DNA from: an uncultured Bacteroidales bacterium
GTDB lineage: Bacteria; Bacteroidota; Bacteroidia; Bacteroidales; P3
Length of the DNA stretch: 64,000 nucleotides
NCBI GenBank assembly: GCA_905234665.1
Contig: CAJOIV010000006.1
Coordinates: forward strand, 62,001 to 126,000
Direction of reading: 5' to 3'
This document shows, in pieces, positions 1 through 64,000 of this stretch. Position numbers and translations under genes: made by a program. The notes under the pieces were generated by a model. It was given only the letters and a program-made list of their open reading frames with translations. It ran no database searches and was not told where the DNA came from. The number at the start of each line of letters is the position of its first letter. Position 1 is the first letter of the stretch.

Positions 1-1
1 C

Positions 2-82
2 TTCTGGTTCATCATCGACGTCATTGTGCAGGACTGCAAGAAGAAACTCGCCAAACAACAGGAGGAGGCCCCGCAGGACTGA
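2..82 (+). CDS. C-terminal end of an unidentified protein (partial)
   Basis: An open frame enters from the left edge and ends at TGA 80-82, giving 26 residues (FWFIIDVIVQDCKKKL, then a Lys/Gln/Glu-rich tail). The hydrophobic stretch followed by a charged tail suggests the end of a small membrane protein with a cytoplasmic C-terminus. Too little is visible to name it. It lies 59 bp upstream of mutS on the same strand, with no terminator between them. Confidence 0.5.
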   Translation, partial: FWFIIDVIVQDCKKKLAKQQEEAPQD

Positions 83-141
83 AATTTCCTGCCCCGTGCA
101 ATAAAAAGACATCACAGCCGTTAGGACAAAAAAAATAAACC

Positions 142-2758
142 ATGGGAAAGACTGCTGAGAACGACTCGCCGTTGATGCGGCAGCATGCCGAACTGAAGAG
201 GAGGTACCCCGACGCGGTGCTGCTGTTCCGCGTGGGCGACTTCTACGAGACCTTCGGCGAAGATGCCCGTCGCGCCTCGGCCATCCTCGGCCTGACGCTG
301 ACGCGCAAGGCCAGCGGGGGTGGCGGATACACCGACCTGGCAGGCATTCCCCACCATGCCATCGACCAGTATCTCCCGCGGCTTGTGCGGGCAGGGCTGC
401 GCGTGGCCATCTGCGAGCAACTGGAAGACCCCAAGACCGTGAAGGGCCTCGTGAAACGCGGCATCACCGAGCTGGTGACGCCGGGCGTCTCCTACACCGA
501 CACGACGCTGGAGGTGAAGGAGAACAACTTCCTCTGCGGCCTCCACCTGACGGACAAGGTGCACGGCATCTCGTTCCTCGACATCTCCACGGGCGAGTTC
601 TGCCTATATCGACAAACTGATGCAGAACTTCCACCCCGCCGAGGTGGTGCTGCAGCGAGGCAAGCTGCACTGGTTCCAGGATCATTTCCCCGAGAAGTAC
701 TATACCAACACCTTCGACGACTGGGTGTTCACCTCGGACTATGCCCACGAGCTGCTGCTGAAACAGTTCGGCACGGCCTCGTTGAAGGGCTTCGGCGTAG
801 AGGACCTGACGATGGGCATCGTGGCCGCCGGCGCGGTGCTGCAATATCTGCAGGACACCCAGCACGACCGTACCCAGCATATCTGCAAAATCAACCGCAT
901 CGACGAGTCGCGCTATGTGTGGCTCGACAAGTTCACCGCCCGCAACCTGGAGCTAGTACACTCGCCCAACGAGCGTGCCCGCACCTTGCTCGATGTCCTG
1001 GACCAGACCTCCACCCCCATGGGGTCGCGCCTCCTGCGCCGCTGGATAGTGATGCCGCTGAAGGACCCCCAGGCCATCGAGGAGAGGCTGAAGGTGGTGG
1101 ATTACCTGGTGCGCAACCGCGATTTCGCCATCCAGCTGCTCCAGCAGATACGGGCCATCGGCGACCTGGAGCGCCTCATCTCGAAGGTGGCCGTCGGACG
1201 CATCAACCCCCGTGAACTGCTTCAGCTGCGCCGTGCGCTGGAGGCTGTGGGGAAGATACAGGCGCTATGCCAGTCCACGGGTGAAGAGACCTGGACGCGC
1301 ATCATGGGGCGGCTGAACGCCTGTAAGGAAATCAGCGACCGCATCGGGCGCGAGATACAGGAAGACCCGCCCGTCAAGGTGGAGAAGGGCAGTGTGATAG
1401 CCCCCGGCGTGAATGCCGAGCTGGACGAGCTGCGCGGCATGGCGGGGTCGGGAAAGGAATACCTCATGCGTCTCCAACAGCGCGAGGTGGAACTGACAGG
1501 CATCAGCTCGCTGAAGGTGGGCTACAACAATATCTTCGGCTACTATCTGGAGGTCACCAACACCCACAAGGACAAGGTGCCGGAGACCTGGATACGCAAG
1601 CAGACCCTGACCAACGCCGAGCGTTATATCACCCCCGAATTGAAAGAGTACGAGGCTAAAATCCTCGGTGCCGAGGAACGCATCCTGGCCCTTGAGGCCC
1701 AACTGTACGAGCAGCTGCTCTCGGCATTGATGAACTATGTGGAGCCCATCCAGTACGATGCCCAGATTGTGGCACAGACGGACTGCCTCCAGAGTTTCGC
1801 CGAGGTCTCGTTGGCCAACAACTACTGCCGTCCCGAATTGGGCGACGACCGCATTATCGATATCAGGGAAGGCCGTCACCCCGTCATCGAGACGCAGCTG
1901 CCGCTGGGCGAGCAGTATATCAGCAACGATGTGCTGCTGGATCCCGATAGTCAGCAGATTATCATCATCACCGGTCCCAACATGTCGGGTAAGTCGGCCC
2001 TGCTCAGACAGACGGCCCTCATCGTGCTGATGGCGCAGATGGGCTGCTATTGTCCTGCCCGCAAGGCACATATCGGTATGGTCGACAAGATATTCACCCG
2101 TGTGGGTGCGTCGGACAACATCTCGTCGGGCGAGTCGACCTTCATGGTGGAGATGAACGAGACGGCGAGTATCCTGAACAACATCTCCGACCGTAGCCTG
2201 GTGCTGCTCGACGAGATAGGCCGCGGCACCTCGACCTACGACGGCATCTCCATCGCCTGGGCCATCACCGAGTATCTCCACAACCAGAAGAAGGCACGGC
2301 CCAAGGTGATGTTCGCCACGCATTATCACGAACTTATCGAGATGGCCGACCAGTATGAGCGCATCCGCAACTACCATATCTCGGTGCGCGAGGTGGACAA
2401 TAAGGTTATCTTCCTCCGCAAGTTGGAAGAGGGTGGCAGCGAACACAGCTTCGGCATCCATGTGGCCCGCATGGCCGGCATGCCCCAGCAGGTGCTGAAA
2501 CGTGCCAACACCATGCTGGAACTCTTGGAGTCGAAGAATGAAGCCATCAGTGAGAAAGGCAAGAAGTCCGCCGCCACCGGCAAGAAACAACCCAAAGAAG
2601 TCCCCGCCGATGGCTACCAACTCAGCTTCATTCAGTTAGACGACCCCACCCTCCTGGAAATCCGCGACAAACTCCTCGACATAGACATCGACTCCCTCAC
2701 CCCCCTCGAAGCCCTCTTGAAACTCAACGAGATCAAGAAACTCGTCGGCAAAAAGTGA
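142..2758 (+). pseudogene. mutS: DNA mismatch repair protein MutS, frameshifted
   Basis: MutS binds mispaired bases and, with ATP, recruits MutL. The first part (from ATG 142) carries the mismatch-reading motif GDFYETF. At about nt 600-605 the homology leaves this frame after ISTGEF and resumes one frame on with YIDKLMQNF, continuing to the stop at 2758. The second part has the clamp and lever regions, a Walker A motif (GPNMSGKS, near nt 1975) and Walker B ([14 protein letters not shown], near nt 2205). The two parts together come to about 870 residues, normal for the family. The junction seems to lack a few residues compared with E. coli MutS, which fits a small deletion of 3n+2 bases. Either this is a sequence error or the strain is a mutator. 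Product identity is certain; the integrity of the gene is not. Confidence 0.9.
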
Positions 2759-2762
2759 CGCA

Positions 2763-2881
2763 ATCAAAAAGAATGTGTATATTTGTAGTAAACAACGGGC
2801 AATAGGATATTGGTGCAAACATTTAAGGACAAGAAGGATAGAGTAAAATAGAATGCTCGAAAAAAGACGTAAAAAAGCAAG
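2763..2881 (+). promoter_or_regulatory. Promoter/leader repeat, copy R1
   Basis: First of three similar segments of about 110 bp (others at 3456 and 4321). It contains a -7 box TATATTTG and a shared downstream block (CAATAGGATATT, then GGACAAGAAGGATAGAG, then AAAGACGTAAAAA). It would give an untranslated leader of about 100 nt in front of the antitoxin-like gene at 2889. No clear -33 box is seen in this copy. Confidence 0.7.
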
Positions 2882-2888
2882 TAATGAT

Positions 2889-3143
2889 ATGGAAACAGCA
2901 GTAAGGACGAAACGGAATGTATATGATAGCCTTGTGGCACTTCGCAACAGGGTGACATCACTGGCATTGCAGTCGGAAGATGAGGCTTTGTTGGCAGATG
3001 TCGTGGCCATGCTCAGTGGCGAGAAACGCCCGTGTACCTATACGGAAGAAGAATTCGCCAATGTACTGCGAGAGGCTGACGAAGACTATAAGGCAGGGAG
3101 GTTTGTAAGCCACGACCAACTCTTTGCACGTTATGGTTTATGA
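2889..3143 (+). CDS. Antitoxin-like protein paired with a ParE/RelE toxin
   Basis: An 84-residue charged, mostly helical protein with no clear DNA-binding motif. It lies directly upstream of, and overlaps by 11 bp, a ParE/RelE-type toxin, the usual order for a type II antitoxin. An earlier ATG at 2853 is in frame, but it falls inside the part of the leader that is repeated and non-coding at the other two copies, so 2889 is preferred. The C-terminal half (EEEFANVLREADEDY) resembles the segment by which such antitoxins wrap their toxin. The function is inferred from position. Confidence 0.6.
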   Translation: METAVRTKRNVYDSLVALRNRVTSLALQSEDEALLADVVAMLSGEKRPCTYTEEEFANVLREADEDYKAGRFVSHDQLFARYGL

Positions 3144-3444
3144 CATCCAATGGATGCGTCGTGCATCGTCGGATATTGAGAACATCTACCTTTTCTATCG
3201 GGAAAAGGCAAATAAGAACGTTGCTCTACGGAGATTGCAACGCATAAAACAGGATATTTCCCATCTGAGAACGATGCCGTATATTGGCCCGCTTGATGAA
3301 GATTACCACCATACCCCGACATATAGGTATCTGACAGTCTTAGACTATAGAATCTATTACTTTGTTGAAGATGGTGCGGTCTATATTGCAGCTATATGGG
3401 ATTGCAGGCAAGGCGGCATGGTGTTTGAAGAAAAAAAGCAATAG
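3133..3444 (+). CDS. ParE/RelE-family toxin
   Basis: A 103-residue protein with the ParE/RelE fold pattern: N-terminal strand (YDIQWMRRA), two helices (SDIENIYLFYREKA and a second Arg/Lys-rich one), then a beta sheet containing the typical YRYLTVLDYRIYYFV core and a final strand with IWDCRQ. Members poison gyrase (ParE) or cleave mRNA on ribosomes (RelE); which applies here cannot be told from sequence. ATG 3133 is chosen over TTG 3124 and overlaps the antitoxin stop. The gene lies in an AT-rich island, as is common for transferred toxin-antitoxin loci. Confidence 0.8.
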   Translation: MVYDIQWMRRASSDIENIYLFYREKANKNVALRRLQRIKQDISHLRTMPYIGPLDEDYHHTPTYRYLTVLDYRIYYFVEDGAVYIAAIWDCRQGGMVFEEKKQ

Positions 3445-3455
3445 TCTCTTGCTCA

Positions 3456-3572
3456 TTCAAAAAGAATGTGTATATTTGTAGCGGACAAAAGACAATAGGA
3501 TATTAACACAAACGGCTAAGGACAAAACAGATAGAGCAATAATAGGACAGTAAGATAAAGACATAAAAAAAG
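3456..3572 (+). promoter_or_regulatory. Promoter/leader repeat, copy R2
   Basis: Second copy of the leader repeat. It has the best promoter of the three: TTG, 19 bp, TATATTTG, matching the Bacteroidetes housekeeping consensus. The following block (CAATAGGATATTAACACAAA, GACAAAACAGATAGAG, AAAGACATAAAAA) is nearly identical to copy R3. It drives the MNT-HEPN pair. Confidence 0.75.
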
Positions 3573-3585
3573 GAATGAATTGGGA

Positions 3586-3894
3586 ATGAGAAGGACAGAG
3601 GTCATACAGAGGTTAAAGAAAGAGCTTTCGGGACTTCCTTATGATATGGAGGTTTGGCTTTATGGCAGCGAGGCTCGGGGTGACGCTCGTCCCGATTCGG
3701 ATATAGATTTGCTTATATTGTTCAACCAGAGTGAAGTCTCGCATCAGGATGAGACCCGACTGTATGATGTGACATATCCCATTGAGTTAGACTCGGGTGT
3801 CCCCATTAGCCTGTTCATTCTTCCAAAGCATCAATGGGAGTCCCGCATGACCCCCTTCCGTGATAATGTATTAACCGACAGAATAAGGCTGTAG
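3586..3894 (+). CDS. MNT-domain nucleotidyltransferase antitoxin
   Basis: A 102-residue minimal nucleotidyltransferase. The polymerase-beta-type signature is complete: G27-S28 in YGSEARGDARPDSDIDLL, with the metal-binding pair D39 and D41. In characterised MNT-HEPN modules the nucleotidyltransferase neutralises the HEPN toxin, by adding AMP in the best studied case. ATG 3586 is preferred over TTG 3580. The stop is 1 bp before the HEPN gene, so the two are translationally linked. Confidence 0.85.
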   Translation: MRRTEVIQRLKKELSGLPYDMEVWLYGSEARGDARPDSDIDLLILFNQSEVSHQDETRLYDVTYPIELDSGVPISLFILPKHQWESRMTPFRDNVLTDRIRL

Positions 3895-3895
3895 T

Positions 3896-4315
3896 ATGCT
3901 TAGTAATGAGGATAGGAATAACATTGTCCGGTTTAGGATAGAGAATGCCGACACAACCTTAGCCGAATCCTTGGAACAGATAGGGTTCGGGTATTACAAT
4001 ACGGCAGTGAATAGAATGTACTATGCTTGTTATTATGCGGCAAGTGCATTGCTCATCACAAATGGCATTGTCACGAAGACCCACGACGGGGTATTGCAGA
4101 TGTTGAGTCTGCATTTCATCAAAACAGGTATACTCCCAGATGAATATGGGAAGATATACCGTAATCTGTTTGACAAACGCTCCTCGGGCGACTATGAGGA
4201 CTTCTTCTATCACACCAAGGAATCCGCCGAAGCATTGTTTCCTGATGCCAAGAATTTTGTGGAAAGAATAAAGAACCTGGTTTGGGAATGGCTCGAAGCT
4301 CAGAAGGAAAAGTAG
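3896..4315 (+). CDS. HEPN-domain toxin
   Basis: A 139-residue all-helical HEPN protein (PF05168-like). The N-terminal half has the family pattern with YYNTAVNRMYYACYYAA, and the third helix carries KTHDGVLQMLSLHF. The C-terminal motif is R95-SSG-D99-Y100, the RxxxDY variant in place of the RxxxxH ribonuclease motif, so RNase activity cannot be assumed. With the MNT gene 1 bp upstream it forms an HEPN-MNT type toxin-antitoxin module. Confidence 0.85.
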   Translation: MLSNEDRNNIVRFRIENADTTLAESLEQIGFGYYNTAVNRMYYACYYAASALLITNGIVTKTHDGVLQMLSLHFIKTGILPDEYGKIYRNLFDKRSSGDYEDFFYHTKESAEALFPDAKNFVERIKNLVWEWLEAQKEK

Positions 4316-4320
4316 TGCTT

Positions 4321-4422
4321 AATCCAAAAACTTTCGTATATTTGTAGCAGACAACAGACAATAGGATATTAACACAAACAACTAAAGACAAAACAGATAG
4401 AAGTAAAATAAAGACATAAAAA
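4321..4422 (+). promoter_or_regulatory. Promoter/leader repeat, copy R3
   Basis: Third leader copy, with TATATTTG at about 4336-4343 and the same downstream words as R2 (CAATAGGATATTAACACAAA, GACAAAACAGATAGA, AAAGACATAAAAA). Here it leads not into a toxin-antitoxin gene but directly into a strongly structured non-coding segment. Confidence 0.7.
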
Positions 4423-4441
4423 GCGATTGTGCTTTAATAGA

Positions 4442-4578
4442 GAAGCTCAAATTCTGGACAAATTTGTAACACTCTACCGATTGAAAGCAGATCGCTCGTG
4501 AGCAATCGCGAGCTTTCTTGTTCGGTAGATAGGTAAGTCCAGAAACCTCGAGCTTCAACAAAAAGCCCGCGGTTTTTA
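4442..4578 (+). ncRNA. Structured RNA candidate with competing hairpin and terminator
   Basis: Nested inverted repeats form one long hairpin: GAAGCTC 4442-4448 with GAGCTTC 4550-4556; TTCTGGAC 4452-4459 with GTCCAGAA 4537-4544; CTACCGA 4474-4480 with TCGGTAG 4522-4528; GAAAGC 4483-4488 with GCTTTC 4512-4517. The 3' side of the outer stem (4543-4555) can instead pair with 4563-4575 (11 of 13 positions), followed by TTTTT 4573-4577, a rho-independent terminator. With the promoter in R3 the transcript would be about 230 nt. It may be a small RNA, or an attenuator for the LamG gene 80 bp downstream. No known family is recognised. Confidence 0.6.
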
Positions 4579-4657
4579 TTATGTATATAGCAAATACAAA
4601 CGGAGGAACCCGAAATGCCGTCAAGTGAGTAGGGGAAATATTAAACTTCAATAAAAT

Positions 4658-7261
4658 ATGAAACAGAGATTTCGTATACTTCTGCTAATGCTAATGGCAA
4701 TGCTGCCAGTAATTTCTACTGCACAAGTGGACTTGCAACGAGGCTTGGTAGCCTATTATTCTTTCGATGGGAACGCCAATGACGAAAGTGGCAACAAGAA
4801 CAACGGTAGCATACAAGGTGCTACAATTCAAGATGGAAAATTCGGGAAATGCTATCATTTCGGAGGTTATGACAATTCTCAGATTATTAGAATACCCAAC
4901 AGTAACTCTTTGAAGTTCTCCGACGCGGTATCTTTCTCTTTTTGGTTTAGGCTTGACGATTACGTTGGTATGGACGGAGGGGGAAAGAAAGGAAATTTCC
5001 AGCACATGAAATTTTTTGCCAAAGACTTCGACCGTGGGCAGATTTGTGCAGGGATTAATGGTATTGACAACAATAAATTTCGTATAGAGATATGCAACGC
5101 TGGAAAACAATGTGAAGCCATAATAAATGGCAATGCCACAAAAAAATGGTACCATGCGGTAATGATTCTTACGACGACATCAATGCATATATACATCAAT
5201 GGCAAGGATGTGGCATCTAAACAAGAATCGATGACCTTTAATAATTCAAACGGGAAAGACTTGATTCTTGGTCGTCTGGCTCAAACGTGGTATCCTCTTC
5301 ACGGTTGCCTTGATGAATTCCGCATCTATAACCGTGTATTGAATCCCAAAGAAGTTGAAGCACTATACCAGAATGCGACAAAATCTGCTAATGCTGGGGA
5401 TGCTGTCGTTATGGAATACCGTGACTACAAGTTTTTCGATGATGAGCCAGACTACAAACTATATGAGGATAGCCTTAGTGTCAGATGCAACGGATGCGCC
5501 TATTGCACTGCTACCCAGAAACTATATGTTTTGGACGGACGTGGTCTCATTGTCGAATACGACATAACCAATGCCATGGAGAAAAAGGTCGGCAAACGCT
5601 CTTTCTCGCTTCCGTTCCAAGTAGAAACTGAGAGAAATACCATGGAGGTATCACCTAATGGACATTACCTTGCCTTCGTTGATGATAATGGCGATGCTCT
5701 CCATATTGTCAATACCGCTACGGGTAAGGAAATGACCTCCGCAAAATTGGGGAAAAAATACATGAATATTCATGACGGCAAGTCTGTAGGCCACCCATTT
5801 GCATTCCTGAATGACAATGAGGTGCTTGTGTCGGGAATGAGTAAAGCTCTTTTGTTCAATATATCCAAGGGGAAAGGCAAGAAACTATCGTTCAAAAAGC
5901 CATACAATGAGACTCCAAGATATAGTGTGACAACCAGAGGTCAAATATCCGGAAGGGTACCAGGCCCGGATTATACAAGAATAACACAAACCCTTAATAA
6001 TGGGAAGTTAGGGAATCCTATGACCAACATGTATTATGGTGAATTTGTAAATGATTATTATTATATTTCAACTTTTGAATATGGTGGTCATGGCCAGAAA
6101 GATACTTATTATGATTGTAAGACAGGAATGTGTATTGATGAACAATTGGCGGGTTCTGACAGGACCAAATATACATATAAGTATTCCCGCGACAGGAAGC
6201 GCTGCGAGCTGACCACCATCAACAATCAGACACATTACCTCTATTTCCCAAACTCAAGGCCTCTCCAATTGTGGCTTGCAGATTACAAGATGCTGTGCCT
6301 TTTCACTAAGGATGGTAAAGTGCAGATATACAACCACACATTGACCGGCAATGAAATGCTGAAACAGCAGCTTGTGACAGCACTTTCCGAAAAGTCGATA
6401 GACGCTGTGGATGAGTTTATTGCACACAATCCCAAATCTCGTTACGTAGACCCTGCCCGACAGAAAAGGGGGGAATGCATAGAATATGCGTGGAAGAGCC
6501 TTTCTCAGCCGAACGACTATTCTCCTCAACATATCAATGATGTGATGGACTTTATCAACAAGTATGCCTCTCAGGCAAATGTCGATAAGGCAAGAGCGGA
6601 ATTGGATAACATCTACAAAAGGGCATTGGAAAGGATTTCCGGCTCCGACGTTGATGGTTTCGACAATTATGTCAAGACCTATCCAGAAAGCCCATATATT
6701 GAGCAGGCTCGACAAAAACAACGTGATGCTTATCGTTCCGGGTACGAAGAACTTTGCCGAAAAAGCGAGCTACAGCCATATCTGGACTATGTCGAACGGT
6801 ATCCCAACTCACCCTACATTGAGGATGTTAAAAATCGTGCCCGCACAATTTTCCAACATCAACAGGCCGAAGAACAGCGCCTCAAGGCCGAGGAAGAAGC
6901 GCGTCGACAGGAAGAACAGCGCCAACGCAATGCAGCCAAACTCAACTGCGTTGGCAAGGCCATCTATTGGAATGAGGTATTTACGTTGGATATCAGTAAG
7001 GGGGACGAGGGATTGATTGGCGGCCTGATAGGTAACGCATTGGGTACAAATCGTGTGTCATATACGGTGCAATATACAGCAATTGTCGAAGCCACATTAG
7101 GCGAAACTGCTGTGAAGTGTGTTATTTCTAATGTCCAGATACTGGATCCGAGCAGGTTATCATCCAATTATATAACATATAAGAAACATGCGATATCCAG
7201 ACTGAATGAAGATTTAGGAAAAACCAGGGTAAAGCAACTTGACGAATTTGAATTAAGGTAG
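4658..7261 (+). CDS. Secreted LamG-domain protein with propeller-like and TPR-like regions
   Basis: An 867-residue exported protein. Residues 1-22 are a signal peptide (hydrophobic LLLMLMAMLPVIS, cut near TAQ). Residues 25-245 form a LamG/concanavalin-like domain (LVAYYSFDGNANDESGN through GCLDEFRIYNRVLNPKEVEALY). Residues about 265-570 are strand-rich and propeller-like (NTMEVSPNGHYLAFVDDNG). Residues about 580-750 contain repeated segments of the form Y(P/N)xSxYIExA, like the helical repeats of outer-membrane assembly lipoproteins. A Glu/Arg-rich coiled coil (750-780) precedes a C-terminal beta domain. It may act in carbohydrate binding or adhesion. No type IX sorting domain is seen. Base composition is AT-rich compared with the core. 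Confidence 0.7.
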   Translation: MKQRFRILLLMLMAMLPVISTAQVDLQRGLVAYYSFDGNANDESGNKNNGSIQGATIQDGKFGKCYHFGGYDNSQIIRIPNSNSLKFSDAVSFSFWFRLDDYVGMDGGGKKGNFQHMKFFAKDFDRGQICAGINGIDNNKFRIEICNAGKQCEAIINGNATKKWYHAVMILTTTSMHIYINGKDVASKQESMTFNNSNGKDLILGRLAQTWYPLHGCLDEFRIYNRVLNPKEVEALYQNATKSANAGDAVVMEYRDYKFFDDEPDYKLYEDSLSVRCNGCAYCTATQKLYVLDGRGLIVEYDITNAMEKKVGKRSFSLPFQVETERNTMEVSPNGHYLAFVDDNGDALHIVNTATGKEMTSAKLGKKYMNIHDGKSVGHPFAFLNDNEVLVSGMSKALLFNISKGKGKKLSFKKPYNETPRYSVTTRGQISGRVPGPDYTRITQTLNNGKLGNPMTNMYYGEFVNDYYYISTFEYGGHGQKDTYYDCKTGMCIDEQLAGSDRTKYTYKYSRDRKRCELTTINNQTHYLYFPNSRPLQLWLADYKMLCLFTKDGKVQIYNHTLTGNEMLKQQLVTALSEKSIDAVDEFIAHNPKSRYVDPARQKRGECIEYAWKSLSQPNDYSPQHINDVMDFINKYASQANVDKARAELDNIYKRALERISGSDVDGFDNYVKTYPESPYIEQARQKQRDAYRSGYEELCRKSELQPYLDYVERYPNSPYIEDVKNRARTIFQHQQAEEQRLKAEEEARRQEEQRQRNAAKLNCVGKAIYWNEVFTLDISKGDEGLIGGLIGNALGTNRVSYTVQYTAIVEATLGETAVKCVISNVQILDPSRLSSNYITYKKHAISRLNEDLGKTRVKQLDEFELR

Positions 7262-7270
7262 GTTGGTTAA

Positions 7271-7318
7271 GAAATAGGCAGGGGAGGAGAACTCCTGCCT
7301 ATTTCTTGATGTTTTTTT
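7271..7318 (+). terminator. Rho-independent terminator after the LamG gene
   Basis: A perfect 12-bp stem (7271-7282 with 7294-7305, starting GAAATAGGCAGG) is followed after a few bases by TTTTTTT. It ends the island transcript 10 bp after the stop codon. Confidence 0.9.
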
Positions 7319-7319
7319 G

Positions 7320-7524
7320 TGAGTCACTTCTGTTTGCGCATGAAAATTGCCAAAACAGATTTATATGAGATAGTTAGCAGGATATGAACAGAAGGAGATG
7401 AATAAAGATGCGAAAATGGGAGAAATATTGTGAGTAGGTGGACGATTTGTGTGGAAATAGGAAGCTCTGTAGTAAAAAATATTATTTGGAAATGAGAGTG
7501 TTGTAACTTTTTTGCGAGAAAAGT
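7320..7524. other. Intergenic stretch with no gene seen
   Basis: AT-rich sequence between the terminator and the tRNA promoter. No convincing open frame, tRNA or strong repeat was found on either strand. Confidence 0.6.
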
Positions 7525-7555
7525 TTTGCTGAATGGAAAAAAGTTTGTACTTTTG
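7525..7555 (+). promoter_or_regulatory. Promoter of the tRNA cluster
   Basis: TTTG 7525-7528, a 19-bp spacer and TACTTTTG 7548-7555 match the Bacteroidetes -33/-7 consensus exactly. It lies about 60 bp upstream of the first tRNA. Confidence 0.85.
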
Positions 7556-7616
7556 CAGCCGCTTTTGAGGGATAAGAGCCTTCAGAGAGACACTTGAAAT
7601 CTTGAATAAAGCAGAT

Positions 7617-7692
<76 letters not shown>

Positions 7693-7704
7693 AAGGGTTT
7701 AACT

Positions 7705-7777
<73 letters not shown>

Positions 7778-7833
7778 CAAAGTCACCAAACCAACGGCCG
7801 GAAGCCGCAGCCGGTAACCGGCACAGGAAGTGA

Positions 7834-7916
7834 GCTCTGGTGGTGGAATGGTAGACACGAGGGACTTAAAATCCCTTGCCCGCAAGGGCGTGTGGGTTCA
7901 AGTCCCACCCGGAGTA
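7834..7916 (+). tRNA. tRNA-Leu(TAA)
   Basis: Class II tRNA with a long variable arm (TGCCCGCAAGGGCGT), anticodon loop CTTAAAA (TAA) and acceptor GCTCTGG/CCGGAGT. CCA is not encoded. Confidence 0.96.
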
Positions 7917-7974
7917 CAAAGAGAGAAATTTGAAATAATGAAAGGTGCGAGTGAACAGAAGAGTGTGAATAGCT

Positions 7975-8047
7975 GTCTTGGTAGCTCAGCTGGTAGAGCA
8001 ATTGACTCTTAATCAATGGGTCCAGGGTTCGAATCCCTGCCAGGACA
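7975..8047 (+). tRNA. tRNA-Lys(CTT)
   Basis: Acceptor GTCTTGG/CCAGGAC, anticodon loop CTCTTAA (CTT), T arm CAGGG-TTCGAAT-CCCTG. CCA is not encoded. Confidence 0.96.
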
Positions 8048-8052
8048 CACTG

Positions 8053-8129
8053 CGGGGTGTAGCGCAGTTGGCTAGCGCGCCACGTTCGGGACGTGGAGGT
8101 CGGAAGTTCGAGCCTTCTCACCCCGACCA
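8053..8129 (+). tRNA. tRNA-Pro(CGG)
   Basis: Acceptor CGGGGTG/CACCCCG, anticodon loop TTCGGGA (CGG). CCA is encoded at 8127-8129. Confidence 0.96.
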
Positions 8130-8201
8130 AAGAAAAAGACTTCCGGCCAAGTGTCGGGTCTGCGCTTTCCAAGAAACATACGTCTACAAACCGCGATTGA
8201 G

Positions 8202-8274
<73 letters not shown>

Positions 8275-8278
8275 CAAC

Positions 8279-8302
8279 GTTCCCCAAGAGGGACGCTTTT
8301 TT
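8279..8302 (+). terminator. Terminator of the tRNA cluster
   Basis: A short stem (GTTCC with GGGAC, around CCAAGA) is followed by CTTTTTTAA. It is weak in stem length but well placed, 34 bp before rpsF. Confidence 0.65.
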
Positions 8303-8335
8303 AATTATCAAATCAATCAACAAACAACACAAAAC

Positions 8336-8707
8336 ATGGTAAACCGTTACGAAACCGTTTTCATTGTAACTCCCGTTTTGTCTGAAGAACAGATGAAGGA
8401 AACGGTAGAGAAGTACACCAACTTCTTAAAAGACCATGGTGCAGAAATCGTCTACACCAACAATTGGGGTATGCGGAAACTTGCCTATCCCATCCGCAAA
8501 AAGACCACTGGATTCTACTACCTCATCGAGTTCAACGCCGAGGGTAGCCTGATTGCCGACCTTGAGATCGCCTACAAGCGCGACGAGCGTCTGCTCCGCT
8601 TCCTCACCGTGTCGCTCGACAAGTACGCTATCGCCTACAACGAGAAGAAGCGCGCCGCCAAGAAGGCCGCCGAAGAGGCTCCTGTAGCAGCAGAAGAGGA
8701 GAAATAA
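8336..8707 (+). CDS. rpsF: 30S ribosomal protein S6
   Basis: 123 residues. S6 binds S18 in the platform of the small subunit. The family pattern is clear: MVNRYETVFIVTPVLSEEQ at the start, then a central WGMRKLAYPIRKKTTGFY segment and an acidic/alanine tail (AAEEAPVAAEEEK) typical of Bacteroidetes. First gene of rpsF-rpsR-rplI; rpsR begins 30 bp later. Confidence 0.98.
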   Translation: MVNRYETVFIVTPVLSEEQMKETVEKYTNFLKDHGAEIVYTNNWGMRKLAYPIRKKTTGFYYLIEFNAEGSLIADLEIAYKRDERLLRFLTVSLDKYAIAYNEKKRAAKKAAEEAPVAAEEEK

Positions 8708-8737
8708 AGTATTGATAAATCTTTAAACATTAGAATC

Positions 8738-9004
8738 ATGGCTAACGAAACCGAAATCAAATATCTGACCCCGATTGCCGTCGAGACCCAGCGCAAGAAA
8801 TACTGCCGCTTCAAGAAACTCGGCATCAAGTATATCGACTATAAAGATGCGGACTTCCTGCTGAAGTTCGTCAACGAGCAGGGCAAGATTCTGCCCCGCC
8901 GCATCACCGGTACCTCCAACAAGTACCAGAAGAAAGTGTCCAAGGCTATCAAGCGTGCCCGCCACCTGGCCCTCATGCCCTACGTAGCTGATTGTTTAAA
9001 ATAA
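8738..9004 (+). CDS. rpsR: 30S ribosomal protein S18
   Basis: 88 residues with the S18 core: [16 protein letters not shown], then [18 protein letters not shown] and the conserved [19 protein letters not shown]. It forms a heterodimer with S6 on the 30S platform. It sits between rpsF and rplI with short spacers, the usual order in this phylum. Confidence 0.98.
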
Positions 9005-9022
9005 TAATAGGAGGAAGAAAGA

Positions 9023-9472
9023 ATGGAAATCATACTGTTGCAAGATGTGACCAACCTCGGTTACAAAGACGATATCGTTAAAGTCAAGAACGGCTACGCC
9101 AACAACTACCTCCTGCCCCAGGGCCTGGCCATCATCGCCACCCCGTCGAACCGCAAACAGCACGAGGAGACCATGCGTCAGCGCGCCCGCAAGGAGGAGA
9201 ATCTCCGCAATCAGGCCGAGACCCAGCAGGCCGCCGTCAACGAGAAGACCGTGCGCATCATCGCCAAGGTCGGTGAGAACGGACACCTGTTCGGCTCCAT
9301 CACCAGCGACCAGATCGCCGAAGCCCTCAAGGAGCAGCACAACTACGACGTGGACCGCAAGAAGATCGTGGTCGACGGCGCCAAGCTGAAAGAGGTCGGC
9401 ACCTTCCCTGTGCAGATCAACATCTACCGCGACATCAAGGCCACCGTCAACGTCGAAATCGTTGCCGAATAA
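9023..9472 (+). CDS. rplI: 50S ribosomal protein L9
   Basis: 149 residues. The N-terminal domain (MEIILLQDVTNLGYKDDIVKV, then GYANNYLLPQGLA) binds 23S rRNA, a long helix (about 45-80) follows, and the C-terminal domain has the family GHLFGSITSDQIAEAL. A strong ribosome binding site (AGGAGG) lies 9 bp before ATG. Last gene of the operon. Confidence 0.98.
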   Translation: MEIILLQDVTNLGYKDDIVKVKNGYANNYLLPQGLAIIATPSNRKQHEETMRQRARKEENLRNQAETQQAAVNEKTVRIIAKVGENGHLFGSITSDQIAEALKEQHNYDVDRKKIVVDGAKLKEVGTFPVQINIYRDIKATVNVEIVAE

Positions 9473-9493
9473 GCCCCCCGCGATACAAGACTT

Positions 9494-9528
9494 TAGAGGG
9501 AGTCCCGCAAGGATTTCCTCTTTTTTTT
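9494..9528 (+). terminator. Terminator after rplI
   Basis: A hairpin with arms around TAGAGGGAGTCC and GGATTTCCTC is followed by eight T, 20 bp after the rplI stop. Confidence 0.8.
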
Positions 9529-9658
9529 GACCCCAAGACAATCCCTAAAAACGAGAAAATGGAGACACGAGAGGCCTGTTCGCAGAATGATGTTTGACTG
9601 TTGAACCGAAAAATAGTATCTGGAAACAAGGTGTTTACGTTTTTTCTTGCAGAAAAGT

Positions 9659-9689
9659 TTTGCTATATGGAAAATTGTTTGTATTTTTG
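9659..9689 (+). promoter_or_regulatory. Promoter of tRNA-Phe
   Basis: TTTG 9659-9662, 19 bp, TATTTTTG 9682-9689. Close copy in layout of the promoter at 7525. Confidence 0.85.
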
Positions 9690-9716
9690 CACCCGATTTC
9701 GAGAACGATAATCGAT

Positions 9717-9789
<73 letters not shown>

Positions 9790-9801
9790 CAAAAAACAGG
9801 A

Positions 9802-9836
9802 GAAGGAGACAATAAAAGTCCCCTTCTTTCGTTTTT
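9802..9836 (+). terminator. Terminator between tRNA-Phe and the response regulator
   Basis: GAAGGAGAC 9802-9810 pairs with GTCCCCTTC 9818-9826 (8 of 9), followed by TTTCGTTTTT. It ends only 6 bp before the response-regulator start codon. Confidence 0.75.
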
Positions 9837-9842
9837 GTGTGT

Positions 9843-10511
9843 ATGATAAGAATCCTTGTGGTCGACGACGAGCAGGACCTGTGCGAGATTCTGCGTTTCA
9901 ACCTCTCGGGCGAGGGGTTCGAGGTCACTACGGCCAACAGCGCTGAGGAGGCAATGGAGAGACTGCGCGAGGAAGGACCTTACGCCCTTATCCTGCTGGA
10001 TGTGATGATGGACCGCATGTCGGGCACCGAGATGGCGCGCCTCCTGCGGGCACAGGGCGACGAGACCCCCATCATATTCCTCACCGCCCTTGACGCGCAC
10101 GACGACCAGATAGAGGGGTTCGAGGCCGGAGGGGACGACTATATCACCAAGCCTTTTGCCTTCGACACCGTGCTGGCGAGGGTGCGGGCCGTGCTGAAAC
10201 GCACGCAGCCCCGCTCGGTGCAGAGCTTCGGGGCGCTGGCGATAGACGCCGACCGCGGTCAGGTGTTGCTGAACGGGGAGCCCGTCGGGTTGACCCGCAG
10301 GGAGTATCTGATACTCTCTCTGCTGGCGCAGCATGCGGGGGACTACCTCAGCCGCGAGGAGATATTGAACCGGGTATGGCCCAACGACACGTATGTGAAC
10401 GACCGCAGCGTGGATGTCCATATCGCACGCCTGCGTAAGAAACTGGGGCCCGAAGGCGGGCGTATTGTGAACAAGACGGGATTCGGATACACGTTGAAAA
10501 TTGAGAATTGA
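9843..10511 (+). CDS. OmpR-family response regulator
   Basis: 222 residues: receiver domain (acidic pair D9-E10 after VVDD, phospho-acceptor D53 in LLDVMM, switch T and K105-like lysine in GGDDYITKPF) and a C-terminal winged helix (GEPVGLTRREYLILSLL to DVHIARLRKKLG) that binds DNA. It is the partner of the histidine kinase that starts at 10612. ATG 9843 is used; a GTG at 9837 lies inside the T-rich tail of the terminator. The short leader has no clear ribosome binding site. The target genes cannot be told. Confidence 0.93.
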   Translation: MIRILVVDDEQDLCEILRFNLSGEGFEVTTANSAEEAMERLREEGPYALILLDVMMDRMSGTEMARLLRAQGDETPIIFLTALDAHDDQIEGFEAGGDDYITKPFAFDTVLARVRAVLKRTQPRSVQSFGALAIDADRGQVLLNGEPVGLTRREYLILSLLAQHAGDYLSREEILNRVWPNDTYVNDRSVDVHIARLRKKLGPEGGRIVNKTGFGYTLKIEN

Positions 10512-10526
10512 GAATTGAAAATTGAA

Positions 10527-10578
10527 AGACACACTCCTCAGTCACTCCGTGACCGCTCCCCTAACTTAGGGGAGCAGC
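10527..10578. repeat. REP-like palindromic repeat, copy 1
   Basis: AGACACACTCCTC is followed by a small hairpin (GTCAC-TCC-GTGAC) and a larger one (GCTCCCCTAA/TTAGGGGAGC, 10555-10575). A second copy at 62551 has the same outline with paired base changes in both stems. Just upstream, 10500-10525 is a tandem of GAATTGA-type words. Confidence 0.8.
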
Positions 10579-10611
10579 TGGCTGTCGCACCACTTAAAAC
10601 TTAAAACTCAA

Positions 10612-11457
10612 ATGACAATTATTCTTATCATCATAGGCATCTTGCTGGTGGCGTCGGTGACGATGGCCATTCGGTTGACGATTCAGGTGCGGCGGCAGCG
10701 GCAGCTGCGCGAAGAGGCCGAGACCTCGAAGCAACAGGCCCTTGCCGAACAGAAGCGCAACCAGCAGCTGAAGCAGGAGATGACCTCGAATATCGCCCAC
10801 GAACTGAAGACGCCCGTCAGCTCTATCAGGGGCTATCTGGAGATACTGCTGGGGGACAAGCCTATGGACGAGGGGCAGCGGCGCTATTTCCTGGAACGCT
10901 GCTACAGCCAGACCCTTCGACTGTCGAACCTCATCGCCGACGTGGCCCTTATCAACAAACTGGAGGAAGCCAACGACCTCTTTGAGACGAAACCCGTCAA
11001 TGTCAACGAGTGTGTCGAGGAGGCCATCGTGGAGCTCTCGCACCTGGCCGGGGAGCACAAAGTGGCTATCCACAACAGTCTGCCAGACGGCATGGAGATT
11101 GTAGGGGACAAGATGTTAATCTATACCGTCTTCCGCAACCTGTTAGAGAATGCCGTCACGCATGCCGGCGACGGGTGCGAGGTAACGGTGGACAGCTACC
11201 AGCCCGCCGACGGCGAGCGCTACTACCTGCGGGTGTACGACAACGGCAAAGGGGTGGCCAACGAGTACCTACCCAAGCTCTTCGAGCGTTTCGTGCGCAT
11301 CGACGAAGGCCGCAGCCGCAAGAACGGCGGCACTGGCCTGGGACTCTCCATCGTGAAGCACGCCGTGCAGCTGCACGGCGGCAGTGTCTATGCCAAGAAC
11401 CGGCCCGAAGGTGGACTGGAGGTGCTGTTCTCACTGAAACTAAAAGATAAAAACTAA
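10612..11457 (+). CDS. Sensor histidine kinase
   Basis: 281 residues. One N-terminal membrane helix (2-24) leads directly into a coiled linker, the HisKA domain with phospho-acceptor H63 (SNIAHELKTPVSS) and the HATPase domain with N box (FRNLLENAVTHAG), G1 (DNGKG) and G2 (GGTGLGLSIVKH). No periplasmic sensor domain is present, so the signal is probably membrane or cytoplasmic, or comes from a partner protein. It pairs with the response regulator upstream. The last residues (LKLKDKN) are encoded by a tandem AAAACTAAAAG-type repeat that runs on past the stop. Confidence 0.92.
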   Translation: MTIILIIIGILLVASVTMAIRLTIQVRRQRQLREEAETSKQQALAEQKRNQQLKQEMTSNIAHELKTPVSSIRGYLEILLGDKPMDEGQRRYFLERCYSQTLRLSNLIADVALINKLEEANDLFETKPVNVNECVEEAIVELSHLAGEHKVAIHNSLPDGMEIVGDKMLIYTVFRNLLENAVTHAGDGCEVTVDSYQPADGERYYLRVYDNGKGVANEYLPKLFERFVRIDEGRSRKNGGTGLGLSIVKHAVQLHGGSVYAKNRPEGGLEVLFSLKLKDKN

Positions 11458-11478
11458 AAGCTAAAAGACTATCGCAAC

Positions 11479-11886
11479 ATGCATATCACACCGATTCAAC
11501 TACGTTTTAACGACATCGACCAGATGGGCCATGTCAACAATGCCGTCATCATGGAGTTCTTCGACCTCGGGAAGTCGGAGTTTTTCACTGCCGTGGGGCT
11601 TCCGCCCGAAGAGGGAGAGTTCACCGTCATGGTGGTGCATGTGGAGGTAGATTTCCACAGCCAGATACGCTACCACGACAAGGTGCATGTCACCACGCGT
11701 GTCGACGGCTTCGGAACCAAGAGTCTGCGTGTGGTGCAGCAGGTGGTCAATGACACCACCGGCGAGCCATGCGCCACCTGCAAGACCGTCATGTCGGGCT
11801 ACAGCCGAGCCACCCATCGTGCCGCCGTCATCCCCGACACAATAAAAGAACGGATTCGGCGTTATCAAGATGAAAATGAAAATTGA
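11479..11886 (+). CDS. Hotdog-fold acyl-CoA thioesterase (YbgC-like)
   Basis: 135 residues. The 4-hydroxybenzoyl-CoA thioesterase signature is present near the start: RFNDIDQMGHVNNAVIMEFF, with D14 as the likely catalytic residue. A single hotdog domain is expected to act as a tetramer on acyl-CoA or acyl-ACP; the substrate is unknown. The gene follows the kinase by 21 bp and precedes the asparaginase by 2 bp. Confidence 0.85.
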   Translation: MHITPIQLRFNDIDQMGHVNNAVIMEFFDLGKSEFFTAVGLPPEEGEFTVMVVHVEVDFHSQIRYHDKVHVTTRVDGFGTKSLRVVQQVVNDTTGEPCATCKTVMSGYSRATHRAAVIPDTIKERIRRYQDENEN

Positions 11887-11888
11887 CA

Positions 11889-12911
11889 ATGAAAAATAAG
11901 GTTCTTATCGTTTACACGGGAGGCACCATCGGCATGGTGCAGGATGAGAACGGCTCGCTCAAGCCGTTCCCGCTCAACCATATCTACGACACCGTCCCCG
12001 AGCTGCGCAACTGCTCCTACCAGATAGACACCTGCCAGCTGGACAACATCATCGACTCTTCCAACATGACGCCCTCGCTGTGGGTGGATATTGCCGAGAG
12101 CATCGAGCGCGAGTATGACAACTACGACGGCTTCGTTGTGCTTCACGGCACCGACACGATGGCCTACACCGCCTCGGCCCTCAGTTTCATGTTTGAGAAC
12201 CTCTCGAAGCCTATCATCCTTACGGGCAGCCAGCTGCCGATGGGCATGCTGCGCAGCGACGGCCGCGAGAACCTCATCTGTGCCCTGGAACTGGCGGCGG
12301 GCAAGGAGCAGATTATCCCCGAGGTGTGCCTCTATTTCGAGAGCCACCTCTACCGCGGCAACCGCAGCACGAAGGTGAGCGCCGAGAATTTCGACGCCTT
12401 CAGCAGCTACAACTACCCCTCGCTCGTGAAGGCGGGCATCAGCTTCACCTACAAACCCCACCTCTTCCTGCTGCCCACCTCGCAGCCGTTAAAGGTGCAC
12501 AAGTGTTTCGACCGCCATATCGCCGTCCTGAAGATGTTCCCCGGAATCACTCCCGAGGTGGTCGGCGCGGTGCTGCACACAGAGAACCTGCGCGGCGTGG
12601 TGCTGGAGACCTTTGGCTCGGGCAATGCCCCCACAGAGCCGTGGTTTATCGATGCCGTTGAAGAGGCCATCCGTCGCAATATCGTGGTGCTGAACGTCAC
12701 GCAGTGCAAGGCGGGAGCCGTGAAGATGGGACAGTACGAGGCTGGCGTGGGTCTGCAGCGTATCGGCGTCATCGGCGGCAATGACCTCACCCCCGAGGCC
12801 GCCGTCACCAAACTGATGTTCCTCCTCGGTATGTACCCCGACGACAACGAGGCCGTGAAACGCGACCTCCAGCAGTCGCTGCGGGGAGAAATGACGGTCT
12901 TGTTAAACTAA
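11889..12911 (+). CDS. ansA: Type I L-asparaginase
   Basis: 340 residues, cytoplasmic type (no signal peptide). Hydrolyses asparagine to aspartate and ammonia. The first catalytic threonine is T13 in VYTGGTIGM and the second triad lies in VVLHGTDTMAYTASALSFM; the RSDGRENL and SGNAPTEPW segments are also conserved. ATG 11889 lies 2 bp after the previous stop; the TTG at 11883 is less likely. Confidence 0.95.
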   Translation: MKNKVLIVYTGGTIGMVQDENGSLKPFPLNHIYDTVPELRNCSYQIDTCQLDNIIDSSNMTPSLWVDIAESIEREYDNYDGFVVLHGTDTMAYTASALSFMFENLSKPIILTGSQLPMGMLRSDGRENLICALELAAGKEQIIPEVCLYFESHLYRGNRSTKVSAENFDAFSSYNYPSLVKAGISFTYKPHLFLLPTSQPLKVHKCFDRHIAVLKMFPGITPEVVGAVLHTENLRGVVLETFGSGNAPTEPWFIDAVEEAIRRNIVVLNVTQCKAGAVKMGQYEAGVGLQRIGVIGGNDLTPEAAVTKLMFLLGMYPDDNEAVKRDLQQSLRGEMTVLLN

Positions 12912-12991
12912 AAAGTAAAAGCTAAAACCAGTCGAGTCCATGAAACGACCTCTCGTCCTTTTAGTTTTTAGTTTTTACCTTTTAGTTTCCA
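12909..12991. repeat. Inverted word repeat spanning the porT start
   Basis: A left arm of AACTAAAAAGTAAAAGC type (12909-12931) is mirrored with about two mismatches in 12960-12991 (TTTTAGTTT words). The right arm lies inside the coding region of the next gene and encodes the hydrophobic core of its signal peptide. Confidence 0.75.
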
Positions 12992-13692
12992 CGGCCCACG
13001 CCCAGACCCGTGCCGCCAACCTGGGCATGTTTGACAACCAGCGTTTTCATTTCGGCATCCAAGTAGGGTACACCCATTCCAAATTCGACCTGATGTATTC
13101 CGAGGATGAGGCCCTGCGGCAGAACATTCAAGGCACCACATCCTATTACAGCCCCGGTTTCCATATCAACATCATCGGCGACGCCCGTATGGGTGACTAT
13201 CTCAACTTCCGCCTCCTTCCGGGCGTCACCCTCATCAGTCGGGACATTGCCTATGCTTGGTCGTCGGCCTATCGCGAGACCCATTGGAAATATGACGAGC
13301 AGCGCACCGTCGAGTCTGTCTATGGTGAAATCCCCGCCGAGTTCAAGTTCCGCTCGGTCCGCTATGCCAATTTCCGTCCCTATCTGACGGCTGGCGGCAG
13401 TTTCGGTTTCGACTTTGCCTCCCTCCGCAAGAATAAGAACAACAACGACGAGAGTATCGTCCGTCTCAACCCTGTCGATCTGCGCTATACGATGGGCGTC
13501 GGCATTGACTTCTTTCTGCGCTATGTCAAGTTCGCCATCGAGATGAAGATGTCCTTCGGCATCCCTGACCTCCGCGTTGTGGATGACGACCTTTACACTC
13601 AGTCTGTCGTTTACCTCCGCTCGCGCACGTTCATGATTTCTTTCACTTTCGAAGGAGACAACGAGTACTTTCGGAAGTCAAAGCGATATTAA
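12940..13692 (+). CDS. porT: PorT-like outer-membrane beta-barrel protein (type IX secretion)
   Basis: 250 residues. Signal peptide 1-22 (core [11 protein letters not shown], cut after AHA), then a small barrel. The family features are [17 protein letters not shown] near the mature start, [27 protein letters not shown] and a last aromatic strand [10 protein letters not shown]. PorT is needed for the type IX secretion system in Porphyromonas. The C10 protease at 34.8 kb, which has a type IX sorting domain, fits its presence. The signal-peptide core is encoded by one arm of an inverted repeat (see the repeat entry). Confidence 0.72.
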
Positions 13693-13702
13693 ACACTCAG
13701 CC

Positions 13703-15266
13703 ATGCCTCAGACGCTCGACATAGACCTCACCCCTCAGCAATACGTTACGCCCGACTTCATGTGGCGTGCCGTGGCCGACAGGCTCTCTTTGCATGAGTC
13801 CGACCTCGCCCATGTGGCTGTTCTGCGCCGCAGCCTTGACTCGCGCAGAGGGCGGCTGGTCTATCACACGGCTGTCGAGGTCTACAGGGCAGGGGAGGAG
13901 TATGTCCCGCCCGACTTCGACGGCCACTATCGCGACTGCCATGCCTGTCCGCCTGTCGTCATCGTGGGTGCCGGTCCTGCGGGTCTCTTTGCAGCCCTGC
14001 GGGCTTTGCAGGTGGGGCTGCGGCCTATCATCCTTGATAGGGGAAAGAACGTCTCGGAGCGCAAATACGACATCGCCGCCATCACTCGCGAGCAGCGGGT
14101 CGACCCTGACAGCAACTGGTGCTTTGGAGAAGGCGGTGCAGGCACCTATTCCGACGGCAAACTCTATACCCGCAGCACCAAGCGTGGCAATGTGCGCGAC
14201 GTGCTGGAACGTTTTGTGGAGCATGGAGCCGACCCCGACATCCTCCTCGACGCCCATGCCCACATAGGCACCGACCGTCTCAGTGGCATCATCGCCCGGA
14301 TGCGTGCCACCATCGAGGGATATGGCGGCGAGTATCATTTCTCCACCCGTGTGGTGGACCTTATCGTGCGGTCTGAAGGGGCGCACGAGTGCGTCAGCGG
14401 CGTGATGGATGCCGACGGCAACCGTTATGAGGGCATCGCCGTGGTGCTGGCTACGGGGCATTCCGCCCGCGATATCTACCGCCTCTTCCATCGGCGCGGA
14501 TGGCTGCTGGAGACCAAGCCTTTCGCTCTCGGCATCCGTGTGGAGCATCCTCAGACACTTATCGACACCCTCCAGTACCACCTGACCTCCCCTGCCGCCC
14601 GCGCCCAAGGACGGTACCTGCCTCCGGCGGCCTACAGCCTCACCACGCAGGTGGAGGGCCACGGGGTCTTCTCTTTCTGCATGTGTCCCGGCGGCGTTAT
14701 AGTGCCCGCCGCCTGGACAGCAGGTCATCAACGGCATGAGCAACTCGCGCCGCAATTCGCCCTACGCCAACAGCGGCATTGCAGTCACGGTTGCGCCCTC
14801 CGATGTGCCGCAGTACACCTCGGAAGGTCCCTTGGCTTTGCTGCGTTTCCAGCAGGAGGTGGAGGAGAACCTCTTCCATGCCATGGGCGACACCCTCACG
14901 GCTCCCATCCAGCGGCTCACCGACTTCTGCCAAGGGCGCCCCAGCCAGTCCAACAACCCCTCGGGTTATATGGGCCAGACCGCCAATGCCCCCGTCCACG
15001 AACTGCTGCCGCCTTTCGTGGTGAAATGCCTCCAGCAGGGGCTTCGTCAGTTCGACCAGAAGATGCACGGATTCTACACCGACCAGGCAAGTGTCCTGGC
15101 CGTCGAGAGCCGCACCAGCTCGCCTGTCCGCATTCCCCGTGGCGACGACTTCCAGCACCCCCAGCTGCGGGGACTCTATCCCTGCGGCGAAGGAGCGGGC
15201 TATTCCGGCGGCATCGTCTCTTCCGCCCTCGACGGCATCAACGCAATAAACCAACTCACACAATGA
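13703..15266 (+). pseudogene. FAD-dependent oxidoreductase (COG2509 type), frameshifted
   Basis: A FAD-dependent dehydrogenase of about 520 residues. The first frame carries the dinucleotide fold [17 protein letters not shown] (near residue 90) and the family segment [20 protein letters not shown]. It runs normally to [12 protein letters not shown] at nt 14713; the homology then continues one frame on with [20 protein letters not shown] to the stop at 15266, including the C-terminal FAD-contacting [17 protein letters not shown]. The phase change fits loss of about 5 or 8 bases. The upstream frame stays open by chance into uvrB, which creates a false fusion. The reaction in the cell is not known. 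The stop overlaps the uvrB start (ATGA). Confidence 0.85.
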
Positions 15267-17473
15267 CCTTCGACCTCGTCTCCGACTTTGCCCCCATGGG
15301 CGACCAGCCCGAAGCCATCAGCCAACTGGTGGAAGGCATCCGTCGTGGGCAGCGCGCACAGGTGCTGCAAGGCGTCACGGGCAGCGGCAAGACCTTCACC
15401 GTGGCCAATGTCATCGCCCAGTTGAACCGTCCCACGCTGGTCATGAGTCACAACAAGACCCTCGCGGCCCAACTCTACGGCGAATTCAAGCAGTTCTTTC
15501 CCAACAACGCCGTCGAGTATTTCGTCAGCTACTACGACTACTACCAGCCCGAAGCCTACATCCCCGCCACCAACACCTACATCGAGAAGGACCTGCAAAT
15601 CAACGACGACCTCGACAAACTCCGTCTGCGTGCCGCCTCGGCGCTCCTCAGCGGGCGGAGGGACGTCATCGTGGTCTGCTCCGTCAGCTGCATCTACGGC
15701 ATCGGCAACCCCGAGGAGTTCAAGCGTGGAACCATCCACCTGCATGTGGGCGACCACATCACGCGCGACGCCCTCCTGCTCCAACTGCTCGACGGCCAAT
15801 ATATCCGCAACGAGATAGAGTTCATCAACGGACGTTTCCGTGTCAAAGGCGACACCGTCGACATTTTCCCCTCCTTTGCCGATTTCTGCTTCCGCGTCTG
15901 CTTCTGGGACGACGAGATAGAAAGCCTCGAGAGCTTCGACCCCGTCAGCGGGCACAAACTCGACACCTACCAGGATGTTACCATCTATCCGGCAAGCAAC
16001 TTCCTCACTTCCAAGGAGCACATGTCCGATGCCCTCCTGCAGATACAGCGCGACATGTTCGCCCAGCGCGACTGGTTCTACTCTATCGACAAGCCTTTGG
16101 AAGCCAAGCGTCTCGAAGAGCGTGTCAACTACGACCTCGAGATGATACAGGAACTCGGCTACTGCTCTGGCATTGAGAACTACTCCCGCTATTTCGATGG
16201 ACGCAGCGAAGGGTCGCGCCCCTTCTGTCTCATCGACTATTTCCCTGACGACTTTCTCCTCGTGGTCGACGAGAGTCACGTTACCGTGCCCCAGATAGGT
16301 GCCATGTACGGCGGCGACCGTTCCCGTAAGAAAGCCCTTGTGGAGTATGGTTTCCGTCTCCCTTCGGCTCTCGACAACCGCCCGCTTACCTACGACGAGT
16401 TCTATGCCCTCACCGGCCAGACAATCTATATCAGCGCCACCCCTGCGCCCTACGAACTCCGCGAGGCTGAAGGCGTGGTGGTGGAGCAAGTCATCCGTCC
16501 CACAGGACTTCTCGACCCCGTTGTCGAGGTGCGCCCTGCCGTCAACCAGGTCGACGACCTCCTCGACGAGATCGAGAAGACCGTTTACAAGCAGGAGCGT
16601 GTCCTTGTCACCACCCTCACCAAGCGCATGGCCGAGGAGATGACCTCCTATCTCATCAACCTCGGCATCCGCAGCAAATACATCCATTCCGATGTCGACA
16701 CCCTCGAGCGTGTCGAGATTATGCGAGACCTCCGCATGGGGGTCTTCGATGTCCTTGTGGGTGTCAACCTCCTGCGCGAAGGCCTCGACCTTCCCGAGGT
16801 GTCGTTGGTCGCCATCCTCGATGCTGACAAGGAGGGGTTCCTCCGTTCCGACCGGGCCCTCATCCAGACCATCGGGCGTGCCGCCCGCAACGTCCATAGC
16901 AAGGCCATCCTTTACGGCGACACCATCACGGGCTCCATGCAGCGCGCCATCGACGAGACCAACCGTCACCGCGAGAAACAGATACGATACAACCTGCAGC
17001 ATGGAATCGTCCCGCGCCAGATTGTCAAGAGCACCGAGGCCATCCTTGGCTCCACCAGTGTCATCGAGCGCGCCGCCGAGCAGCAGACGGGCTCTGTCGA
17101 TATATACCAGCACCGCCCCAATATTCCCACCATGGAGCCGCTGGCCGCCTCGCCCTACGCCTTGACCACCCCCGCCCATCCGGCACCCAAGACTTCCGGT
17201 GATGCCGATGGTCGCCATACGCCATACTCCTACGACCTCTCCCAGGCCGCTGAACCTGGCATGGTTGCCGAAGATGGGGCGGACACTCCTGTCCCGCCTG
17301 AGGTGTCGCCAGAGCCGCAGTATGTCAACATGACCCAGGCGCAGCTTCGTAAGGAAATCCGCGCTGCCCAGCGCAAGATGCAGCAGGCCGCCAAAGAGAT
17401 GGACTTCCTCGTTGCCGCCAAGTACCGCGACCAGATACGTGCCATGCAGAAGGCCCTTGACACCGCCCGTTGA
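15263..17473 (+). CDS. uvrB: UvrABC excision nuclease subunit B
   Basis: 736 residues. UvrB verifies DNA damage handed over by UvrA and positions UvrC. Visible motifs are Walker A ([14 protein letters not shown], residues about 38-51), the beta-hairpin region ([17 protein letters not shown]), helicase motif II ([11 protein letters not shown]) and motif VI (QTIGRAARN). It ends with a UVR domain ([19 protein letters not shown]) that contacts UvrC. It is longer than the usual roughly 670-680 because of a Pro/Ala-rich insert of about 55 residues before the UVR domain. The start overlaps the upstream stop. Confidence 0.97.
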
Positions 17474-17499
17474 TAACAAACTCTAAACCCCTATATCCC

Positions 17500-18243
17500 A
17501 TGAAAAAAGTTCTTTTCACCCTTCTCGCCATTCTCTCGTTGGCATCCCTCTCGGCTCAGCCCCGAGGCATCCGTGGCAGCATCCCGCCACCTCCTCCCGC
17601 AACCCCGTCCATCGTGGTGGAATCCCATCACGGCGAGACGTTCCAGGTCTATCTCAATGGTGAATTGATGAATGCCGTTCCCCGAACCCAGGTGGTTGTC
17701 GACAATCTCGATGGCTATATGCAGGAAGTCATCATCGTCCTTACCCACCCAGCCCGCAAGGCAGCCATCATACAGGTCTTTGCCACCCTGGAGGGCACCC
17801 CTGTGTTTGTCAACTACGATGATCGAAATCAGCAGCTCAACCTCCAGACCACGCATCGGGATGATTATGTATACGACGGACAACCTGCCGTCATGCCGCC
17901 AACCCCGTCCATACCGCCTACGCCGCCCGTCATTGAGCCTCCGGCGCCGGCCACCGTCTCGGATGCCTGGGTCGACGAGATGATTGTTCTCATCAACCGG
18001 CAGTCCTTCGACAAAGAAAAACTCACCACCGCCAGAGGCCTTCTCTCCAACGGCCTGCCTTTCACTGCCGCGCAGATTGCCCGCATCACCGGCACCATGA
18101 CTTTCAGTTCCACGCAAGTCGACTTCCTCAAGGATGCTTACCTCCACTGCTACGACCCCGAAAACTATGAGCATGCCTTAGCCGTCCTCACTTTCTCTAC
18201 CGACCGCCAGAAAGTCCGCAAGTACATCGACTCCCTGCGGTGA
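17500..18243 (+). CDS. Exported DUF4476-domain protein
   Basis: 247 residues. Signal peptide 1-19 (MKKVLFTLLAILSLASLSAQ). Residues 30-125 form a strand-rich region similar to the PEGA-like part of related proteins, followed by a proline-rich linker (PPTPSIPPTPPVIEPP). The C-terminal 90 residues match the DUF4476 helical domain (VLINRQSFDKEKLTTAR, ITGTMTFSSTQVDFLKDAY). Function unknown. ATG 17500 is used rather than TTG 17470. It converges on the next gene with a 6-bp gap and no terminator. Confidence 0.75.
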   Translation: MKKVLFTLLAILSLASLSAQPRGIRGSIPPPPPATPSIVVESHHGETFQVYLNGELMNAVPRTQVVVDNLDGYMQEVIIVLTHPARKAAIIQVFATLEGTPVFVNYDDRNQQLNLQTTHRDDYVYDGQPAVMPPTPSIPPTPPVIEPPAPATVSDAWVDEMIVLINRQSFDKEKLTTARGLLSNGLPFTAAQIARITGTMTFSSTQVDFLKDAYLHCYDPENYEHALAVLTFSTDRQKVRKYIDSLR

Positions 18244-18249
18244 TACGGT

Positions 18250-18783
18250 TCACAGTCTCGTTATTTTGTCCCACATATACGAATTGCCGAAGTCGTCTCT
18301 GTACACCAGCGATTCCTCGTCGACATAGGTGACGACATATTCGCGGGGGACGATGCCTCCCGTTGTTATGGGGTATTCCAGATGGAGCAGGTTGCTGTCC
18401 ATAGACCATTGGAACCGTTTACTTTCAGCGCGGGTAACATCGTCAGCCGTATCCCACGTGCGGCCATAGCCGTTGGCATCATATTCTTCATAGAGGGAGC
18501 CGTGCAGCCATCTGCCGACAAGCATCGCGGGAGAATATATGACCTTCTGCCTTCGGCTGAAGGCTTTCAGGTCTACACGAGTGGCAGTGTCGGTGTGAAG
18601 TTGATGGATGCGGCTTGCCTGTTCAGGCTTTAGCCTTGCCGTTGCCGGCACGACGATGGTGTCGGGCACATTGTCCGGGATTGTTTCCTCTGGTGACTTC
18701 TGCTTGTGATGGCAGCCCACAGGCAGGAGGCAGCCAACGGCAGCCACAATAATCCATAACCTATAACCGATAACCTTCTTCAT
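18250..18783 (-). CDS. Small lipoprotein of unknown function
   Basis: 177 residues. Lipoprotein signal: MKK, hydrophobic YRLWIIVAAVGCLLPVG, then Cys with HHKQ after it. The mature part has no recognised domain but is rich in aromatic strands (VGRWLHGSLYEEYDANGYG, YVVTYVDEESLVYRDDFGN). The start overlaps the stop of the upstream transglutaminase-like gene (ATGA), so the two are cotranscribed. The VIGYRLW part of the signal is encoded by a tandem of GGTTATN words, a repeat type usual between genes. Confidence 0.7.
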   Translation of the reverse strand: MKKVIGYRLWIIVAAVGCLLPVGCHHKQKSPEETIPDNVPDTIVVPATARLKPEQASRIHQLHTDTATRVDLKAFSRRQKVIYSPAMLVGRWLHGSLYEEYDANGYGRTWDTADDVTRAESKRFQWSMDSNLLHLEYPITTGGIVPREYVVTYVDEESLVYRDDFGNSYMWDKITRL

Positions 18784-20261
18784 AGGCGGACAATCTTGGC
18801 CTTGGCGTTCTTGAACTGGGGCATCGTCATGCCTACGGAGGCACCAATATAAGTGGGGTCGCAGATGACATATTTCTTCCCGTCGATGGTGAAGTAATCG
18901 CCGTCCACCTCGTCGGTGAAGCATACCGCCGTGCCGAGGTGCCCTGTCCAATGCACCAGCACCACCTCCAGCCCCAGCAGGTCGCGCACTAGGATGCTGT
19001 AGAGGATAGAACGGTCCTCGCAGTCGTTCTTGGGGTAGTAGAAGCTCTCGTCGCCGAACAGGGGACGTTCATAGCCGAACTGGTCCTGGTCGGTTGCATA
19101 GTCGAAAGCCGTCTGCACGAAGTCGAGCAGCATGTGGGCGGCCTTCTTCTGACTCTTGCCCTTGATTTGTGACCGCAGGACGGGATAGAGGGCATCCTTC
19201 ACCTCGGGACTAAGAGAGGCGTTGGCATAGCACTCCCATGACGACGAGACAGGGTAGTCGCTCAGGAAGTCTATCAGACTTTTGTTCACCCTGACTTCAA
19301 CCTTGAGGGTGCCGAATTGCTTAGCCTCGAAGGTGCGTTTTGCTGAAGGAGAAGAGGTGAGTGCGGGCAACTCATTCATCACGATGCTGGCCACCTGTTC
19401 CTTTGGAAAAGCCACCTTGCAGACCTCCACGCTGCCTGTTGCTTGCTTGTCGAGGACGTAGTAGTGGGTGTCGTCGATGGTGATGTACGAGTAGTTGTAG
19501 ATGTCGTGGTCGAAGGGGACGAGCAGCACTAGCCGTCCGTCGCTCTTGGCAATGCGCACCTTCATGCCCGACTGGGTGAGGAGGTACATCTGCAGCAGCA
19601 CGGCCTCGTTGCTGTTTTGGGCCGGCAGCAGCCGCTCGCTCATGTTCTTCAGCAGGCGGATATAGCCCCAGTCGGAGAGGTGCAGTTGGCTGCGCTGCTC
19701 CAGGCAGTCGTGCAGCAGCCCGTCGTACTTCTCAGCCGAAAGGGCCTTCCATGCCTCCGCGATGCTCTTCTCACTCAGGGACGGAAGGGTGAACCTCAGA
19801 TTGTCTGAGGCGTGGACAATGCAGGGGGTGTTATACAGGGCGAACTGAATCGTCGGCGTGGTGGGCGCGGGCTCGGGAATATTCTCTTCGGGTACGGGAG
19901 GTGGCGGCACTTGTCGGGGTGAGGGAACCACAATAGGCGTGGGCAGGGGTGTGGCCTCCGGCAACTTGTCGGGTGCTACCTGAGGTGCCCGTTTCGGCTT
20001 GGGCTGTGCGGGCGGTTTCTCTCCTTTGCTCACCCGCATGGCCTCCCAAGCCTCCTGCATATAGCGGGCATAGTCCTCGTTGGCCTTCTTGCGGAATGCG
20101 GCATACTCTGCCATCGCCTTCTTCTTTTGTGAGGCATACTGCCCCATAGCCTGCCGTTTTGCGGCCTCGTACTTCTCCCGCTCAGTCTGTGCCGACACCG
20201 TGCCGGCCATCAGGAACGCGAGGATGATTATTGCTGCGTGTTTCATGTTTGTTGTAGACAT
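18780..20261 (-). CDS. Exported transglutaminase-like cysteine protein
   Basis: 493 residues. Signal peptide (MKHAAIIILAFLMAGTVSAQ) from the ATG at 20246; an ATG five codons earlier is also possible. A Lys/Ala/Glu-rich coiled coil (about 25-75) and a proline-rich linker come first, then a long central domain. The C-terminal part carries a transglutaminase-like triad: Cys in YYPKNDCEDRSILYSILV, His in VHWTGHLGTAV and Asp in VICDPTY. It probably cleaves or links peptides at the cell surface; the substrate is unknown. Confidence 0.75.
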   Translation of the reverse strand: MSTTNMKHAAIIILAFLMAGTVSAQTEREKYEAAKRQAMGQYASQKKKAMAEYAAFRKKANEDYARYMQEAWEAMRVSKGEKPPAQPKPKRAPQVAPDKLPEATPLPTPIVVPSPRQVPPPPVPEENIPEPAPTTPTIQFALYNTPCIVHASDNLRFTLPSLSEKSIAEAWKALSAEKYDGLLHDCLEQRSQLHLSDWGYIRLLKNMSERLLPAQNSNEAVLLQMYLLTQSGMKVRIAKSDGRLVLLVPFDHDIYNYSYITIDDTHYYVLDKQATGSVEVCKVAFPKEQVASIVMNELPALTSSPSAKRTFEAKQFGTLKVEVRVNKSLIDFLSDYPVSSSWECYANASLSPEVKDALYPVLRSQIKGKSQKKAAHMLLDFVQTAFDYATDQDQFGYERPLFGDESFYYPKNDCEDRSILYSILVRDLLGLEVVLVHWTGHLGTAVCFTDEVDGDYFTIDGKKYVICDPTYIGASVGMTMPQFKNAKAKIVRL

Positions 20262-20280
20262 TATTTGTGTTAATCATCAA

Positions 20281-20328
20281 AAATAATTACCTCAAAAGGT
20301 AATTATTTCAAAAAAAGTTGTACCTTTG
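20281..20328 (+). promoter_or_regulatory. Operator palindrome and promoter of the XRE gene
   Basis: Perfect inverted repeat AAATAATTACC (20281-20291) / GGTAATTATTT (20298-20308) with a 6-bp loop, followed by the -7 box TACCTTTG (20321-20328). The palindrome covers the expected -33 region, so binding would block the promoter. It lies between two divergent genes and may control both. Confidence 0.8.
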
Positions 20329-20356
20329 CATCTGAGAAACAAACAACTTTTGACTT

Positions 20357-20626
20357 ATGAGCAAGATTTCTGACCTTTTCAACGAATGTGAGGCATCCAC
20401 TCCGCAAGACATAAAGCAGCGCGTCGACTGGTCATTCCAGATTGCCGACAAGATTGACGGCATACTGAAAGCGCGCGGCATGTCGCAAAAGGAATTTGCC
20501 AAGCAGATAGGCCGCTCTGAAGCTGAAGTATGCCGTTGGGTTGGCGGCACGCACAACTTCACTTTGGCAACCCTTGCCAAAATCTCTGCCGCCCTAGGAG
20601 TGCCGCTGATTAGTATTGCTGGATGA
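20357..20626 (+). CDS. XRE-family helix-turn-helix regulator (HigA-like)
   Basis: 89 residues. Helix-turn-helix at about 45-75: MSQKEFAKQIGRSEAEVCRW, then NFTLATLAKISAALGVPL. The N-terminal arm (TPQDIKQRVDWSFQIADKI) is the type seen in HigA-like antitoxins of this phylum, but no toxin gene lies on either side. It probably represses its own promoter through the palindrome at 20281-20308. Confidence 0.85.
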   Translation: MSKISDLFNECEASTPQDIKQRVDWSFQIADKIDGILKARGMSQKEFAKQIGRSEAEVCRWVGGTHNFTLATLAKISAALGVPLISIAG

Positions 20627-20684
20627 GAGGACGGGGTCATTGACAGTTCATTATTTTTGAAATTGAGCCATCCACTTCGTCTAT

Positions 20685-21491
20685 TTACATGAAGGGGAAA
20701 TAAAGTTCAATGGTTTTACAGGCAGAATGGTATCCTACTGTAGAGTATAAATCCAACTCTCTTAGGCTTCGGGTGTATCTATCAAGTGTATAAATGTCAG
20801 GATTAATAATACCAGTAATAATAGTAACGTCTCCGGGTGAGAGTGTACCACTAGTTGGTGAAATGGATGTGAAGATATCAAAGGTATGCCGTGTGTATGT
20901 AGGAATTGTTCCTATTATTGTGTCTCTTTCTCCTGAAATATAACATAATTTGTGCAAGTTCCAAGACGCATCTTGGGCTGTACCATTATAAAGTTTTATG
21001 GCAATTGTCGAAGTATATTTCGGTATGACTATTTGATTCCCGATAGGATTCCCATTAATATCGGTAATTGTCAATTCTTCATTCATGTATGAAGAGACTT
21101 GCATGTAAACATCGATTTCGGTTGTCTGATTATTCTTGACAACAAAAGAGCGACCATTGGATACCCTTAACCCATCTATATACATCCATCCCCATTCAAA
21201 CCCTTCTCTCTGTACATCAACCGTATACTTCCCTGCTTTAACTTCTGAGAAACAGAACGTACCATCGGATCCTGTTACAGCCACCTGTGGAGATTGGGCA
21301 CCTGTAGGATCTACAATTGAGACCCTAAATCCTTGCCCTCCTGCATTACTCCGGACACATCCATTGATGCCCCCAGGCAATTCAGCATCCGACTGTTCTG
21401 CCTTTTCTGTGCATGCCACGAAAATACACATTACCGCCGCCCCAAGTAGGAAACTTGAATATTTTATTGTTCTTTTTATTGAGATTCTCAT
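20685..21491 (-). CDS. Lipoprotein with carboxypeptidase-regulatory-like domain
   Basis: 268 residues. Lipoprotein signal ending VMCIFVAC, mature start CTEKAEQ. Residues about 40-125 form a carboxypeptidase-regulatory-like beta sandwich (GINGCVRSN, GSDGTFCFSEVKAGKYTVDVQREGF). The C-terminal half is strand-rich and unassigned. Last gene of a seven-gene minus-strand operon of related lipoproteins; AT-rich compared with the core. Confidence 0.75.
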   Translation of the reverse strand: MRISIKRTIKYSSFLLGAAVMCIFVACTEKAEQSDAELPGGINGCVRSNAGGQGFRVSIVDPTGAQSPQVAVTGSDGTFCFSEVKAGKYTVDVQREGFEWGWMYIDGLRVSNGRSFVVKNNQTTEIDVYMQVSSYMNEELTITDINGNPIGNQIVIPKYTSTIAIKLYNGTAQDASWNLHKLCYISGERDTIIGTIPTYTRHTFDIFTSISPTSGTLSPGDVTIITGIINPDIYTLDRYTRSLRELDLYSTVGYHSACKTIELYFPFM

Positions 21492-21505
21492 ATTAATGAT
21501 GATAT

Positions 21506-22510
21506 TTAAAAGTCGTTGAAAATAAAAGGTTGAACATTACCATAGATGATAGTATTATTTGTCCCATATTTAACCCATGTCCTTACATAATAGGTAACAG
21601 GTCTTCCTGGATTTTCATCCCAACAACCCCACCATGTATATGTATACTCTCCTAATCCACTGCCAGGAATTTCTATATTACTATCACTCATTGTTGGCAC
21701 AGTATTGGTAGAAGACCAACAAAATCCCCGTTTCGTATAGGGGGGATAACCCACATTGGTTATATTTCCATGAAACATATTTCTGTAAGGTCCATCAGTT
21801 CCGTCGGGTTGTGTGACAGGTAGGGTTATAACCACGGGAGGGTTCTCTTGTCCTGTAGCCCGTATTGTCAACACATTATTTCCATTGTTGGACTTGATAT
21901 ACAAACTGGTAGTATTTACTCCTGCCACCAATTTTGTTCGGTCAATCTCGACAGTAACGGTAATTGTCTGCCCAGGGGATATCGTACTTGGTATTGATGA
22001 TACTGATTTTATCCACACACAGGAATAGTCAATACTACAACGAATACTCACTGTTCCATTATTAAAGATATTAAATGACCTAACAACAGAAGAAGGATCG
22101 CTGCCAAAATCAATATCACTAATAGCGTTACCATTCATGTCAGTGATGGCGAGTTTGACTTGCTGTTTTTTTATTTGAACATCGCGTCGCATTCGACCTC
22201 CGTCTTTTACTTTAATAATAAAGTCATCCACCAAGTCTTCATACTCTGCCTTGGATACGGTTATATGGTAATTCCCATCCTCAATATCGGAAAACTCATA
22301 CTCCCCGTCGTATCCTGTCAGCGTAGTCTCGCTACCAGGAAGCAATGACACATTCGCATCAGAAATAAGTTCGCCTGTCATGTAGTCGGTAATTCTGCCG
22401 TAAATGGATCCTTTTCTTAACTCGAGTGTGCTATTTCCCTCCTTTTCACTACACCCAATAAACGACATAAGAAATATGAACGACAAAGCGAATGATTTCA
22501 TTTTTTTCAT
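21506..22510 (-). CDS. Lipoprotein with carboxypeptidase-regulatory and BACON-like domains
   Basis: 334 residues. Signal ending FLMSFIGC, mature start CSEKEGN. Residues 32-115 are a carboxypeptidase-regulatory-like domain (GSIYGRITDYMTGELISDAN, LTGYDGEYEFSDIEDGNY). Residues about 118-215 look like a BACON-type Ig fold (FNIFNNGTVSIRCSIDY, VWIKSVSSIPSTISPGQ). The C-terminal part has an FN3-like strand pattern (KRGFCWSSTNTVPTMSDSN). Close paralogue of the next gene upstream. Surface carbohydrate binding or adhesion is a guess from the folds. Confidence 0.75.
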   Translation of the reverse strand: MKKMKSFALSFIFLMSFIGCSEKEGNSTLELRKGSIYGRITDYMTGELISDANVSLLPGSETTLTGYDGEYEFSDIEDGNYHITVSKAEYEDLVDDFIIKVKDGGRMRRDVQIKKQQVKLAITDMNGNAISDIDFGSDPSSVVRSFNIFNNGTVSIRCSIDYSCVWIKSVSSIPSTISPGQTITVTVEIDRTKLVAGVNTTSLYIKSNNGNNVLTIRATGQENPPVVITLPVTQPDGTDGPYRNMFHGNITNVGYPPYTKRGFCWSSTNTVPTMSDSNIEIPGSGLGEYTYTWWGCWDENPGRPVTYYVRTWVKYGTNNTIIYGNVQPFIFNDF

Positions 22511-22528
22511 GGTAATAACTATTTTAGT

Positions 22529-24106
22529 TTATGGAATATATATTGTGACTTGATTTCCATATCCTGTACCATACCGTGTGGTAGCATAGGCTCTAATATA
22601 CAGCGTTCCACTATTCGAAGGCATGGGTATATATGAAGTATACGGACCACTGCCAGAGTCATCGTCTGTATGTTGAAATGACGAAGACAAATCTGGATTA
22701 GGGCTAAATCCATAACATACACCTTTGCTGTAAACGAATGTTCCTTGGTCATCAGTCACATCGCCACCGGTCATAATATAATCATCGTAATAGTACTCGA
22801 CAAATGAAGCCGAAGCGGTGGTTACTGTTGGGATACCCGACATGGTGGTAAATGTTCTTTCTTGTCCATATGTTGTTTCAAACTCATTCGTGGCATACGA
22901 CCTCACCCGATAGGTGGTATTTGGTTGCAACGGATATAGCATCCCTGAGATCGGTCCTTCCCCAAAACCAGATGTGGCTTTAGAATCGTTGATGGTTGGA
23001 GTATGGCTGATGCTCCAGCATAGTCCCTTTTCAATAATATCGCACCCATTGTCATTCGTCACTTCGCTATATCCCATCACGGCAGTCGGGTCCATATTCT
23101 CTATGGTAGTGGCACCACATATCGGTAAGCATGACATCGTTGAAAAAGTCCTCTCCGTGCTATACCCTGTTCCCAAATTGCTGATGGCGAATGCTCTTAT
23201 GCGATATGTTGTATTGTGTTCAAGATTCAGTATGGTATGATTGAATGTGCCCGAGCTTGGACCAAGATGAACCACACCGTCGCTTATCGAAGGCGTATGG
23301 TTTGCACTGTAGCAAAATCCGCAGTCGGTAATACTTCCACCATTGGCATTCACTATGCGACCTTCGCAGTGTGCTGTCGTGGACGTAACATTATTCACTT
23401 GTGAGAGTTGAACCTCCGGGGGATTTCCTGAAGCGCTGGTGGCTGTAACTCTAAGTTCCGCACTTCCATGTCCAGTGGAAATGTTCAGAATGGTTGAGTT
23501 CTGCCCTATGGCCAAAAGAGTGCGGTTGATGTTCACTGTGACAGGCACCGTCTGTCCTGGTGTTATTACGTTAGGAAGCGAAGAAACAGAAGAAATCCAG
23601 TTACATTCATATATCACATCACAATGGACGGACTCGGTACCTTCATTGAATATTTTGAACGACTTTGTCACCAATGAAACATCCGACCCAAAGTCCAGCG
23701 TTGTCATGACGGCACCGTTCATATCGACAATCCGGATGGTTGCAGGCATTCTTTCTATCTGCGCATCCCGACGCATCCTCTTGCCGTTCTTCACATGAAT
23801 AACATAGGGGTCTTTCAATGTCGTATATTCCGCCTTGGAGACGGTAATTGAATAATCTCCGTCCTCCAAGTCAAGGAATTCATACATACCATCAAATCCC
23901 GTCAACGTTGTTTCCCCGCCAGGTCGTAAAGATACATTTGCGTTGCCAACAGGTTCTCCTGTCGCATAATCTGTTATTACGCCATAGATGGCACCAGTTT
24001 TCTCAACAATAGGTTCTTCCGTCTTTTCTGTACAGCCATACCAAGTAAAGCTAACAAAAATCATTGCTATAATAATAAATGCAATTCCTACGAACTTCTT
24101 CTTCAT
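22529..24106 (-). CDS. Lipoprotein with carboxypeptidase-regulatory, BACON-like and FN3-like repeats
   Basis: 525 residues. Signal ending SFTWYGC, mature start CTEKTEE. Same order as its downstream paralogue: regulatory domain (GAIYGVITDYATGEPVGNAN), BACON-like domain (FKIFNEGTESVHCDVIYEC), then three FN3-like repeats marked by C-Y/W-S-x-x-HTPxIxDS and by TTYRIRAFA / TTYRVRSYA / TLYIRAYAT. The repeats suggest a long, surface-exposed stalk. Confidence 0.78.
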   Translation of the reverse strand: MKKKFVGIAFIIIAMIFVSFTWYGCTEKTEEPIVEKTGAIYGVITDYATGEPVGNANVSLRPGGETTLTGFDGMYEFLDLEDGDYSITVSKAEYTTLKDPYVIHVKNGKRMRRDAQIERMPATIRIVDMNGAVMTTLDFGSDVSLVTKSFKIFNEGTESVHCDVIYECNWISSVSSLPNVITPGQTVPVTVNINRTLLAIGQNSTILNISTGHGSAELRVTATSASGNPPEVQLSQVNNVTSTTAHCEGRIVNANGGSITDCGFCYSANHTPSISDGVVHLGPSSGTFNHTILNLEHNTTYRIRAFAISNLGTGYSTERTFSTMSCLPICGATTIENMDPTAVMGYSEVTNDNGCDIIEKGLCWSISHTPTINDSKATSGFGEGPISGMLYPLQPNTTYRVRSYATNEFETTYGQERTFTTMSGIPTVTTASASFVEYYYDDYIMTGGDVTDDQGTFVYSKGVCYGFSPNPDLSSSFQHTDDDSGSGPYTSYIPMPSNSGTLYIRAYATTRYGTGYGNQVTIYIP

Positions 24107-24118
24107 ATTATTTATAAT

Positions 24119-24532
24119 TTAAATTGCGGCATCTTGTTGTACCCTCATACCTTCGACTACTGTCATTGTCACTGATTTACTATAAGGGCTATAACCACTG
24201 GCAATAATGTACAAAGAGTATATGTTATGAATTTCATTAATCAGATTCTCTGTAATAACACAATGCATCTCATATTGACCATCCATTCCTGTGACAGCAG
24301 AACCAATACTGCCATTAGGTGTAGATGACCCAACAGAAGATGGGTAGGTAGATGTATGTAACGATACCTCTGCACTTCGCACGGGTTCTCCCGTATAATG
24401 ATCCACTATTGTGCCATAAACCACAAATGAGATACCATCATCTGCTGTCTTTTCTGGCGTACAGCCATACAAAACAAAGGTGCATAAAGACACAATTGCC
24501 ACTATTATTGTCAAAAATGTATTTTTTTTCAT
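24119..24532 (-). CDS. Small lipoprotein with carboxypeptidase-regulatory-like domain
   Basis: 137 residues. Signal ending FVLYGC, mature start CTPEKTA. One regulatory-like domain (FVVYGTIVDHYTGEPVRSAE, TGMDGQYEMHCV, YIIASGYSPYSKSVTM). The start overlaps the stop of the gene upstream by 4 bp. Part of the seven-gene operon. Confidence 0.72.
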   Translation of the reverse strand: MKKNTFLTIIVAIVSLCTFVLYGCTPEKTADDGISFVVYGTIVDHYTGEPVRSAEVSLHTSTYPSSVGSSTPNGSIGSAVTGMDGQYEMHCVITENLINEIHNIYSLYIIASGYSPYSKSVTMTVVEGMRVQQDAAI

Positions 24533-24864
24533 AATGACCTCTTCATTACAAGGCTAACAATAGTTGTCTCCCCTGCATTGACGTTGACTATCTTGCGATT
24601 AGCGGAGTAACCTGTTTGTTGGACTGTGACAGTGTATTGCTGGGCTTCAAGTTCTGTATATTCAAATTGACCATCCATTCCCGTGTATGTATTCTTTGAT
24701 GTCGGACTGAGTGTGACAAGCGCATTCTGAATAGGACTACCAGTATCATAATCTATCACTGTTCCGCTGATATTTCCGTTAAGGTTGTACTGAGTCTTTG
24801 TGCATGCACTGAACATTAACGGCAATGCTGCACAGAGCAAAAGTATAGTAATTATTTTCTTCAT
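24529..24864 (-). CDS. Small lipoprotein with carboxypeptidase-regulatory-like domain
   Basis: 111 residues. Signal ending LPLMFSAC, mature start CTKTQYN. A single regulatory-like domain fills the rest (GTVIDYDTGSPIQNALVTL, TGMDGQFEYTELEAQQYTV). It is the shortest member of the five-lipoprotein series and overlaps the next gene by 4 bp. Confidence 0.74.
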   Translation of the reverse strand: MKKIITILLLCAALPLMFSACTKTQYNLNGNISGTVIDYDTGSPIQNALVTLSPTSKNTYTGMDGQFEYTELEAQQYTVTVQQTGYSANRKIVNVNAGETTIVSLVMKRSL

Positions 24865-24877
24865 CTTGTTGTTCGTT

Positions 24878-25648
24878 TTAAAAGTTAATATTCAAGGCCA
24901 AACCAAACTGATTGGGTGAGGCATAGGGCGCAAATACCATTTCCGTATTGCCGACCTTCACATATCGAGCACCCTTTGTGGCAGATGCATCAATAATATT
25001 CCAGATATATACGGCAGCGGCAGCACCAATACAGATATTACGAACGTTCTGCCACATGTTGGCATTATCCGTATATGTGGCAAGAATTTTTACATTGTGG
25101 GTGCTGCCAAGAAGGTTTACATAGCTTGCTCTCATACTTTCAGCCACTATGATGCCGCCCACACAGGCCACTTCTCCAGCAATAAAAAGGACACCTTTTG
25201 TCTTCTGTCCTTTGTGTAATTGTTCCATGCCAGGCACAAATGCCCTTGCACTGAACGGATACTCATCAGTGACATACACAGGCTCATACGGGTTGTCGGG
25301 ATGCTTGGCCGTCTGAGTCAGTATGTACACGACATAATCGCCATTGGAAAGGTGTTCCACGTATTCATCGAGTATCCGAGATTTCACCACCAACTCACCA
25401 GACGTGGTTATTTGTCCGTTGACAACCGTTGCCGAGGCACCGGTTGCCAAATCCCGTTTGCGTATAATCTCCGACGCAGCCTTGTTTCGTGCTTCTTCAA
25501 CGGTTTTTGCTCTACCGGAAGCAGTTTCCAAATAAGAATTACTCAGTTCTTGGAAGTAACCAGCTTTCCATAGAGGATCTTGTGCATAGGTATTTGTTGT
25601 GAGAAGAAGAAATACACCTACACAAAAGATATATAAACGATTTTTCAT
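24878..25648 (-). CDS. Exported protein with LPP20-like N-terminal region
   Basis: 256 residues from ATG 25648 (signal MKNRLYIFCVGVFLLLTTN, cut after YAQ). An upstream in-frame ATG lies within a perfect 36-bp palindrome and is not favoured. Residues 22-110 resemble LPP20-type domains (SNSYLETASGRAKTVEEARN, then a strand-rich part with YVVYILTQTAKH). The C-terminal half has two hydrophobic stretches (GVLFIAGEVACVGGIIVA and NICIGAAAAVYIWNII), so it may be membrane anchored. Second gene of the lipoprotein operon. Confidence 0.6.
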   Translation of the reverse strand: MKNRLYIFCVGVFLLLTTNTYAQDPLWKAGYFQELSNSYLETASGRAKTVEEARNKAASEIIRKRDLATGASATVVNGQITTSGELVVKSRILDEYVEHLSNGDYVVYILTQTAKHPDNPYEPVYVTDEYPFSARAFVPGMEQLHKGQKTKGVLFIAGEVACVGGIIVAESMRASYVNLLGSTHNVKILATYTDNANMWQNVRNICIGAAAAVYIWNIIDASATKGARYVKVGNTEMVFAPYASPNQFGLALNINF

Positions 25649-25662
25649 ATTCATTATATCTA

Positions 25663-25698
25663 TGGCTAAAGAGGAAGAAATTTCTTCCTCTTTAGCCA
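25663..25698. repeat. Perfect 36-bp palindrome between operon genes
   Basis: TGGCTAAAGAGGAAGAAA (25663-25680) is followed at once by its exact complement (25681-25698). There is no T run, so it is unlikely to be a standard terminator. As RNA it would form an 18-bp hairpin, with the few bases needed for a turn taken from its centre. It could stabilise or separate the first gene's message. Confidence 0.85.
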
Positions 25699-25710
25699 AA
25701 TCAGATTATA

Positions 25711-26325
25711 TCAGTCCTTATTAATATAGTTGTCTCGACGGTTCAAAAGGCCTTCCAATGCCTCATCGGATTGTTTGTCAAAATCCTCCATCTTGGTTTG
25801 TGCACTGAGTGTTTTGTCTTTTGCAATAGCATCTTTTAATGCATTGTTTAGATCTTTCAGTGAGATCACTGCTACATATTTACATGTATGCATTCCTCTA
25901 TCGGTTGTTTCGGGGACAACAAAACACTCTCTGATTCTGCCTCGCATGCCTTGTGTAACCTGATTAAATTTATCCGTGAGGGTACTAGCATACACATCAT
26001 CTGTCGCCTCGTTGGTTTCTGAATACGAAAGTCCTTTTGCAATACGTTCTACGTAGGATTCCATTTTTTCAATTAATTCTTTATTTGCCTCATTTCTAGC
26101 TTTGGTTCTGGCAATTTGTGGGCTTTTCCCACTCTGACCATATCCTTCAGCTGTCATCCATTCGTCATTGTCAACGCATCCACCCATCTCGCTAACATTG
26201 TTAATCATTGCTTCACCTCTCTGCTCTCGCAGTTTTTTCAATTGTTCTGGTGTTTGTGCCGACACAGTGTTGATGGTCATCATTCCCATGAGCATTGCTG
26301 CTCCAATAAACATTACTTTTTTCAT
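25711..26325 (-). CDS. Exported LPP20-like protein
   Basis: 204 residues. Signal peptide 1-23 (MKKVMFIGAAMLMGMMTINT, cut after VSAQ); no lipobox. The central region (WMTAEGYGQSGKSPQIARTK, then ARNEANKELIEKMESYVERI) fits the LPP20 pattern, in which a Ser/Gly strand is followed by an Ala/Arg/Glu helix, and a later strand (YVAVISLKDLN) completes the fold. Function is not known. First gene of the operon, 63 bp downstream of the structured leader. Confidence 0.65.
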   Translation of the reverse strand: MKKVMFIGAAMLMGMMTINTVSAQTPEQLKKLREQRGEAMINNVSEMGGCVDNDEWMTAEGYGQSGKSPQIARTKARNEANKELIEKMESYVERIAKGLSYSETNEATDDVYASTLTDKFNQVTQGMRGRIRECFVVPETTDRGMHTCKYVAVISLKDLNNALKDAIAKDKTLSAQTKMEDFDKQSDEALEGLLNRRDNYINKD

Positions 26326-26387
26326 TTTTTGTAAAATTTAAATGTTAATAATTTTTGTGGATTAATACTTATTGAATTCTATACAAT

Positions 26388-26544
26388 AAAAAAATCGTGG
26401 ACTCTTCTTATTAACCTTGAGGTGTTCCACGACCTGTGCTCCATAAGTAAAGCCCACGATACAATCATGGGCGTTTACTGCTTTACATCGGAGCAACTTG
26501 ATGATTGTGGAACTTTTCAAGGTTATCCGTAAGCGTAAACGCTT
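26388..26544 (-). ncRNA. Structured leader RNA with exclusive antiterminator and terminator folds
   Basis: Read on the minus strand. A long hairpin pairs 26517-26525 with 26412-26420 (9 bp) and 26507-26513 with 26424-26430 (7 bp), with inner stems GGAGCA/TGCTCC (26490-26495/26437-26442) and AGTAAA-GCCCA/TGGGC-G-TTTACT (26446-26479). The same 3' strand (26426-26432) can instead pair with 26395-26401 (7 bp), followed by a run of seven U (26394-26388), a terminator. A small hairpin AAGCG/CGCTT lies at 26531-26544. This is attenuator or riboswitch architecture upstream of the lipoprotein operon, or a small RNA of about 240 nt. It matches the plan of the element at 4442. Confidence 0.65.
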
Positions 26545-26634
26545 TCGTCTATGTCTTAATGTTTTTCTCTATCTGTTTCTTGTTGTGTGTGTTTGGTTGT
26601 TTCTATACGTGCAGTAAGGCTGCGTTTATCGGTG

Positions 26635-26665
26635 CAAATATACGAACTTTTTCCGATATGGCAAA
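26635..26665 (-). promoter_or_regulatory. Promoter of the structured leader and lipoprotein operon
   Basis: On the minus strand TTTG (26662-26665), a 19-bp spacer and TATATTTG (26635-26642). The following leader has GAAACAGATAGAG and AAGACATAGACGAAAGCG, similar to the R1-R3 leader words. Confidence 0.85.
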
Positions 26666-26704
26666 AAAAAGTGGCCCTGCCGACCGGCAGGGACCACCTT
26701 TTTA
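26663..26704 (-). terminator. Terminator of the coiled-coil lipoprotein gene
   Basis: Minus-strand hairpin of about 12 bp (GTGG-TCCCTGCCG with CGGCAGGG-CCAC) followed by eight U; the opposite strand also ends in a T run. It abuts the promoter of the next operon. Confidence 0.88.
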
Positions 26705-26722
26705 TTATATATGAAGGAGCAA

Positions 26723-27595
26723 CTATTTGGTGGAGACGACCAGATAGCGGGTCTGCTCCCAGAATTTGGCGGGGTTGAGGATGCGCAGGTAGGCAACGGT
26801 GCGGTTGTCGTTCTCGTCCATGACCAGCTCGTAGCTGTTCTCGGGGTGTTTGGAGACGACTTTGGCTTTGCGCATGTTGACGGTGATGGTGGTCACCTTG
26901 GTGCGGTCGATCTCGGTGAAGCGCTCGAGGGCCATGTCGTTGAGGGTGCCCTGACGGCGGCCGATGCCGATGAAGCCACCTTCCTTGTTGACGATGCCGG
27001 CGTCGCGGAGGTCCTTATAGGTGCCGACGACATAGTAGGCGCGGTTGGCCTCGGCGGTCTGTAGGTTGATGTACTGCTCTTTCTCCTGGTTGGCGGCGGT
27101 GAGTTCGCTGACATCCTGGTTGAGCTTCTGAATCATGGCTTTGCTGTTCTCGAGTTCGGTGAGGAGCTCGCTGATGCGGGTTTCCTGCTCGGCAATACGC
27201 TGTTCGTAGAGCTTCACGGTCTCAGCCAGTTGGCTGTTCTCCTTGCCTTTCTTGGCCAGCTGGGCCTGAAGGTTGGCGATTTTCTGCTTGTTGGCGGCCA
27301 TTAGGCTCTCAATGCTGGTGAGGTGACCCTTGATTTGGCTCTTGACGTTGGCCTGGCCTTCCTGATTGTTCTGGCGCAGTTGCTGCACACTGTTGTAGCT
27401 GGCGTTGATGGCAGCCAGGTTTTCCTCAATCTGATTGAGGGTTGCATACAGCGAATCCATCTCGGTGTCTTTGGCGTCAATGACAGAGATGAGGGAATCG
27501 TTGGCCTTGAGCAGCGCATCGCGCTCGCTTTTGTAGCAGGAGGTGAACACGGTGGCCACCACTGCCAAACTGAGAACCATTACTGTTTTCTTCAT
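26723..27595 (-). CDS. Coiled-coil lipoprotein
   Basis: 290 residues. Lipoprotein signal (MKKTVMVLSLAVVATVFTSC, Cys20). Residues 22-180 are almost entirely coiled coil (SLYATLNQIEENLAAINAS and following Gln/Lys/Glu-rich heptads). The C-terminal 110 residues form a compact strand domain (AYYVVGTYKDLRDAGIVNKE, YELVMDENDNRTVAYLRI). Similar proteins in Bacteroides have been named collagen-binding Cbp1-like adhesins, which I mention as a possibility only. It has its own terminator. Confidence 0.72.
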   Translation of the reverse strand: MKKTVMVLSLAVVATVFTSCYKSERDALLKANDSLISVIDAKDTEMDSLYATLNQIEENLAAINASYNSVQQLRQNNQEGQANVKSQIKGHLTSIESLMAANKQKIANLQAQLAKKGKENSQLAETVKLYEQRIAEQETRISELLTELENSKAMIQKLNQDVSELTAANQEKEQYINLQTAEANRAYYVVGTYKDLRDAGIVNKEGGFIGIGRRQGTLNDMALERFTEIDRTKVTTITVNMRKAKVVSKHPENSYELVMDENDNRTVAYLRILNPAKFWEQTRYLVVSTK

Positions 27596-27635
27596 GTTTT
27601 TTAAGGTTTATTAGTTATACTTTTTTGTGTGTTCA

Positions 27636-27695
27636 GACAATAAATTCTATTATTTGCGTTATGATGGGTAACGGCAATGTTGTATATTTATTGTC
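27636..27695. promoter_or_regulatory. Inverted repeat between divergent genes
   Basis: GACAATAAAT (27636-27645) and its exact complement ATTTATTGTC (27686-27695), 40 bp apart, lie between the coiled-coil lipoprotein and dcp genes. It could be a symmetric regulator site. A TATATTTA close to the right arm resembles a -7 box for dcp. Confidence 0.45.
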
Positions 27696-27735
27696 CAATA
27701 TTGCAAAAAGAACTCATAATAAATCTTAAAATATC

Positions 27736-29829
27736 ATGAACCGTTTTGTAAAATACCTCTTGATTATGACCGCAGTCATCAGTGCAGCCCCCGCCGAGGG
27801 GCAGGAAAAGAACCCCTTGTTGGAGAAATGGAACACGCCGTACCAGACACCACCGTTCAGCCGTATACGCAATGAGCATTACGCTCCCGCCCTTCGAGAC
27901 GCTATCAAGAATGCCGAGGCCGAGGTTCAGCGTATTGCCACGCAGAAGTCCAAGCCCACGTTTGTCAACACCATAGAGGCCCTGGAACGCAGCGGCGAGG
28001 AGGTGGAGCGTATCTCGGGCGTGCTGTTCAACCTCAACGAGTGCAACACTGACCCCGAGATGCAGAGGATTGTCATGGAAATGTCGCCCGAACTGACCCG
28101 TTTCAGCAACCGGGTGAATATGAACGAGCAACTCTTTGCCCGCGTGAAGGAACTATACGATCGCCGCGAGACGCTGGCGTTGACTGTGGAGCAGCAGACC
28201 CTGTTGGAGGACACCTATAAAGGATTCATCCGCAACGGTGTGGGTCTGCAGGGAGAGGCCCGCAAGCGTTTTGCCGAAATCTCGGAGCGGTTGGGCGTCC
28301 TTTCGCAGCAGATGAACCAGAATGTCCTTGCCGACAACAACGACTATACATTGCATGTGACCAACGAGAAGGACCTCTCGGGACTTCCTGCCACGGCCGT
28401 CGCCGCCGCGCGGCAGGAGGCTCAGGAGCGCGGTCTCGATGGTTGGGTCTTTACGCTGGCCTATCCTTCCTTCGGCCCATTCCTGACCTATGCCGACAAC
28501 CGCGACCTGCGTGAGCAGATATGGCGTGCCTATAACAGTCGCGGTAACCGTGGAAACAAGAACGATAACAATGATGTGATACGCGAGATTGTGGCCTTGC
28601 GTCTGGAAATGGCGAATCTGTTGGGATACAAGACGTATAGCGAGTATGTGCTGAGCAACCGCATGTGTGAGTCGCCTGCTGAGCTGGAGAATTTCTTCGG
28701 CAAGCTGAAGGATGCCGCCCTCCCCGCTGCCCAAAGGGATTTTGAGATGGTTTCGGAATATGCCCGTGAGCATGGCGCGGTGATGCCCCTCCAGCGGTGG
28801 GATTTCAGCTATTGGGCAGAGAAACTCAAGAAGGAGATGTTCGAATTCGACGAAGAACTCCTTCGTCCCTACTTCCAGCTGGAACGCGTGCGCCAGGGCA
28901 TCTTCGACCTCTACGGGCGCCTGTATGGCCTCACGTTCAAGGAGAACCCCAAGATTGAGGTGTACCATCCCGACGTGAAGGTGTACGAGGTGCACGACGG
29001 CAGCCGTTTCATGGGGGTGCTCTACCTCGACATGCATCCGCGTGCCAGCAAGCGCAGCGGCGCGTGGATGACCGAGTTCCGTGGACAGAGCAATCTGGGA
29101 GGCCGGCAGGTGAGACCGCTCATCCAGGTGGTGTGCAACTTCTCCAAGCCAGTGGGCAACGAACCTGCCCTGCTCTCCTTCGACGAGGTGGAGACCTTCA
29201 TGCACGAGTTCGGTCACGCCATGCACGGCATGCTGACGGACTGCACCTATCCCAGTGTGTCGGGCACCAACGTCAAGCGCGACTTCGTCGAGCTCCCCTC
29301 GCAGGTGATGGAGAACTGGTGCTACGAATCGGAGTTCCTCAACACTTTCGCCAAGCACTACCAGACGGGCGACACGGTGCCGGGCGAGTATATAAAGAAA
29401 ATCAAGGCCGCCGAGAAGTACCTGGCCGGGTGGTACTGTGTTCGCCAGCTGAGTCTGGGCCTGGTCGACTTCGCCTTCCATAGCCTCGAAAAGCCCTTCG
29501 AGGGCAAGGTGGAGGACTTTGAGCGCAATTACATGCTGGAGCTCCTGCCCGAGGTGAAGGGTGCCAACACCAGCACGGCTTTCACGCACATCTTCGCCGG
29601 AGGCTATGCCTCGGGCTATTACGGATACAAGTGGGCCGAGGTGCTGGATGCCGACGCCTTCTCCAAATTCAAGCAGAACGGCATCTTCGACAAGAAGACC
29701 GCCGAGGCGTTCCGTCGCGAGATTCTCTCGCGTGGCGGCACGGAGCACCCCGCCGTCCTCTTCCGCCGTTTTATGGGCCGCGATGCCGATATCAAGGCCT
29801 TTATGGAACGCAGCGGATTCGTGAAGTAA
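27736..29829 (+). CDS. dcp: M3-family peptidyl-dipeptidase
   Basis: 697 residues. Zinc metallopeptidase that removes dipeptides from peptide C-termini. Signal peptide 1-23 (MNRFVKYLLIMTAVISAAPA), so a periplasmic form. The active site HEFGHAMHG (HExxH) is in FDEVETFMHEFGHAMHGML around residue 490, with the third zinc ligand expected in WCYESEFL about 25-30 residues on. N-terminal mostly helical lid domain and near full family length. The gene is GC-rich core type. Confidence 0.95.
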   Translation: MNRFVKYLLIMTAVISAAPAEGQEKNPLLEKWNTPYQTPPFSRIRNEHYAPALRDAIKNAEAEVQRIATQKSKPTFVNTIEALERSGEEVERISGVLFNLNECNTDPEMQRIVMEMSPELTRFSNRVNMNEQLFARVKELYDRRETLALTVEQQTLLEDTYKGFIRNGVGLQGEARKRFAEISERLGVLSQQMNQNVLADNNDYTLHVTNEKDLSGLPATAVAAARQEAQERGLDGWVFTLAYPSFGPFLTYADNRDLREQIWRAYNSRGNRGNKNDNNDVIREIVALRLEMANLLGYKTYSEYVLSNRMCESPAELENFFGKLKDAALPAAQRDFEMVSEYAREHGAVMPLQRWDFSYWAEKLKKEMFEFDEELLRPYFQLERVRQGIFDLYGRLYGLTFKENPKIEVYHPDVKVYEVHDGSRFMGVLYLDMHPRASKRSGAWMTEFRGQSNLGGRQVRPLIQVVCNFSKPVGNEPALLSFDEVETFMHEFGHAMHGMLTDCTYPSVSGTNVKRDFVELPSQVMENWCYESEFLNTFAKHYQTGDTVPGEYIKKIKAAEKYLAGWYCVRQLSLGLVDFAFHSLEKPFEGKVEDFERNYMLELLPEVKGANTSTAFTHIFAGGYASGYYGYKWAEVLDADAFSKFKQNGIFDKKTAEAFRREILSRGGTEHPAVLFRRFMGRDADIKAFMERSGFVK

Positions 29830-29858
29830 GAACTAAGATGTAAGAACTAAGACGTACA

Positions 29859-32249
29859 ATGAACGAAATCTACGCAAAACAGATACTCAAGATATTTGCC
29901 AACAATCCGTTCGAGACGTTCAACCACAAACAGGTGGCTTCTCGCGTAGGTGCCCACGACAAGGGCACCCGGCAGGTGGTGATGGCCACGATGGCCGAAA
30001 TGGCCGAGGAGAAAATCCTTGTGGAGGACTCGAACGCCCGTGGCAAGTACAAAATCAACCCGAAATACATCAACGACGACCTGCTGCCGCAGAACTACAT
30101 CGTCGGAGTCATCGACATGAAGCAGGGCGGCAAGGCCTACGTTATTCCAATGAGGAATGAGAAATTAGGAATTAGGAATGATGCGACATCCAATTCCTCA
30201 TTTCTAATTCCTAATTCCTCATTTGAAGAGGATATCCTCATCAAACCCAGTGACACCAACCACGCCCTGCATGGCGACACTGTGAAGGTGCGCATGTTCC
30301 CCCAGCGCAAGATGCACAAGCCGGAAGGACAGGTGGTCGAGGTGCTGGAACGGGCCCGCACCCGCTTTGTGGGAGTCATCCAGCGGCAGGACCGTTTCGC
30401 CTTCATGGTGAGCGACAACCGCACCATGACGGTGGACATCTTCATCCCGTTGAGCGACCTGAATGGCGCCGAGGACGGCGAGAAGGTGCTGGTGGAGATG
30501 ACCGACTGGCCCGACCGCATGAACAACCCCGTGGGGCGCGTCGTCAAACGCCTCGGTCGGCCGGGCGACAACAATGTCGAGATGCAGTCCATCCTGGCCG
30601 AGTACACCTTCCCGCTGGACTTCCCTGCCGAGGCGGAGAAGGAAGCCGAGAAGATTGAGCAGCCCACAGAGAAAGACTACGAAGGCCGCAAGGATTTCCG
30701 TCGTGTGACGACCTTTACCATCGACCCCGCCGACGCCAAGGACTACGACGACGCCCTCTCGTTCCGCGCCATGAAAAATGGCAACTATGAGGTGGGCGTG
30801 CATATCGCCGACGTGTCGTACTATGTGAAGCCCGGCACAGCCCTCGACCGCGCCGCCTACGAGCGCGGCACCAGTGTCTATCTCGTCGACCGCACCATCC
30901 CCATGCTGCCTGAGAAACTCTGCAATGGGGTGTGCTCGCTGCGCCCGAACGAGGACAAACTCTGCTTCAGCGTGGTCATGGAGATAACCCCCGAGGCCAA
31001 GGTGGTGAAGCAGTGGTTCGGCAAGACCGTCATCAACAGCGACCACCGCTACTCATACGAGGAGGCGCAGGAGATTATTGAACAGGGTCAGTGTACTGCT
31101 GTCGACCCCACCGCCGCGGCCATTCTCGAGCTCCACAAGCTCGCCACCATACTCCGGCGGCAGCGTTATGCCGACGGAGCCATCAACTTCGAGAGTCAGG
31201 AGGTGAAGTTCATCCTCGACGAGAACGCCAAGCCCATCGGCGTGTATGTCAAGGAGTCGAAGGAGGCCAACTGGTTGATTGAAGAGTTCATGCTCCTCGC
31301 CAACCGCCTCGTGGCTGAAAAAGCCGGAAATACTAGTGGCACTAGTGCTACTAGTAAGACTAGAAACCCTCGCACCTTTGTTTATAGGGTCCACGACGAG
31401 CCCAACCCCGAGAAGCTCAATACCTTTGTCGAGTTCGTCGAGAAGTTGGGATTCAAGATGCGTCTCGGCTCGCGCAAGGCCCTGGCCACCTCATACAACA
31501 ACCTTTTCGAGACCATCGCGGGGCGCGGCGAGGAGCACATGATTGACACCATCGCCATCCGCACCATGGCCAAGGCCGTCTACAGCACCAACAACATAGG
31601 ACATTACGGGTTGGGTTTCAGATACTACACCCACTTTACCTCACCCATCCGGCGCTACCCCGACTTGATGGTGCACCGTCTGCTGGAACGTTACCTGCAT
31701 GGCGGCGCCTCGGTGAGTGCCGGCGAGTATGAAGAATACTGCCAGCACTGCTCCCTCATGGAAAAACGTGCCGCCGACGCCGAGCGCGCCAGCGTGAAGT
31801 ACAAGCAGGCCGAATTCCTCGGCGACAAAATCGGCGAGGTCTTCCCCGCGCTCATCTCGGGTGTCAGCAAGTGGGGCTTCTATGCCGAGATTGAGGGCAA
31901 CAAGTGTGAGGGCATGATACCCATCGGCAGCCTCAAGGACGACTATTATATGCTCGACGAGGACAACTACCAGATTATCGGCCGCCGCACAGGCAAGTCC
32001 TACAAGCTGGGCATGCCCGTCACCATCCGTGTCAAGGGTGTCGACATGATCAAGAAACTCATCGACTTCGAGCTCGTCGAAGAGCCGAAAGCCGGCTTCC
32101 GGCAGAGTCGTCAGCATGAGCCTCGTCCGCAGAGCCGCAAGGAGAAAGAGAAGAGGTCTTCCAAGTCAAAGAAGGAATCCTCCAAAGACAAGAAGACCAA
32201 GTCCCGCAAAGAGAAATCGTCAGCCAGCAAGCCCCGCAAGAAGAAATGA
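29859..32249 (+). CDS. rnr: Ribonuclease R
   Basis: 796 residues. 3'-to-5' exoribonuclease for structured RNA. Order: N-terminal winged helix (1-70), two cold-shock domains, the RNB catalytic domain (FTIDPADAKDYDDALS, with the metal-binding Asp cluster, and IPMLPEKLCNGVCSLRPNED), S1 domain (GVSKWGFYAEIEGNKCEGM) and a Lys/Arg/Ser-rich tail. Two in-frame repeat insertions are present: a palindrome in the first cold-shock loop (peptide RNEKLGIRN...NSSFLIPNSS) and a four-copy 9-bp tandem encoding TSG TSA TSK TRN before the RTFVYRVHDEP segment. Both keep the frame open. Confidence 0.96.
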   Translation: MNEIYAKQILKIFANNPFETFNHKQVASRVGAHDKGTRQVVMATMAEMAEEKILVEDSNARGKYKINPKYINDDLLPQNYIVGVIDMKQGGKAYVIPMRNEKLGIRNDATSNSSFLIPNSSFEEDILIKPSDTNHALHGDTVKVRMFPQRKMHKPEGQVVEVLERARTRFVGVIQRQDRFAFMVSDNRTMTVDIFIPLSDLNGAEDGEKVLVEMTDWPDRMNNPVGRVVKRLGRPGDNNVEMQSILAEYTFPLDFPAEAEKEAEKIEQPTEKDYEGRKDFRRVTTFTIDPADAKDYDDALSFRAMKNGNYEVGVHIADVSYYVKPGTALDRAAYERGTSVYLVDRTIPMLPEKLCNGVCSLRPNEDKLCFSVVMEITPEAKVVKQWFGKTVINSDHRYSYEEAQEIIEQGQCTAVDPTAAAILELHKLATILRRQRYADGAINFESQEVKFILDENAKPIGVYVKESKEANWLIEEFMLLANRLVAEKAGNTSGTSATSKTRNPRTFVYRVHDEPNPEKLNTFVEFVEKLGFKMRLGSRKALATSYNNLFETIAGRGEEHMIDTIAIRTMAKAVYSTNNIGHYGLGFRYYTHFTSPIRRYPDLMVHRLLERYLHGGASVSAGEYEEYCQHCSLMEKRAADAERASVKYKQAEFLGDKIGEVFPALISGVSKWGFYAEIEGNKCEGMIPIGSLKDDYYMLDEDNYQIIGRRTGKSYKLGMPVTIRVKGVDMIKKLIDFELVEEPKAGFRQSRQHEPRPQSRKEKEKRSSKSKKESSKDKKTKSRKEKSSASKPRKKK
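30149..30223. repeat. In-frame palindromic element inside rnr
   Basis: Two arms of 31 bp (30149-30179 and 30193-30223, starting AATGAGGAAT) are complementary with about four mismatches. Loop GATGCGACATCCA type. The element encodes RNEKLGIRN-DATS-NSSFLIPNSS between AYVIP and EEDILIKPSD. Two more copies lie in the DUF819 and coaBC genes. Confidence 0.9.
31332..31367 (+). repeat. Four-copy 9-bp tandem repeat inside rnr
   Basis: ACTAGTGGC, ACTAGTGCT, ACTAGTAAG, ACTAGAAAC in a row, in frame, encoding TSG-TSA-TSK-TRN. Confidence 0.92.
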
Positions 32250-32260
32250 CGGGGCTTTTT
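32229..32260 (+). terminator. Terminator overlapping the rnr stop
   Basis: GCCCCG pairs with CGGGGC (32250-32255) followed by TTTTT; the loop contains the rnr stop codon. Confidence 0.85.
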
Positions 32261-32261
32261 C

Positions 32262-32291
32262 TTTGCATATCAGGAAAAACTTGTATCTTTG
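32262..32291 (+). promoter_or_regulatory. Promoter of the preQ1-controlled genes
   Basis: TTTG 32262-32265, 18 bp, TATCTTTG 32284-32291, 18 bp before the riboswitch. Confidence 0.8.
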
Positions 32292-32308
32292 CAGTGGATT
32301 AGTAATGC

Positions 32309-32343
32309 TAGGGGTGCTTGATAACCCCCTTTAACAAAACAAG
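32309..32343 (+). promoter_or_regulatory. preQ1 class I riboswitch
   Basis: A compact H-type pseudoknot: stem AGGGG (32310-32314) with CCCCCT (32325-32330), loop TGCTTGATAA, A-rich tail TTAACAAAAC, and second stem CTTG (32318-32321 region) with CAAG (32340-32343). This is the preQ1-I plan. The second stem ends 2 bp before the start codon, so ligand binding should hide the ribosome entry site (translational control). Queuosine transporter and queF follow. Confidence 0.85.
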
Positions 32344-32345
32344 AT

Positions 32346-33032
32346 ATGACACTAAAGAACAAACAGGTGAGTGTGCTCTTTATGCTTTTGGTGGCACTTT
32401 TCACCCTCTGCCTGACGGCAGCAAACCTCTTTGCAACAAAGCAAATCACCGTGGGACCGGCCAACTTCACAGGCGCCCTTCTGGTCTTCCCCATCAGTTA
32501 CATCATCAACGACGTAGTGGCCGAGGTCTACGGCTTCCGCCGTGCGCGGTTGCTCATCTGGCTGGCCTTCGGCATGAACTTCTTCTTCGTGCTGATGGGT
32601 GCACTGGTGGATATCATCCCCGGGGCGGATTGGTGGCAGCAGACCCCCGCCGGACAGGGATTCCATGCCATCTTCGGCCTGGCACCGCGTATTGTGGTGG
32701 CCTCTTTCCTGGCCTTTCTGGTGGGCTCGTTCATCAATGCTGCGGTCATCTCGAAGATGAAGGTCCGCGACCGTGGCCGCCGCTTCCCCCTGCGTGCCAT
32801 CGTCAGCACCCTGGCGGGCGAGGCATGCGACTCCATCATCTTCTTTCCCATTGCCCTGTTGGGCATTGTGCCGCTGGCGCAGATGCCCCTGTTCGTCCTC
32901 TGGCAGGTGACGCTCAAAACCCTCTATGAGATACTCATCCTGCCCGTCACGGTGCGCGTGGTCCATGCCGTGAAGCGTGTGGAGAAGACCGATGTGTTCG
33001 ACGTCAATATCAAATACCGATTATTTAAATAA
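32346..33032 (+). CDS. Queuosine precursor transporter (YhhQ/QPTR family)
   Basis: 228 residues with six membrane helices. Family landmarks are NLFATKQITVGP, SYIINDVVAEVYGFRRAR, RIVVASFLAFLVGSFINAAV and GEACDSIIFFPIALLG. YhhQ-type proteins import queuosine precursors such as preQ0 or preQ1. The preQ1 riboswitch in its leader supports that role. queF lies downstream with a palindromic repeat between. Confidence 0.93.
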   Translation: MTLKNKQVSVLFMLLVALFTLCLTAANLFATKQITVGPANFTGALLVFPISYIINDVVAEVYGFRRARLLIWLAFGMNFFFVLMGALVDIIPGADWWQQTPAGQGFHAIFGLAPRIVVASFLAFLVGSFINAAVISKMKVRDRGRRFPLRAIVSTLAGEACDSIIFFPIALLGIVPLAQMPLFVLWQVTLKTLYEILILPVTVRVVHAVKRVEKTDVFDVNIKYRLFK

Positions 33033-33035
33033 GTA

Positions 33036-33130
33036 AATGTGTAAATGTGATAATGTGTGAGTGGCTGCCGCCCCACATACACATTCAAACACTTACACAT
33101 TCACACATTCAAACACTCACACATTCACAA
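33036..33130. repeat. Palindromic word repeat between the transporter and queF
   Basis: Tandem words of AAATGTG type on the left and CACATTC type on the right. The best arms are 33048-33063 and 33114-33129 (14 of 16 complementary). It ends one base before the queF start codon. Confidence 0.8.
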
Positions 33131-33131
33131 T

Positions 33132-33608
33132 ATGAGTAGAGAAAGAAAAGAATTGCAACAGTTGGGTCGCCCGACGGAGTATACTTTCAACTACACACCC
33201 GAGGTCTTGGAGGCTTTCGACAACCAGCATCCCGACCGTGACTATTGGGTGCAGTTCAACTGTCCGGAGTTCACCTCGCTATGCCCCATCACGGGCCAGC
33301 CCGACTTTGCCGAGATACGCATCCTCTATATCCCCGGTGAAAAGATGGTGGAGAGCAAGAGCCTTAAGCTCTACCTCAATTCGTTCCGCAATCACGGCGA
33401 CTTCCACGAGGACTGCGTGAATATCATGCTGAACGACCTTGTCAACCTGATGCACCCCCGCTATATCGAGGTGACAGGCATCTTTGCTCCCCGAGGCGGC
33501 ATCAGCATCTATCCCTACGTCAATTACGGCATGCCGGGGACGAAGTACGAGCAGCTGGCCGAGCAGCGGCTGGCCTCCTACCGGCCTATCGGCCACGACG
33601 GCGTGTAA
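33132..33608 (+). CDS. queF: NADPH-dependent preQ0 reductase QueF
   Basis: 158 residues, short (type I) form. Reduces preQ0 to preQ1 in queuosine synthesis. Catalytic Cys51 is in [14 protein letters not shown], with D58 and the substrate-binding [13 protein letters not shown] and FHEDCVN segments. ATG 33132 is chosen: the in-frame upstream ORF is translated repeat. Its 3' end overlaps the convergent beta-barrel gene by 31 bp. Confidence 0.96.
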
Positions 33609-34762
33609 CGCATGTAGAGACCAAAGGCGATGTCGAAATGGCGTCGCGGCAGGTCGTAGTAGGCCTCGGCGTCGGCCCCGATACTGAAGTCATCGGTGTA
33701 GGCGTGTTCAAGCGCGAGACGGGCAGTGGCCATGCGCCTGTCGGGTTCGCAGAAATCTGGGTCCTTCCAACTGATGCATTGGAACATGTAGCTCCCACGC
33801 GGGGCGATGTAGTGGTGTCCCATCCAGAGTCCTGCGCCGCCCAGCAGGTGGAACTGCCCTTTGCGGAAGTCGGCCGTCAGCTGAGGCCAGAAGCCGTAAC
33901 CCTCTTTGTATGCCTGCAGCGGGGTGGGCGAGATGTCCTGATAGAAGAAGAACGGGGCGTGGATATGCACTTTCCAGTTTCCGGCGAAAACACCCATGCG
34001 GAGGCCGGCACTCTCGGTGAAGAGCGACTCGATGCAGGTGTCGAGGGCTGAGAACTGTCCGCCGCGATGGCTGCCCAGGAAGGCGAAGGGGATGGAGAGT
34101 TGGAAATGCTGGAGGTCTACAGGGGTTATCTCGTTGGAAGAGGCGAGGGTGAATCGCTCCTGGTCCATCTGCCACGGCTGAAGGAGGTTTTCCCAGTGTA
34201 TCCAGGTGTCTGTGCGCCAGCGGAGGGGATGGATGTGGGCGATTAGCTGCACGCCCTGTTCGTCGTGGGCGTAGATATGGCGTTCGCGTCCCAGCATAGG
34301 CTCGTAGAGGCCATGCGTCAGCGTGCCGTAGAGGGTGCCCATGACAATGTGCATTGTGGGCAGGGGCGAGTATTCCAGACGGACCAGTGGCTGCCATCCG
34401 TAGAGTCCTAGCAATCCTGCAGCCCCCGTCAGCCGAAGTCCCACGGTGGCGCGTGCCGCGGTGCCGATGCGGCGTGTCACGTAGGGGTCGGCAAAGAATC
34501 CTATGGCGGTGTACCCTGGCGACTGGGGGATGAAGAACTCGGCATCGCGCAGGAAGGTGGTGAGGTCTATGCCCGTACTCCAGGTGTCGGCAATCCTGTC
34601 GTGGATTATCCATTGCGGGTAATACTGGATGAGGATGTCGGGCTCAAAGCGATACAGAGGGCTGTCACTTTGGGCGGACGCGTGGAAGCCTGCCGTCAGC
34701 AAGCATAAGAGGGCGGCCGTTCGCAGAACGGCCGCCCTCCTCATTATGTCTTTCCTGCTCAT
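33578..34762 (-). CDS. Outer-membrane beta-barrel protein of unknown function
   Basis: 394 residues from ATG 34762, which overlaps the upstream stop (ATGA). Signal peptide ([20 protein letters not shown], cut after SAQ). The rest alternates polar and aromatic strands and ends in an aromatic-rich segment ([15 protein letters not shown]), as in outer-membrane barrels. No named family recognised. Cotranscribed with the C10 protease and converging on queF. Confidence 0.65.
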
Positions 34763-36216
34763 TCGACAACGAACTTGCATGCACTGCCGTTGAGGCGGTA
34801 GAAGTAGGTGCCAGTGGGGTAGTTGCGCACGTCGAGGCGGTACTCCTGCGTGCCGGCGGGGACGACGATGTTGTCCACCATCTTGCCGTCGATGCTGTAG
34901 ACGCCCATGCGCATGTTGTACTCGTAGCCCGCGGGTATCATCAGGTACTCCGTGGCGGGGTTGGGATAGGCCTGGACGGTGCTGAACTCGGTGTTGTCTT
35001 CAATACCGACACTGTTGGGGTAGATGTTGTAGACTATGGCGTGACCAGAGTTGAAGGTGTAGCCGCCGGCGGTCTCAACGCTGGAGATGGGCGCGATGGT
35101 GTAGTAGCCGTCGCTGCTGCCGCCCCAGCCCCAGTTGATATAGAAGCGCTTGCTGTTGTCGGGATCGCAGCCGGAAAGCACGAAGGCGTGACCAGCGGCG
35201 TCACGGCCAGTGCCGTTGCGGTCGGAACCACTGTAATACACGGGACGGGCGTTGTCCTCAATCTCGCTATGCAGCAGTGATAACCAGTTGGCGTCTTGGC
35301 TCGTTGCGTTCTGACGTTCCTTGTATATGGCATGGTCGTACTGGAAGTACTTCAAAGCCTCGGGGACATCCTGGCTGTGGGCTCCACTGCCGCTGACACT
35401 CCAACCCATCTTGACGGTGACGCCGCAGGCGAAGCTCAGCTTGCCGATGGCGCGGATTTTGTTGTAGTCGCTGCGTGGGGTGATGGAGTTGGGCATGCTG
35501 TCGTAGACGAACTTGTTGCTGTCGAGGGTGAATTTGTACTTGATGGACTGGTAGTTCCAGTTGGTCGAGGCAGTGTGCCAGTTGCGGGCGCTGTGGTCGG
35601 AGAGGCCGCCTACGACAGGGTATTTCCAGTAGTGGATAATCATGGCCATGGCCGTTGCCACGCATCCGGTAAGGCAGTGCTGATTTTCCTGCATGGGGCA
35701 GAAGCGGTTGTAGGGGTCTTCCTGGTCCCAGCGGGCCTTCACGAGGTAGGTGGCTTTGCTGAGGTTGGAGACGGGATGGAACGTGTGCTCCACCAGACCC
35801 TTCCAGGCATTGGTAGCCTCGTTGGTGGCTGTGGCGTTATTGTTTTGGTTTTCAGCGACGAGTTTGGCGTAGCTCTCCAGCATGTAACGGCAGGCGGGGG
35901 GCATGGTCTCGGAATCCAGGCTGCCGGTGGGGGCGTAGGCCAGAATGGGCTCGACACCGTCGCAGGCAGAGACCACCACATAGCCGCCGTTCTCGATATT
36001 GAAGGCGTAGACTGCGGGGATGCACAGAGTGGGGTTGTCGAATTGTTCGGCCAGCACCAGAGCCTCGGGAGCCACGGGGGACTTGGCACCAGTCATTTGG
36101 GCGAAGAAGTAGGCACCCACCTGACGGGCGGTCTGGAGGTCGACATTCTCGGCTTTTGCCGTTCCCATCATCATGACAAAGAGCGTCAGAATAAGGGTAA
36201 AGAGCTTGTTTTTCAT
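34759..36216 (-). CDS. C10-family (streptopain-like) cysteine protease with type IX sorting domain
   Basis: 485 residues. Signal peptide 1-22, an inhibitory propeptide to about 150 (Spi-like: GGYVVVSACDGVEPILAYAP), then the protease: catalytic Cys185 in CLTGCVATAMAMIIHYWKYP and His343 in DAAGHAFVLSGCD, followed by INWGWGGSSDGYY. Residues about 410-485 are a type A C-terminal sorting domain (AYPNPATEYLMIPAGY, MGVYSIDGKMV, YPTGTYFYRL) for type IX secretion. It is expected to be released or anchored at the cell surface. First gene of a two-gene operon. Confidence 0.93.
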   Translation of the reverse strand: MKNKLFTLILTLFVMMMGTAKAENVDLQTARQVGAYFFAQMTGAKSPVAPEALVLAEQFDNPTLCIPAVYAFNIENGGYVVVSACDGVEPILAYAPTGSLDSETMPPACRYMLESYAKLVAENQNNNATATNEATNAWKGLVEHTFHPVSNLSKATYLVKARWDQEDPYNRFCPMQENQHCLTGCVATAMAMIIHYWKYPVVGGLSDHSARNWHTASTNWNYQSIKYKFTLDSNKFVYDSMPNSITPRSDYNKIRAIGKLSFACGVTVKMGWSVSGSGAHSQDVPEALKYFQYDHAIYKERQNATSQDANWLSLLHSEIEDNARPVYYSGSDRNGTGRDAAGHAFVLSGCDPDNSKRFYINWGWGGSSDGYYTIAPISSVETAGGYTFNSGHAIVYNIYPNSVGIEDNTEFSTVQAYPNPATEYLMIPAGYEYNMRMGVYSIDGKMVDNIVVPAGTQEYRLDVRNYPTGTYFYRLNGSACKFVVE

Positions 36217-36264
36217 TGTCTTCTGTTGTTAGTATGATTATAAATGAGTTTACTTTCCAAACGG

Positions 36265-36272
36265 CAAAGATA
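36265..36272 (-). promoter_or_regulatory. -7 box of the C10 protease promoter
   Basis: TATCTTTG on the minus strand, 48 bp before the start codon. No clear -33 box is seen at the expected place. Confidence 0.6.
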
Positions 36273-36373
36273 CGACTTTTTTCTCACATACGAGGAAAAA
36301 AACGAGGCCGCCAACGTTAATAACCCATAAAACCGTTGCCTGCGACCCAACCTGTTTTTTGGGTGATAGGCCT

Positions 36374-37549
36374 TTATGGGGCGAGGAGGAAGAAGAGGCC
36401 GAGGCCGATGTAGTTGCCTACCATGTAGCCGATGAGGCCGATGGTGATGCCGGGGACGATGACGTCCTTGTTGCCGAGGAGGCCGGCGACCAGGGGGACG
36501 AAGGGGGGCGAGTTGACAAGGGTGACGGAGGTGGTGAGCGTGAGGTCGCTGTCGAGTTTGACGAGGCGGGCGAAGAGTATCTGCAGGATGAGGGAGCCGA
36601 AGATGACGAAGGTGATGTAGGCAAGGATGTTGAGGCTGCCGCCGAGGTCCATCTGGCGCACGTCGCAGGCGTTGGCTATCGAGAAGCAGAAAATGTAGAT
36701 GAAGTAGAGCCCCATGGTGAAGGATTTGGACTGCTGGCCGGGGTCGTCATTCTGTGTGGCGAGGCGCACGAAGGGGAGGAAGGAAGCCCCGATGGAGAGG
36801 GTGGTGAGGATGAGGATGAGCATGGGGGTCGAGAAGTCGTCGGGGAAGAGGGTGGAGGCGAGGTAGGACACTGCGGCGATGACGAGGGTGACGGCGAGGG
36901 GGATGAGGATTAATGAGGAATTAGGAATTAGGAATGAGGAATTCTTTGATGCGTCAGCCGAATTACTAATTCCTAATTTCTCATTCCTAATTTCCAACTG
37001 CTTGGGCTTTGGGAGGAGTTTGCGGAAGAGGGGACGGCCGAAGAGGATGACAAAGACAAGGTAGAGGCCGGTGACGATGAGGTCGTAGGAGGTGATGAAG
37101 AGGTAGGTGCTCTGGTCCATGTCGACACCGCGGGCGATGGCGCCCATGTTGGGGATGCCGCCGGTGTAGATGCCCACCGAGACGGCGCAGACCTGTGCGA
37201 AATGCTTCGGGTCCTGTCCATTGCGGAAGAGGAAGTAGCCCGCCACAGTGACGATGAGTATGGCGGTGATGCCGCTGAGGAAGGCCTTGAGGGTGTTGCC
37301 TGCCGACCAGTTGCGCAGATTACAGGAGATGAGCATCAGCGGGATGGCCAGGGGAATGCAGAGGTTGCCGACAAAGGTGTTGGTTTCAAGCAGGGCCTGG
37401 TCCTGCAGCCATGGGGTGAGGTTGGCCACCAGAAGGCCGATGACATACAACACTGCCATCGGACTAACCTTGTCAATCCACGTCCATTTTCGGGCGAGGA
37501 GCATGACGGCAAGGGGGACACCGAGGAGGTAAAGAAGGTAGAAAAACAT
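36374..37549 (-). CDS. DUF819-family membrane transporter
   Basis: 391 residues from ATG 37549, chosen because upstream in-frame sequence is the antisense of uvrA. About ten membrane helices; family landmarks are VSVGIYTGGIPNMGAIARGV, CNLRNWSAGNTLKAFLSG and, near the end, GNKDVIVPGITIGLIGYMVG. DUF819 proteins are thought to be sodium-coupled or organic-solute carriers; the substrate is unknown. A palindromic element is inserted in frame in the central loop (QLEIRNEKLGISN...NSSFLIPNSSL). Last gene of the bamD-to-DUF819 run. Confidence 0.85.
   Translation of the reverse strand: MFFYLLYLLGVPLAVMLLARKWTWIDKVSPMAVLYVIGLLVANLTPWLQDQALLETNTFVGNLCIPLAIPLMLISCNLRNWSAGNTLKAFLSGITAILIVTVAGYFLFRNGQDPKHFAQVCAVSVGIYTGGIPNMGAIARGVDMDQSTYLFITSYDLIVTGLYLVFVILFGRPLFRKLLPKPKQLEIRNEKLGISNSADASKNSSFLIPNSSLILIPLAVTLVIAAVSYLASTLFPDDFSTPMLILILTTLSIGASFLPFVRLATQNDDPGQQSKSFTMGLYFIYIFCFSIANACDVRQMDLGGSLNILAYITFVIFGSLILQILFARLVKLDSDLTLTTSVTLVNSPPFVPLVAGLLGNKDVIVPGITIGLIGYMVGNYIGLGLFFLLAP
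36912..36992. repeat. In-frame palindromic element inside the DUF819 gene
   Basis: Arms 36912-36943 and 36961-36992, about 32 bp each, nearly complementary, loop CTTTGATGCGTCAGCCG. On the gene strand it encodes IRNEKLGISN-SADASK-NSSFLIPNSS. The opposite strand is also open. The loop is almost the same as in the coaBC copy. Confidence 0.9.
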
Positions 37550-37571
37550 GGCTGACGAGGATCTTTGGTTT

Positions 37572-40386
37572 TTACCTTTTGGTTTTTTCCAGTTCCTCTT
37601 TGAGGAATTGGGCGGTGTAGTTGTCGGGTTGCTGGGCGAGGTCTTCGGGAGTGCCGTTGAAGATGACCTGTCCGCCTGCGCGACCACCGTCGGGACCCAT
37701 GTCGATAATCCAGTCGGCCACCTTGATGACATCCATGTTGTGCTCGATGACGAGGACGCTATTGCCTTTGTCCACCAGACGTTGCAGCACCTCCAGCAGC
37801 ACGCGGATGTCCTCGAAATGGAGGCCGGTGGTGGGCTCGTCGAGGATGTAGAGCGTGTTGCCCGTCTCGGGGCGGGCCAGTTCGGTGGCCAGCTTGATGC
37901 GTTGTGCCTCGCCGCCGCTGAGGGTGGTGGACTGCTGCCCGAGGGTCAGGTAGCCAAGGCCCACCTCCTGCACGGTCTTCAGCTTCCGGTAGATGCGGGG
38001 GTACGACTCGAAGAACTCCACGGCCTCGTTGACGGTCATGTCGAGCACGTCGGCTATGCTCTTGCCCTTGTAGCGGATTTCGAGGGTCTCGCGGTTGTAG
38101 CGTTTGCCGTTGCACATCTCGCAGTTGACGTACACGTCCGGCAGGAAGTTCATCTCGATGGTGCGCACACCCGCGCCCTTGCAGTGCTCGCAGCGTCCGC
38201 CGCTGACATTGAATGAGAAACGGCCGGGCTTGTAGCCGCGGATGCGTGCCGAGTTGGGTGAAGAGTTGGCGTATCTCGTCGAAGACGCCCACATAGGTGG
38301 CGGGGTTGCTGCGGGGGGTGCGCCCGATGGGCGACTGGTCGATTTCTATGACCTTGTCGATATGCTCGATGCCTGTCACGCTGCGGTAGGGCAGGGGGGC
38401 TTTCTGGGCATGGAAGAAATGCTGGTTGAGGATGGGGTGGAGGGTCTCGTTGATGAGGCTGCTCTTGCCGCTGCCGCTCACGCCGGTGACGCAGACGAAA
38501 CGGCGCAGGGGGACGTCCAGCGTCACGTCCTTCAGGTTGTTGCCTGTGGCGCCCTCCACCACGAGGTGGTCGCACCCCTCCATCGGACGGCGCACGGGGA
38601 TGGCGATGTCCTTATGGCGGTAGAGGTAGTCGAGGGTGAGGGACCCGCTGTCGGGGCCTACATTCTTTGGGGGCTTGCCTGCGAAGATAATCTTGCCGCC
38701 GTGGACACCCGCGCCAGGGCCGATGTCGACGAGGTAGTCGGCGTTGAGCATCATGTCGCGGTCATGCTCCACGACGATGACACTGTTGCCCAAGTCGCGC
38801 AACTCCTTGAGTGCCTCGATGAGGCGGTGGTTGTCCCTCTGGTGGAGTCCGATGCTGGGCTCGTCGAGGATATAGAGCACGTTGACCAGCTTGGCCCCGA
38901 TTTGAGTGGCCAGGCGGATGCGCTGGGACTCGCCGCCCGAGAGGGAACTGCTGTTGCGGTTCATCGAGAGGTATCCCACCCCCACGTTGATCATGAAGCG
39001 GGTGCGGTTCAGGATCTCGCGCAGTATCTCGTGCGCCACGGTGCGCTGCTGTGGCTCGAGGCGGTCCTCGAGGTGTTCCAGCCGCTCGTAGAGTTCGAGG
39101 AGGTCCATCTCGGCCATCTGGCCGATGTGCAGGCCGTCGATTTTGAAGGCCAGGCTCTCGGGCTTCAGCCGGTAGCCCTGGCATTCAGGACAGGGGACGG
39201 TGTTCATGAACGATGTCGCCCATTTCTGCAGGGCTGCGGAGCTCTCGTCCGAGGCCATCTGCATGATATAGTTCACAATGCCCGGGAAACTGTTGCCGTG
39301 GTTCATCTCGTAGGCATCCTCCATGCCTGTGTAGTTCGAGGTGCCGTAGAGGATGGTGTTCATCGCGTCTTCCGAGAGCTTCTCCACGGGGTCGTCGAGG
39401 GTGAAGTGGTAGTATCGCCCGAGGTTCTCCATCTTGCGGTAGAGATAGTTGGTGGGGCTGTATTTCCCCAGCACCTCGAAGGCGCCGTCGCGGATGCTCT
39501 TCTTGGGGTCGGGGATAAGCTTGGCCAAGTCCAGCTGGGCTATCTTGCCGAGGCCGTTGCACTTGGGGCAGGCTCCGTAGGGCGAGTTGAAGGAGAAGGT
39601 GTTGGGCTCCGGCTCTGGGTAGGAGTGTCCCGTGGCGGGGTCCATGAGCAGGCGGCTGTAGTAGGCGGGCTTGGCCAAGGGGGTGTTCTCCAGCACCATG
39701 AGGACTCCTTTGCCCTGTTTGAAGGCGGCGCGCACAGCCTCCTTGAGGCGGTCGTTGGTCCTCCCCACGCGCACGCGGTCGATGACCAGCTCGATGTCGT
39801 GGGTCTTGTAACGGTCCACCTGCATGTTGTAGGTCAGTTCCTTAATCTCTCCGTCCACGCGCACGCGCAGATATCCTTTCTTGGCCACCTGGGCGAAAAG
39901 CTCGCGGTAGTGTCCCTTGCGGCTCTTCACCAGGGGGGCGAGGATGACGACGTCCTTGCCGTCGTACTGCTCGTTGATGAGGTGGAGAATCTGCTCCTCG
40001 GTGTATTTCACCATGCGCTCGCCGCTGACATGCGAGTAGGCCACGCCGACGCGGGCGTAGAGCAGGCGCACGAAGTCGTATATCTCGGTCACCGTCCCCA
40101 CCGTCGAGCGGGGGTTCTTGTTGGTGGTTTTCTGTTCGATAGAGATGACGGGGCTGAGTCCCTTGATGCTGTCCACGTCGGGGCGTTCGATGTTGCCGAT
40201 GAAGTGTCGTGCGTAGGCCGAAAACGTCTCCATGTAGCGGCGCTGGCCTTCGGCGTGGATGGTGTCGAAGGCGAGGCTGCTCTTGCCGCTGCCGCTGAGG
40301 CCGGTGAAAACCACCAGCTGGTTGCGGGGGATGTCGATGTCGACATTCTGCAGGTTGTGTTCGCGGGCTCCGAGTATCTCAATCAT
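37572..40386 (-). pseudogene. uvrA: UvrABC excision nuclease subunit A, frameshifted
   Basis: UvrA scans for DNA damage as an ATPase dimer. The first frame (from ATG 40386) contains Walker [17 protein letters not shown], zinc-finger-type CPKCNGLG and CPECQGY, signature SLSGGESQRIRLA and the second Walker A GVSGSGKSS. It runs to [11 protein letters not shown]; at about 38250 the homology moves one frame on with [20 protein letters not shown], then signature [13 protein letters not shown], and ends at 37572. The family normally has PEAK or PEAR at the junction, so a 5-bp loss (CCCGA type) would explain it. The second half lacks its own start. Whether real or a sequence error cannot be told. The start overlaps the transglycosylase stop. 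Confidence 0.92.
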
Positions 40387-41357
40387 AACGATGTCACAGG
40401 ACTGGTGTCGCGGTGGCCGTGGGTGAGGGTGCGGTAGAGGGTTCCTTTCTCCACGGGCATCTTGAGGTTGTAGCTCTTGCCGGCCTTGTTGGTGATGTGG
40501 TCGGTCAGCAGCCAGGGGTTGAGCGTGCGCACCATGCGGTAGGTAGTGCCGTTCTGTTTGGCCACATGGTAGAGGTCGATGTTCTTCCCCTCAATGGTGA
40601 CGGTGCGCGTGGGGATGGGGGGGAAGAGGTCGCAGTGGCGCAGGTGGTAGCCGTAGCGTGCGGGGTTCTGCATGATGGTCTTCATGGCCAGGATGCGGTA
40701 GACGTAGCGCGAGGTCTCGGTGTTGAGCAGCAGGTCGTAGTAGTTCTTGATGCTCTGCAGGTCCATGCGTTTGGCGAGACCGTTCTCGCCGCAGTTGTAG
40801 GCGGCGGCGGCCGCTGTCCAGCTGCCGAAACGGTTGTAGAGGCTCTTGATGTATTTGCAGGCCGCCTCGGTCGAGGCTTCCAGGTTGTTGCGCATGTCCA
40901 CCTCGTCGTTCACCTCCAGCCCGTAGGTGGTGCCGGTGCTCTTGATGAACTGCCAGAATCCCTGTGCCTTGGCGGGCGACGTGGCATTGGTCAGCGCGCT
41001 CTCGATGACGCAGAGGTATTTGAAGTCGTCGGGGATGCCGTTCTTCTTGAGAATGGGCTCGATGACGGGGAAATAGCGTCCGGCGCGTTTGAAGCACATC
41101 ACCGTGGCCGACTGGCGGTACATGTTCACCACCAGTTCGTTGTCCAGCGCTTCGCGCACATAGTAGGTCTCCATCGGCACCCGCTCGCCCGCGAAGGTCA
41201 GCGTGTCGGGCAGCACGGGGGCATAGACATGGTAGTCGGCCATGATGGCCCGCTGCAACAGGGCCTCGCTGTCCTCTTTCTTGGTGGCGAAGATAAAGGC
41301 CTCGCCGGCGATGGCCACAACGGCGAGGATGATGGCGGCGATGGAGAGACGCTTCAT
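40383..41357 (-). CDS. Membrane-bound lytic transglycosylase (MltD-like)
   Basis: 324 residues. N-terminal membrane anchor ([20 protein letters not shown]). SLT domain: catalytic Glu in [15 protein letters not shown], then [38 protein letters not shown] and AAYNCGENG. It cleaves peptidoglycan glycan strands. The C-terminal region ([20 protein letters not shown]) resembles a single degenerate LysM. The start overlaps the coaBC stop and its stop overlaps the uvrA start. Confidence 0.88.
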
Positions 41358-42580
41358 TGCAGGCACCTCCTCACTATTTCCCGTGCCACGTCGGCCTTGC
41401 TCAGCAGGGGAGTCTCGGTGCGGCTGCCGTCGCGCCCGATGATGGTCACGCGGTTGGTGTCGACGCCGAATCCGGCCCCCTTGTCGCGCAGCGAGTTGAG
41501 GACTATGTAGTCCAGGTTTTTCTTCTCGAGTTTGCGGCGGGCGTTTACCTCCTCGTCGTCGGTCTCGAGGGCAAAGCCCACGAGGCGCTGGCCCTCCTGC
41601 TTCATGGTGCCGAGGGTGGCCAGGATGTCGGGGTTCTGCACGAGGGTGAGGGTCATGCCCTCGTCGCCCTGTTTCTTCAATTTATGGTCGGCGGTGTGGT
41701 CGGGCCGGTAGTCGGCCACTGCGGCCGAGAGGATGGCTGCGCAGCAGGTGGGGAAGAGGCGTGTGGCGGCCTCGTACATCTCGCGGGCGCTCTCCACGTC
41801 GGTGCGGTGGATGTTGGGATGCTCTGCACGGCATGCCGTGGGACCCGTCACCAGTTCCACCCCGTAGCCTTCGGCGGCCAGCGCCTCGGCCAGCGCAAAT
41901 CCCATCTTGCCCGACGAGTAGTTGCCGATGAAGCGCACCGAGTCGATTTTCTCGTAGGTGGGTCCGGCGGTGACGAGCACCTTGGATAATGAGGAATTAG
42001 GAATGAGGAATGAGGAATTATTTGACTCGTCAGCCAAATTCCTAATTCCTAATTTCTCATTCCTAATTGCCGAGGCTATATCCTCAGGCTCGGCCATGCG
42101 TCCTGCCCCTGTGGCGCCGCAGGCCAGCTCGCCCTCGGCGGGGGCGATGATGTTCACCCCGCGGGCCTTGAGGGTGGCGAGGTTCTGCTGCACGGCGGGG
42201 TGCTCCCACATGTCGGTGTTCATGGCGGGGGCCAGGTAGAGGGGTTTGTGGCTGAAAGCCAGCAGGAGGGTGCTGAGGGCGTCGTCGGCGATGCCCGAGG
42301 CCAGCTTGCCGATGCAGTTGGCCGTGGCGGGGGCCACCACCATTATGTCGCCCCAGTCTTTCAGGGCGATGTGCTCGGTGCTGTGGTCGTTGACGGGGGC
42401 GAAGAGTTCGGAATACAGGCGGTTGCCCGACACCGTCTCCAGCGTCAGGGGCGTGACGAACTCCAGGGCGTGCCGGGTGGCGACACACTGCACCTCGTGC
42501 CCCTGCTTTTTCAGCAGACGCACCAGCTGCGGCGCCTTATAGGCCGCGATGCCTCCGGTGATGCCGACAATGACGCGCAT
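41354..42580 (-). CDS. coaBC: Bifunctional phosphopantothenoylcysteine decarboxylase/synthetase
   Basis: 408 residues, coenzyme A synthesis. The N-terminal CoaC flavoprotein half has GITGGIAAYKAPQLVR, the PxMNxxMW motif as PAMNTDMWEHPAV and the Cys flap near GELACGATGAGRM. The C-terminal CoaB half has VLVTAGPTYEKIDSVRFIGN, SSGKMGFALA and GFALETDD. A palindromic element is inserted in frame exactly in the linker between the halves (IRNEKLGIRN...NSSFLIPNSS), where extra residues should be tolerated. The start follows the rpoZ stop directly. Confidence 0.96.
   Translation of the reverse strand: MRVIVGITGGIAAYKAPQLVRLLKKQGHEVQCVATRHALEFVTPLTLETVSGNRLYSELFAPVNDHSTEHIALKDWGDIMVVAPATANCIGKLASGIADDALSTLLLAFSHKPLYLAPAMNTDMWEHPAVQQNLATLKARGVNIIAPAEGELACGATGAGRMAEPEDIASAIRNEKLGIRNLADESNNSSFLIPNSSLSKVLVTAGPTYEKIDSVRFIGNYSSGKMGFALAEALAAEGYGVELVTGPTACRAEHPNIHRTDVESAREMYEAATRLFPTCCAAILSAAVADYRPDHTADHKLKKQGDEGMTLTLVQNPDILATLGTMKQEGQRLVGFALETDDEEVNARRKLEKKNLDYIVLNSLRDKGAGFGVDTNRVTIIGRDGSRTETPLLSKADVAREIVRRCLQ
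41988..42068. repeat. In-frame palindromic element inside coaBC
   Basis: Arms 41988-42019 and 42037-42068, loop TTTGACTCGTCAGCCA. On the gene strand it encodes IRNEKLGIRN-LADESN-NSSFLIPNSS. Confidence 0.9.
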
Positions 42581-42955
42581 TTATTTCTTCTCGGCGATAA
42601 TCTGGTTCTCGAGCTCCTCGATCTTGCGCTGTTGCTGGTCCTCCTTGGCGGGGTTGCGGTAGTAGAGCTTGTGGTCGAGGTATTCCTCGGTGGCCTCGAG
42701 CACGGGCTTGGGGCGCTGCTCGAACTGGCGCACAATGTCGATTTGCTCGCGGTTCTCGTAGTATTCGTCCATCGAGTCGCTGGTGTTGAACTCCTCGATT
42801 TTCTTGTGGAGTTCTTTCTTCTCGTCGACGGCGATTTGGTTGGCGCGTTTGGTCAGCACGGCGACGGTCTCGTAGATGTTGTCGGTCATGTCGCTGAAGA
42901 GGGCCGTGTTGCGGGTCACCGTGGTGTTGGAGATTTTTTTCTTGGTTTCGTCCAT
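42581..42955 (-). CDS. rpoZ: RNA polymerase omega-like subunit, Bacteroidetes type
   Basis: 124 residues. The N-terminal part fits the omega fold (TRNTALFSDMTDNIYETVAV, LTKRANQIAVDEKKEL), followed by a phylum-typical C-terminal extension rich in Glu, Arg and Tyr. The position between bamD and coaBC is the usual one in this phylum. It helps assemble the beta' subunit. Confidence 0.85.
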   Translation of the reverse strand: MDETKKKISNTTVTRNTALFSDMTDNIYETVAVLTKRANQIAVDEKKELHKKIEEFNTSDSMDEYYENREQIDIVRQFEQRPKPVLEATEEYLDHKLYYRNPAKEDQQQRKIEELENQIIAEKK

Positions 42956-42958
42956 GGA

Positions 42959-43786
42959 TTATTGTTTGATTGTTTGATTGCTCTGTTGTTCATATTTCGC
43001 CAGGGCGGCGCGTGTCTTGGTGTATATCTTCTGCGCCTCGCCGAGGAACTTCGAATCCTGGAAGGAGGTGGCGAAGCGTTCGAAGTCGTTGATTACCTGC
43101 TGCAGGCGCTCGCGCTGTTTCTCCTCGGTGCTGTTGATGCCGTATTCGTAGCTGCTGGACAGCATGTAGAACATGGCCTTCTCCTTGTAGGGCGAGTCGG
43201 GATACTCGTTCAGGAAACGGCCCAGCGAGACGTAGGCGGCGTTGTACTGCTCGGTCTCGTAGTAGTTGTAGGCTATCTCGTAGTCCTTGCGCATCAGCTT
43301 GCTGCGGAGCTCGTCGAGGTACTGGTTGATTTCGGGCACGTGGGTGCTCTGGGGGTAGCGGTCCACGTAGGACTCAAAGGCCGCGATGGCCTCTTTTGTC
43401 TGCTGCTGGTCCAGATTGTACTCAGGCGATTCGTAGTACTTGCACATGGCCGAGAGGAACAGCGCCTCTTCGGCCTTGTCGCTGTAGGCGTAGCGTTTGG
43501 CGAAGTTGCTGAACTGGTAGCCGGCGGTGTAGTAGTCCTTGGTGTTCATCAGGGCCGTCGCATAGCGCCATGCGATGTCCTCGGCGTGCTCTTTGCCGTG
43601 GTACTGCACAAAGAGGTTTTCGAACAGTTGGATGGCCTGCGAATACTGCCCGTTGTCGTAGTATTTCACTGCGGCCTGGTATTTTGCCTCCGAATCGTTG
43701 CTCTTTATCAATTTGTTGACATTGTCGCAACCTGTTAGCAATAGGATTGTTAGGGCCAAAAGCCCGATACTTTTGTTCAGTTTCAT
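42959..43786 (-). CDS. bamD: Outer-membrane assembly lipoprotein BamD
   Basis: 275 residues. Lipoprotein signal MKLNKSIGLLALTILLLTGC. Five TPR-type repeats: KYQAAVKYYDNGQYSQAIQL, EDIAWRYATALMNTKDYYTA, AIAAFESYVDRYPQS, DYEIAYNYYETEQYNAA, and a last one near EEKQRERLQQVINDFERFA. BamD joins BamA to fold outer-membrane proteins. Its last residues (NQTIKQ) are encoded by a tandem of CAATCAAA words. The promoter is so close that the message may be leaderless. Confidence 0.93.
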   Translation of the reverse strand: MKLNKSIGLLALTILLLTGCDNVNKLIKSNDSEAKYQAAVKYYDNGQYSQAIQLFENLFVQYHGKEHAEDIAWRYATALMNTKDYYTAGYQFSNFAKRYAYSDKAEEALFLSAMCKYYESPEYNLDQQQTKEAIAAFESYVDRYPQSTHVPEINQYLDELRSKLMRKDYEIAYNYYETEQYNAAYVSLGRFLNEYPDSPYKEKAMFYMLSSSYEYGINSTEEKQRERLQQVINDFERFATSFQDSKFLGEAQKIYTKTRAALAKYEQQSNQTIKQ

Positions 43787-43792
43787 AGCGTG

Positions 43793-43800
43793 CAAAGATA
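43793..43800 (-). promoter_or_regulatory. -7 box of the bamD promoter
   Basis: TATCTTTG on the minus strand, ending 6 bp before the bamD ATG. Transcription should start at or almost at the start codon. Confidence 0.75.
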
Positions 43801-43937
43801 CACTTTTTTTTTCATTCTCCAACATTTTTCTTCCCGACATCCTTCTTTTATTATGTACCGCACCCCGGTTTCCCTGCACTCTCGCCACGGCTTCGCCCCG
43901 GGCTCGGAGCGGGCTCGGTTCTTCTTCGATTTATCTT

Positions 43938-44005
43938 CGTTTGTTCTTCGATTGTTCTTCGTTTTCAAAACGGAATACAATCGAAGAACAATCGAAGAAC
44001 AAACG
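43938..44005. repeat. Perfect 24-bp inverted repeat
   Basis: Arms 43938-43961 and 43982-44005 are exact complements built of TTCTTCGATTG words, separated by 20 bp. It lies in the 372-bp gap between divergent bamD and guaA. Confidence 0.93.
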
Positions 44006-44127
44006 GCGAACAAAACAGCCCGCACACAAGGAGTGGCAAAAGAGCTGTGGGACAGGGGAGAGGGAAGGGAGAAAATAAAAAAAAGCCTTTTTGGGGGAAG
44101 AAAATTCGTGGATACAAATATTTTTTG

Positions 44128-44135
44128 TATCTTTG
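44128..44135 (+). promoter_or_regulatory. -7 box of the guaA promoter
   Basis: TATCTTTG 23 bp before the guaA start codon. Confidence 0.7.
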
Positions 44136-44158
44136 CTTTTTAATAACGTACCCGCACT

Positions 44159-45685
44159 ATGGACACAATCATCATCTTAGACTTTGGCTCTCAGTACACT
44201 CAGTTGATTGCGCGGAAAATCCGCGAACTGAATATTTACTGTGAAATACACCCGTTCAACAAGATTCCGGCCCTTACGCCCGACGTGAAGGGCGTGGTTT
44301 TCTCGGGCAGCCCCTACAGCTGCAACGCCCCCGACGCGCCGCAGCCCGACATGAAGGACATCAAGGGCAAGCTGCCGCTGCTGGCGGTGTGCTACGGGGC
44401 GCAGTACCTGGCCAAGTGGGGCGGCGGCAGCGTGCAGCAGTCGAACACCCGCGAGTATGGCCGCGCCAACCTCCAGATGGTGGACAACAGCAACCCCCTG
44501 ATGAAGGGCATCCCCGTGGGCAGCCAGGTGTGGATGAGCCACGGCGACACCATCGAGCGCCTGCCCGAAGGCTACCGCTGCATCTGCTCGACCGACAGCG
44601 TCCGCTATGCGGGTTATCAGATTGAGGGTGAACAGACCTACGCCATCCAGTTCCATCCCGAGGTGCACCATTCCGTCGACGGCTTGACGATACTGAAGAA
44701 CTTCGTGGTGGACATCTGCGGCTGCGACCAGTCGTGGACTCCCGAGTCGTTCATCGAGACCACCGTGGCCGAGATACGGCAGAAGGTGGGCAGCGACAAG
44801 GTGGTGCTGGGCCTGAGCGGCGGCGTCGACTCGACCGTGGCGGCCGTGCTGCTGCACCGCGCCATAGGCAACCAGCTGCACTGCATCTTTGTCGACAACG
44901 GCCTTCTGCGCAAGAACGAGTTCCGCGACGTGCTGGAGTCGTACCGCGACATGGGCCTCAACGTGAAGGGCGTGGACGCCAGCGCAAAGTTCTATAGCGT
45001 GCTGGCGGGTGTCACCGACCCCGAGAAGAAACGCAAGGGCATCGGCAAGACGTTCATCGATGTGTTCGACGCCGAGGCCAAACAGATAACCGACGCCAAG
45101 TGGCTGGGCCAAGGCACCATCTACCCCGACGTCATCGAGTCGAGCTCGGTCAAGGGACCCTCGCAGACCATCAAGAGCCACCACAATGTGGGCGGACTGC
45201 CCGACTACATGAAGCTGCAGCTCGTGGAGCCGCTGCGCAGCCTCTTCAAGGACGAGGTGCGCCGCGTGGGCCGCCAGCTGGGCATCAAGCCGGAACTCAT
45301 CGGCCGTCACCCCTTCCCGGGTCCCGGCCTGGCCATCCGCATCCTCAGCGACGTGACCCCCGAGAAGGTGCGCATCCTGCAGGAAGTGGACCACATCTTC
45401 ATCCAGGGCTTGCGTCAGAACGGCCTGTACGACAAGGTGTGGCAGGCGGGCTGCATGCTCCTGCCGGTGCAAAGCGTGGGCGTGATGGGCGACGAGAGGA
45501 CCTACGAGAGTGTCGTGGCCCTGCGCGCCGTCGAGAGTGTCGACGGCATGACGGCCGACTGGAGCCACCTGCCCTACGACTTCCTGGCCAAGGTGAGCAA
45601 CGACATCATCAACCAGGTGAAGGGCGTGAACCGCGTGGTGTACGACATCAGCTCGAAACCGCCAGCAACCATCGAATGGGAGTAG
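44159..45685 (+). CDS. guaA: GMP synthase (glutamine-hydrolysing)
   Basis: 508 residues. Converts XMP to GMP with glutamine. The N-terminal amidotransferase has [19 protein letters not shown], the catalytic Cys in [13 protein letters not shown] and His/Glu in [10 protein letters not shown]. The ATP-pyrophosphatase domain has the P-loop [14 protein letters not shown]. The C-terminal dimer domain is complete, ending [18 protein letters not shown]. Single gene with its own promoter. Confidence 0.98.
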
Positions 45686-45721
45686 GGAGAGTCAAAAATC
45701 AAGAACCAAGAAGTCAGAAGT

Positions 45722-47269
45722 ATGAAACATAAGGGATTTACACGGGCAATGGCCATCGCGGGGGTATTCCTCGCTCTTCTCCTTGCGCCTTCTGTCCAGG
45801 CCTGGGCACAGATGCCCGGCGGCAAGACGGTGCAGGTGTCGCACAAGACACAGATGCTCAACGGGAAGCGCTACTTTGTCCATATCGTCGACCAAGGGCA
45901 GACGGTCTATGCCATCGCCCGCGCCTACGGCCTGAAGGAGGTCGAGGCGGTCACCAAGAAGGACATCCATTTCCTCCATGTGGGCGACACGGTGTGGCTG
46001 CCCTGCAAGGGTCAGCGCCTCTCGGACGGCACCCTGGCCCCGGCGGCATCGACGCGTGCGGCCACCCCGGCCACCCCTGCCCCGAGCACTCCCGCCGAAA
46101 CGGCCACCACCCCTGCCCAGCCTGCCGCACAAAGCGTCGCAACGGCATCCATCCGGCCCCGTGTCAACAGCCAGAGCGTGGTGGTGTCGCTGATGATTCC
46201 GCTATACCTCAGCCAGATGGACAAGATATCGACCTCCAAGTTCGATGTCGAGCAGCGGGGCAAGATTACCTACAAGAGTTTCGAGTTCATCCAGTTCTAC
46301 GAAGGCCTCCAACTGGGCCTCGAGCAGCTGGAGAAGAAAGGATACAACGTGACCCTCAACGTCGTCGACGTGGAGGAAAGCACCCCCGAGGCTGTCGAGG
46401 CCGCCTTCCGCAGCCACAATGTGGCGCAGAGCGACTTGCTGATAGCCCTCCTCACCCGTCAGCCGTTTGAGAAGGCTGCCCAGCTGGCGCGCGACGCACA
46501 GCTGTTTATCGTCAACCCCGTGAGCGACCGCTCCGAGATTGTGCAGGGCAACCCCTACGTCTTCAAGTGCATGCCGTCGGCGCAGGCCTATGCCCACGCC
46601 ATCGTGCGCACCATACGCAACTCCATGACCAATTCGCCGGTCTATATCATCCATTCCGGCGCCAAGAGCGAGAGTGCCATGCAGCAGGCCCTTGTGGCCG
46701 AGCTGGAGAAGCAGCCGGCAGTGCCGTACACCCTCTTCAACTGGTCGTCGGCCGCCAAGCTCACCACCGCCCTCAAGGGCAGTCCCCATGCCGCCGTGGT
46801 GAGCATCTACCAGCAGGACCGCTCGAAGAACCGCATCTATGTCTCGCAGCTCCTCAACAAGCTCGCCTCGTTCAAGAGCAAGACCCCCACGCTCTTCTCG
46901 GTGGCCGACTGGTCGGTGGAGCAGCCGGATGTCGACTTCTCCCAGCTGCAGAACCTCAGCTACCACACCTTTTACAGCGACTGGGACCGTGCCGACGCCG
47001 CCCAGAAGGATTTTATCAAACGTTTCCAGGAACGCTACAAGACAGAGCCTGTGAACACCTACGCCTGCATGGCCAACGATATCATACTCTTTTTCGTCAC
47101 CGGCCTGCAGCAGAAGGGCACCGACTTCTTCCGCCAGCCCGTCCTGCCCAAACCGCAGGGCATGCTGGGCACCTTCCATTTCGCTCCTGCGGCTGAAGGC
47201 AGCGGCTTCGAGAACCAGGCTGCCACCCTCTACCGCATGACCGACTACCGCTTCAACCCCATTCCATGA
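45722..47269 (+). CDS. Exported LysM and periplasmic-binding-type protein
   Basis: 515 residues. Signal peptide to about 30 (AIAGVFLALLLAPSVQAWAQ). One LysM-like domain (about 50-97: YFVHIVDQGQTVYAIARAYG, HVGDTVWLPC), a Thr/Pro/Ala linker, then a type I periplasmic-binding fold (about 145-510: VSLMIPLYLSQ, FYEGLQLGLEQLEKKGYNVT, YIIHSGAKSESAMQQALVAE). LysM suggests peptidoglycan attachment. Its stop overlaps the lpxC start (ATGA), so it is coupled to lipid A synthesis. Confidence 0.8.
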   Translation: MKHKGFTRAMAIAGVFLALLLAPSVQAWAQMPGGKTVQVSHKTQMLNGKRYFVHIVDQGQTVYAIARAYGLKEVEAVTKKDIHFLHVGDTVWLPCKGQRLSDGTLAPAASTRAATPATPAPSTPAETATTPAQPAAQSVATASIRPRVNSQSVVVSLMIPLYLSQMDKISTSKFDVEQRGKITYKSFEFIQFYEGLQLGLEQLEKKGYNVTLNVVDVEESTPEAVEAAFRSHNVAQSDLLIALLTRQPFEKAAQLARDAQLFIVNPVSDRSEIVQGNPYVFKCMPSAQAYAHAIVRTIRNSMTNSPVYIIHSGAKSESAMQQALVAELEKQPAVPYTLFNWSSAAKLTTALKGSPHAAVVSIYQQDRSKNRIYVSQLLNKLASFKSKTPTLFSVADWSVEQPDVDFSQLQNLSYHTFYSDWDRADAAQKDFIKRFQERYKTEPVNTYACMANDIILFFVTGLQQKGTDFFRQPVLPKPQGMLGTFHFAPAAEGSGFENQAATLYRMTDYRFNPIP

Positions 47270-48198
47270 AACAGACAACCATAAAGAAGGAATTCCGCAT
47301 GACCGGCATGGGCCTCCACACGGGCCGCACAGTGACTGTCACCGTGCGCCCCGCGCCACCGGATTTCGGCATTGCCTTCCGCCGGACCGATAAGTTCAAT
47401 ATCCTCACGCAACAAGCCATCGCCACCAACGTCACCGAGACGGCCCGCGGCACCACCATAGGCACCGGGCGGCAGTCCATAGCCACCATCGAGCACCTCA
47501 TGTCGGCCCTCCACGGCTGCCAGATAGACAATGTGCTCATCGAGCTCGACGGCGGCGAGGTGCCCATCCTCGACGGGTCGGCACGCCCCTGGGTGATGCA
47601 GATAAACCGTGTGGGCATCCGCGAGCAGGAGATGGAACGGCGTTACTTCTCGGTCGAAAAACCGTTGCACTATGAATACAAGCCCACGGGGTCTGTGTTC
47701 GATGTCGAACCCGCCGACGACTTCTCTGTGGTATGCACCATAGACTTCGCCGACAGCGTCATCGGCCGCCAGACGGCACATCTTGCCAACCTCGCCGACT
47801 ATCCCACCGAGATTGCGCCCTGCCGCACCTTTGTCTTCCTCCACGAGATTCTCCCCCTTCTCCACCTCAATCTCATCAAGGGCGGGAGTCTCGACAACGC
47901 CCTCGTCTTTGTCAACAAGGAACTGGGCAAACGCCAGCTGCACCGCCTGGAGCGCACCTTCCACAAGGATGTCTCGCAGTTCCGCGTGCACGACGGCGTC
48001 CTCAACACCACCGACCCCTACTACTCGAACGAGCCGGCACGCCACAAGCTGCTGGATTTCGTGGGCGATGTGCGCCTTGTGGGTATGCCCCTCAAGGGCC
48101 GCTTCACCATCTACAAGCCCGGACACAAGGCCAACACATCCTTCGCACGCTACTGCATAGAACAGGCCGGTGCTGCATTCCCCAACAAGTCCGTATAA
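47266..48198 (+). CDS. lpxC: UDP-3-O-acyl-GlcNAc deacetylase LpxC
   Basis: 310 residues. Zinc deacetylase, first committed step of lipid A. Zinc ligand H77 is in SIATIEHLMSALHG, with further ligands in RHKLLDFVGDVRLVG and the catalytic His region PGHKANTSFAR. In many Bacteroidetes LpxC is fused to a C-terminal FabZ dehydratase of about 150 residues; here the protein ends after the LpxC part and lpxA follows 27 bp later. Confidence 0.96.
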   Translation: MKQTTIKKEFRMTGMGLHTGRTVTVTVRPAPPDFGIAFRRTDKFNILTQQAIATNVTETARGTTIGTGRQSIATIEHLMSALHGCQIDNVLIELDGGEVPILDGSARPWVMQINRVGIREQEMERRYFSVEKPLHYEYKPTGSVFDVEPADDFSVVCTIDFADSVIGRQTAHLANLADYPTEIAPCRTFVFLHEILPLLHLNLIKGGSLDNALVFVNKELGKRQLHRLERTFHKDVSQFRVHDGVLNTTDPYYSNEPARHKLLDFVGDVRLVGMPLKGRFTIYKPGHKANTSFARYCIEQAGAAFPNKSV

Positions 48199-48225
48199 CT
48201 CTAAAACAATAACTCCCCACAGATA

Positions 48226-49011
48226 ATGAAACTCTACGACATCCATCCCAATGCCAAGATAGGCGAGAATGTGCAGGTGGGCAATTTCACCACCATCTGC
48301 GACGATGTTGTCATCGGCGACGGCACGGTTATCGAACCCAACGTCACCATCTATCCCGGTGCGCGCATAGGCAAAGGCTGCCATATTTTCCCAGGCTCGG
48401 TCATCGCGGCAGTGCCGCAGGACCTGAAATTCGCAGGCGAGTACACCACTTGCGAGATTGGCGACAACAATGTCATCCGCGAGTGCTGCACCATCAACCG
48501 CGGCACTTCGGCCTCGGGCCGCACCGTGGTGGGCAGCAACAACCTCATCATGGCCTACGTCCATGTGGCGCACGACTGCGTGGTGGGCGACAACTGCGTC
48601 TTCGCCAATAACGCCACCCTCGCCGGCCATATCATCGTGGGCGACTACGTCATCCTCGGCGGCAAGACGGCCTGCATCCAGTTCATCCATATCGGGTCGC
48701 ATGTCATCACCCAGGGCGGGTCGCTCGTCGACAAGGATATCCCGCCGTTCGTCAAGGCCGCCCGCTACCCCATCCAGTACGCCGGCGTCAACTCCCTCGG
48801 CCTCCAGCGCAGGGGTTTCTCGCGCGAGACCATCAACAACATCACCGACATCTACCGCTACCTCTTCCAGAGAGACCTCAATGTCAGCCAGGCTGTCGAG
48901 GAAATCAAGGAACGCTACGGCAGCACCGACGAAGGCAAGCAGGTGCTCAGTTTCATCGGCAATGCCAACACGGGCCTGATGCGCGGCTACACCACCACGA
49001 AGAGACAATGA
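48226..49011 (+). CDS. lpxA: UDP-GlcNAc acyltransferase LpxA
   Basis: 261 residues. Left-handed beta helix of hexapeptide repeats (IGENVQVGN, IGDGTVIEPNVTIYPGARIG). The catalytic His is in MAYVHVAHDCVVGDN. Also typical are the helical C-terminal domain (GLQRRGFSRETINNITDIYR) and the RGYTTTKRQ end. Adds the first acyl chain to UDP-GlcNAc in lipid A synthesis. Cotranscribed with lpxC. Confidence 0.98.
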   Translation: MKLYDIHPNAKIGENVQVGNFTTICDDVVIGDGTVIEPNVTIYPGARIGKGCHIFPGSVIAAVPQDLKFAGEYTTCEIGDNNVIRECCTINRGTSASGRTVVGSNNLIMAYVHVAHDCVVGDNCVFANNATLAGHIIVGDYVILGGKTACIQFIHIGSHVITQGGSLVDKDIPPFVKAARYPIQYAGVNSLGLQRRGFSRETINNITDIYRYLFQRDLNVSQAVEEIKERYGSTDEGKQVLSFIGNANTGLMRGYTTTKRQ

Positions 49012-49027
49012 AAAAACACATAGCATT

Positions 49028-49279
49028 ATGAATAAGAATAGAAACCGGACTTTTTTCGCGCTGGCCGCCCTCTGCTGCCTGTTGACCGTGGCCTGCCTGA
49101 CGGGCTGCACCAAGAAACGCTGCCTCTGCATCACCGAGCGTCACGGCTATCAGAACGCCCGCGGCCTCGAGGAACTCGGCAGTCACAAGAACTGCAGCGA
49201 GCTCGACGCAGAATGGGACGCCCACGACTCCACGGCCCAGATTATCACCAAGACGTGTGTCCCCGAGCCTGAGAACTAA
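49028..49279 (+). CDS. Small Cys-rich lipoprotein
   Basis: 83 residues. Signal with AALCCLLTVACLTGC, mature start CTKKRCLCITERHGY. The mature part is short with extra Cys residues (CLC, NCSEL, TCVPE) that may form disulfides. No known family. It follows lpxA by 16 bp and ends 3 bp before the convergent epimerase gene. Confidence 0.6.
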   Translation: MNKNRNRTFFALAALCCLLTVACLTGCTKKRCLCITERHGYQNARGLEELGSHKNCSELDAEWDAHDSTAQIITKTCVPEPEN

Positions 49280-49282
49280 GGA

Positions 49283-50392
49283 TTAGAGCAGGGCTTCGAG
49301 GATGCGTTCGGCGGCACGGCCGTCGCCGAAGAGTGGGGGATAGTTGTCGGGAGGATTGGCAATCAACGCCTGACAGGCCTCGACAATGCGGCCTGTGTCG
49401 GCATCGGAGATGATGCCGGTGTGATGCTCAGTCAGTTCCACCCATTCCGTTTCGGGCCGCAAGATGACACAAGGCCGCTGGAAGAAGTAGGCCTCTTTCT
49501 GTACCCCGCCGCTGTCGGTCATGACAAGGCGGGCGTTCTGTTCCAATAGGGTCATCTCAAGAAATGAGAGAGGCTCGGTGACGAGCATGCGGGACTCCTC
49601 CAGCAGGGTGGACAGGGCCGGAGTGGCGGCAATACGGGCCCGGGTGCGGGGATGCAGGGGCAGGACCACGGGCAGGCCCGTGGCGCGGATGGACTGCACA
49701 AGTCCGTCGAGAATGCCTGCAAGCCTCTCGGGCCTGTCGGTGTTATTGTCGCGGTGGACGGTGGCAAGAATGTATCCCTCGCGGGTCAGCTCCAGTCGCT
49801 GCATGATGTCGCAGCGCCCGGCCGCCACGGCGGCGAAATGGAGGCTGTTGTCGTACATGATGTCGCCGCTGAGGATGACGCGCCCGGGACAATGGGAGGT
49901 GCCGAAACCCTCGGCGCGGAGGTTGTCGACGGCGGTCTGTGTGGGGGCGAAAAGGATGGAGGAGAGACGGTCGCAGACAATGCGGTTGACCTCCTCGGGC
50001 ATCGTCATGTTGAACGACCGGAGTCCAGCCTCGATATGGAAAATGGGGATGTGCAGCTTGGAGGCGGCGATGGCGCCGGCGAGGGTGCTGTTGGTGTCGC
50101 CATAGAGGACGAGGCCGTCGAAAGGACGGGAGAGGAGTACCTCCTCGATGCCCGCTATCATCCTGGCGGTCTGCGCCCCGTGGTTGCCGGAACCCACGCC
50201 GAGGTTGTATTCGGGCCGCGGGATGTCGAGTTCGTCGAAGAACACCTGCGACATGTTGGCGTCATAGTGCTGGCCGGTGTGGAGGATATGCTCGGTGATG
50301 CGGTCGGCATAATGCGCCGCGACGGCACGGCTGAGAGCCGCGGCTTTGATAATCTGGGGACGAGCGCCGATGACGGTGAGGAGATGCATCAT
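49283..50392 (-). CDS. UDP-GlcNAc 2-epimerase (non-hydrolysing, WecB/WbpI-like)
   Basis: 369 residues from ATG 50392, overlapping the aminotransferase stop; the upstream in-frame stretch is an antisense artefact. Landmarks: LLTVIGARPQIIKAAAL, TGQHYDANMSQVF, GDTNSTLAGA, HIEAGLRSFNMTMPEEVNR, TVHRDNNTDRPERL and DSGGVQKEAYFFQRPCV. Next to a DegT aminotransferase the substrate may be a modified (2,3-diamino or uronate) sugar, as for WbpI. Confidence 0.92.
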   Translation of the reverse strand: MMHLLTVIGARPQIIKAAALSRAVAAHYADRITEHILHTGQHYDANMSQVFFDELDIPRPEYNLGVGSGNHGAQTARMIAGIEEVLLSRPFDGLVLYGDTNSTLAGAIAASKLHIPIFHIEAGLRSFNMTMPEEVNRIVCDRLSSILFAPTQTAVDNLRAEGFGTSHCPGRVILSGDIMYDNSLHFAAVAAGRCDIMQRLELTREGYILATVHRDNNTDRPERLAGILDGLVQSIRATGLPVVLPLHPRTRARIAATPALSTLLEESRMLVTEPLSFLEMTLLEQNARLVMTDSGGVQKEAYFFQRPCVILRPETEWVELTEHHTGIISDADTGRIVEACQALIANPPDNYPPLFGDGRAAERILEALL

Positions 50393-51558
50393 AGGCTGGA
50401 GACGAGGGCCTCGACGATGGTGCGGGCCTCCTCGCGGGTGAGGTAGGGATGCATGGGGAGGGAGAGGACGCTGCCTGCGAGCATTTCGGCGTTGGGGGTG
50501 TGGAGGTATTTGTGGATGTTGCGGAACGCCGTCTGGTGGCTCATGGGGATGGGGTAGTAGACCATGGTGGGGATGCCTTTGGCCTTGAGTTTGGCCTGGA
50601 GGGCGTCGCGGTTGATGGTGCCGTTGCCGGAGGGGACGGTCAGCCGCACGGTGTATTGCGCCCAGCTGCTGGTGTACCCTTTGGGGATAAAGGGAGGAAT
50701 GACCTGCACCTCCTTCCTGCTGAAGCGGGTGGTGCCCTCGATGAGTTGGGTGTAGTATTCCGCTATGCGGTTCACGTCGGCCAGCTCGTGGTCGGCGAAG
50801 GCCTTGAGTTTGACACGCAGGATGGCGGCTTGGAGCGTGTCGAGGCGCGAGTTCATGCCGATGCGGACATTGTCGTACTTGTTGCTGCCCTTGCCGTGGA
50901 GTCGCAGCGAGCGGAGCGTCGCGGCCCACTCGTCGTTGTCGGTGAAGAGTGCCCCGCCGTCGCCATAGCACCCGAGGGGTTTGGCGGGGAAGAATGAGGT
51001 GGTGCCGATGTCGCCGTAGCCACAGGCGCGCCTTTTCTCGCCAGGAATCAACCCGCCGAAGCCTTGGGCGCCGTCCTCGATGATGGTAAGGTTGTATGTC
51101 TTGGCAATGGTCCGCAGGGCCTTGAAGTCGGCGGGAAGCCCGAAGAGGTCGACGGCGATGATGGCACGGGGACGCAGGGCGAGGTCTTCACGCACACGTT
51201 CGATAGCGGCCTCCAGGCTGCAGGGCGAGATGTTGAATGTCTTGGGGTCAACGTCGACGAAGATGGGCGTGGCGCCCTCTTCGGCCACCACTTCGGCAGA
51301 GGCGAAGAAGGTGAAGTCGGGCACGAAGACCACGTCACCCTTGCCGATACCGAGGACTTTGAGGGCGAGGGTGAGGGCGTCGGTGCCGTTGGCGCAGGTG
51401 ACGCAGTGCTTGACACCCACGTAGCGGGCCAACTCCTCTTCGAGGGTCGTGACGGGCTCGCCCATGATGAAGGCTCCCGAGGCCATAACCTCGGAGACGG
51501 CGCGGTCGATGTCGGCTTTGAGATGCCGGTACTGTTGTTGGAGGTCGCGGAATTGCAT
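50389..51558 (-). CDS. DegT/DnrJ/EryC1 aminotransferase (WbpE/PorR-like)
   Basis: 389 residues. PLP-dependent sugar aminotransferase. PLP lysine is in TTSFFPAKPLGCYGDGGALF; also NGTDALTLALKVLGIG, IIEDGAQGFGG and the C-terminal YPIPMSHQTAFR. Closest in type to WbpE, which aminates a 3-keto-uronate sugar, and to PorR of Porphyromonas, needed for anionic LPS. It overlaps the epimerase by 4 bp. Confidence 0.9.
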   Translation of the reverse strand: MQFRDLQQQYRHLKADIDRAVSEVMASGAFIMGEPVTTLEEELARYVGVKHCVTCANGTDALTLALKVLGIGKGDVVFVPDFTFFASAEVVAEEGATPIFVDVDPKTFNISPCSLEAAIERVREDLALRPRAIIAVDLFGLPADFKALRTIAKTYNLTIIEDGAQGFGGLIPGEKRRACGYGDIGTTSFFPAKPLGCYGDGGALFTDNDEWAATLRSLRLHGKGSNKYDNVRIGMNSRLDTLQAAILRVKLKAFADHELADVNRIAEYYTQLIEGTTRFSRKEVQVIPPFIPKGYTSSWAQYTVRLTVPSGNGTINRDALQAKLKAKGIPTMVYYPIPMSHQTAFRNIHKYLHTPNAEMLAGSVLSLPMHPYLTREEARTIVEALVSSL

Positions 51559-51587
51559 ACGGTAAGGGTTGTTTTTATGGTGGAACG

Positions 51588-53540
51588 CTATGCCTTCTGC
51601 TCGTCGGGATTCTTTTTGTCAAGGGTGCAGAAGACGCTGTTGTTGCTGATGAACTCGGGGACGATGGATTTCATCTTGCCCACAAGGCGGATGCTGTCGA
51701 GGGTGGGCATGAGGTCCCAAAGCTCGGCGTAGGCGCGGTCGATGTCCTCGACGGGGTAGCGGCGCACCTCGGCACGCATGATTTTGGGATGGTGCGTGGG
51801 GATGTTGTTCTCCTTGTTGGCCAGAAGCTCCTCGTAGAGTTTCTCGCCCGGGCGGAGGCCGATTTCCTTGATTTCGATGTTCTGGAGGCCCGAGAGCTGT
51901 ATCATCTTCTGGGCGAGGTCGTAGATCTTGACGGGCTTGCCCATGTCGAAGACGAAGATGTCGCCCCCGACACCCATGGCGCCGGCTTCAAGGACAAGGT
52001 TGCAGGCCTCGGGAATGGTCATGAAGTAGCGGATGATGTCCTTGTGCGTCACCGTCAGGGGGCCGCCGGCTGCCAGCTGCTTCTTGAAGAGCGGGATGAC
52101 CGAGCCGTTGGAGCCGAGGACGTTGCCGAAACGGGTGGTGACGAAGTGGGTGCGTTCGGTCGAACGGCTCTGGATGTAGATCTCTGCCATGCGCTTGGTG
52201 GCTCCCATGACGTTGGTGGGGTTCACGGCCTTGTCGGTGGAAATCATGACGAACTTGTCGGCCCCGTACTCGATGGCAAGGTCGGCAAGGTTCTTGGTGC
52301 CGAAGACGTTGACGAGGATGGCCTCGTAGGGGTTCTCCTCCATGAAGGGCACGTGCTTGTAGGCTGCGGCGTGGTAGACAATCTGCGGCTTGTATGTGCG
52401 GAACACCTCCTCCATGCGGAGACGGTCCTTGACATTGGAGATGACAAACACCATGCGGTCGACCATGTCTTTGAACTTCTCGTCGTTGCGGAACTCGAAC
52501 TGGAGGTCGTACATGGGCGATTCGGCCTGGTCGAGCATGACAATGCGGGCGGGCTTGTATTGTATCAGCTGGCGGCATATCTCGCTGCCGATGGAGCCTG
52601 CTGCACCGGTGACGAGGACGGTCTTGTCCACCACCTCGCGCACGATGTTGACGTTGTCGAGCTTGATGCTCTCGCGTCCGAGGAGATCCTCAATCTGGAT
52701 GTCGCGGATCTGGCCGGCGGAGAAGGAGTCGTTGATCCACTGGTCGATGTGGGGGACGGCCTTGATGGTCAGGTGCAGGTCGAGACCGCGGTTGATGATG
52801 GCCTGCTTGTGTATTTGCCGGATGGTGGGCATGGCGATGAGGAGGATGGAGACCTTCTTCTGACGGATGAATGTCTCGTTGAGGACATCGTTGGCTTTCC
52901 ACACGCGGATGCCGTTGAGGGCGGTGTCGATCTTGCTCTTGTCGTCGTCGATGTAGCCCACGACCTTGTAGTTGTACGACTGGTCCTGCGAGAGGGCGTT
53001 GTAGGCGATGTTTCCTGCCGATCCGGCACCATAGATGAGCACGTTGCGCACGGGACGCTGGCGACGCACATAGTCGTTGTAGAGACGCTGCAGGATGAGG
53101 CGCATGGCCAGCATGAAGGTTATCTGCAGGGCGAAGGTCATCAGGATGACACTATAGGATGCAGTATAGCGGTCGGAGATGATGGGGTGGTTGTTGTTGA
53201 CAAGGTTGAGCACCACAAAGAACAAACCAGCGAGGACGTTGGAGATGAGAACCTTGTAGATGTCGAACATTCCCGCATGACGGATGATGCTGCGGTGGGT
53301 GCCGATGTTTGTGTAACAGATGCCGGCGATGACGACAAAACACAAGAACTCGATGGTAAGGGCGGGCCAGTCAAGAAAAGCCGCAGTGCGCAGACGGATG
53401 ACGTTGGCGACCACAAAAGCGACGAGTAGGGTGAAGATGTCGATGAAGAACACAGCCCACCGCGACGCCGTGGTATGGCGGTAGCGGTAGAGAAGGCTTC
53501 GGAGGGTGTTCTTGGCAAAGGTGGATAAGGTTCTTTTCAT
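51588..53540 (-). CDS. Membrane-bound nucleoside-diphosphate-sugar dehydratase/epimerase (WbpM/CapD family)
   Basis: 650 residues from ATG 53540, which overlaps the HAD gene stop. Four N-terminal membrane helices (to about 130), a nucleotide-binding CoA-like domain (LIYGAGSAGNIAYNAL), then the SDR domain: VTGAAGSIGSEICRQL, YHAAAYKHVPFMEENPYEA, the long-form active site MISTDKAVNPTNVMGATKR, and PEACNLVLEAGAMG. WbpM-type enzymes make the 4-keto-6-deoxy sugar that starts many O-units and capsules. Confidence 0.93.
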   Translation of the reverse strand: MKRTLSTFAKNTLRSLLYRYRHTTASRWAVFFIDIFTLLVAFVVANVIRLRTAAFLDWPALTIEFLCFVVIAGICYTNIGTHRSIIRHAGMFDIYKVLISNVLAGLFFVVLNLVNNNHPIISDRYTASYSVILMTFALQITFMLAMRLILQRLYNDYVRRQRPVRNVLIYGAGSAGNIAYNALSQDQSYNYKVVGYIDDDKSKIDTALNGIRVWKANDVLNETFIRQKKVSILLIAMPTIRQIHKQAIINRGLDLHLTIKAVPHIDQWINDSFSAGQIRDIQIEDLLGRESIKLDNVNIVREVVDKTVLVTGAAGSIGSEICRQLIQYKPARIVMLDQAESPMYDLQFEFRNDEKFKDMVDRMVFVISNVKDRLRMEEVFRTYKPQIVYHAAAYKHVPFMEENPYEAILVNVFGTKNLADLAIEYGADKFVMISTDKAVNPTNVMGATKRMAEIYIQSRSTERTHFVTTRFGNVLGSNGSVIPLFKKQLAAGGPLTVTHKDIIRYFMTIPEACNLVLEAGAMGVGGDIFVFDMGKPVKIYDLAQKMIQLSGLQNIEIKEIGLRPGEKLYEELLANKENNIPTHHPKIMRAEVRRYPVEDIDRAYAELWDLMPTLDSIRLVGKMKSIVPEFISNNSVFCTLDKKNPDEQKA

Positions 53541-54142
53541 AAGATGGAGTATTTCGTCTGTAATACTTGTTTCAGGTTGTCGGCAGTGGTGAAGTGGATG
53601 CCGTGCATGCCGAGCTGGCATGCGGCGGCGACGTTGTCGGGATTGTCGTCGATGAAGATGGTCTCGTCGGGACGGAGGTCAAAGCGATTGAGGAGGAGCT
53701 GGAAGATGCGCGGGTCGGGCTTGACCAGATGGACGGCTCCCGAGACAACATAATTGTCGATGAGTTGCAGGATGGGGAACATCTTGCGGGCTTGAGGGAA
53801 GGTCTCCATGCTCCAGTTGGTGAGGCCGTAGACGGGGTGCACGTTGAGGTCGATGAGGGTCTGCACAATGTCCCGCATCCCCGGCATCTCGCCCGTCAGC
53901 GAGTCTCTCCATCGTGTGTCGTACCGGGCGAGGGCCTCGGCATATTCCGGGAATTGCCGCTGCTGTAAGGCTATACAGGAGGATATCTCTTCTCCGGCAT
54001 CGATGCGGTTGCGCCACTCCGGGCTGCAGACATGCCGCCAGAAGTACCAATAGCGCGCTTCGTCGCCCTCAAAGAGGCCGGCGAACATGCGCTCAGGCTC
54101 CCAGCGCACCAGTACATTGCCGAAGTCGAAGACTATATTCAT
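53537..54142 (-). CDS. HAD-family phosphatase (YihX-like)
   Basis: 201 residues. HAD motif I DFGNVLVRWEPERMF, motif II GLTNWS, motif III K in VHLVKPDPRIFQLLL, motif IV FIDDNPDNVAAA. YihX acts on alpha-glucose-1-phosphate. Its place in a sugar-nucleotide cluster, overlapping the WbpM-like gene, suggests a sugar phosphate as substrate. Confidence 0.85.
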   Translation of the reverse strand: MNIVFDFGNVLVRWEPERMFAGLFEGDEARYWYFWRHVCSPEWRNRIDAGEEISSCIALQQRQFPEYAEALARYDTRWRDSLTGEMPGMRDIVQTLIDLNVHPVYGLTNWSMETFPQARKMFPILQLIDNYVVSGAVHLVKPDPRIFQLLLNRFDLRPDETIFIDDNPDNVAAACQLGMHGIHFTTADNLKQVLQTKYSIL

Positions 54143-54146
54143 GGGT

Positions 54147-55283
54147 TTATCTGTTGGCGTACATCTCTTCGTAATACTTCCTGTAGTCGCCCGAGGTGAC
54201 GTTGTCTACCCAGGCTTCATTGTCGAGGTACCAGCGGACGGTCTTCTCGATGCCCTCTTCGAACTGTAGACTAGGCTCCCAGCCCAGTTCGCGCTGCAGT
54301 TTGCGGCTGTCGATGGCATAGCGCATGTCGTGGCCGGCACGGTCGGTGACGTACGTGATGAGGTTCAGGTCTTCGCCCTCGGCGCGGCCCAGCAGGCGGT
54401 CGACGGTGGCAATGAGCACCTTGATGATGTCGATGTTCTTCCACTCGTTGAAGCCGCCGATGTTGTAGGTCTCGGCGATGGTGCCCTGGTGGAAGATGAG
54501 GTCGATGGCGCGGGCATGGTCCTCGACATACAGCCAGTCGCGCACATTGAGTCCCTGGCCATAGACGGGCAGAGGCTTGCGGTGACGGATATTGTTGATG
54601 AAGAGGGGAATGAGCTTCTCGGGGAACTGGTAGGGGCCGTAGTTGTTCGAGCAGTTGGTGACCACAGAGGGCAGGCCGTAGGTGTCGTGGAAGGCGCGCA
54701 CGAAGTGGTCGCTGGAGGCCTTGGCGGCACTATAGGGGCTGTGGGGCTGGTACTTGAGGTCCTCGGTGAAGAACTTGGTGCCGTAGGCCAGGTGGTGCTT
54801 GCCGCTGGAGGCCATGGTGGTGAAGGGAGGCTCCACGCCGTCGGGATCGGTCAGCTCCAGCGAGCCGTACACCTCGTCGGTGGAGATATGGTAGAACCGC
54901 TTGCCTTCGTATTTCTCCGGCAGGCTCTCCCAGTAGAGCTTGGCGGCCTGGAGCATGCTCAGGGTGCCCATGACGTTGGTCTGTGCAAAAGTGAAGGGGT
55001 CTTTGATGCTGCGGTCCACATGGCTCTCGGCGGCCAGATGGATGATGCCGTCAATATGCTCGCGCTGCATCAGGGCGTAGATGGTCTCGAAGTCGCAGAT
55101 GTCGGCTTTCACGAAAGTGTAGTTGGGCTTGTCCTCGATATCTTTCAGGTTGGCGAGGTTGCCCGCATAGGTCAATTTGTCGACATTGAAGATGTGATAC
55201 TCGGGATATTTGTTCACAAAAAGGCGCACCACATGGCTTCCGATAAAGCCTGCTCCGCCTGTAATGATGATGTTCCTTTTCAT
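54147..55283 (-). CDS. rfbB: dTDP-glucose 4,6-dehydratase
   Basis: 378 residues. NAD-binding GGAGFIGSHVVRLF, catalytic HISTDEVYGSLEL (T-D-E) and YSAAKASSDHFVRAF (Y-x3-K), and the product-side NNYGPYQFPEKLIPL. Makes dTDP-4-keto-6-deoxyglucose for rhamnose-type sugars. First gene of the minus-strand glycan operon down to 49283; divergent from the dehydrogenase gene. Confidence 0.96.
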   Translation of the reverse strand: MKRNIIITGGAGFIGSHVVRLFVNKYPEYHIFNVDKLTYAGNLANLKDIEDKPNYTFVKADICDFETIYALMQREHIDGIIHLAAESHVDRSIKDPFTFAQTNVMGTLSMLQAAKLYWESLPEKYEGKRFYHISTDEVYGSLELTDPDGVEPPFTTMASSGKHHLAYGTKFFTEDLKYQPHSPYSAAKASSDHFVRAFHDTYGLPSVVTNCSNNYGPYQFPEKLIPLFINNIRHRKPLPVYGQGLNVRDWLYVEDHARAIDLIFHQGTIAETYNIGGFNEWKNIDIIKVLIATVDRLLGRAEGEDLNLITYVTDRAGHDMRYAIDSRKLQRELGWEPSLQFEEGIEKTVRWYLDNEAWVDNVTSGDYRKYYEEMYANR

Positions 55284-55339
55284 GGTAATGGGCTGTTTTC
55301 TAATTAGATGTTACACGCGCGTACACCGCACACCAAATG

Positions 55340-55347
55340 CAAAGATA
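55340..55347 (-). promoter_or_regulatory. -7 box of the rfbB promoter
   Basis: TATCTTTG on the minus strand, 56 bp before the rfbB ATG. Confidence 0.7.
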
Positions 55348-55379
55348 AGATTTTTTCCCGATATATTGTTTTTTCTTCG

Positions 55380-55387
55380 TATTTTTG
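55380..55387 (+). promoter_or_regulatory. -7 box of the ugd promoter
   Basis: TATTTTTG followed by CATC and then the ATG. The start of transcription should fall at the start codon. Confidence 0.75.
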
Positions 55388-55391
55388 CATC

Positions 55392-56651
55392 ATGAACACA
55401 AGCAACACTCCCCATAGAATCGCTGTGGCAGGAACGGGTTACGTGGGCCTTTCCATCGCCACCCTTCTGGCTCAGCATAACCATGTGACGGCTGTCGACA
55501 TCGTCCCCGAGAGGGTCGATATGGTCAATAATCGAAAGTCGCCCATCCAAGACGACTATATCGAGGATTACCTCGCCAATCGACCCCTCGACCTCCGTGC
55601 CACTCTTGACACCGACGAGGGCTACCGGGATGCCGAGTTCGTTGTCATCGCCGCCCCTACCAACTACGACAGCGTCAAGAACTTCTTCGACACCTCTGCC
55701 GTGGAGGATGTGATAGAGAAGGTGCTCCGTGTCAATCCGCAGGCCACCCTCGTAATCAAAAGCACCGTCCCAGTGGGCTACACCGAAGGTGTCAGCCGGA
55801 GGTTCAACGCCAAGAACATCATCTTTGCCCCCGAGTTCCTTCGTGAGAGCAAGGCCCTCTACGACAATCTCTACCCCTCGCGCATCATCGTCGGCTACGA
55901 CCAGGCAAACGGGCAACTCGCCGAGCGTGCCCGCCTTTTTGCCGAGTTAATCGCTCAAGGGGCTATCAGGCAGGATGTCCCGGTTCTTTTCATGGGCAGC
56001 ACCGAGGCCGAGGCCGTCAAACTCTTTGCCAACACCTACCTCGCCCTGCGTGTCAGTTATTTCAACGAGCTCGACACCTACGCCGAACTCAAGGGTCTCG
56101 ACACCAGGCAGATCATCGACGGTGTCTGCCTCGACCCCCGTATAGGTACGCACTACAACAACCCCTCATTCGGTTATGGTGGATACTGTCTCCCAAAGGA
56201 CACCAAACAACTCCTTGCCAACTATGCCGACGTGCCACAGAACATGATGTCAGCCATCGTCGAGAGCAACCGCACCCGTAAGGATTTCATCGCTGACCAA
56301 GTCCTCAAAATGGCTGGCTACTACGACTACTATTCCAACAACCAATATAGCGCAACCCCCAAGACTCCGCCCACCATTGGTGTATACCGTCTTACCATGA
56401 AAAGCGGCTCCGACAACTTCCGCCAGTCCAGCATCCAGGGCGTCATGAAGCGCATCAAGGCCAAAGGCGCGACGGTCATCATCTATGAACCCACGCTTCC
56501 CGACGGCACCACTTTCTTTGGCTCTCTTGTGGTCAACGACCTCGATGACTTCAAACGTCGCAGCCAGGCTATCATTGCCAACCGCTACGACTCATCCCTC
56601 GACGATGTGAAAGAGAAGGTGTACACTCGCGACATCTTTGCCCGCGATTAG
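55392..56651 (+). CDS. ugd: UDP-glucose 6-dehydrogenase
   Basis: 419 residues. Oxidises UDP-glucose to UDP-glucuronate with 2 NAD. NAD fold [19 protein letters not shown], substrate region [20 protein letters not shown], catalytic Cys in [18 protein letters not shown] 55392 is used because the upstream in-frame part runs through the promoter. Supplies uronic acid for surface polysaccharide, divergent from rfbB. Confidence 0.94.
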
Positions 56652-56710
56652 CTCATGCCTACAAAAAAAACTTCAATCAACACAATAGTATTCCAAAACA
56701 ATTTAAAGCA

Positions 56711-57829
56711 ATGGTAAAATTCAAATCACTCCTGATGCTGGCCTTTGTTGCCACATCAATCCTGTTGGTCGGCTGCGACCCAGAAGACAATCCCAGCGGC
56801 GGTGGCAATGACACCGACAACACTCCTGCCAGCCTTGTGGGCACCCAATGGAAGGGCGAGGTCACAACCACTGATGCTGAAGAGAATGAGATTCGTATTG
56901 TCTCTACCCTCAACTATACCACCGAGACGCGCGGCGAAGTCCGTTTTATGTACTATGAGAACGATGATCCTGTTGCCGATTACACCACGGGCTACTCCTA
57001 CACCTATATCAAGCCCAACGGCACAATGACGCTTGATGGGAACGACAATCCTACAGGCACCGTCACTTTCACCGTGAAAGGAAACAAGTTGACCTATACG
57101 GCATCTGACGGTGAAGGACATTCGCAAACCATTGTCTACACCCGTGTCGAGGGCACTGATCCGGGTACGGAGAATCCCTTGGTGGGTACTGAATGGGAGG
57201 GTGTCAGTTATGATGCCTACTTCGTTGACAATGTAGGATATACCATTGGCTCGGAGACTTCCGTACTTAAATTCCTCGATGAAAGCAACGGTAGGATTGA
57301 ATGGTCTCGTGACATTCCGCAAGACCCCTCCGGTCATCTCGAGGATGTTTTTACTTTCACCTACACCTACGATGAGTATGAGGGTACCCTCACACTTACT
57401 GCCTATGGGGAGACAGCGACTCTCTCTTACACTTTTTCGGACAATAAGTTAGTCGTAGAGCCTTTGGAAGGTGATGAGATTGTCCTCTACCGCAAGACTA
57501 CAGGAGATGTCCTCGAGGGCTCCACTTGGCGCCTTACGGAAATCCATGAGACGGAAATCGACGAAGATCTCTACGATGCAGTGACATTGGTACACCTCTC
57601 TTTCACCTCCGGAAGCAATGGCGAATATACCGTCAACTACCAAGTGCCCCAGAAACCAGACGAGGACTTCATGGTTGAATCCGCTTTCACCTACACCTAT
57701 TCCAACAGGCAGGGTTCATTCACCTACAACAGCGAAGGTGGTTCAGAATCCTGCACCTTTGTTGTCAACGGAGACCAGATGACTGTCACTGGTCCCGAAG
57801 GTGACCAGTTCCTCCTCACACGTATCTGA
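56711..57829 (+). CDS. Lipoprotein of three repeated lipocalin-like domains
   Basis: 372 residues. Lipoprotein signal with Cys22 (FVATSILLVGC), mature start CDPEDNPSGGG. Three homologous domains of about 100 residues begin with LVGTQWKGE (41), LVGTEWEGV (157) and LEGSTWRLT (269). Each ends in a strand pair of the form LTYTASDGEG..IVYTR, LVVEPLEGDEIVLYR, MTVTGPEGDQFLLTR. The fold looks like small lipocalin-type barrels. Function is unknown; probably surface or periplasmic. Confidence 0.75.
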   Translation: MVKFKSLLMLAFVATSILLVGCDPEDNPSGGGNDTDNTPASLVGTQWKGEVTTTDAEENEIRIVSTLNYTTETRGEVRFMYYENDDPVADYTTGYSYTYIKPNGTMTLDGNDNPTGTVTFTVKGNKLTYTASDGEGHSQTIVYTRVEGTDPGTENPLVGTEWEGVSYDAYFVDNVGYTIGSETSVLKFLDESNGRIEWSRDIPQDPSGHLEDVFTFTYTYDEYEGTLTLTAYGETATLSYTFSDNKLVVEPLEGDEIVLYRKTTGDVLEGSTWRLTEIHETEIDEDLYDAVTLVHLSFTSGSNGEYTVNYQVPQKPDEDFMVESAFTYTYSNRQGSFTYNSEGGSESCTFVVNGDQMTVTGPEGDQFLLTRI

Positions 57830-57843
57830 GAAACGGTCAATAC

Positions 57844-57884
57844 AACAAAAGAGGGGGCGCCGTTTCGGGGCCCCCTCTTTTGTT
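57844..57884. terminator. Bidirectional terminator
   Basis: A perfect 15-bp stem (57844-57858 with 57870-57884, starting AACAAAAGAGGGGGC), with T-rich ends on both strands, between the convergent lipoprotein and htpG genes. Confidence 0.93.
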
Positions 57885-59798
57885 TTACTTGTTGAGGTAT
57901 TCTGTACTTCGTTTCACGAACTCTGTGAGGGCTTCGCCTTTCAGCAGGCCGTTGGCCAGCAGGGCCAGGTCGGTGAGCTGGTGGATGAGCTGCTTCTGCT
58001 TGTCGGCGTCGGCCTCCTGAAGCACTTGCTCCACCAACGGGTGGTTGACGTTGACCACGAGGTTGTAGCTCTCGGGCAGTTCGCCGTAGAAACCCATGCC
58101 GCCGCCGGAGGTCATCGACATCTCCTTATAACGACGCATGAACTCGCTTTGTGTCACCTGCATGGGAGCGTCGTCGCTCTCCAGACTCTCCATCTGGACG
58201 GTGAACTTCTGCTTGTCCACCTCGCCCTCAATGATGGGCTTCAGCTTCTCCTGGTCCTCCTTGCTCATCTTCTCGGGGATGCTGTCCTCGTGGGCGATGA
58301 GCTTCTCGATGGTGTCGGCATCGACGCGCACGAAGTGGCTCTTGTCTTTCTTCTGCTCCAGCAGGTTGACCCAGTGGGGCGTCAGCACGCTGTCCATCAG
58401 CAGGACATCGTAGCCCTTGGCTTTGGCCTTGGCGATATAGGCGTGCTGCTCCTCGGCGTCGTTGGCGTAGAGATAACAGACGTTCTTGTCCTTGTCGGTC
58501 TGTAGCGGGGCAATCTTCTCGCGGTAGTCGTCGAGGCTGAAGTACTGTCCCTCAGTGTTCTTGAAGAGGGCGAACTTCATGGCGCGGTCGCAGAACTTCT
58601 CGTCGGTGAGCATGCCGTACTCGACGAAAATCTTGATGTCGTCCCACTTGTTCTCGAAGTCCTTGCGGTCGTTCTTGAACATCTCCTCCAGCTTGTCGGC
58701 CACCTTCTTGCTGATGTGGGAGGAAATCTTCTTCACGTTACTGTCGCTCTGCAGGTAGCTGCGGCTGACGTTCAGCGGGATGTCTGGGCTGTCGAGCACG
58801 CCGTGCAGCAGCATCAGGTAGTCGGGCACCACGCCCTCCACCTGGTCGGTGACGAACACCTGGTTGCAGTAGAGCTGAATCTTGTTCCGGTTGGGGTCGA
58901 TGGTCTTGCGAACCTTGGGGAAGTAGAGGATGCCCGTGAGGTTGAAGGGGTAGTCGACGTTAAGGTGTATCTGGAACAGGGGCTCCTCGAAGTTCATGGG
59001 GTAGAGTTCGTGGTAGAACTTCTTGTAATCTTCATCTGTCAAATTGGCAGGGGCTTTCTTCCAGGCGGGTTCCGTGTCGTTGACAATGCGGGGCTGTTTC
59101 TTCTCCACGCGTTTAGGACGCTTGGTCTTGCCGCCCTTGCCGTCGTCCACCTCGTCGAACTCGGTCTCCGAGTCCACCCAGGTGCTCTCTTCGCCGAAGC
59201 GGATGGCGATGGGCATGAAGCGGCAGTATTTCCTTAACAGCTGCAGGATGGTCTGCTCGTCGAGGAACTCCTTGCAGTCGTCGGCGATGTGGAGGACGAT
59301 GTCTGTGCCGCGCTCTGTGCGTTTTTTGTCCTCTTCCAGGGTGAACTGAGGCTCGCCCTTGCAGCTCCAGTGCACGGCGGGGGCGTCCTTATACGACTTG
59401 GAGATGATTTCTACTTCGTCGGCGACCATAAAGGCAGAGTAGAAGCCCAGGCCGAAGTGGCCGATGAGGTTCTCCTGCATGTCCTTGTACTTGTCCATGA
59501 AGTCCGTCGCGCCGCTGAAGGCTATCTGGTTGATGTACTTCTCCACCTCTTCGGCGGTCATGCCGATGCCGCGGTCCTTGACGGTGAGGGTCTTCTTCTT
59601 GCTGTTGACCTCGACCTCGATGGTCAGGTCGCCCGTCTCGCCCTGCAGCTCGCTGCGCGAGGCGAGGGCTTTCAGCTTCTGCGTGGCGTCCACGGCGTTG
59701 GACACCAGCTCACGCAGGAAAATCTCGTGGTCCGAATAGAGGAACTTCTTGATGACCGGAAAGATATTCTCGGTCTGAACATTCAAATTGCCTTGCAT
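57885..59798 (-). CDS. htpG: Chaperone protein HtpG (Hsp90)
   Basis: 637 residues from ATG 59798. N-terminal ATPase: EIFLRELVSNAVDATQKLKA, VKDRGIGMTAEEVEKYINQI, GHFGLGFYSAFMVAD. The middle domain includes a charged insert (VDDGKGGKTKRPKRVEKKQ) and LFQIHLNVDYPFNLTGILYF, SRSYLQSDSNVKKIS. C-terminal dimer domain ends EALTEFVKRS. Single gene. Confidence 0.97.
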   Translation of the reverse strand: MQGNLNVQTENIFPVIKKFLYSDHEIFLRELVSNAVDATQKLKALASRSELQGETGDLTIEVEVNSKKKTLTVKDRGIGMTAEEVEKYINQIAFSGATDFMDKYKDMQENLIGHFGLGFYSAFMVADEVEIISKSYKDAPAVHWSCKGEPQFTLEEDKKRTERGTDIVLHIADDCKEFLDEQTILQLLRKYCRFMPIAIRFGEESTWVDSETEFDEVDDGKGGKTKRPKRVEKKQPRIVNDTEPAWKKAPANLTDEDYKKFYHELYPMNFEEPLFQIHLNVDYPFNLTGILYFPKVRKTIDPNRNKIQLYCNQVFVTDQVEGVVPDYLMLLHGVLDSPDIPLNVSRSYLQSDSNVKKISSHISKKVADKLEEMFKNDRKDFENKWDDIKIFVEYGMLTDEKFCDRAMKFALFKNTEGQYFSLDDYREKIAPLQTDKDKNVCYLYANDAEEQHAYIAKAKAKGYDVLLMDSVLTPHWVNLLEQKKDKSHFVRVDADTIEKLIAHEDSIPEKMSKEDQEKLKPIIEGEVDKQKFTVQMESLESDDAPMQVTQSEFMRRYKEMSMTSGGGMGFYGELPESYNLVVNVNHPLVEQVLQEADADKQKQLIHQLTDLALLANGLLKGEALTEFVKRSTEYLNK

Positions 59799-59937
59799 AT
59801 CGTGTAGTGTTTTTGTTATCGTGTACACCCCACGCAGCAATTCCCGTGCCACACCCCCGGCGTGACAATCTGGCAGGGACTTTTCCCCCCCCCTAATTGT
59901 TCTCTTAATAGTATTACTTTTTCGGAAAGAATTCCCC

Positions 59938-59945
59938 CAAAGTTA
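59938..59945 (-). promoter_or_regulatory. Possible -7 box for htpG
   Basis: TAACTTTG on the minus strand, about 140 bp before htpG, with no -33 box. The leader between holds a long C run on the + strand (59885-59893). No other signal was seen in 59799-59988. Confidence 0.4.
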
Positions 59946-59988
59946 GTTTTTTAACCTCCAAGTTATCATCCCCCGATACCCTCGCTGG

Positions 59989-60705
59989 CTATATCTTGAG
60001 GCGGTTAAATACGGCTAAACTGACCTCGAAATATCCTTTTGAGAAATCTGTGTATGCTTGCGGAGGAATAAAACGAATGGTATTGTTCTCTTTTTTGATA
60101 TGGAGAGTACAAATGTATGTTCTGTGTTTTGATTCAGAGAAGTATTTGGCATCGTTCATTTGCACTAGAGCAGTTTTCTCTGTTGTGCATCCCACGAGAT
60201 AGGAAGCACTATATTTCCCGCTGCTACGTACATCTATGATAGTACTCGAGGTGTCCAGATTCCATAGTTTGTTATAATTGATGGAGTCTAAAACATAGAT
60301 GGTTGTTTGTTTGTTATTATGTCGTCCGCTGTGAATGTAAGGGTAATCCCATTCAACGTAATAGTTTTGGATATACAACAGATAGTATGTCGTTGAATCA
60401 AACACAGTCTTCTTTATTTGCATCGATAGTACGCTATTGTTTTCTTCTTCCTCCAGATAGGCAGAAGGAATCTTCGATACATTTATCCCGATGGGCTTCT
60501 TGTTATTGTTACGGTACTCAGGGAGTATGACACCATAGTACCCACACCATTTTCTCGTCTCGAGTTCATCGAATGCCCAGCCTACGGGATTTGTGATTAT
60601 TTGCGATGATTTGATAATCTGTAATGGTATATCTTTGTCCACTCTTGGTTGGCCGACAAGCATTAAAGGTACTAACGATATCAAAATCAATAGGGATTTC
60701 TTCAT
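59989..60705 (-). CDS. Exported protein of unknown function
   Basis: 238 residues. Signal peptide 1-18 (MKKSLLILISLVPLMLVG, cut near GQP). The mature part is strand-rich with many Tyr and Asn (STTYYLLYIQNYYVEWDYPY, TIYVLDSINYNKLWN) and no recognised domain. Clearly AT-richer than its neighbours, so probably acquired. Confidence 0.6.
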   Translation of the reverse strand: MKKSLLILISLVPLMLVGQPRVDKDIPLQIIKSSQIITNPVGWAFDELETRKWCGYYGVILPEYRNNNKKPIGINVSKIPSAYLEEEENNSVLSMQIKKTVFDSTTYYLLYIQNYYVEWDYPYIHSGRHNNKQTTIYVLDSINYNKLWNLDTSSTIIDVRSSGKYSASYLVGCTTEKTALVQMNDAKYFSESKHRTYICTLHIKKENNTIRFIPPQAYTDFSKGYFEVSLAVFNRLKI

Positions 60706-60730
60706 GTTGTGAGTCTTTTAATTGTCGGTG

Positions 60731-60738
60731 CAAAAGTA
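60731..60738 (-). promoter_or_regulatory. -7 box of the unknown exported protein gene
   Basis: TACTTTTG on the minus strand, 25 bp before the ATG. Confidence 0.65.
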
Positions 60739-60756
60739 CACAAATTATTTCATTCT

Positions 60757-61170
60757 TTAGTGTGTTTGCCTCAGTAGCTTTGCAAAGTCTTCAAGATTAA
60801 TCACGTGAAATGTCGGGAATGGTGATTCTTTGGCTTCGTCAAAATGGCTGTCGTTGGTAACAATGATATCGGCGCCACAAGCAAAGGCACAGTCTGTAAA
60901 CTTGTTGTCGTCGTTGTCTTGTTTGATTATCCCCAATCGGAAATAGGGGTCTTTGCGGATTATATTCCGGGAGCGAGTGATGACCTTCATAAACAGGTCT
61001 GCGGCCACCGGAGATGCTTTCGCTTTCAGAATCTCTTCGTATTCCAGTAGAATGTCAGACGAGACACATAATGTATACTCTCCTTGAAGGTATTTGTCGA
61101 AAAGAAAAGCATACTTACTTTTCGCGCCAAGGATTTGGAGCAGGCAATTGGTGTCGAGAACAATCTTCAT
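60757..61170 (-). CDS. PIN-domain toxin
   Basis: 137 residues. PIN fold: LDTNCLLQ near the start (D6), an acidic residue in SSDILLEYEEIL, D in DNKFTDCAFACGADIIVTND and a final acidic pair in NDSHFDEAKE. PIN toxins are Mg-dependent ribonucleases. The ATG overlaps the antitoxin stop by one base; a GTG one codon earlier is possible. Confidence 0.88.
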   Translation of the reverse strand: MKIVLDTNCLLQILGAKSKYAFLFDKYLQGEYTLCVSSDILLEYEEILKAKASPVAADLFMKVITRSRNIIRKDPYFRLGIIKQDNDDNKFTDCAFACGADIIVTNDSHFDEAKESPFPTFHVINLEDFAKLLRQTH

Positions 61171-61394
61171 CACAAGGCCTTGTAAGGAGTTCTCAAATGC
61201 TCTCTATTGAGATTGTCCAATGCTGTTTGGTCGAGGGTGCCGTCATCCCAGAGACGTTGCATTTCACTTTTGAGCCGTGTGACATAGAAATTGCGTAACA
61301 TGTCCATTAAGTCGTTGGTTTCCTTCTCGTCACGCGAGGCGGCAAACGACTCAATAATCATGCGTTGTGCGGGATTTATTGCCATCGATTCCAT
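61170..61394 (-). CDS. Antitoxin-like partner of the PIN toxin
   Basis: 74 residues, helical and charged (AINPAQRMIIESFAASRDE, ETNDLMDMLRNFYVTRLKSE, LWDDGTLDQTALDNLNREHL). Position and overlap with the toxin mark it as the antitoxin. A second ATG lies three codons in. Confidence 0.75.
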   Translation of the reverse strand: MESMAINPAQRMIIESFAASRDEKETNDLMDMLRNFYVTRLKSEMQRLWDDGTLDQTALDNLNREHLRTPYKAL

Positions 61395-61429
61395 AGTGCT
61401 CCTTGTTTTTCCGTGATTATTTCAATTTG

Positions 61430-61460
61430 CAAAAGTACGACTTTTTTCCCGACTGGCAAA
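61430..61460 (-). promoter_or_regulatory. Promoter of the PIN toxin-antitoxin pair
   Basis: On the minus strand TTTG (61457-61460), a 19-bp spacer and TACTTTTG (61430-61437), 36 bp before the antitoxin start. It sits right after the permease stop. Confidence 0.85.
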
Positions 61461-61462
61461 AT

Positions 61463-62545
61463 TTATTTTTGCCCTTTGATGTCGAGGGCGTCGCGGAGGC
61501 CGTTGCCGACGAGCATGAAGGCCAGGACGATGAGCATGATGGCCAGGCCGGGGAGGAGGGCGAGGTAGGCGCTGTCGAGGAGGATGTAGCTGTAGTTCTC
61601 CTTGACCATGGTGCCCCACGAGGGCATGGGGGGCTGCACGCCGATGCCGAGGAAGCTGAGGCCTGCCTCGAGGAGGATGGCGGTGGCGAAGTTGGAGGCC
61701 GTGACGACGATGACGGCTCCCGCGATGTTGGGCAGGATGTGCCGGAAGATGATGCGTAGGGAGCTGTAGCCCAGGGCGCGCCCGGCGGTGACGAACTCTT
61801 TCTCCTTGAGGCTGTAGACCTCGCCGCGCACCACACGGGCGATGTCGACCCACATGGTGAGTCCCACGGCGATGAAGACCTGCCAGAAGCCTTTCCCCAG
61901 GGCGAAGGTGATGGCGATGACCAGCAATACCGTTGGGATGGACCACACCACGTTGATGAACCACATGATGAGGTTGTCGACCCAGCCGCCGTGGTAGGCG
62001 GCGAGGGCGCCGAGGGTGATGCCTATCAGCAGGGCGATAAGGACAGCGATAAGGCCCACGGAAAGGCTCACCCGACTGCCTATCATAATCATGCTCAGCA
62101 CGTCGCGGCCGTAGGCGTCGGTGCCGAGGAGAAAGGTGCGCTCTTGGGTGCCCATCGACCGAGATCGGTCGATGGTGAAGGGCTCGCCGGCGAGGGGGAC
62201 GACAAAAAGGCTGTCGCCCACGGGGTGGCATTCCTCGATGGGTATGGCGGTGTAGGGGAGGGGTTTGCCCGTGAGGAAGGACCCGCCCGCCTCCTCTTTG
62301 GCGTCGATGCGGAGGAATGTGGCCTTGCTGCCGGGCTTGAGGGTGGCCAACTCGAGGTACTGCTGGTTGCAATGGGGGGTGCCGTCGGGGGTGATGGCGT
62401 AGCCGAGGAGGGCCACGAGGGCGAAGAGCCCTATCACGACGAGTCCCGCGATGGCCGTGGGGTTGCGACGCCGCCAAGCCTCATGGCTCAGGGAGGCGGA
62501 CCTGCCGGTCTCGGTAAAGGGTTTTATGAGCTTTTTTATCTTCAA
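61463..62545 (-). CDS. Oligopeptide/dipeptide ABC transporter permease (OppC/DppC type)
   Basis: 360 residues. N-terminal OppC_N helix (AIAGLVVIGLFALVALLGY), a large periplasmic insert (about 55-135) and the permease core: FLLGTDAYGRDVLSMIMIGS, SLSVGLIAVLIALLIGITLG, EAA loop EFVTAGRALGYSSLRIIFRH, LLEAGLSFLGIGVQPPMPSWG. The ATPase and binding protein genes are not in the window. The start codon lies in a run of AATTGAAGATAAAAAAG words. Confidence 0.92.
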   Translation of the reverse strand: MKIKKLIKPFTETGRSASLSHEAWRRRNPTAIAGLVVIGLFALVALLGYAITPDGTPHCNQQYLELATLKPGSKATFLRIDAKEEAGGSFLTGKPLPYTAIPIEECHPVGDSLFVVPLAGEPFTIDRSRSMGTQERTFLLGTDAYGRDVLSMIMIGSRVSLSVGLIAVLIALLIGITLGALAAYHGGWVDNLIMWFINVVWSIPTVLLVIAITFALGKGFWQVFIAVGLTMWVDIARVVRGEVYSLKEKEFVTAGRALGYSSLRIIFRHILPNIAGAVIVVTASNFATAILLEAGLSFLGIGVQPPMPSWGTMVKENYSYILLDSAYLALLPGLAIMLIVLAFMLVGNGLRDALDIKGQK

Positions 62546-62550
62546 TTCTC

Positions 62551-62599
62551 AGACACACTCCTCCGGCCTTTCAGGCCACCTCCCCTAACTTAGGGGAGG
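62551..62599. repeat. REP-like palindromic repeat, copy 2
   Basis: AGACACACTCCTC, small hairpin GGCC-TTTCA-GGCC and larger hairpin CCTCCCCTAA/TTAGGGGAGG (62579-62599). Same layout as 10527 with compensating base changes. A T run follows at 62614-62619, so it may serve as a terminator on the + strand. A GTTGAAAGTTGA-type word repeat follows at 62620-62652. Confidence 0.8.
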
Positions 62600-62650
62600 A
62601 GTGGGCGAAGCCGGTTTTTTGTTTTCAACTTTCAACTCTCAACTTTCAAC

Positions 62651-62968
62651 TTACATCAGTCCCAGCTCCACCTTCACCTCGTCGCTGAGGTTGGCGTAGT
62701 CCCATGGCGGGTCGAAGGTCAACTCCACGTCCACCGACTTAATGCCCTGTATGTAACCCACCATCTGCTTCACCTCCATGTACATATATTCCGCCTCGGG
62801 ACAGTCGGGGGCTGTCATGGTCATGAGGATTTTGGCGTTGAACTCGTCGTCGAGGTCGATGTTGTAGATAAGCCCGAGGTCGTAGATGTTGACGGGAATC
62901 TCGGGATCGTAGATATTCTTGAGGCAGTTGATGATTGCGCTCTTGAGGGTTTCTTTTGTGGGTTCCAT
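62651..62968 (-). CDS. Fe-S assembly protein of the MIP18/DUF59 family (SufT-like)
   Basis: 105 residues. DUF59 pattern: IYDPEIPVNIYDLGLIYNID, then MTMTAPDCPEAEYMYMEV with the conserved Cys, and VELTFDPPWDYANLSDEVK. Helps mature Fe-S proteins. It lies 4 bp after sufE. Confidence 0.9.
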   Translation of the reverse strand: MEPTKETLKSAIINCLKNIYDPEIPVNIYDLGLIYNIDLDDEFNAKILMTMTAPDCPEAEYMYMEVKQMVGYIQGIKSVDVELTFDPPWDYANLSDEVKVELGLM

Positions 62969-62972
62969 AGGA

Positions 62973-63395
62973 CTATTTCTGTAATACGGTGAATGCCAGG
63001 GCGTAGGTGCGTATCTGGTGAATCATCGAGGTGAGGCCGTTGGAGCGGGTGGGGGAGAGGTGCTCGCGGAGGCCGATCTTGTCGAGGAACTCGACGTCGG
63101 AGTCGAGGATGTCCTGTGCCGTCTGGCCGTTGTAGACGCGTATCAGCAGGTAGATGATGCCCTTGGTGATGACGGCGTCGCTGTCGGCACTGAAGTAAAG
63201 GCGTCCGTCGCGGTTCTCGCAATGCAGCCACACGCGGCTCTGGCACCCCTGAATGAGGTATTTGTCTGTTTTGTACTGCTCCTCGATGACGGGGCAGTCT
63301 TTGCCGAGCTCGATGAGGTAGGCGTACTTGTCCATCCAGTCCTCATAGAGGGAGAACTCGTCGACGATGCTTTCTTGTATTTCCTTTATTGTCAT
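62973..63395 (-). CDS. sufE: Cysteine desulfuration protein SufE
   Basis: 140 residues from ATG 63395. Sulfur-accepting Cys51 in YLIQGCQSRVWLH; FSLYEDWMDKYAYLIELGK and HLSPTRSNGLTSMI are also typical. Accepts sulfur from SufS and passes it to the SUF scaffold. The TTG at 63407 sits in a word repeat and is less likely. Confidence 0.94.
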   Translation of the reverse strand: MTIKEIQESIVDEFSLYEDWMDKYAYLIELGKDCPVIEEQYKTDKYLIQGCQSRVWLHCENRDGRLYFSADSDAVITKGIIYLLIRVYNGQTAQDILDSDVEFLDKIGLREHLSPTRSNGLTSMIHQIRTYALAFTVLQK

Positions 63396-63414
63396 TTCAA
63401 TTCTCAATTTTCAA

Positions 63415-64000
63415 TTATTTCGGTGCGGTGTGAATCACCTGGGCGGCGATGAGGCCGAAGGTGACCTGTGGCAGCAGCACGGCAAGGAATGGCGGTAGGC
63501 TTCCGTTGATGGCGAAGACGGTGCTCACCTTCATGAAGAGCACCATCGTGAACGCCAGCGTGATGCCGATGGCCAGGCTCAGGCCGATGCCTCCGCGGGT
63601 CTTGCGGCTCGACACACCCACGCCGATGAATGTCATCACGATAATCGACAACGGGTTGATAAGCCTCTGGTAGAATTCGATGAGGGCCTCGACCACAGCG
63701 CTGGACCCCCTGAGCCGCTCCTGTTTGATGTACTCGAATAGTTCGATACTATTCATGGTCTCAATGCGTTGCGACGCTTTGTCGAAGTCTTCGGGCGTGA
63801 GGCCGAGGCTTTGTTGCGACATGGCGGCGTGCTGCAGTTTCTCGTACTTCCCATTGACCACGTGACGGCACAGGTCCACGCAGTTCCATGTGTGGTTTAC
63901 AGTGTCGTAGGTGATGCTGCTGCAGGTGACGCGCTCTCTGATGTGCCGTTGCTCGTCGTACTCGTCGCGGTGGAACTGCATGGCCCGCATGGTCTTGGCA
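63415..64000 (-). CDS. LptF/LptG-family permease, C-terminal part
   Basis: Runs off the right edge, so the N-terminus is missing; about 195 residues are visible. The end of a periplasmic domain is followed by a helix pair and three membrane helices (PLSIIVMTFIGVGVSSRKTR, GIGLSLAIGITLAFTMVLFM, FLAVLLPQVTFGLIAAQVI). The SSRKTRGGIG loop is typical of LptF/LptG, which move LPS out of the inner membrane. Confidence 0.88.
   Translation of the reverse strand, partial: AKTMRAMQFHRDEYDEQRHIRERVTCSSITYDTVNHTWNCVDLCRHVVNGKYEKLQHAAMSQQSLGLTPEDFDKASQRIETMNSIELFEYIKQERLRGSSAVVEALIEFYQRLINPLSIIVMTFIGVGVSSRKTRGGIGLSLAIGITLAFTMVLFMKVSTVFAINGSLPPFLAVLLPQVTFGLIAAQVIHTAPK

Follow-up and report, generated by a model that had tools for sequence, protein, structure and literature searches.

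A palindromic repeat with tandem-array arms inserted in frame in conserved genes of an uncultured Bacteroidales genus

We describe a short palindrome that stands in frame within conserved protein genes of one uncultured Bacteroidales genus, and that is probably a non-autonomous repeat spreading by copying. Its copy in rnr, the gene of RNase R, lies in a window of 64,000 nucleotides (the whole stretch of DNA analysed), the features of which are collected in Table 1. Spread by copying accounts best for the data, since unrelated genes and different species have a core and unequal arms in common; we infer it from these copies together with the empty sites of orthologues. In-frame palindromic insertions in conserved genes are best known from Rickettsia, and the same habit is now seen in gut Bacteroidota.

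Table 1. Palindromic elements, their host genes and related array-armed repeats in the window
Feature	Position	Strand	Remarks
AATTGAR heptamer array, REP-like centre with CTCCCCTAACTTAGGGGAG, then ACTTAAA units	10494..10612	.	at two-ORF junction
rnr (RNase R), host gene, 796 aa	29859..32249	+	Pfam OB_RNB, CSD2, RNB, S1
Palindromic element in rnr	30149..30223	+	left arm 30149-30179, centre 30180-30192, right arm 30193-30223
Array-armed palindrome, 8-bp units (AATGTGTR type), GGCTGCCGC centre	33033..33129	.	at ORF start
DUF819 gene, host	36374..37732	-	Pfam PF05684
Second copy, in DUF819 gene	36912..36992	- (sense on minus strand)	88% identity to rnr copy over 75 nt
coaBC, host gene	41354..42580	-	Pfam
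Third copy, in coaBC interdomain linker	41988..42068	-	Flavoprotein 1-173, DFP 199-381, insert residues 171-198 (Pfam)

The element in rnr is an inverted repeat of 75 nt, a multiple of 3, with 31-nt arms around a 13-nt centre. On the sense strand, a 31-nt arm of AATKAGR heptamers is followed by a GC-rich core and an inverted heptamer arm. As the initial annotation had proposed, the palindrome is real and in frame, with nothing comparable after shuffling; its wording of a near-perfect palindrome was generous, as only 27 of the 31 arm positions are complementary. The reading frame of rnr is uninterrupted, and the insert adds about 25 residues to the protein, also as proposed (RNEKLGIRN-DATS-NSSFLIPNSS; the general peptide of the AATKAGR element is IRNEKLGIRN-SADAS-NNSSFLIPNSS). 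The insert stands where the first OB/cold-shock domain begins; the best Pfam OB_RNB stretch has its first residue at 115. A predicted structure of RNase R is of low confidence (mean pLDDT 52.5, pTM 0.27) and could not support a fold search; in it, residues 102-121 appear unstructured between strands 93-97 and 126-128. This weak model, the interdomain position in coaBC and the length variation among orthologues make it plausible that the insert forms a surface loop.

The two further copies in the window, in the DUF819 and coaBC genes, encode nearly the same peptide in the same frame and sense orientation as in rnr (IRNEKLGISN-SADASK-NSSFLIPNSS and IRNEKLGIRN-LADESN-NSSFLIPNSS, respectively), which agrees with the earlier reading. 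Related copies, for which a search had been advised, were found elsewhere in this genome and in congeners: a fourth AATKAGG-type copy of this genome lies at about 19096-19173 of L047, within a DUF3109 gene, and the congener G007 has a fifth in mutS2. These five copies are 75 to 83 bp long and 83-93% identical over 75-81 aligned nt, a figure partly inflated by arms made of a common repeat unit. In all five, AATGAGA is the second left-arm unit, the arms are unequal in the same way, and sense and frame are identical; the agreement in orientation would arise by chance in about 1 case in 16. The fullest form of the core, TCGGCTGACGCATCAAAG, is that of the DUF819 copy. Each strand of each of the five copies has exactly one open frame, and the antisense opening that had been noticed in two window copies in fact extends to all three.

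A sister form carries AATTGAR arms around a core common with the AATKAGR form. The exact 14-mer AATTCGGCTGACGC gave 27 matches in 16 of 120 genus genomes, and its reversed control gave none. At 23 of these loci an open frame encodes N-S-A-D-A; one of them (L301), without arms and resembling a native protein match, was excluded, which leaves 22 in-frame elements within ORFs, including the DUF819 copy of the window. Nineteen of the 22 are two-armed and three (L297, L306, L313) have a left arm only, while of the remaining four loci, L296 lies at the edge of its contig and L304, L308 and L311 lack a sense ORF. Hosts include LeuRS, HtpG (two genomes), MnmA, NqrA, QueG, CobW, MazG, ThiF, metallo-hydrolases, an ABC transporter, glycosyltransferases and, in another loop, the RNase R of G015. 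A 27-residue peptide query hit 25 places, all of them in this genus and spread over 11 of the 41 genomes; some hits were weak, and several of the weak places (e.g. L218, L220, L221, L237, L238) showed no element on reading. The core peptide SADAS is retained across arm types. The core taken as a perfect 16-bp palindrome, GGCTGACGCGTCAGCC, proved unspecific: it was found in 21 of 41 genomes with at most two mismatches, and the reversed control was also found in many. The nearest rnr loci in named collections come from uncultured Bacteroidales of rumen, deer, horse, sheep and similar samples; the congener G013 shares 5,337 bases at full identity with a contig of Candidatus Colimorpha onthohippi, which stands in Bacteroidales incertae sedis. 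The genomes of the relatives are drafts.

Alignment of the host genes with their orthologues, the check that had been suggested, revealed empty sites. Among 98 distinct rnr orthologues (from 109 fetched rnr loci) the loop has 4-6 residues in 90 and 12 or more in eight, none of which is the AATKAGR element. In L076, and likewise in L132, the loop holds a different insert, both ends of which resemble inverted arrays. Among the nearest RNase R proteins, P0001 (97% identical) is filled, P0002 and P0003 (91%) have no insert, and P0006 (80%) has another insert with the core SADAGNN. The coaBC loop, judged by eye in 30 aligned loci, looks native in 22 and holds repeats in the locus of the window and in seven others (G001, G002, G006, G007, G015, G019, G022), each of the seven akin to another unit family. 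At the site of the DUF819 element, P0242/P0243 (95% identical) carry a 9-bp-type repeat. The protein alignments (P-numbered homologues) cover the first 45 of the 120 listed homologues per gene. Since other public contigs also encode the inserts of rnr (P0001) and coaBC (P0122-P0126), and shuffled sequence yields no tandem-armed palindromes, an assembly artefact or chance is scarcely credible, even for a draft assembly with 5.62% contamination and for repeats prone to mis-assembly.

No target site duplication was recognised at rnr, coaBC or MnmA, where the alleles compared are distant, and in these same distant comparisons native loop residues appear to have been replaced at the element sites. 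Within species, no presence/absence of the element and no filled/empty pair with near-identical flanks was found. No clean gain of a heptamer palindrome occurred in 22 rnr-locus pairs of at least 85% identity; these pairs contained nine indels of at least 24 nt, of which one is a run of N, and L116/L146 hold arrays of unlike units at the same place. The second extra loop of rnr (window 31332-31366) is built of 9-bp ACTAGTNNN units (NTSGTSATSKTRN), with a similar loop in P0002 and different ones in P0003-P0005.

It could be argued that all these insertions are old, inherited at a fixed set of loops and rewritten only by gene conversion, with no new sites entered. The same gene and site are indeed filled in G002/G019 and in G019/G015, the HtpG site is filled in both G077 and G121, and the coaBC, DUF819 and MnmA loops have turned over repeatedly. 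We nevertheless consider this quite improbable: the rnr loop is empty in most orthologues as well as in its closest sister proteins (91% identical), and the four copies of this genome stand in four different genes.

The MnmA loop holds repeats of many types. Among 30 loci, a 43-residue native segment was present in 12, and the other 18 were non-native. Arms are of AATTGAA type in G070, GGAGAGT type in G051, REP-like in G007 and GTAGTGG type in G109; octamer arms enclose KADMSNT or SADATNT in G080 and G112; GTGGACA arrays occupy G008 and G023; single arrays occur in others (G002; G124, G049, G056, G073, G081; G078); and in G010 and G121 the loop is longer without a clear repeat. The loop of G107 is a chimera, with a left arm of AATTGAA type and a right half equal to that of G051 over 56 nt, between flanks that are 80-84% identical. 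AATTGAR arrays are common in the G107 genome (46 matches) and CTCTCCA arrays rare (2), as if the left arm of an older element had been overwritten. The case is clear but single, and the direction of the change is deduced from these sequences. At MnmA of G107, then, the two arms of one element have separate histories, and other sites suggest the same. Unit families are patchy in the genus: CTCTCCA arrays occur in 19 of 120 genomes, AATTGAR arrays in 69 of 120 (82 matches in this genome) and AATTAGG-type arrays in 8 of 41. At the coaBC, DUF819 and MnmA loops, the repeats differ from species to species. The Rickettsia-like reading stands and gains a further point: the arms are exchangeable repeat 'dialects'. 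We put forward only tentatively, and regard as somewhat unlikely, the wider proposal that recurring housekeeping loops are rewritten lineage-wide, the arms being overwritten singly and in frame by the dominant repeat dialect of each genome. If true, loop rewriting would mean that a family of coding repeats evolves in concert under a yet-unrecognised copying activity. In any case, species of one genus show a given loop as empty, with a single array, with a full palindrome or with a chimera, a natural series in which to ask how an element enters genes, keeps the frame and changes, and how new protein loops originate.

Many of these arms belong to repeats that are abundant far beyond the coding copies, a larger array-armed set of which the coding element appears to be the stop-free branch. 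The initial annotation, borne out in part by the copies, the empty sites, the kept frame and the Rickettsia parallel, had missed the tandem-array nature of the arms, their change of sequence between species at one site and these intergenic relatives. In a genome sample of 448,483 bp (the window plus L031-L050, 16.8% of the assembly) we counted 32 tandem-armed palindromes with a score of 14 or more, against none after shuffling in 60-bp blocks, and 149 arrays with a period of 7 to 22 bp, where shuffled sequence had 7. Array-armed palindromes are also intergenic, and arrays often stand singly, with no inverted partner. Of the 113 arrays of 7, 8, 14 or 16 bp, 34 lie within a predicted gene at a depth of 30 bp or more. 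Cores sit between arms: GGCTGNCGC adjoins the inner side of 15 of the 113 arrays and the outer side of none, and CTCCCCTAA the inner side of 12 and the outer side of one. Among neighbouring arrays within 160 bp, the order G-rich to C-rich was found 25 times and the reverse twice, in addition to four like-oriented pairs and ten with an unoriented partner; were both orders equally likely, 25 against 2 would have a chance of about 6 in a million. As a trait of the genus this order was dropped, the rnr loci of relatives (1.39 Mb) giving 12 against 9.

The sample holds further repeats. The REP-like palindrome CTCCCCTAACTTAGGGGAG (window 10556-10574 and 62580-62598) lies within a larger repeat and adjoins heptamer arrays. 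Between divergent genes, window 43918-44013 is a palindrome of 11-bp units (CGAAGAACAAT), a family also present at L032:13532, L036:12909, L038:6676 and L039:16088. AATTGAR arrays directly follow the apparent signal peptides of two different ORFs (L038:15361, L049:1485), and a 95-nt repeat occurs three times (window 2757-2851, 3450-3544 and 4316-4410) with 74-82% identity to the middle copy. Four identical 30-nt arrays of CTAAAAG type stand near the starts of different ORFs (window 12959-12988, L042:17557, L044:14030, L045:8896); copying is therefore indicated for them, and not growth in place.

Inside and outside genes, the arrays differ in composition. A pure AATTAGG array has TAG in every frame once it reaches three units, and the arrays within predicted genes are mixtures of AATGAGG and AATTAGG, with T at position 4 in 0.50 of units versus 0.81 outside. 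With genes called by our own hexamer scorer (77% of the sample; coding and intergenic counts are approximate), the purine strand is open in 17 of 18 arrays inside genes versus 4 of 12 outside. Part of this openness is built in by gene calling, because the purine strand is the coding strand in 12 of the 18. For the six in which it is non-coding, five are open, the exception being L044:19506 (AATTGAG type); random unit mixing would leave about half of the arrays open. Selection acting on insertions would fit the openness of in-gene arrays, and so would descent from a stop-free master.

The abundance of unit families across the genome raises the question of whether the palindromes arise in place, slippage growing an array in a permissive loop and strand switching adding an inverted arm, without any movement. 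Partnerless arrays occur even at the same loops as palindromes, and slippage itself is seen in the coaBC protein P0127 (99% identical), in which seven right-arm residues are missing. Such an origin is unlikely, however, in view of the non-repeat core and unequal arms common to unrelated genes of different species. Spread by copying would instead proceed as follows. Each copy consists of the short GC-rich core and two inverted arms, each of about four to five short, mostly 7-bp units. An enzyme or a recombination pathway working in trans would copy existing elements into new sites. Most insertions into coding sequence would be lost, and the survivors would be those in permissive loops and with an open frame. 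Recombination between repeats, or template switching from one to another, may replace arms; slippage by three units (21 bp), a step size that the P0127 sequence suggests, would be tolerated within genes.

We also considered whether the element is kept for a function, either as an RNA hairpin (pausing, stability) or as a peptide. The RNA folds are strong: the rnr copy has z -5.04, with 0 of 200 shuffles equally good, and four copies range from z -3.75 to -5.49; the constancy of SADAS would likewise suit a selected peptide. Against this, unit sequence, peptide and presence vary between close species, as in P0242/P0243 with their other repeat, and the host genes have no common pathway, so that we regard a function as highly improbable. 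Rather than a selected peptide, the roughly 25 added residues are most likely padding that the proteins tolerate. For annotation, this means that stretches such as NSQFSILNSQ, KLKIENSADA or RNEELGIRN can derive from a repeat.

No description of this family in Bacteroidales, and no occurrence of six element peptide strings, was found in the literature searched, in which subscription papers are thinly covered; this agrees with the earlier statement that none was known. The parallel with Rickettsia palindromic elements (RPEs) drawn at the outset is apt. RPEs and Wolbachia palindromic elements are described as lying in frame within conserved genes as well as between genes, with the insert solvent-exposed, and different types occur at or near one position of orthologues (PMC3767692, PMC2229807). 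Compared by description only, the Bacteroidales element likewise is an in-frame palindromic repeat in conserved protein genes, but it belongs to another phylum, its arms are tandem arrays of short units that vary by species, and it measures 75-83 bp versus the 105-146 bp given for RPEs (PMC2229807). For Correia/NEMIS elements and enterobacterial MITEs, again compared by description, a stop-free form is reported within genes and a stop-bearing form between them, as with the arrays here (PMC2229807); these elements have defined ends and target duplications, whereas none were recognised in the Bacteroidales element. With terminal inverted repeats and no transposase coding capacity in 75-83 bp, the latter resembles MITEs in these two respects. 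In the Bacteroidales species Porphyromonas gingivalis, the BrickBuilt MITE also combines tandem repeats with a small inverted-ended element, but its units are 23-nt direct repeats and its position is always intergenic (PMC4596501). Nematomorpha mitochondrial genes contain inverted repeats as well; there, both arms encode conserved protein regions, whereas the Bacteroidales palindrome is extra sequence (PMC6649704). Intragenic REPs of the GTAG and CGTC families are palindromes within ORFs that add 20 to 30 residues, several of them in tRNA synthetase and repair genes (PMC3733652), but differ in their shorter units, their tag and their RAYT transposases. By reading, the GTAG or CGTC tag at the stem is absent from the five aligned AATKAGG-type copies. 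Heptamer tandem repeats also include LSSR5-11 and the cyanobacterial STRR. Like these simple repeats and those of TAACTGA type, the element arms are tandem arrays of short units; the coding copies differ from lone arrays by their common core and inverted arms, while many other arrays of the genome do stand alone. The TAACTGA heptamers form arrays of 7-bp units, some overlapping gene ends, in genomes that include five Bacteroidetes, but they are direct, mostly intergenic and without a core and inverted arms (PMC4679880).

Phage carriage found no support, as two patterns gave no matches in viral contigs, and Rfam at gathering scores returned seven tRNAs and nothing else over the window. A search of Y1 transposase genes yielded no candidate mobilising enzyme: such genes occur in 31 of 41 genomes without a visible tie to the element, and neither of the two in this genome is flanked by it, in contrast to a REP/RAYT arrangement. 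Both local genes, the only ones inspected, sit among other repeats, and Y1 transposase was rejected as the mobiliser. These two genes (L195:1801-2421 and L196) are accompanied by palindromic repeats of their own (GCGTGCCTCCGGCACGC; GGGCGTACACGGGGGTACGCCC) and resemble REPtrons.
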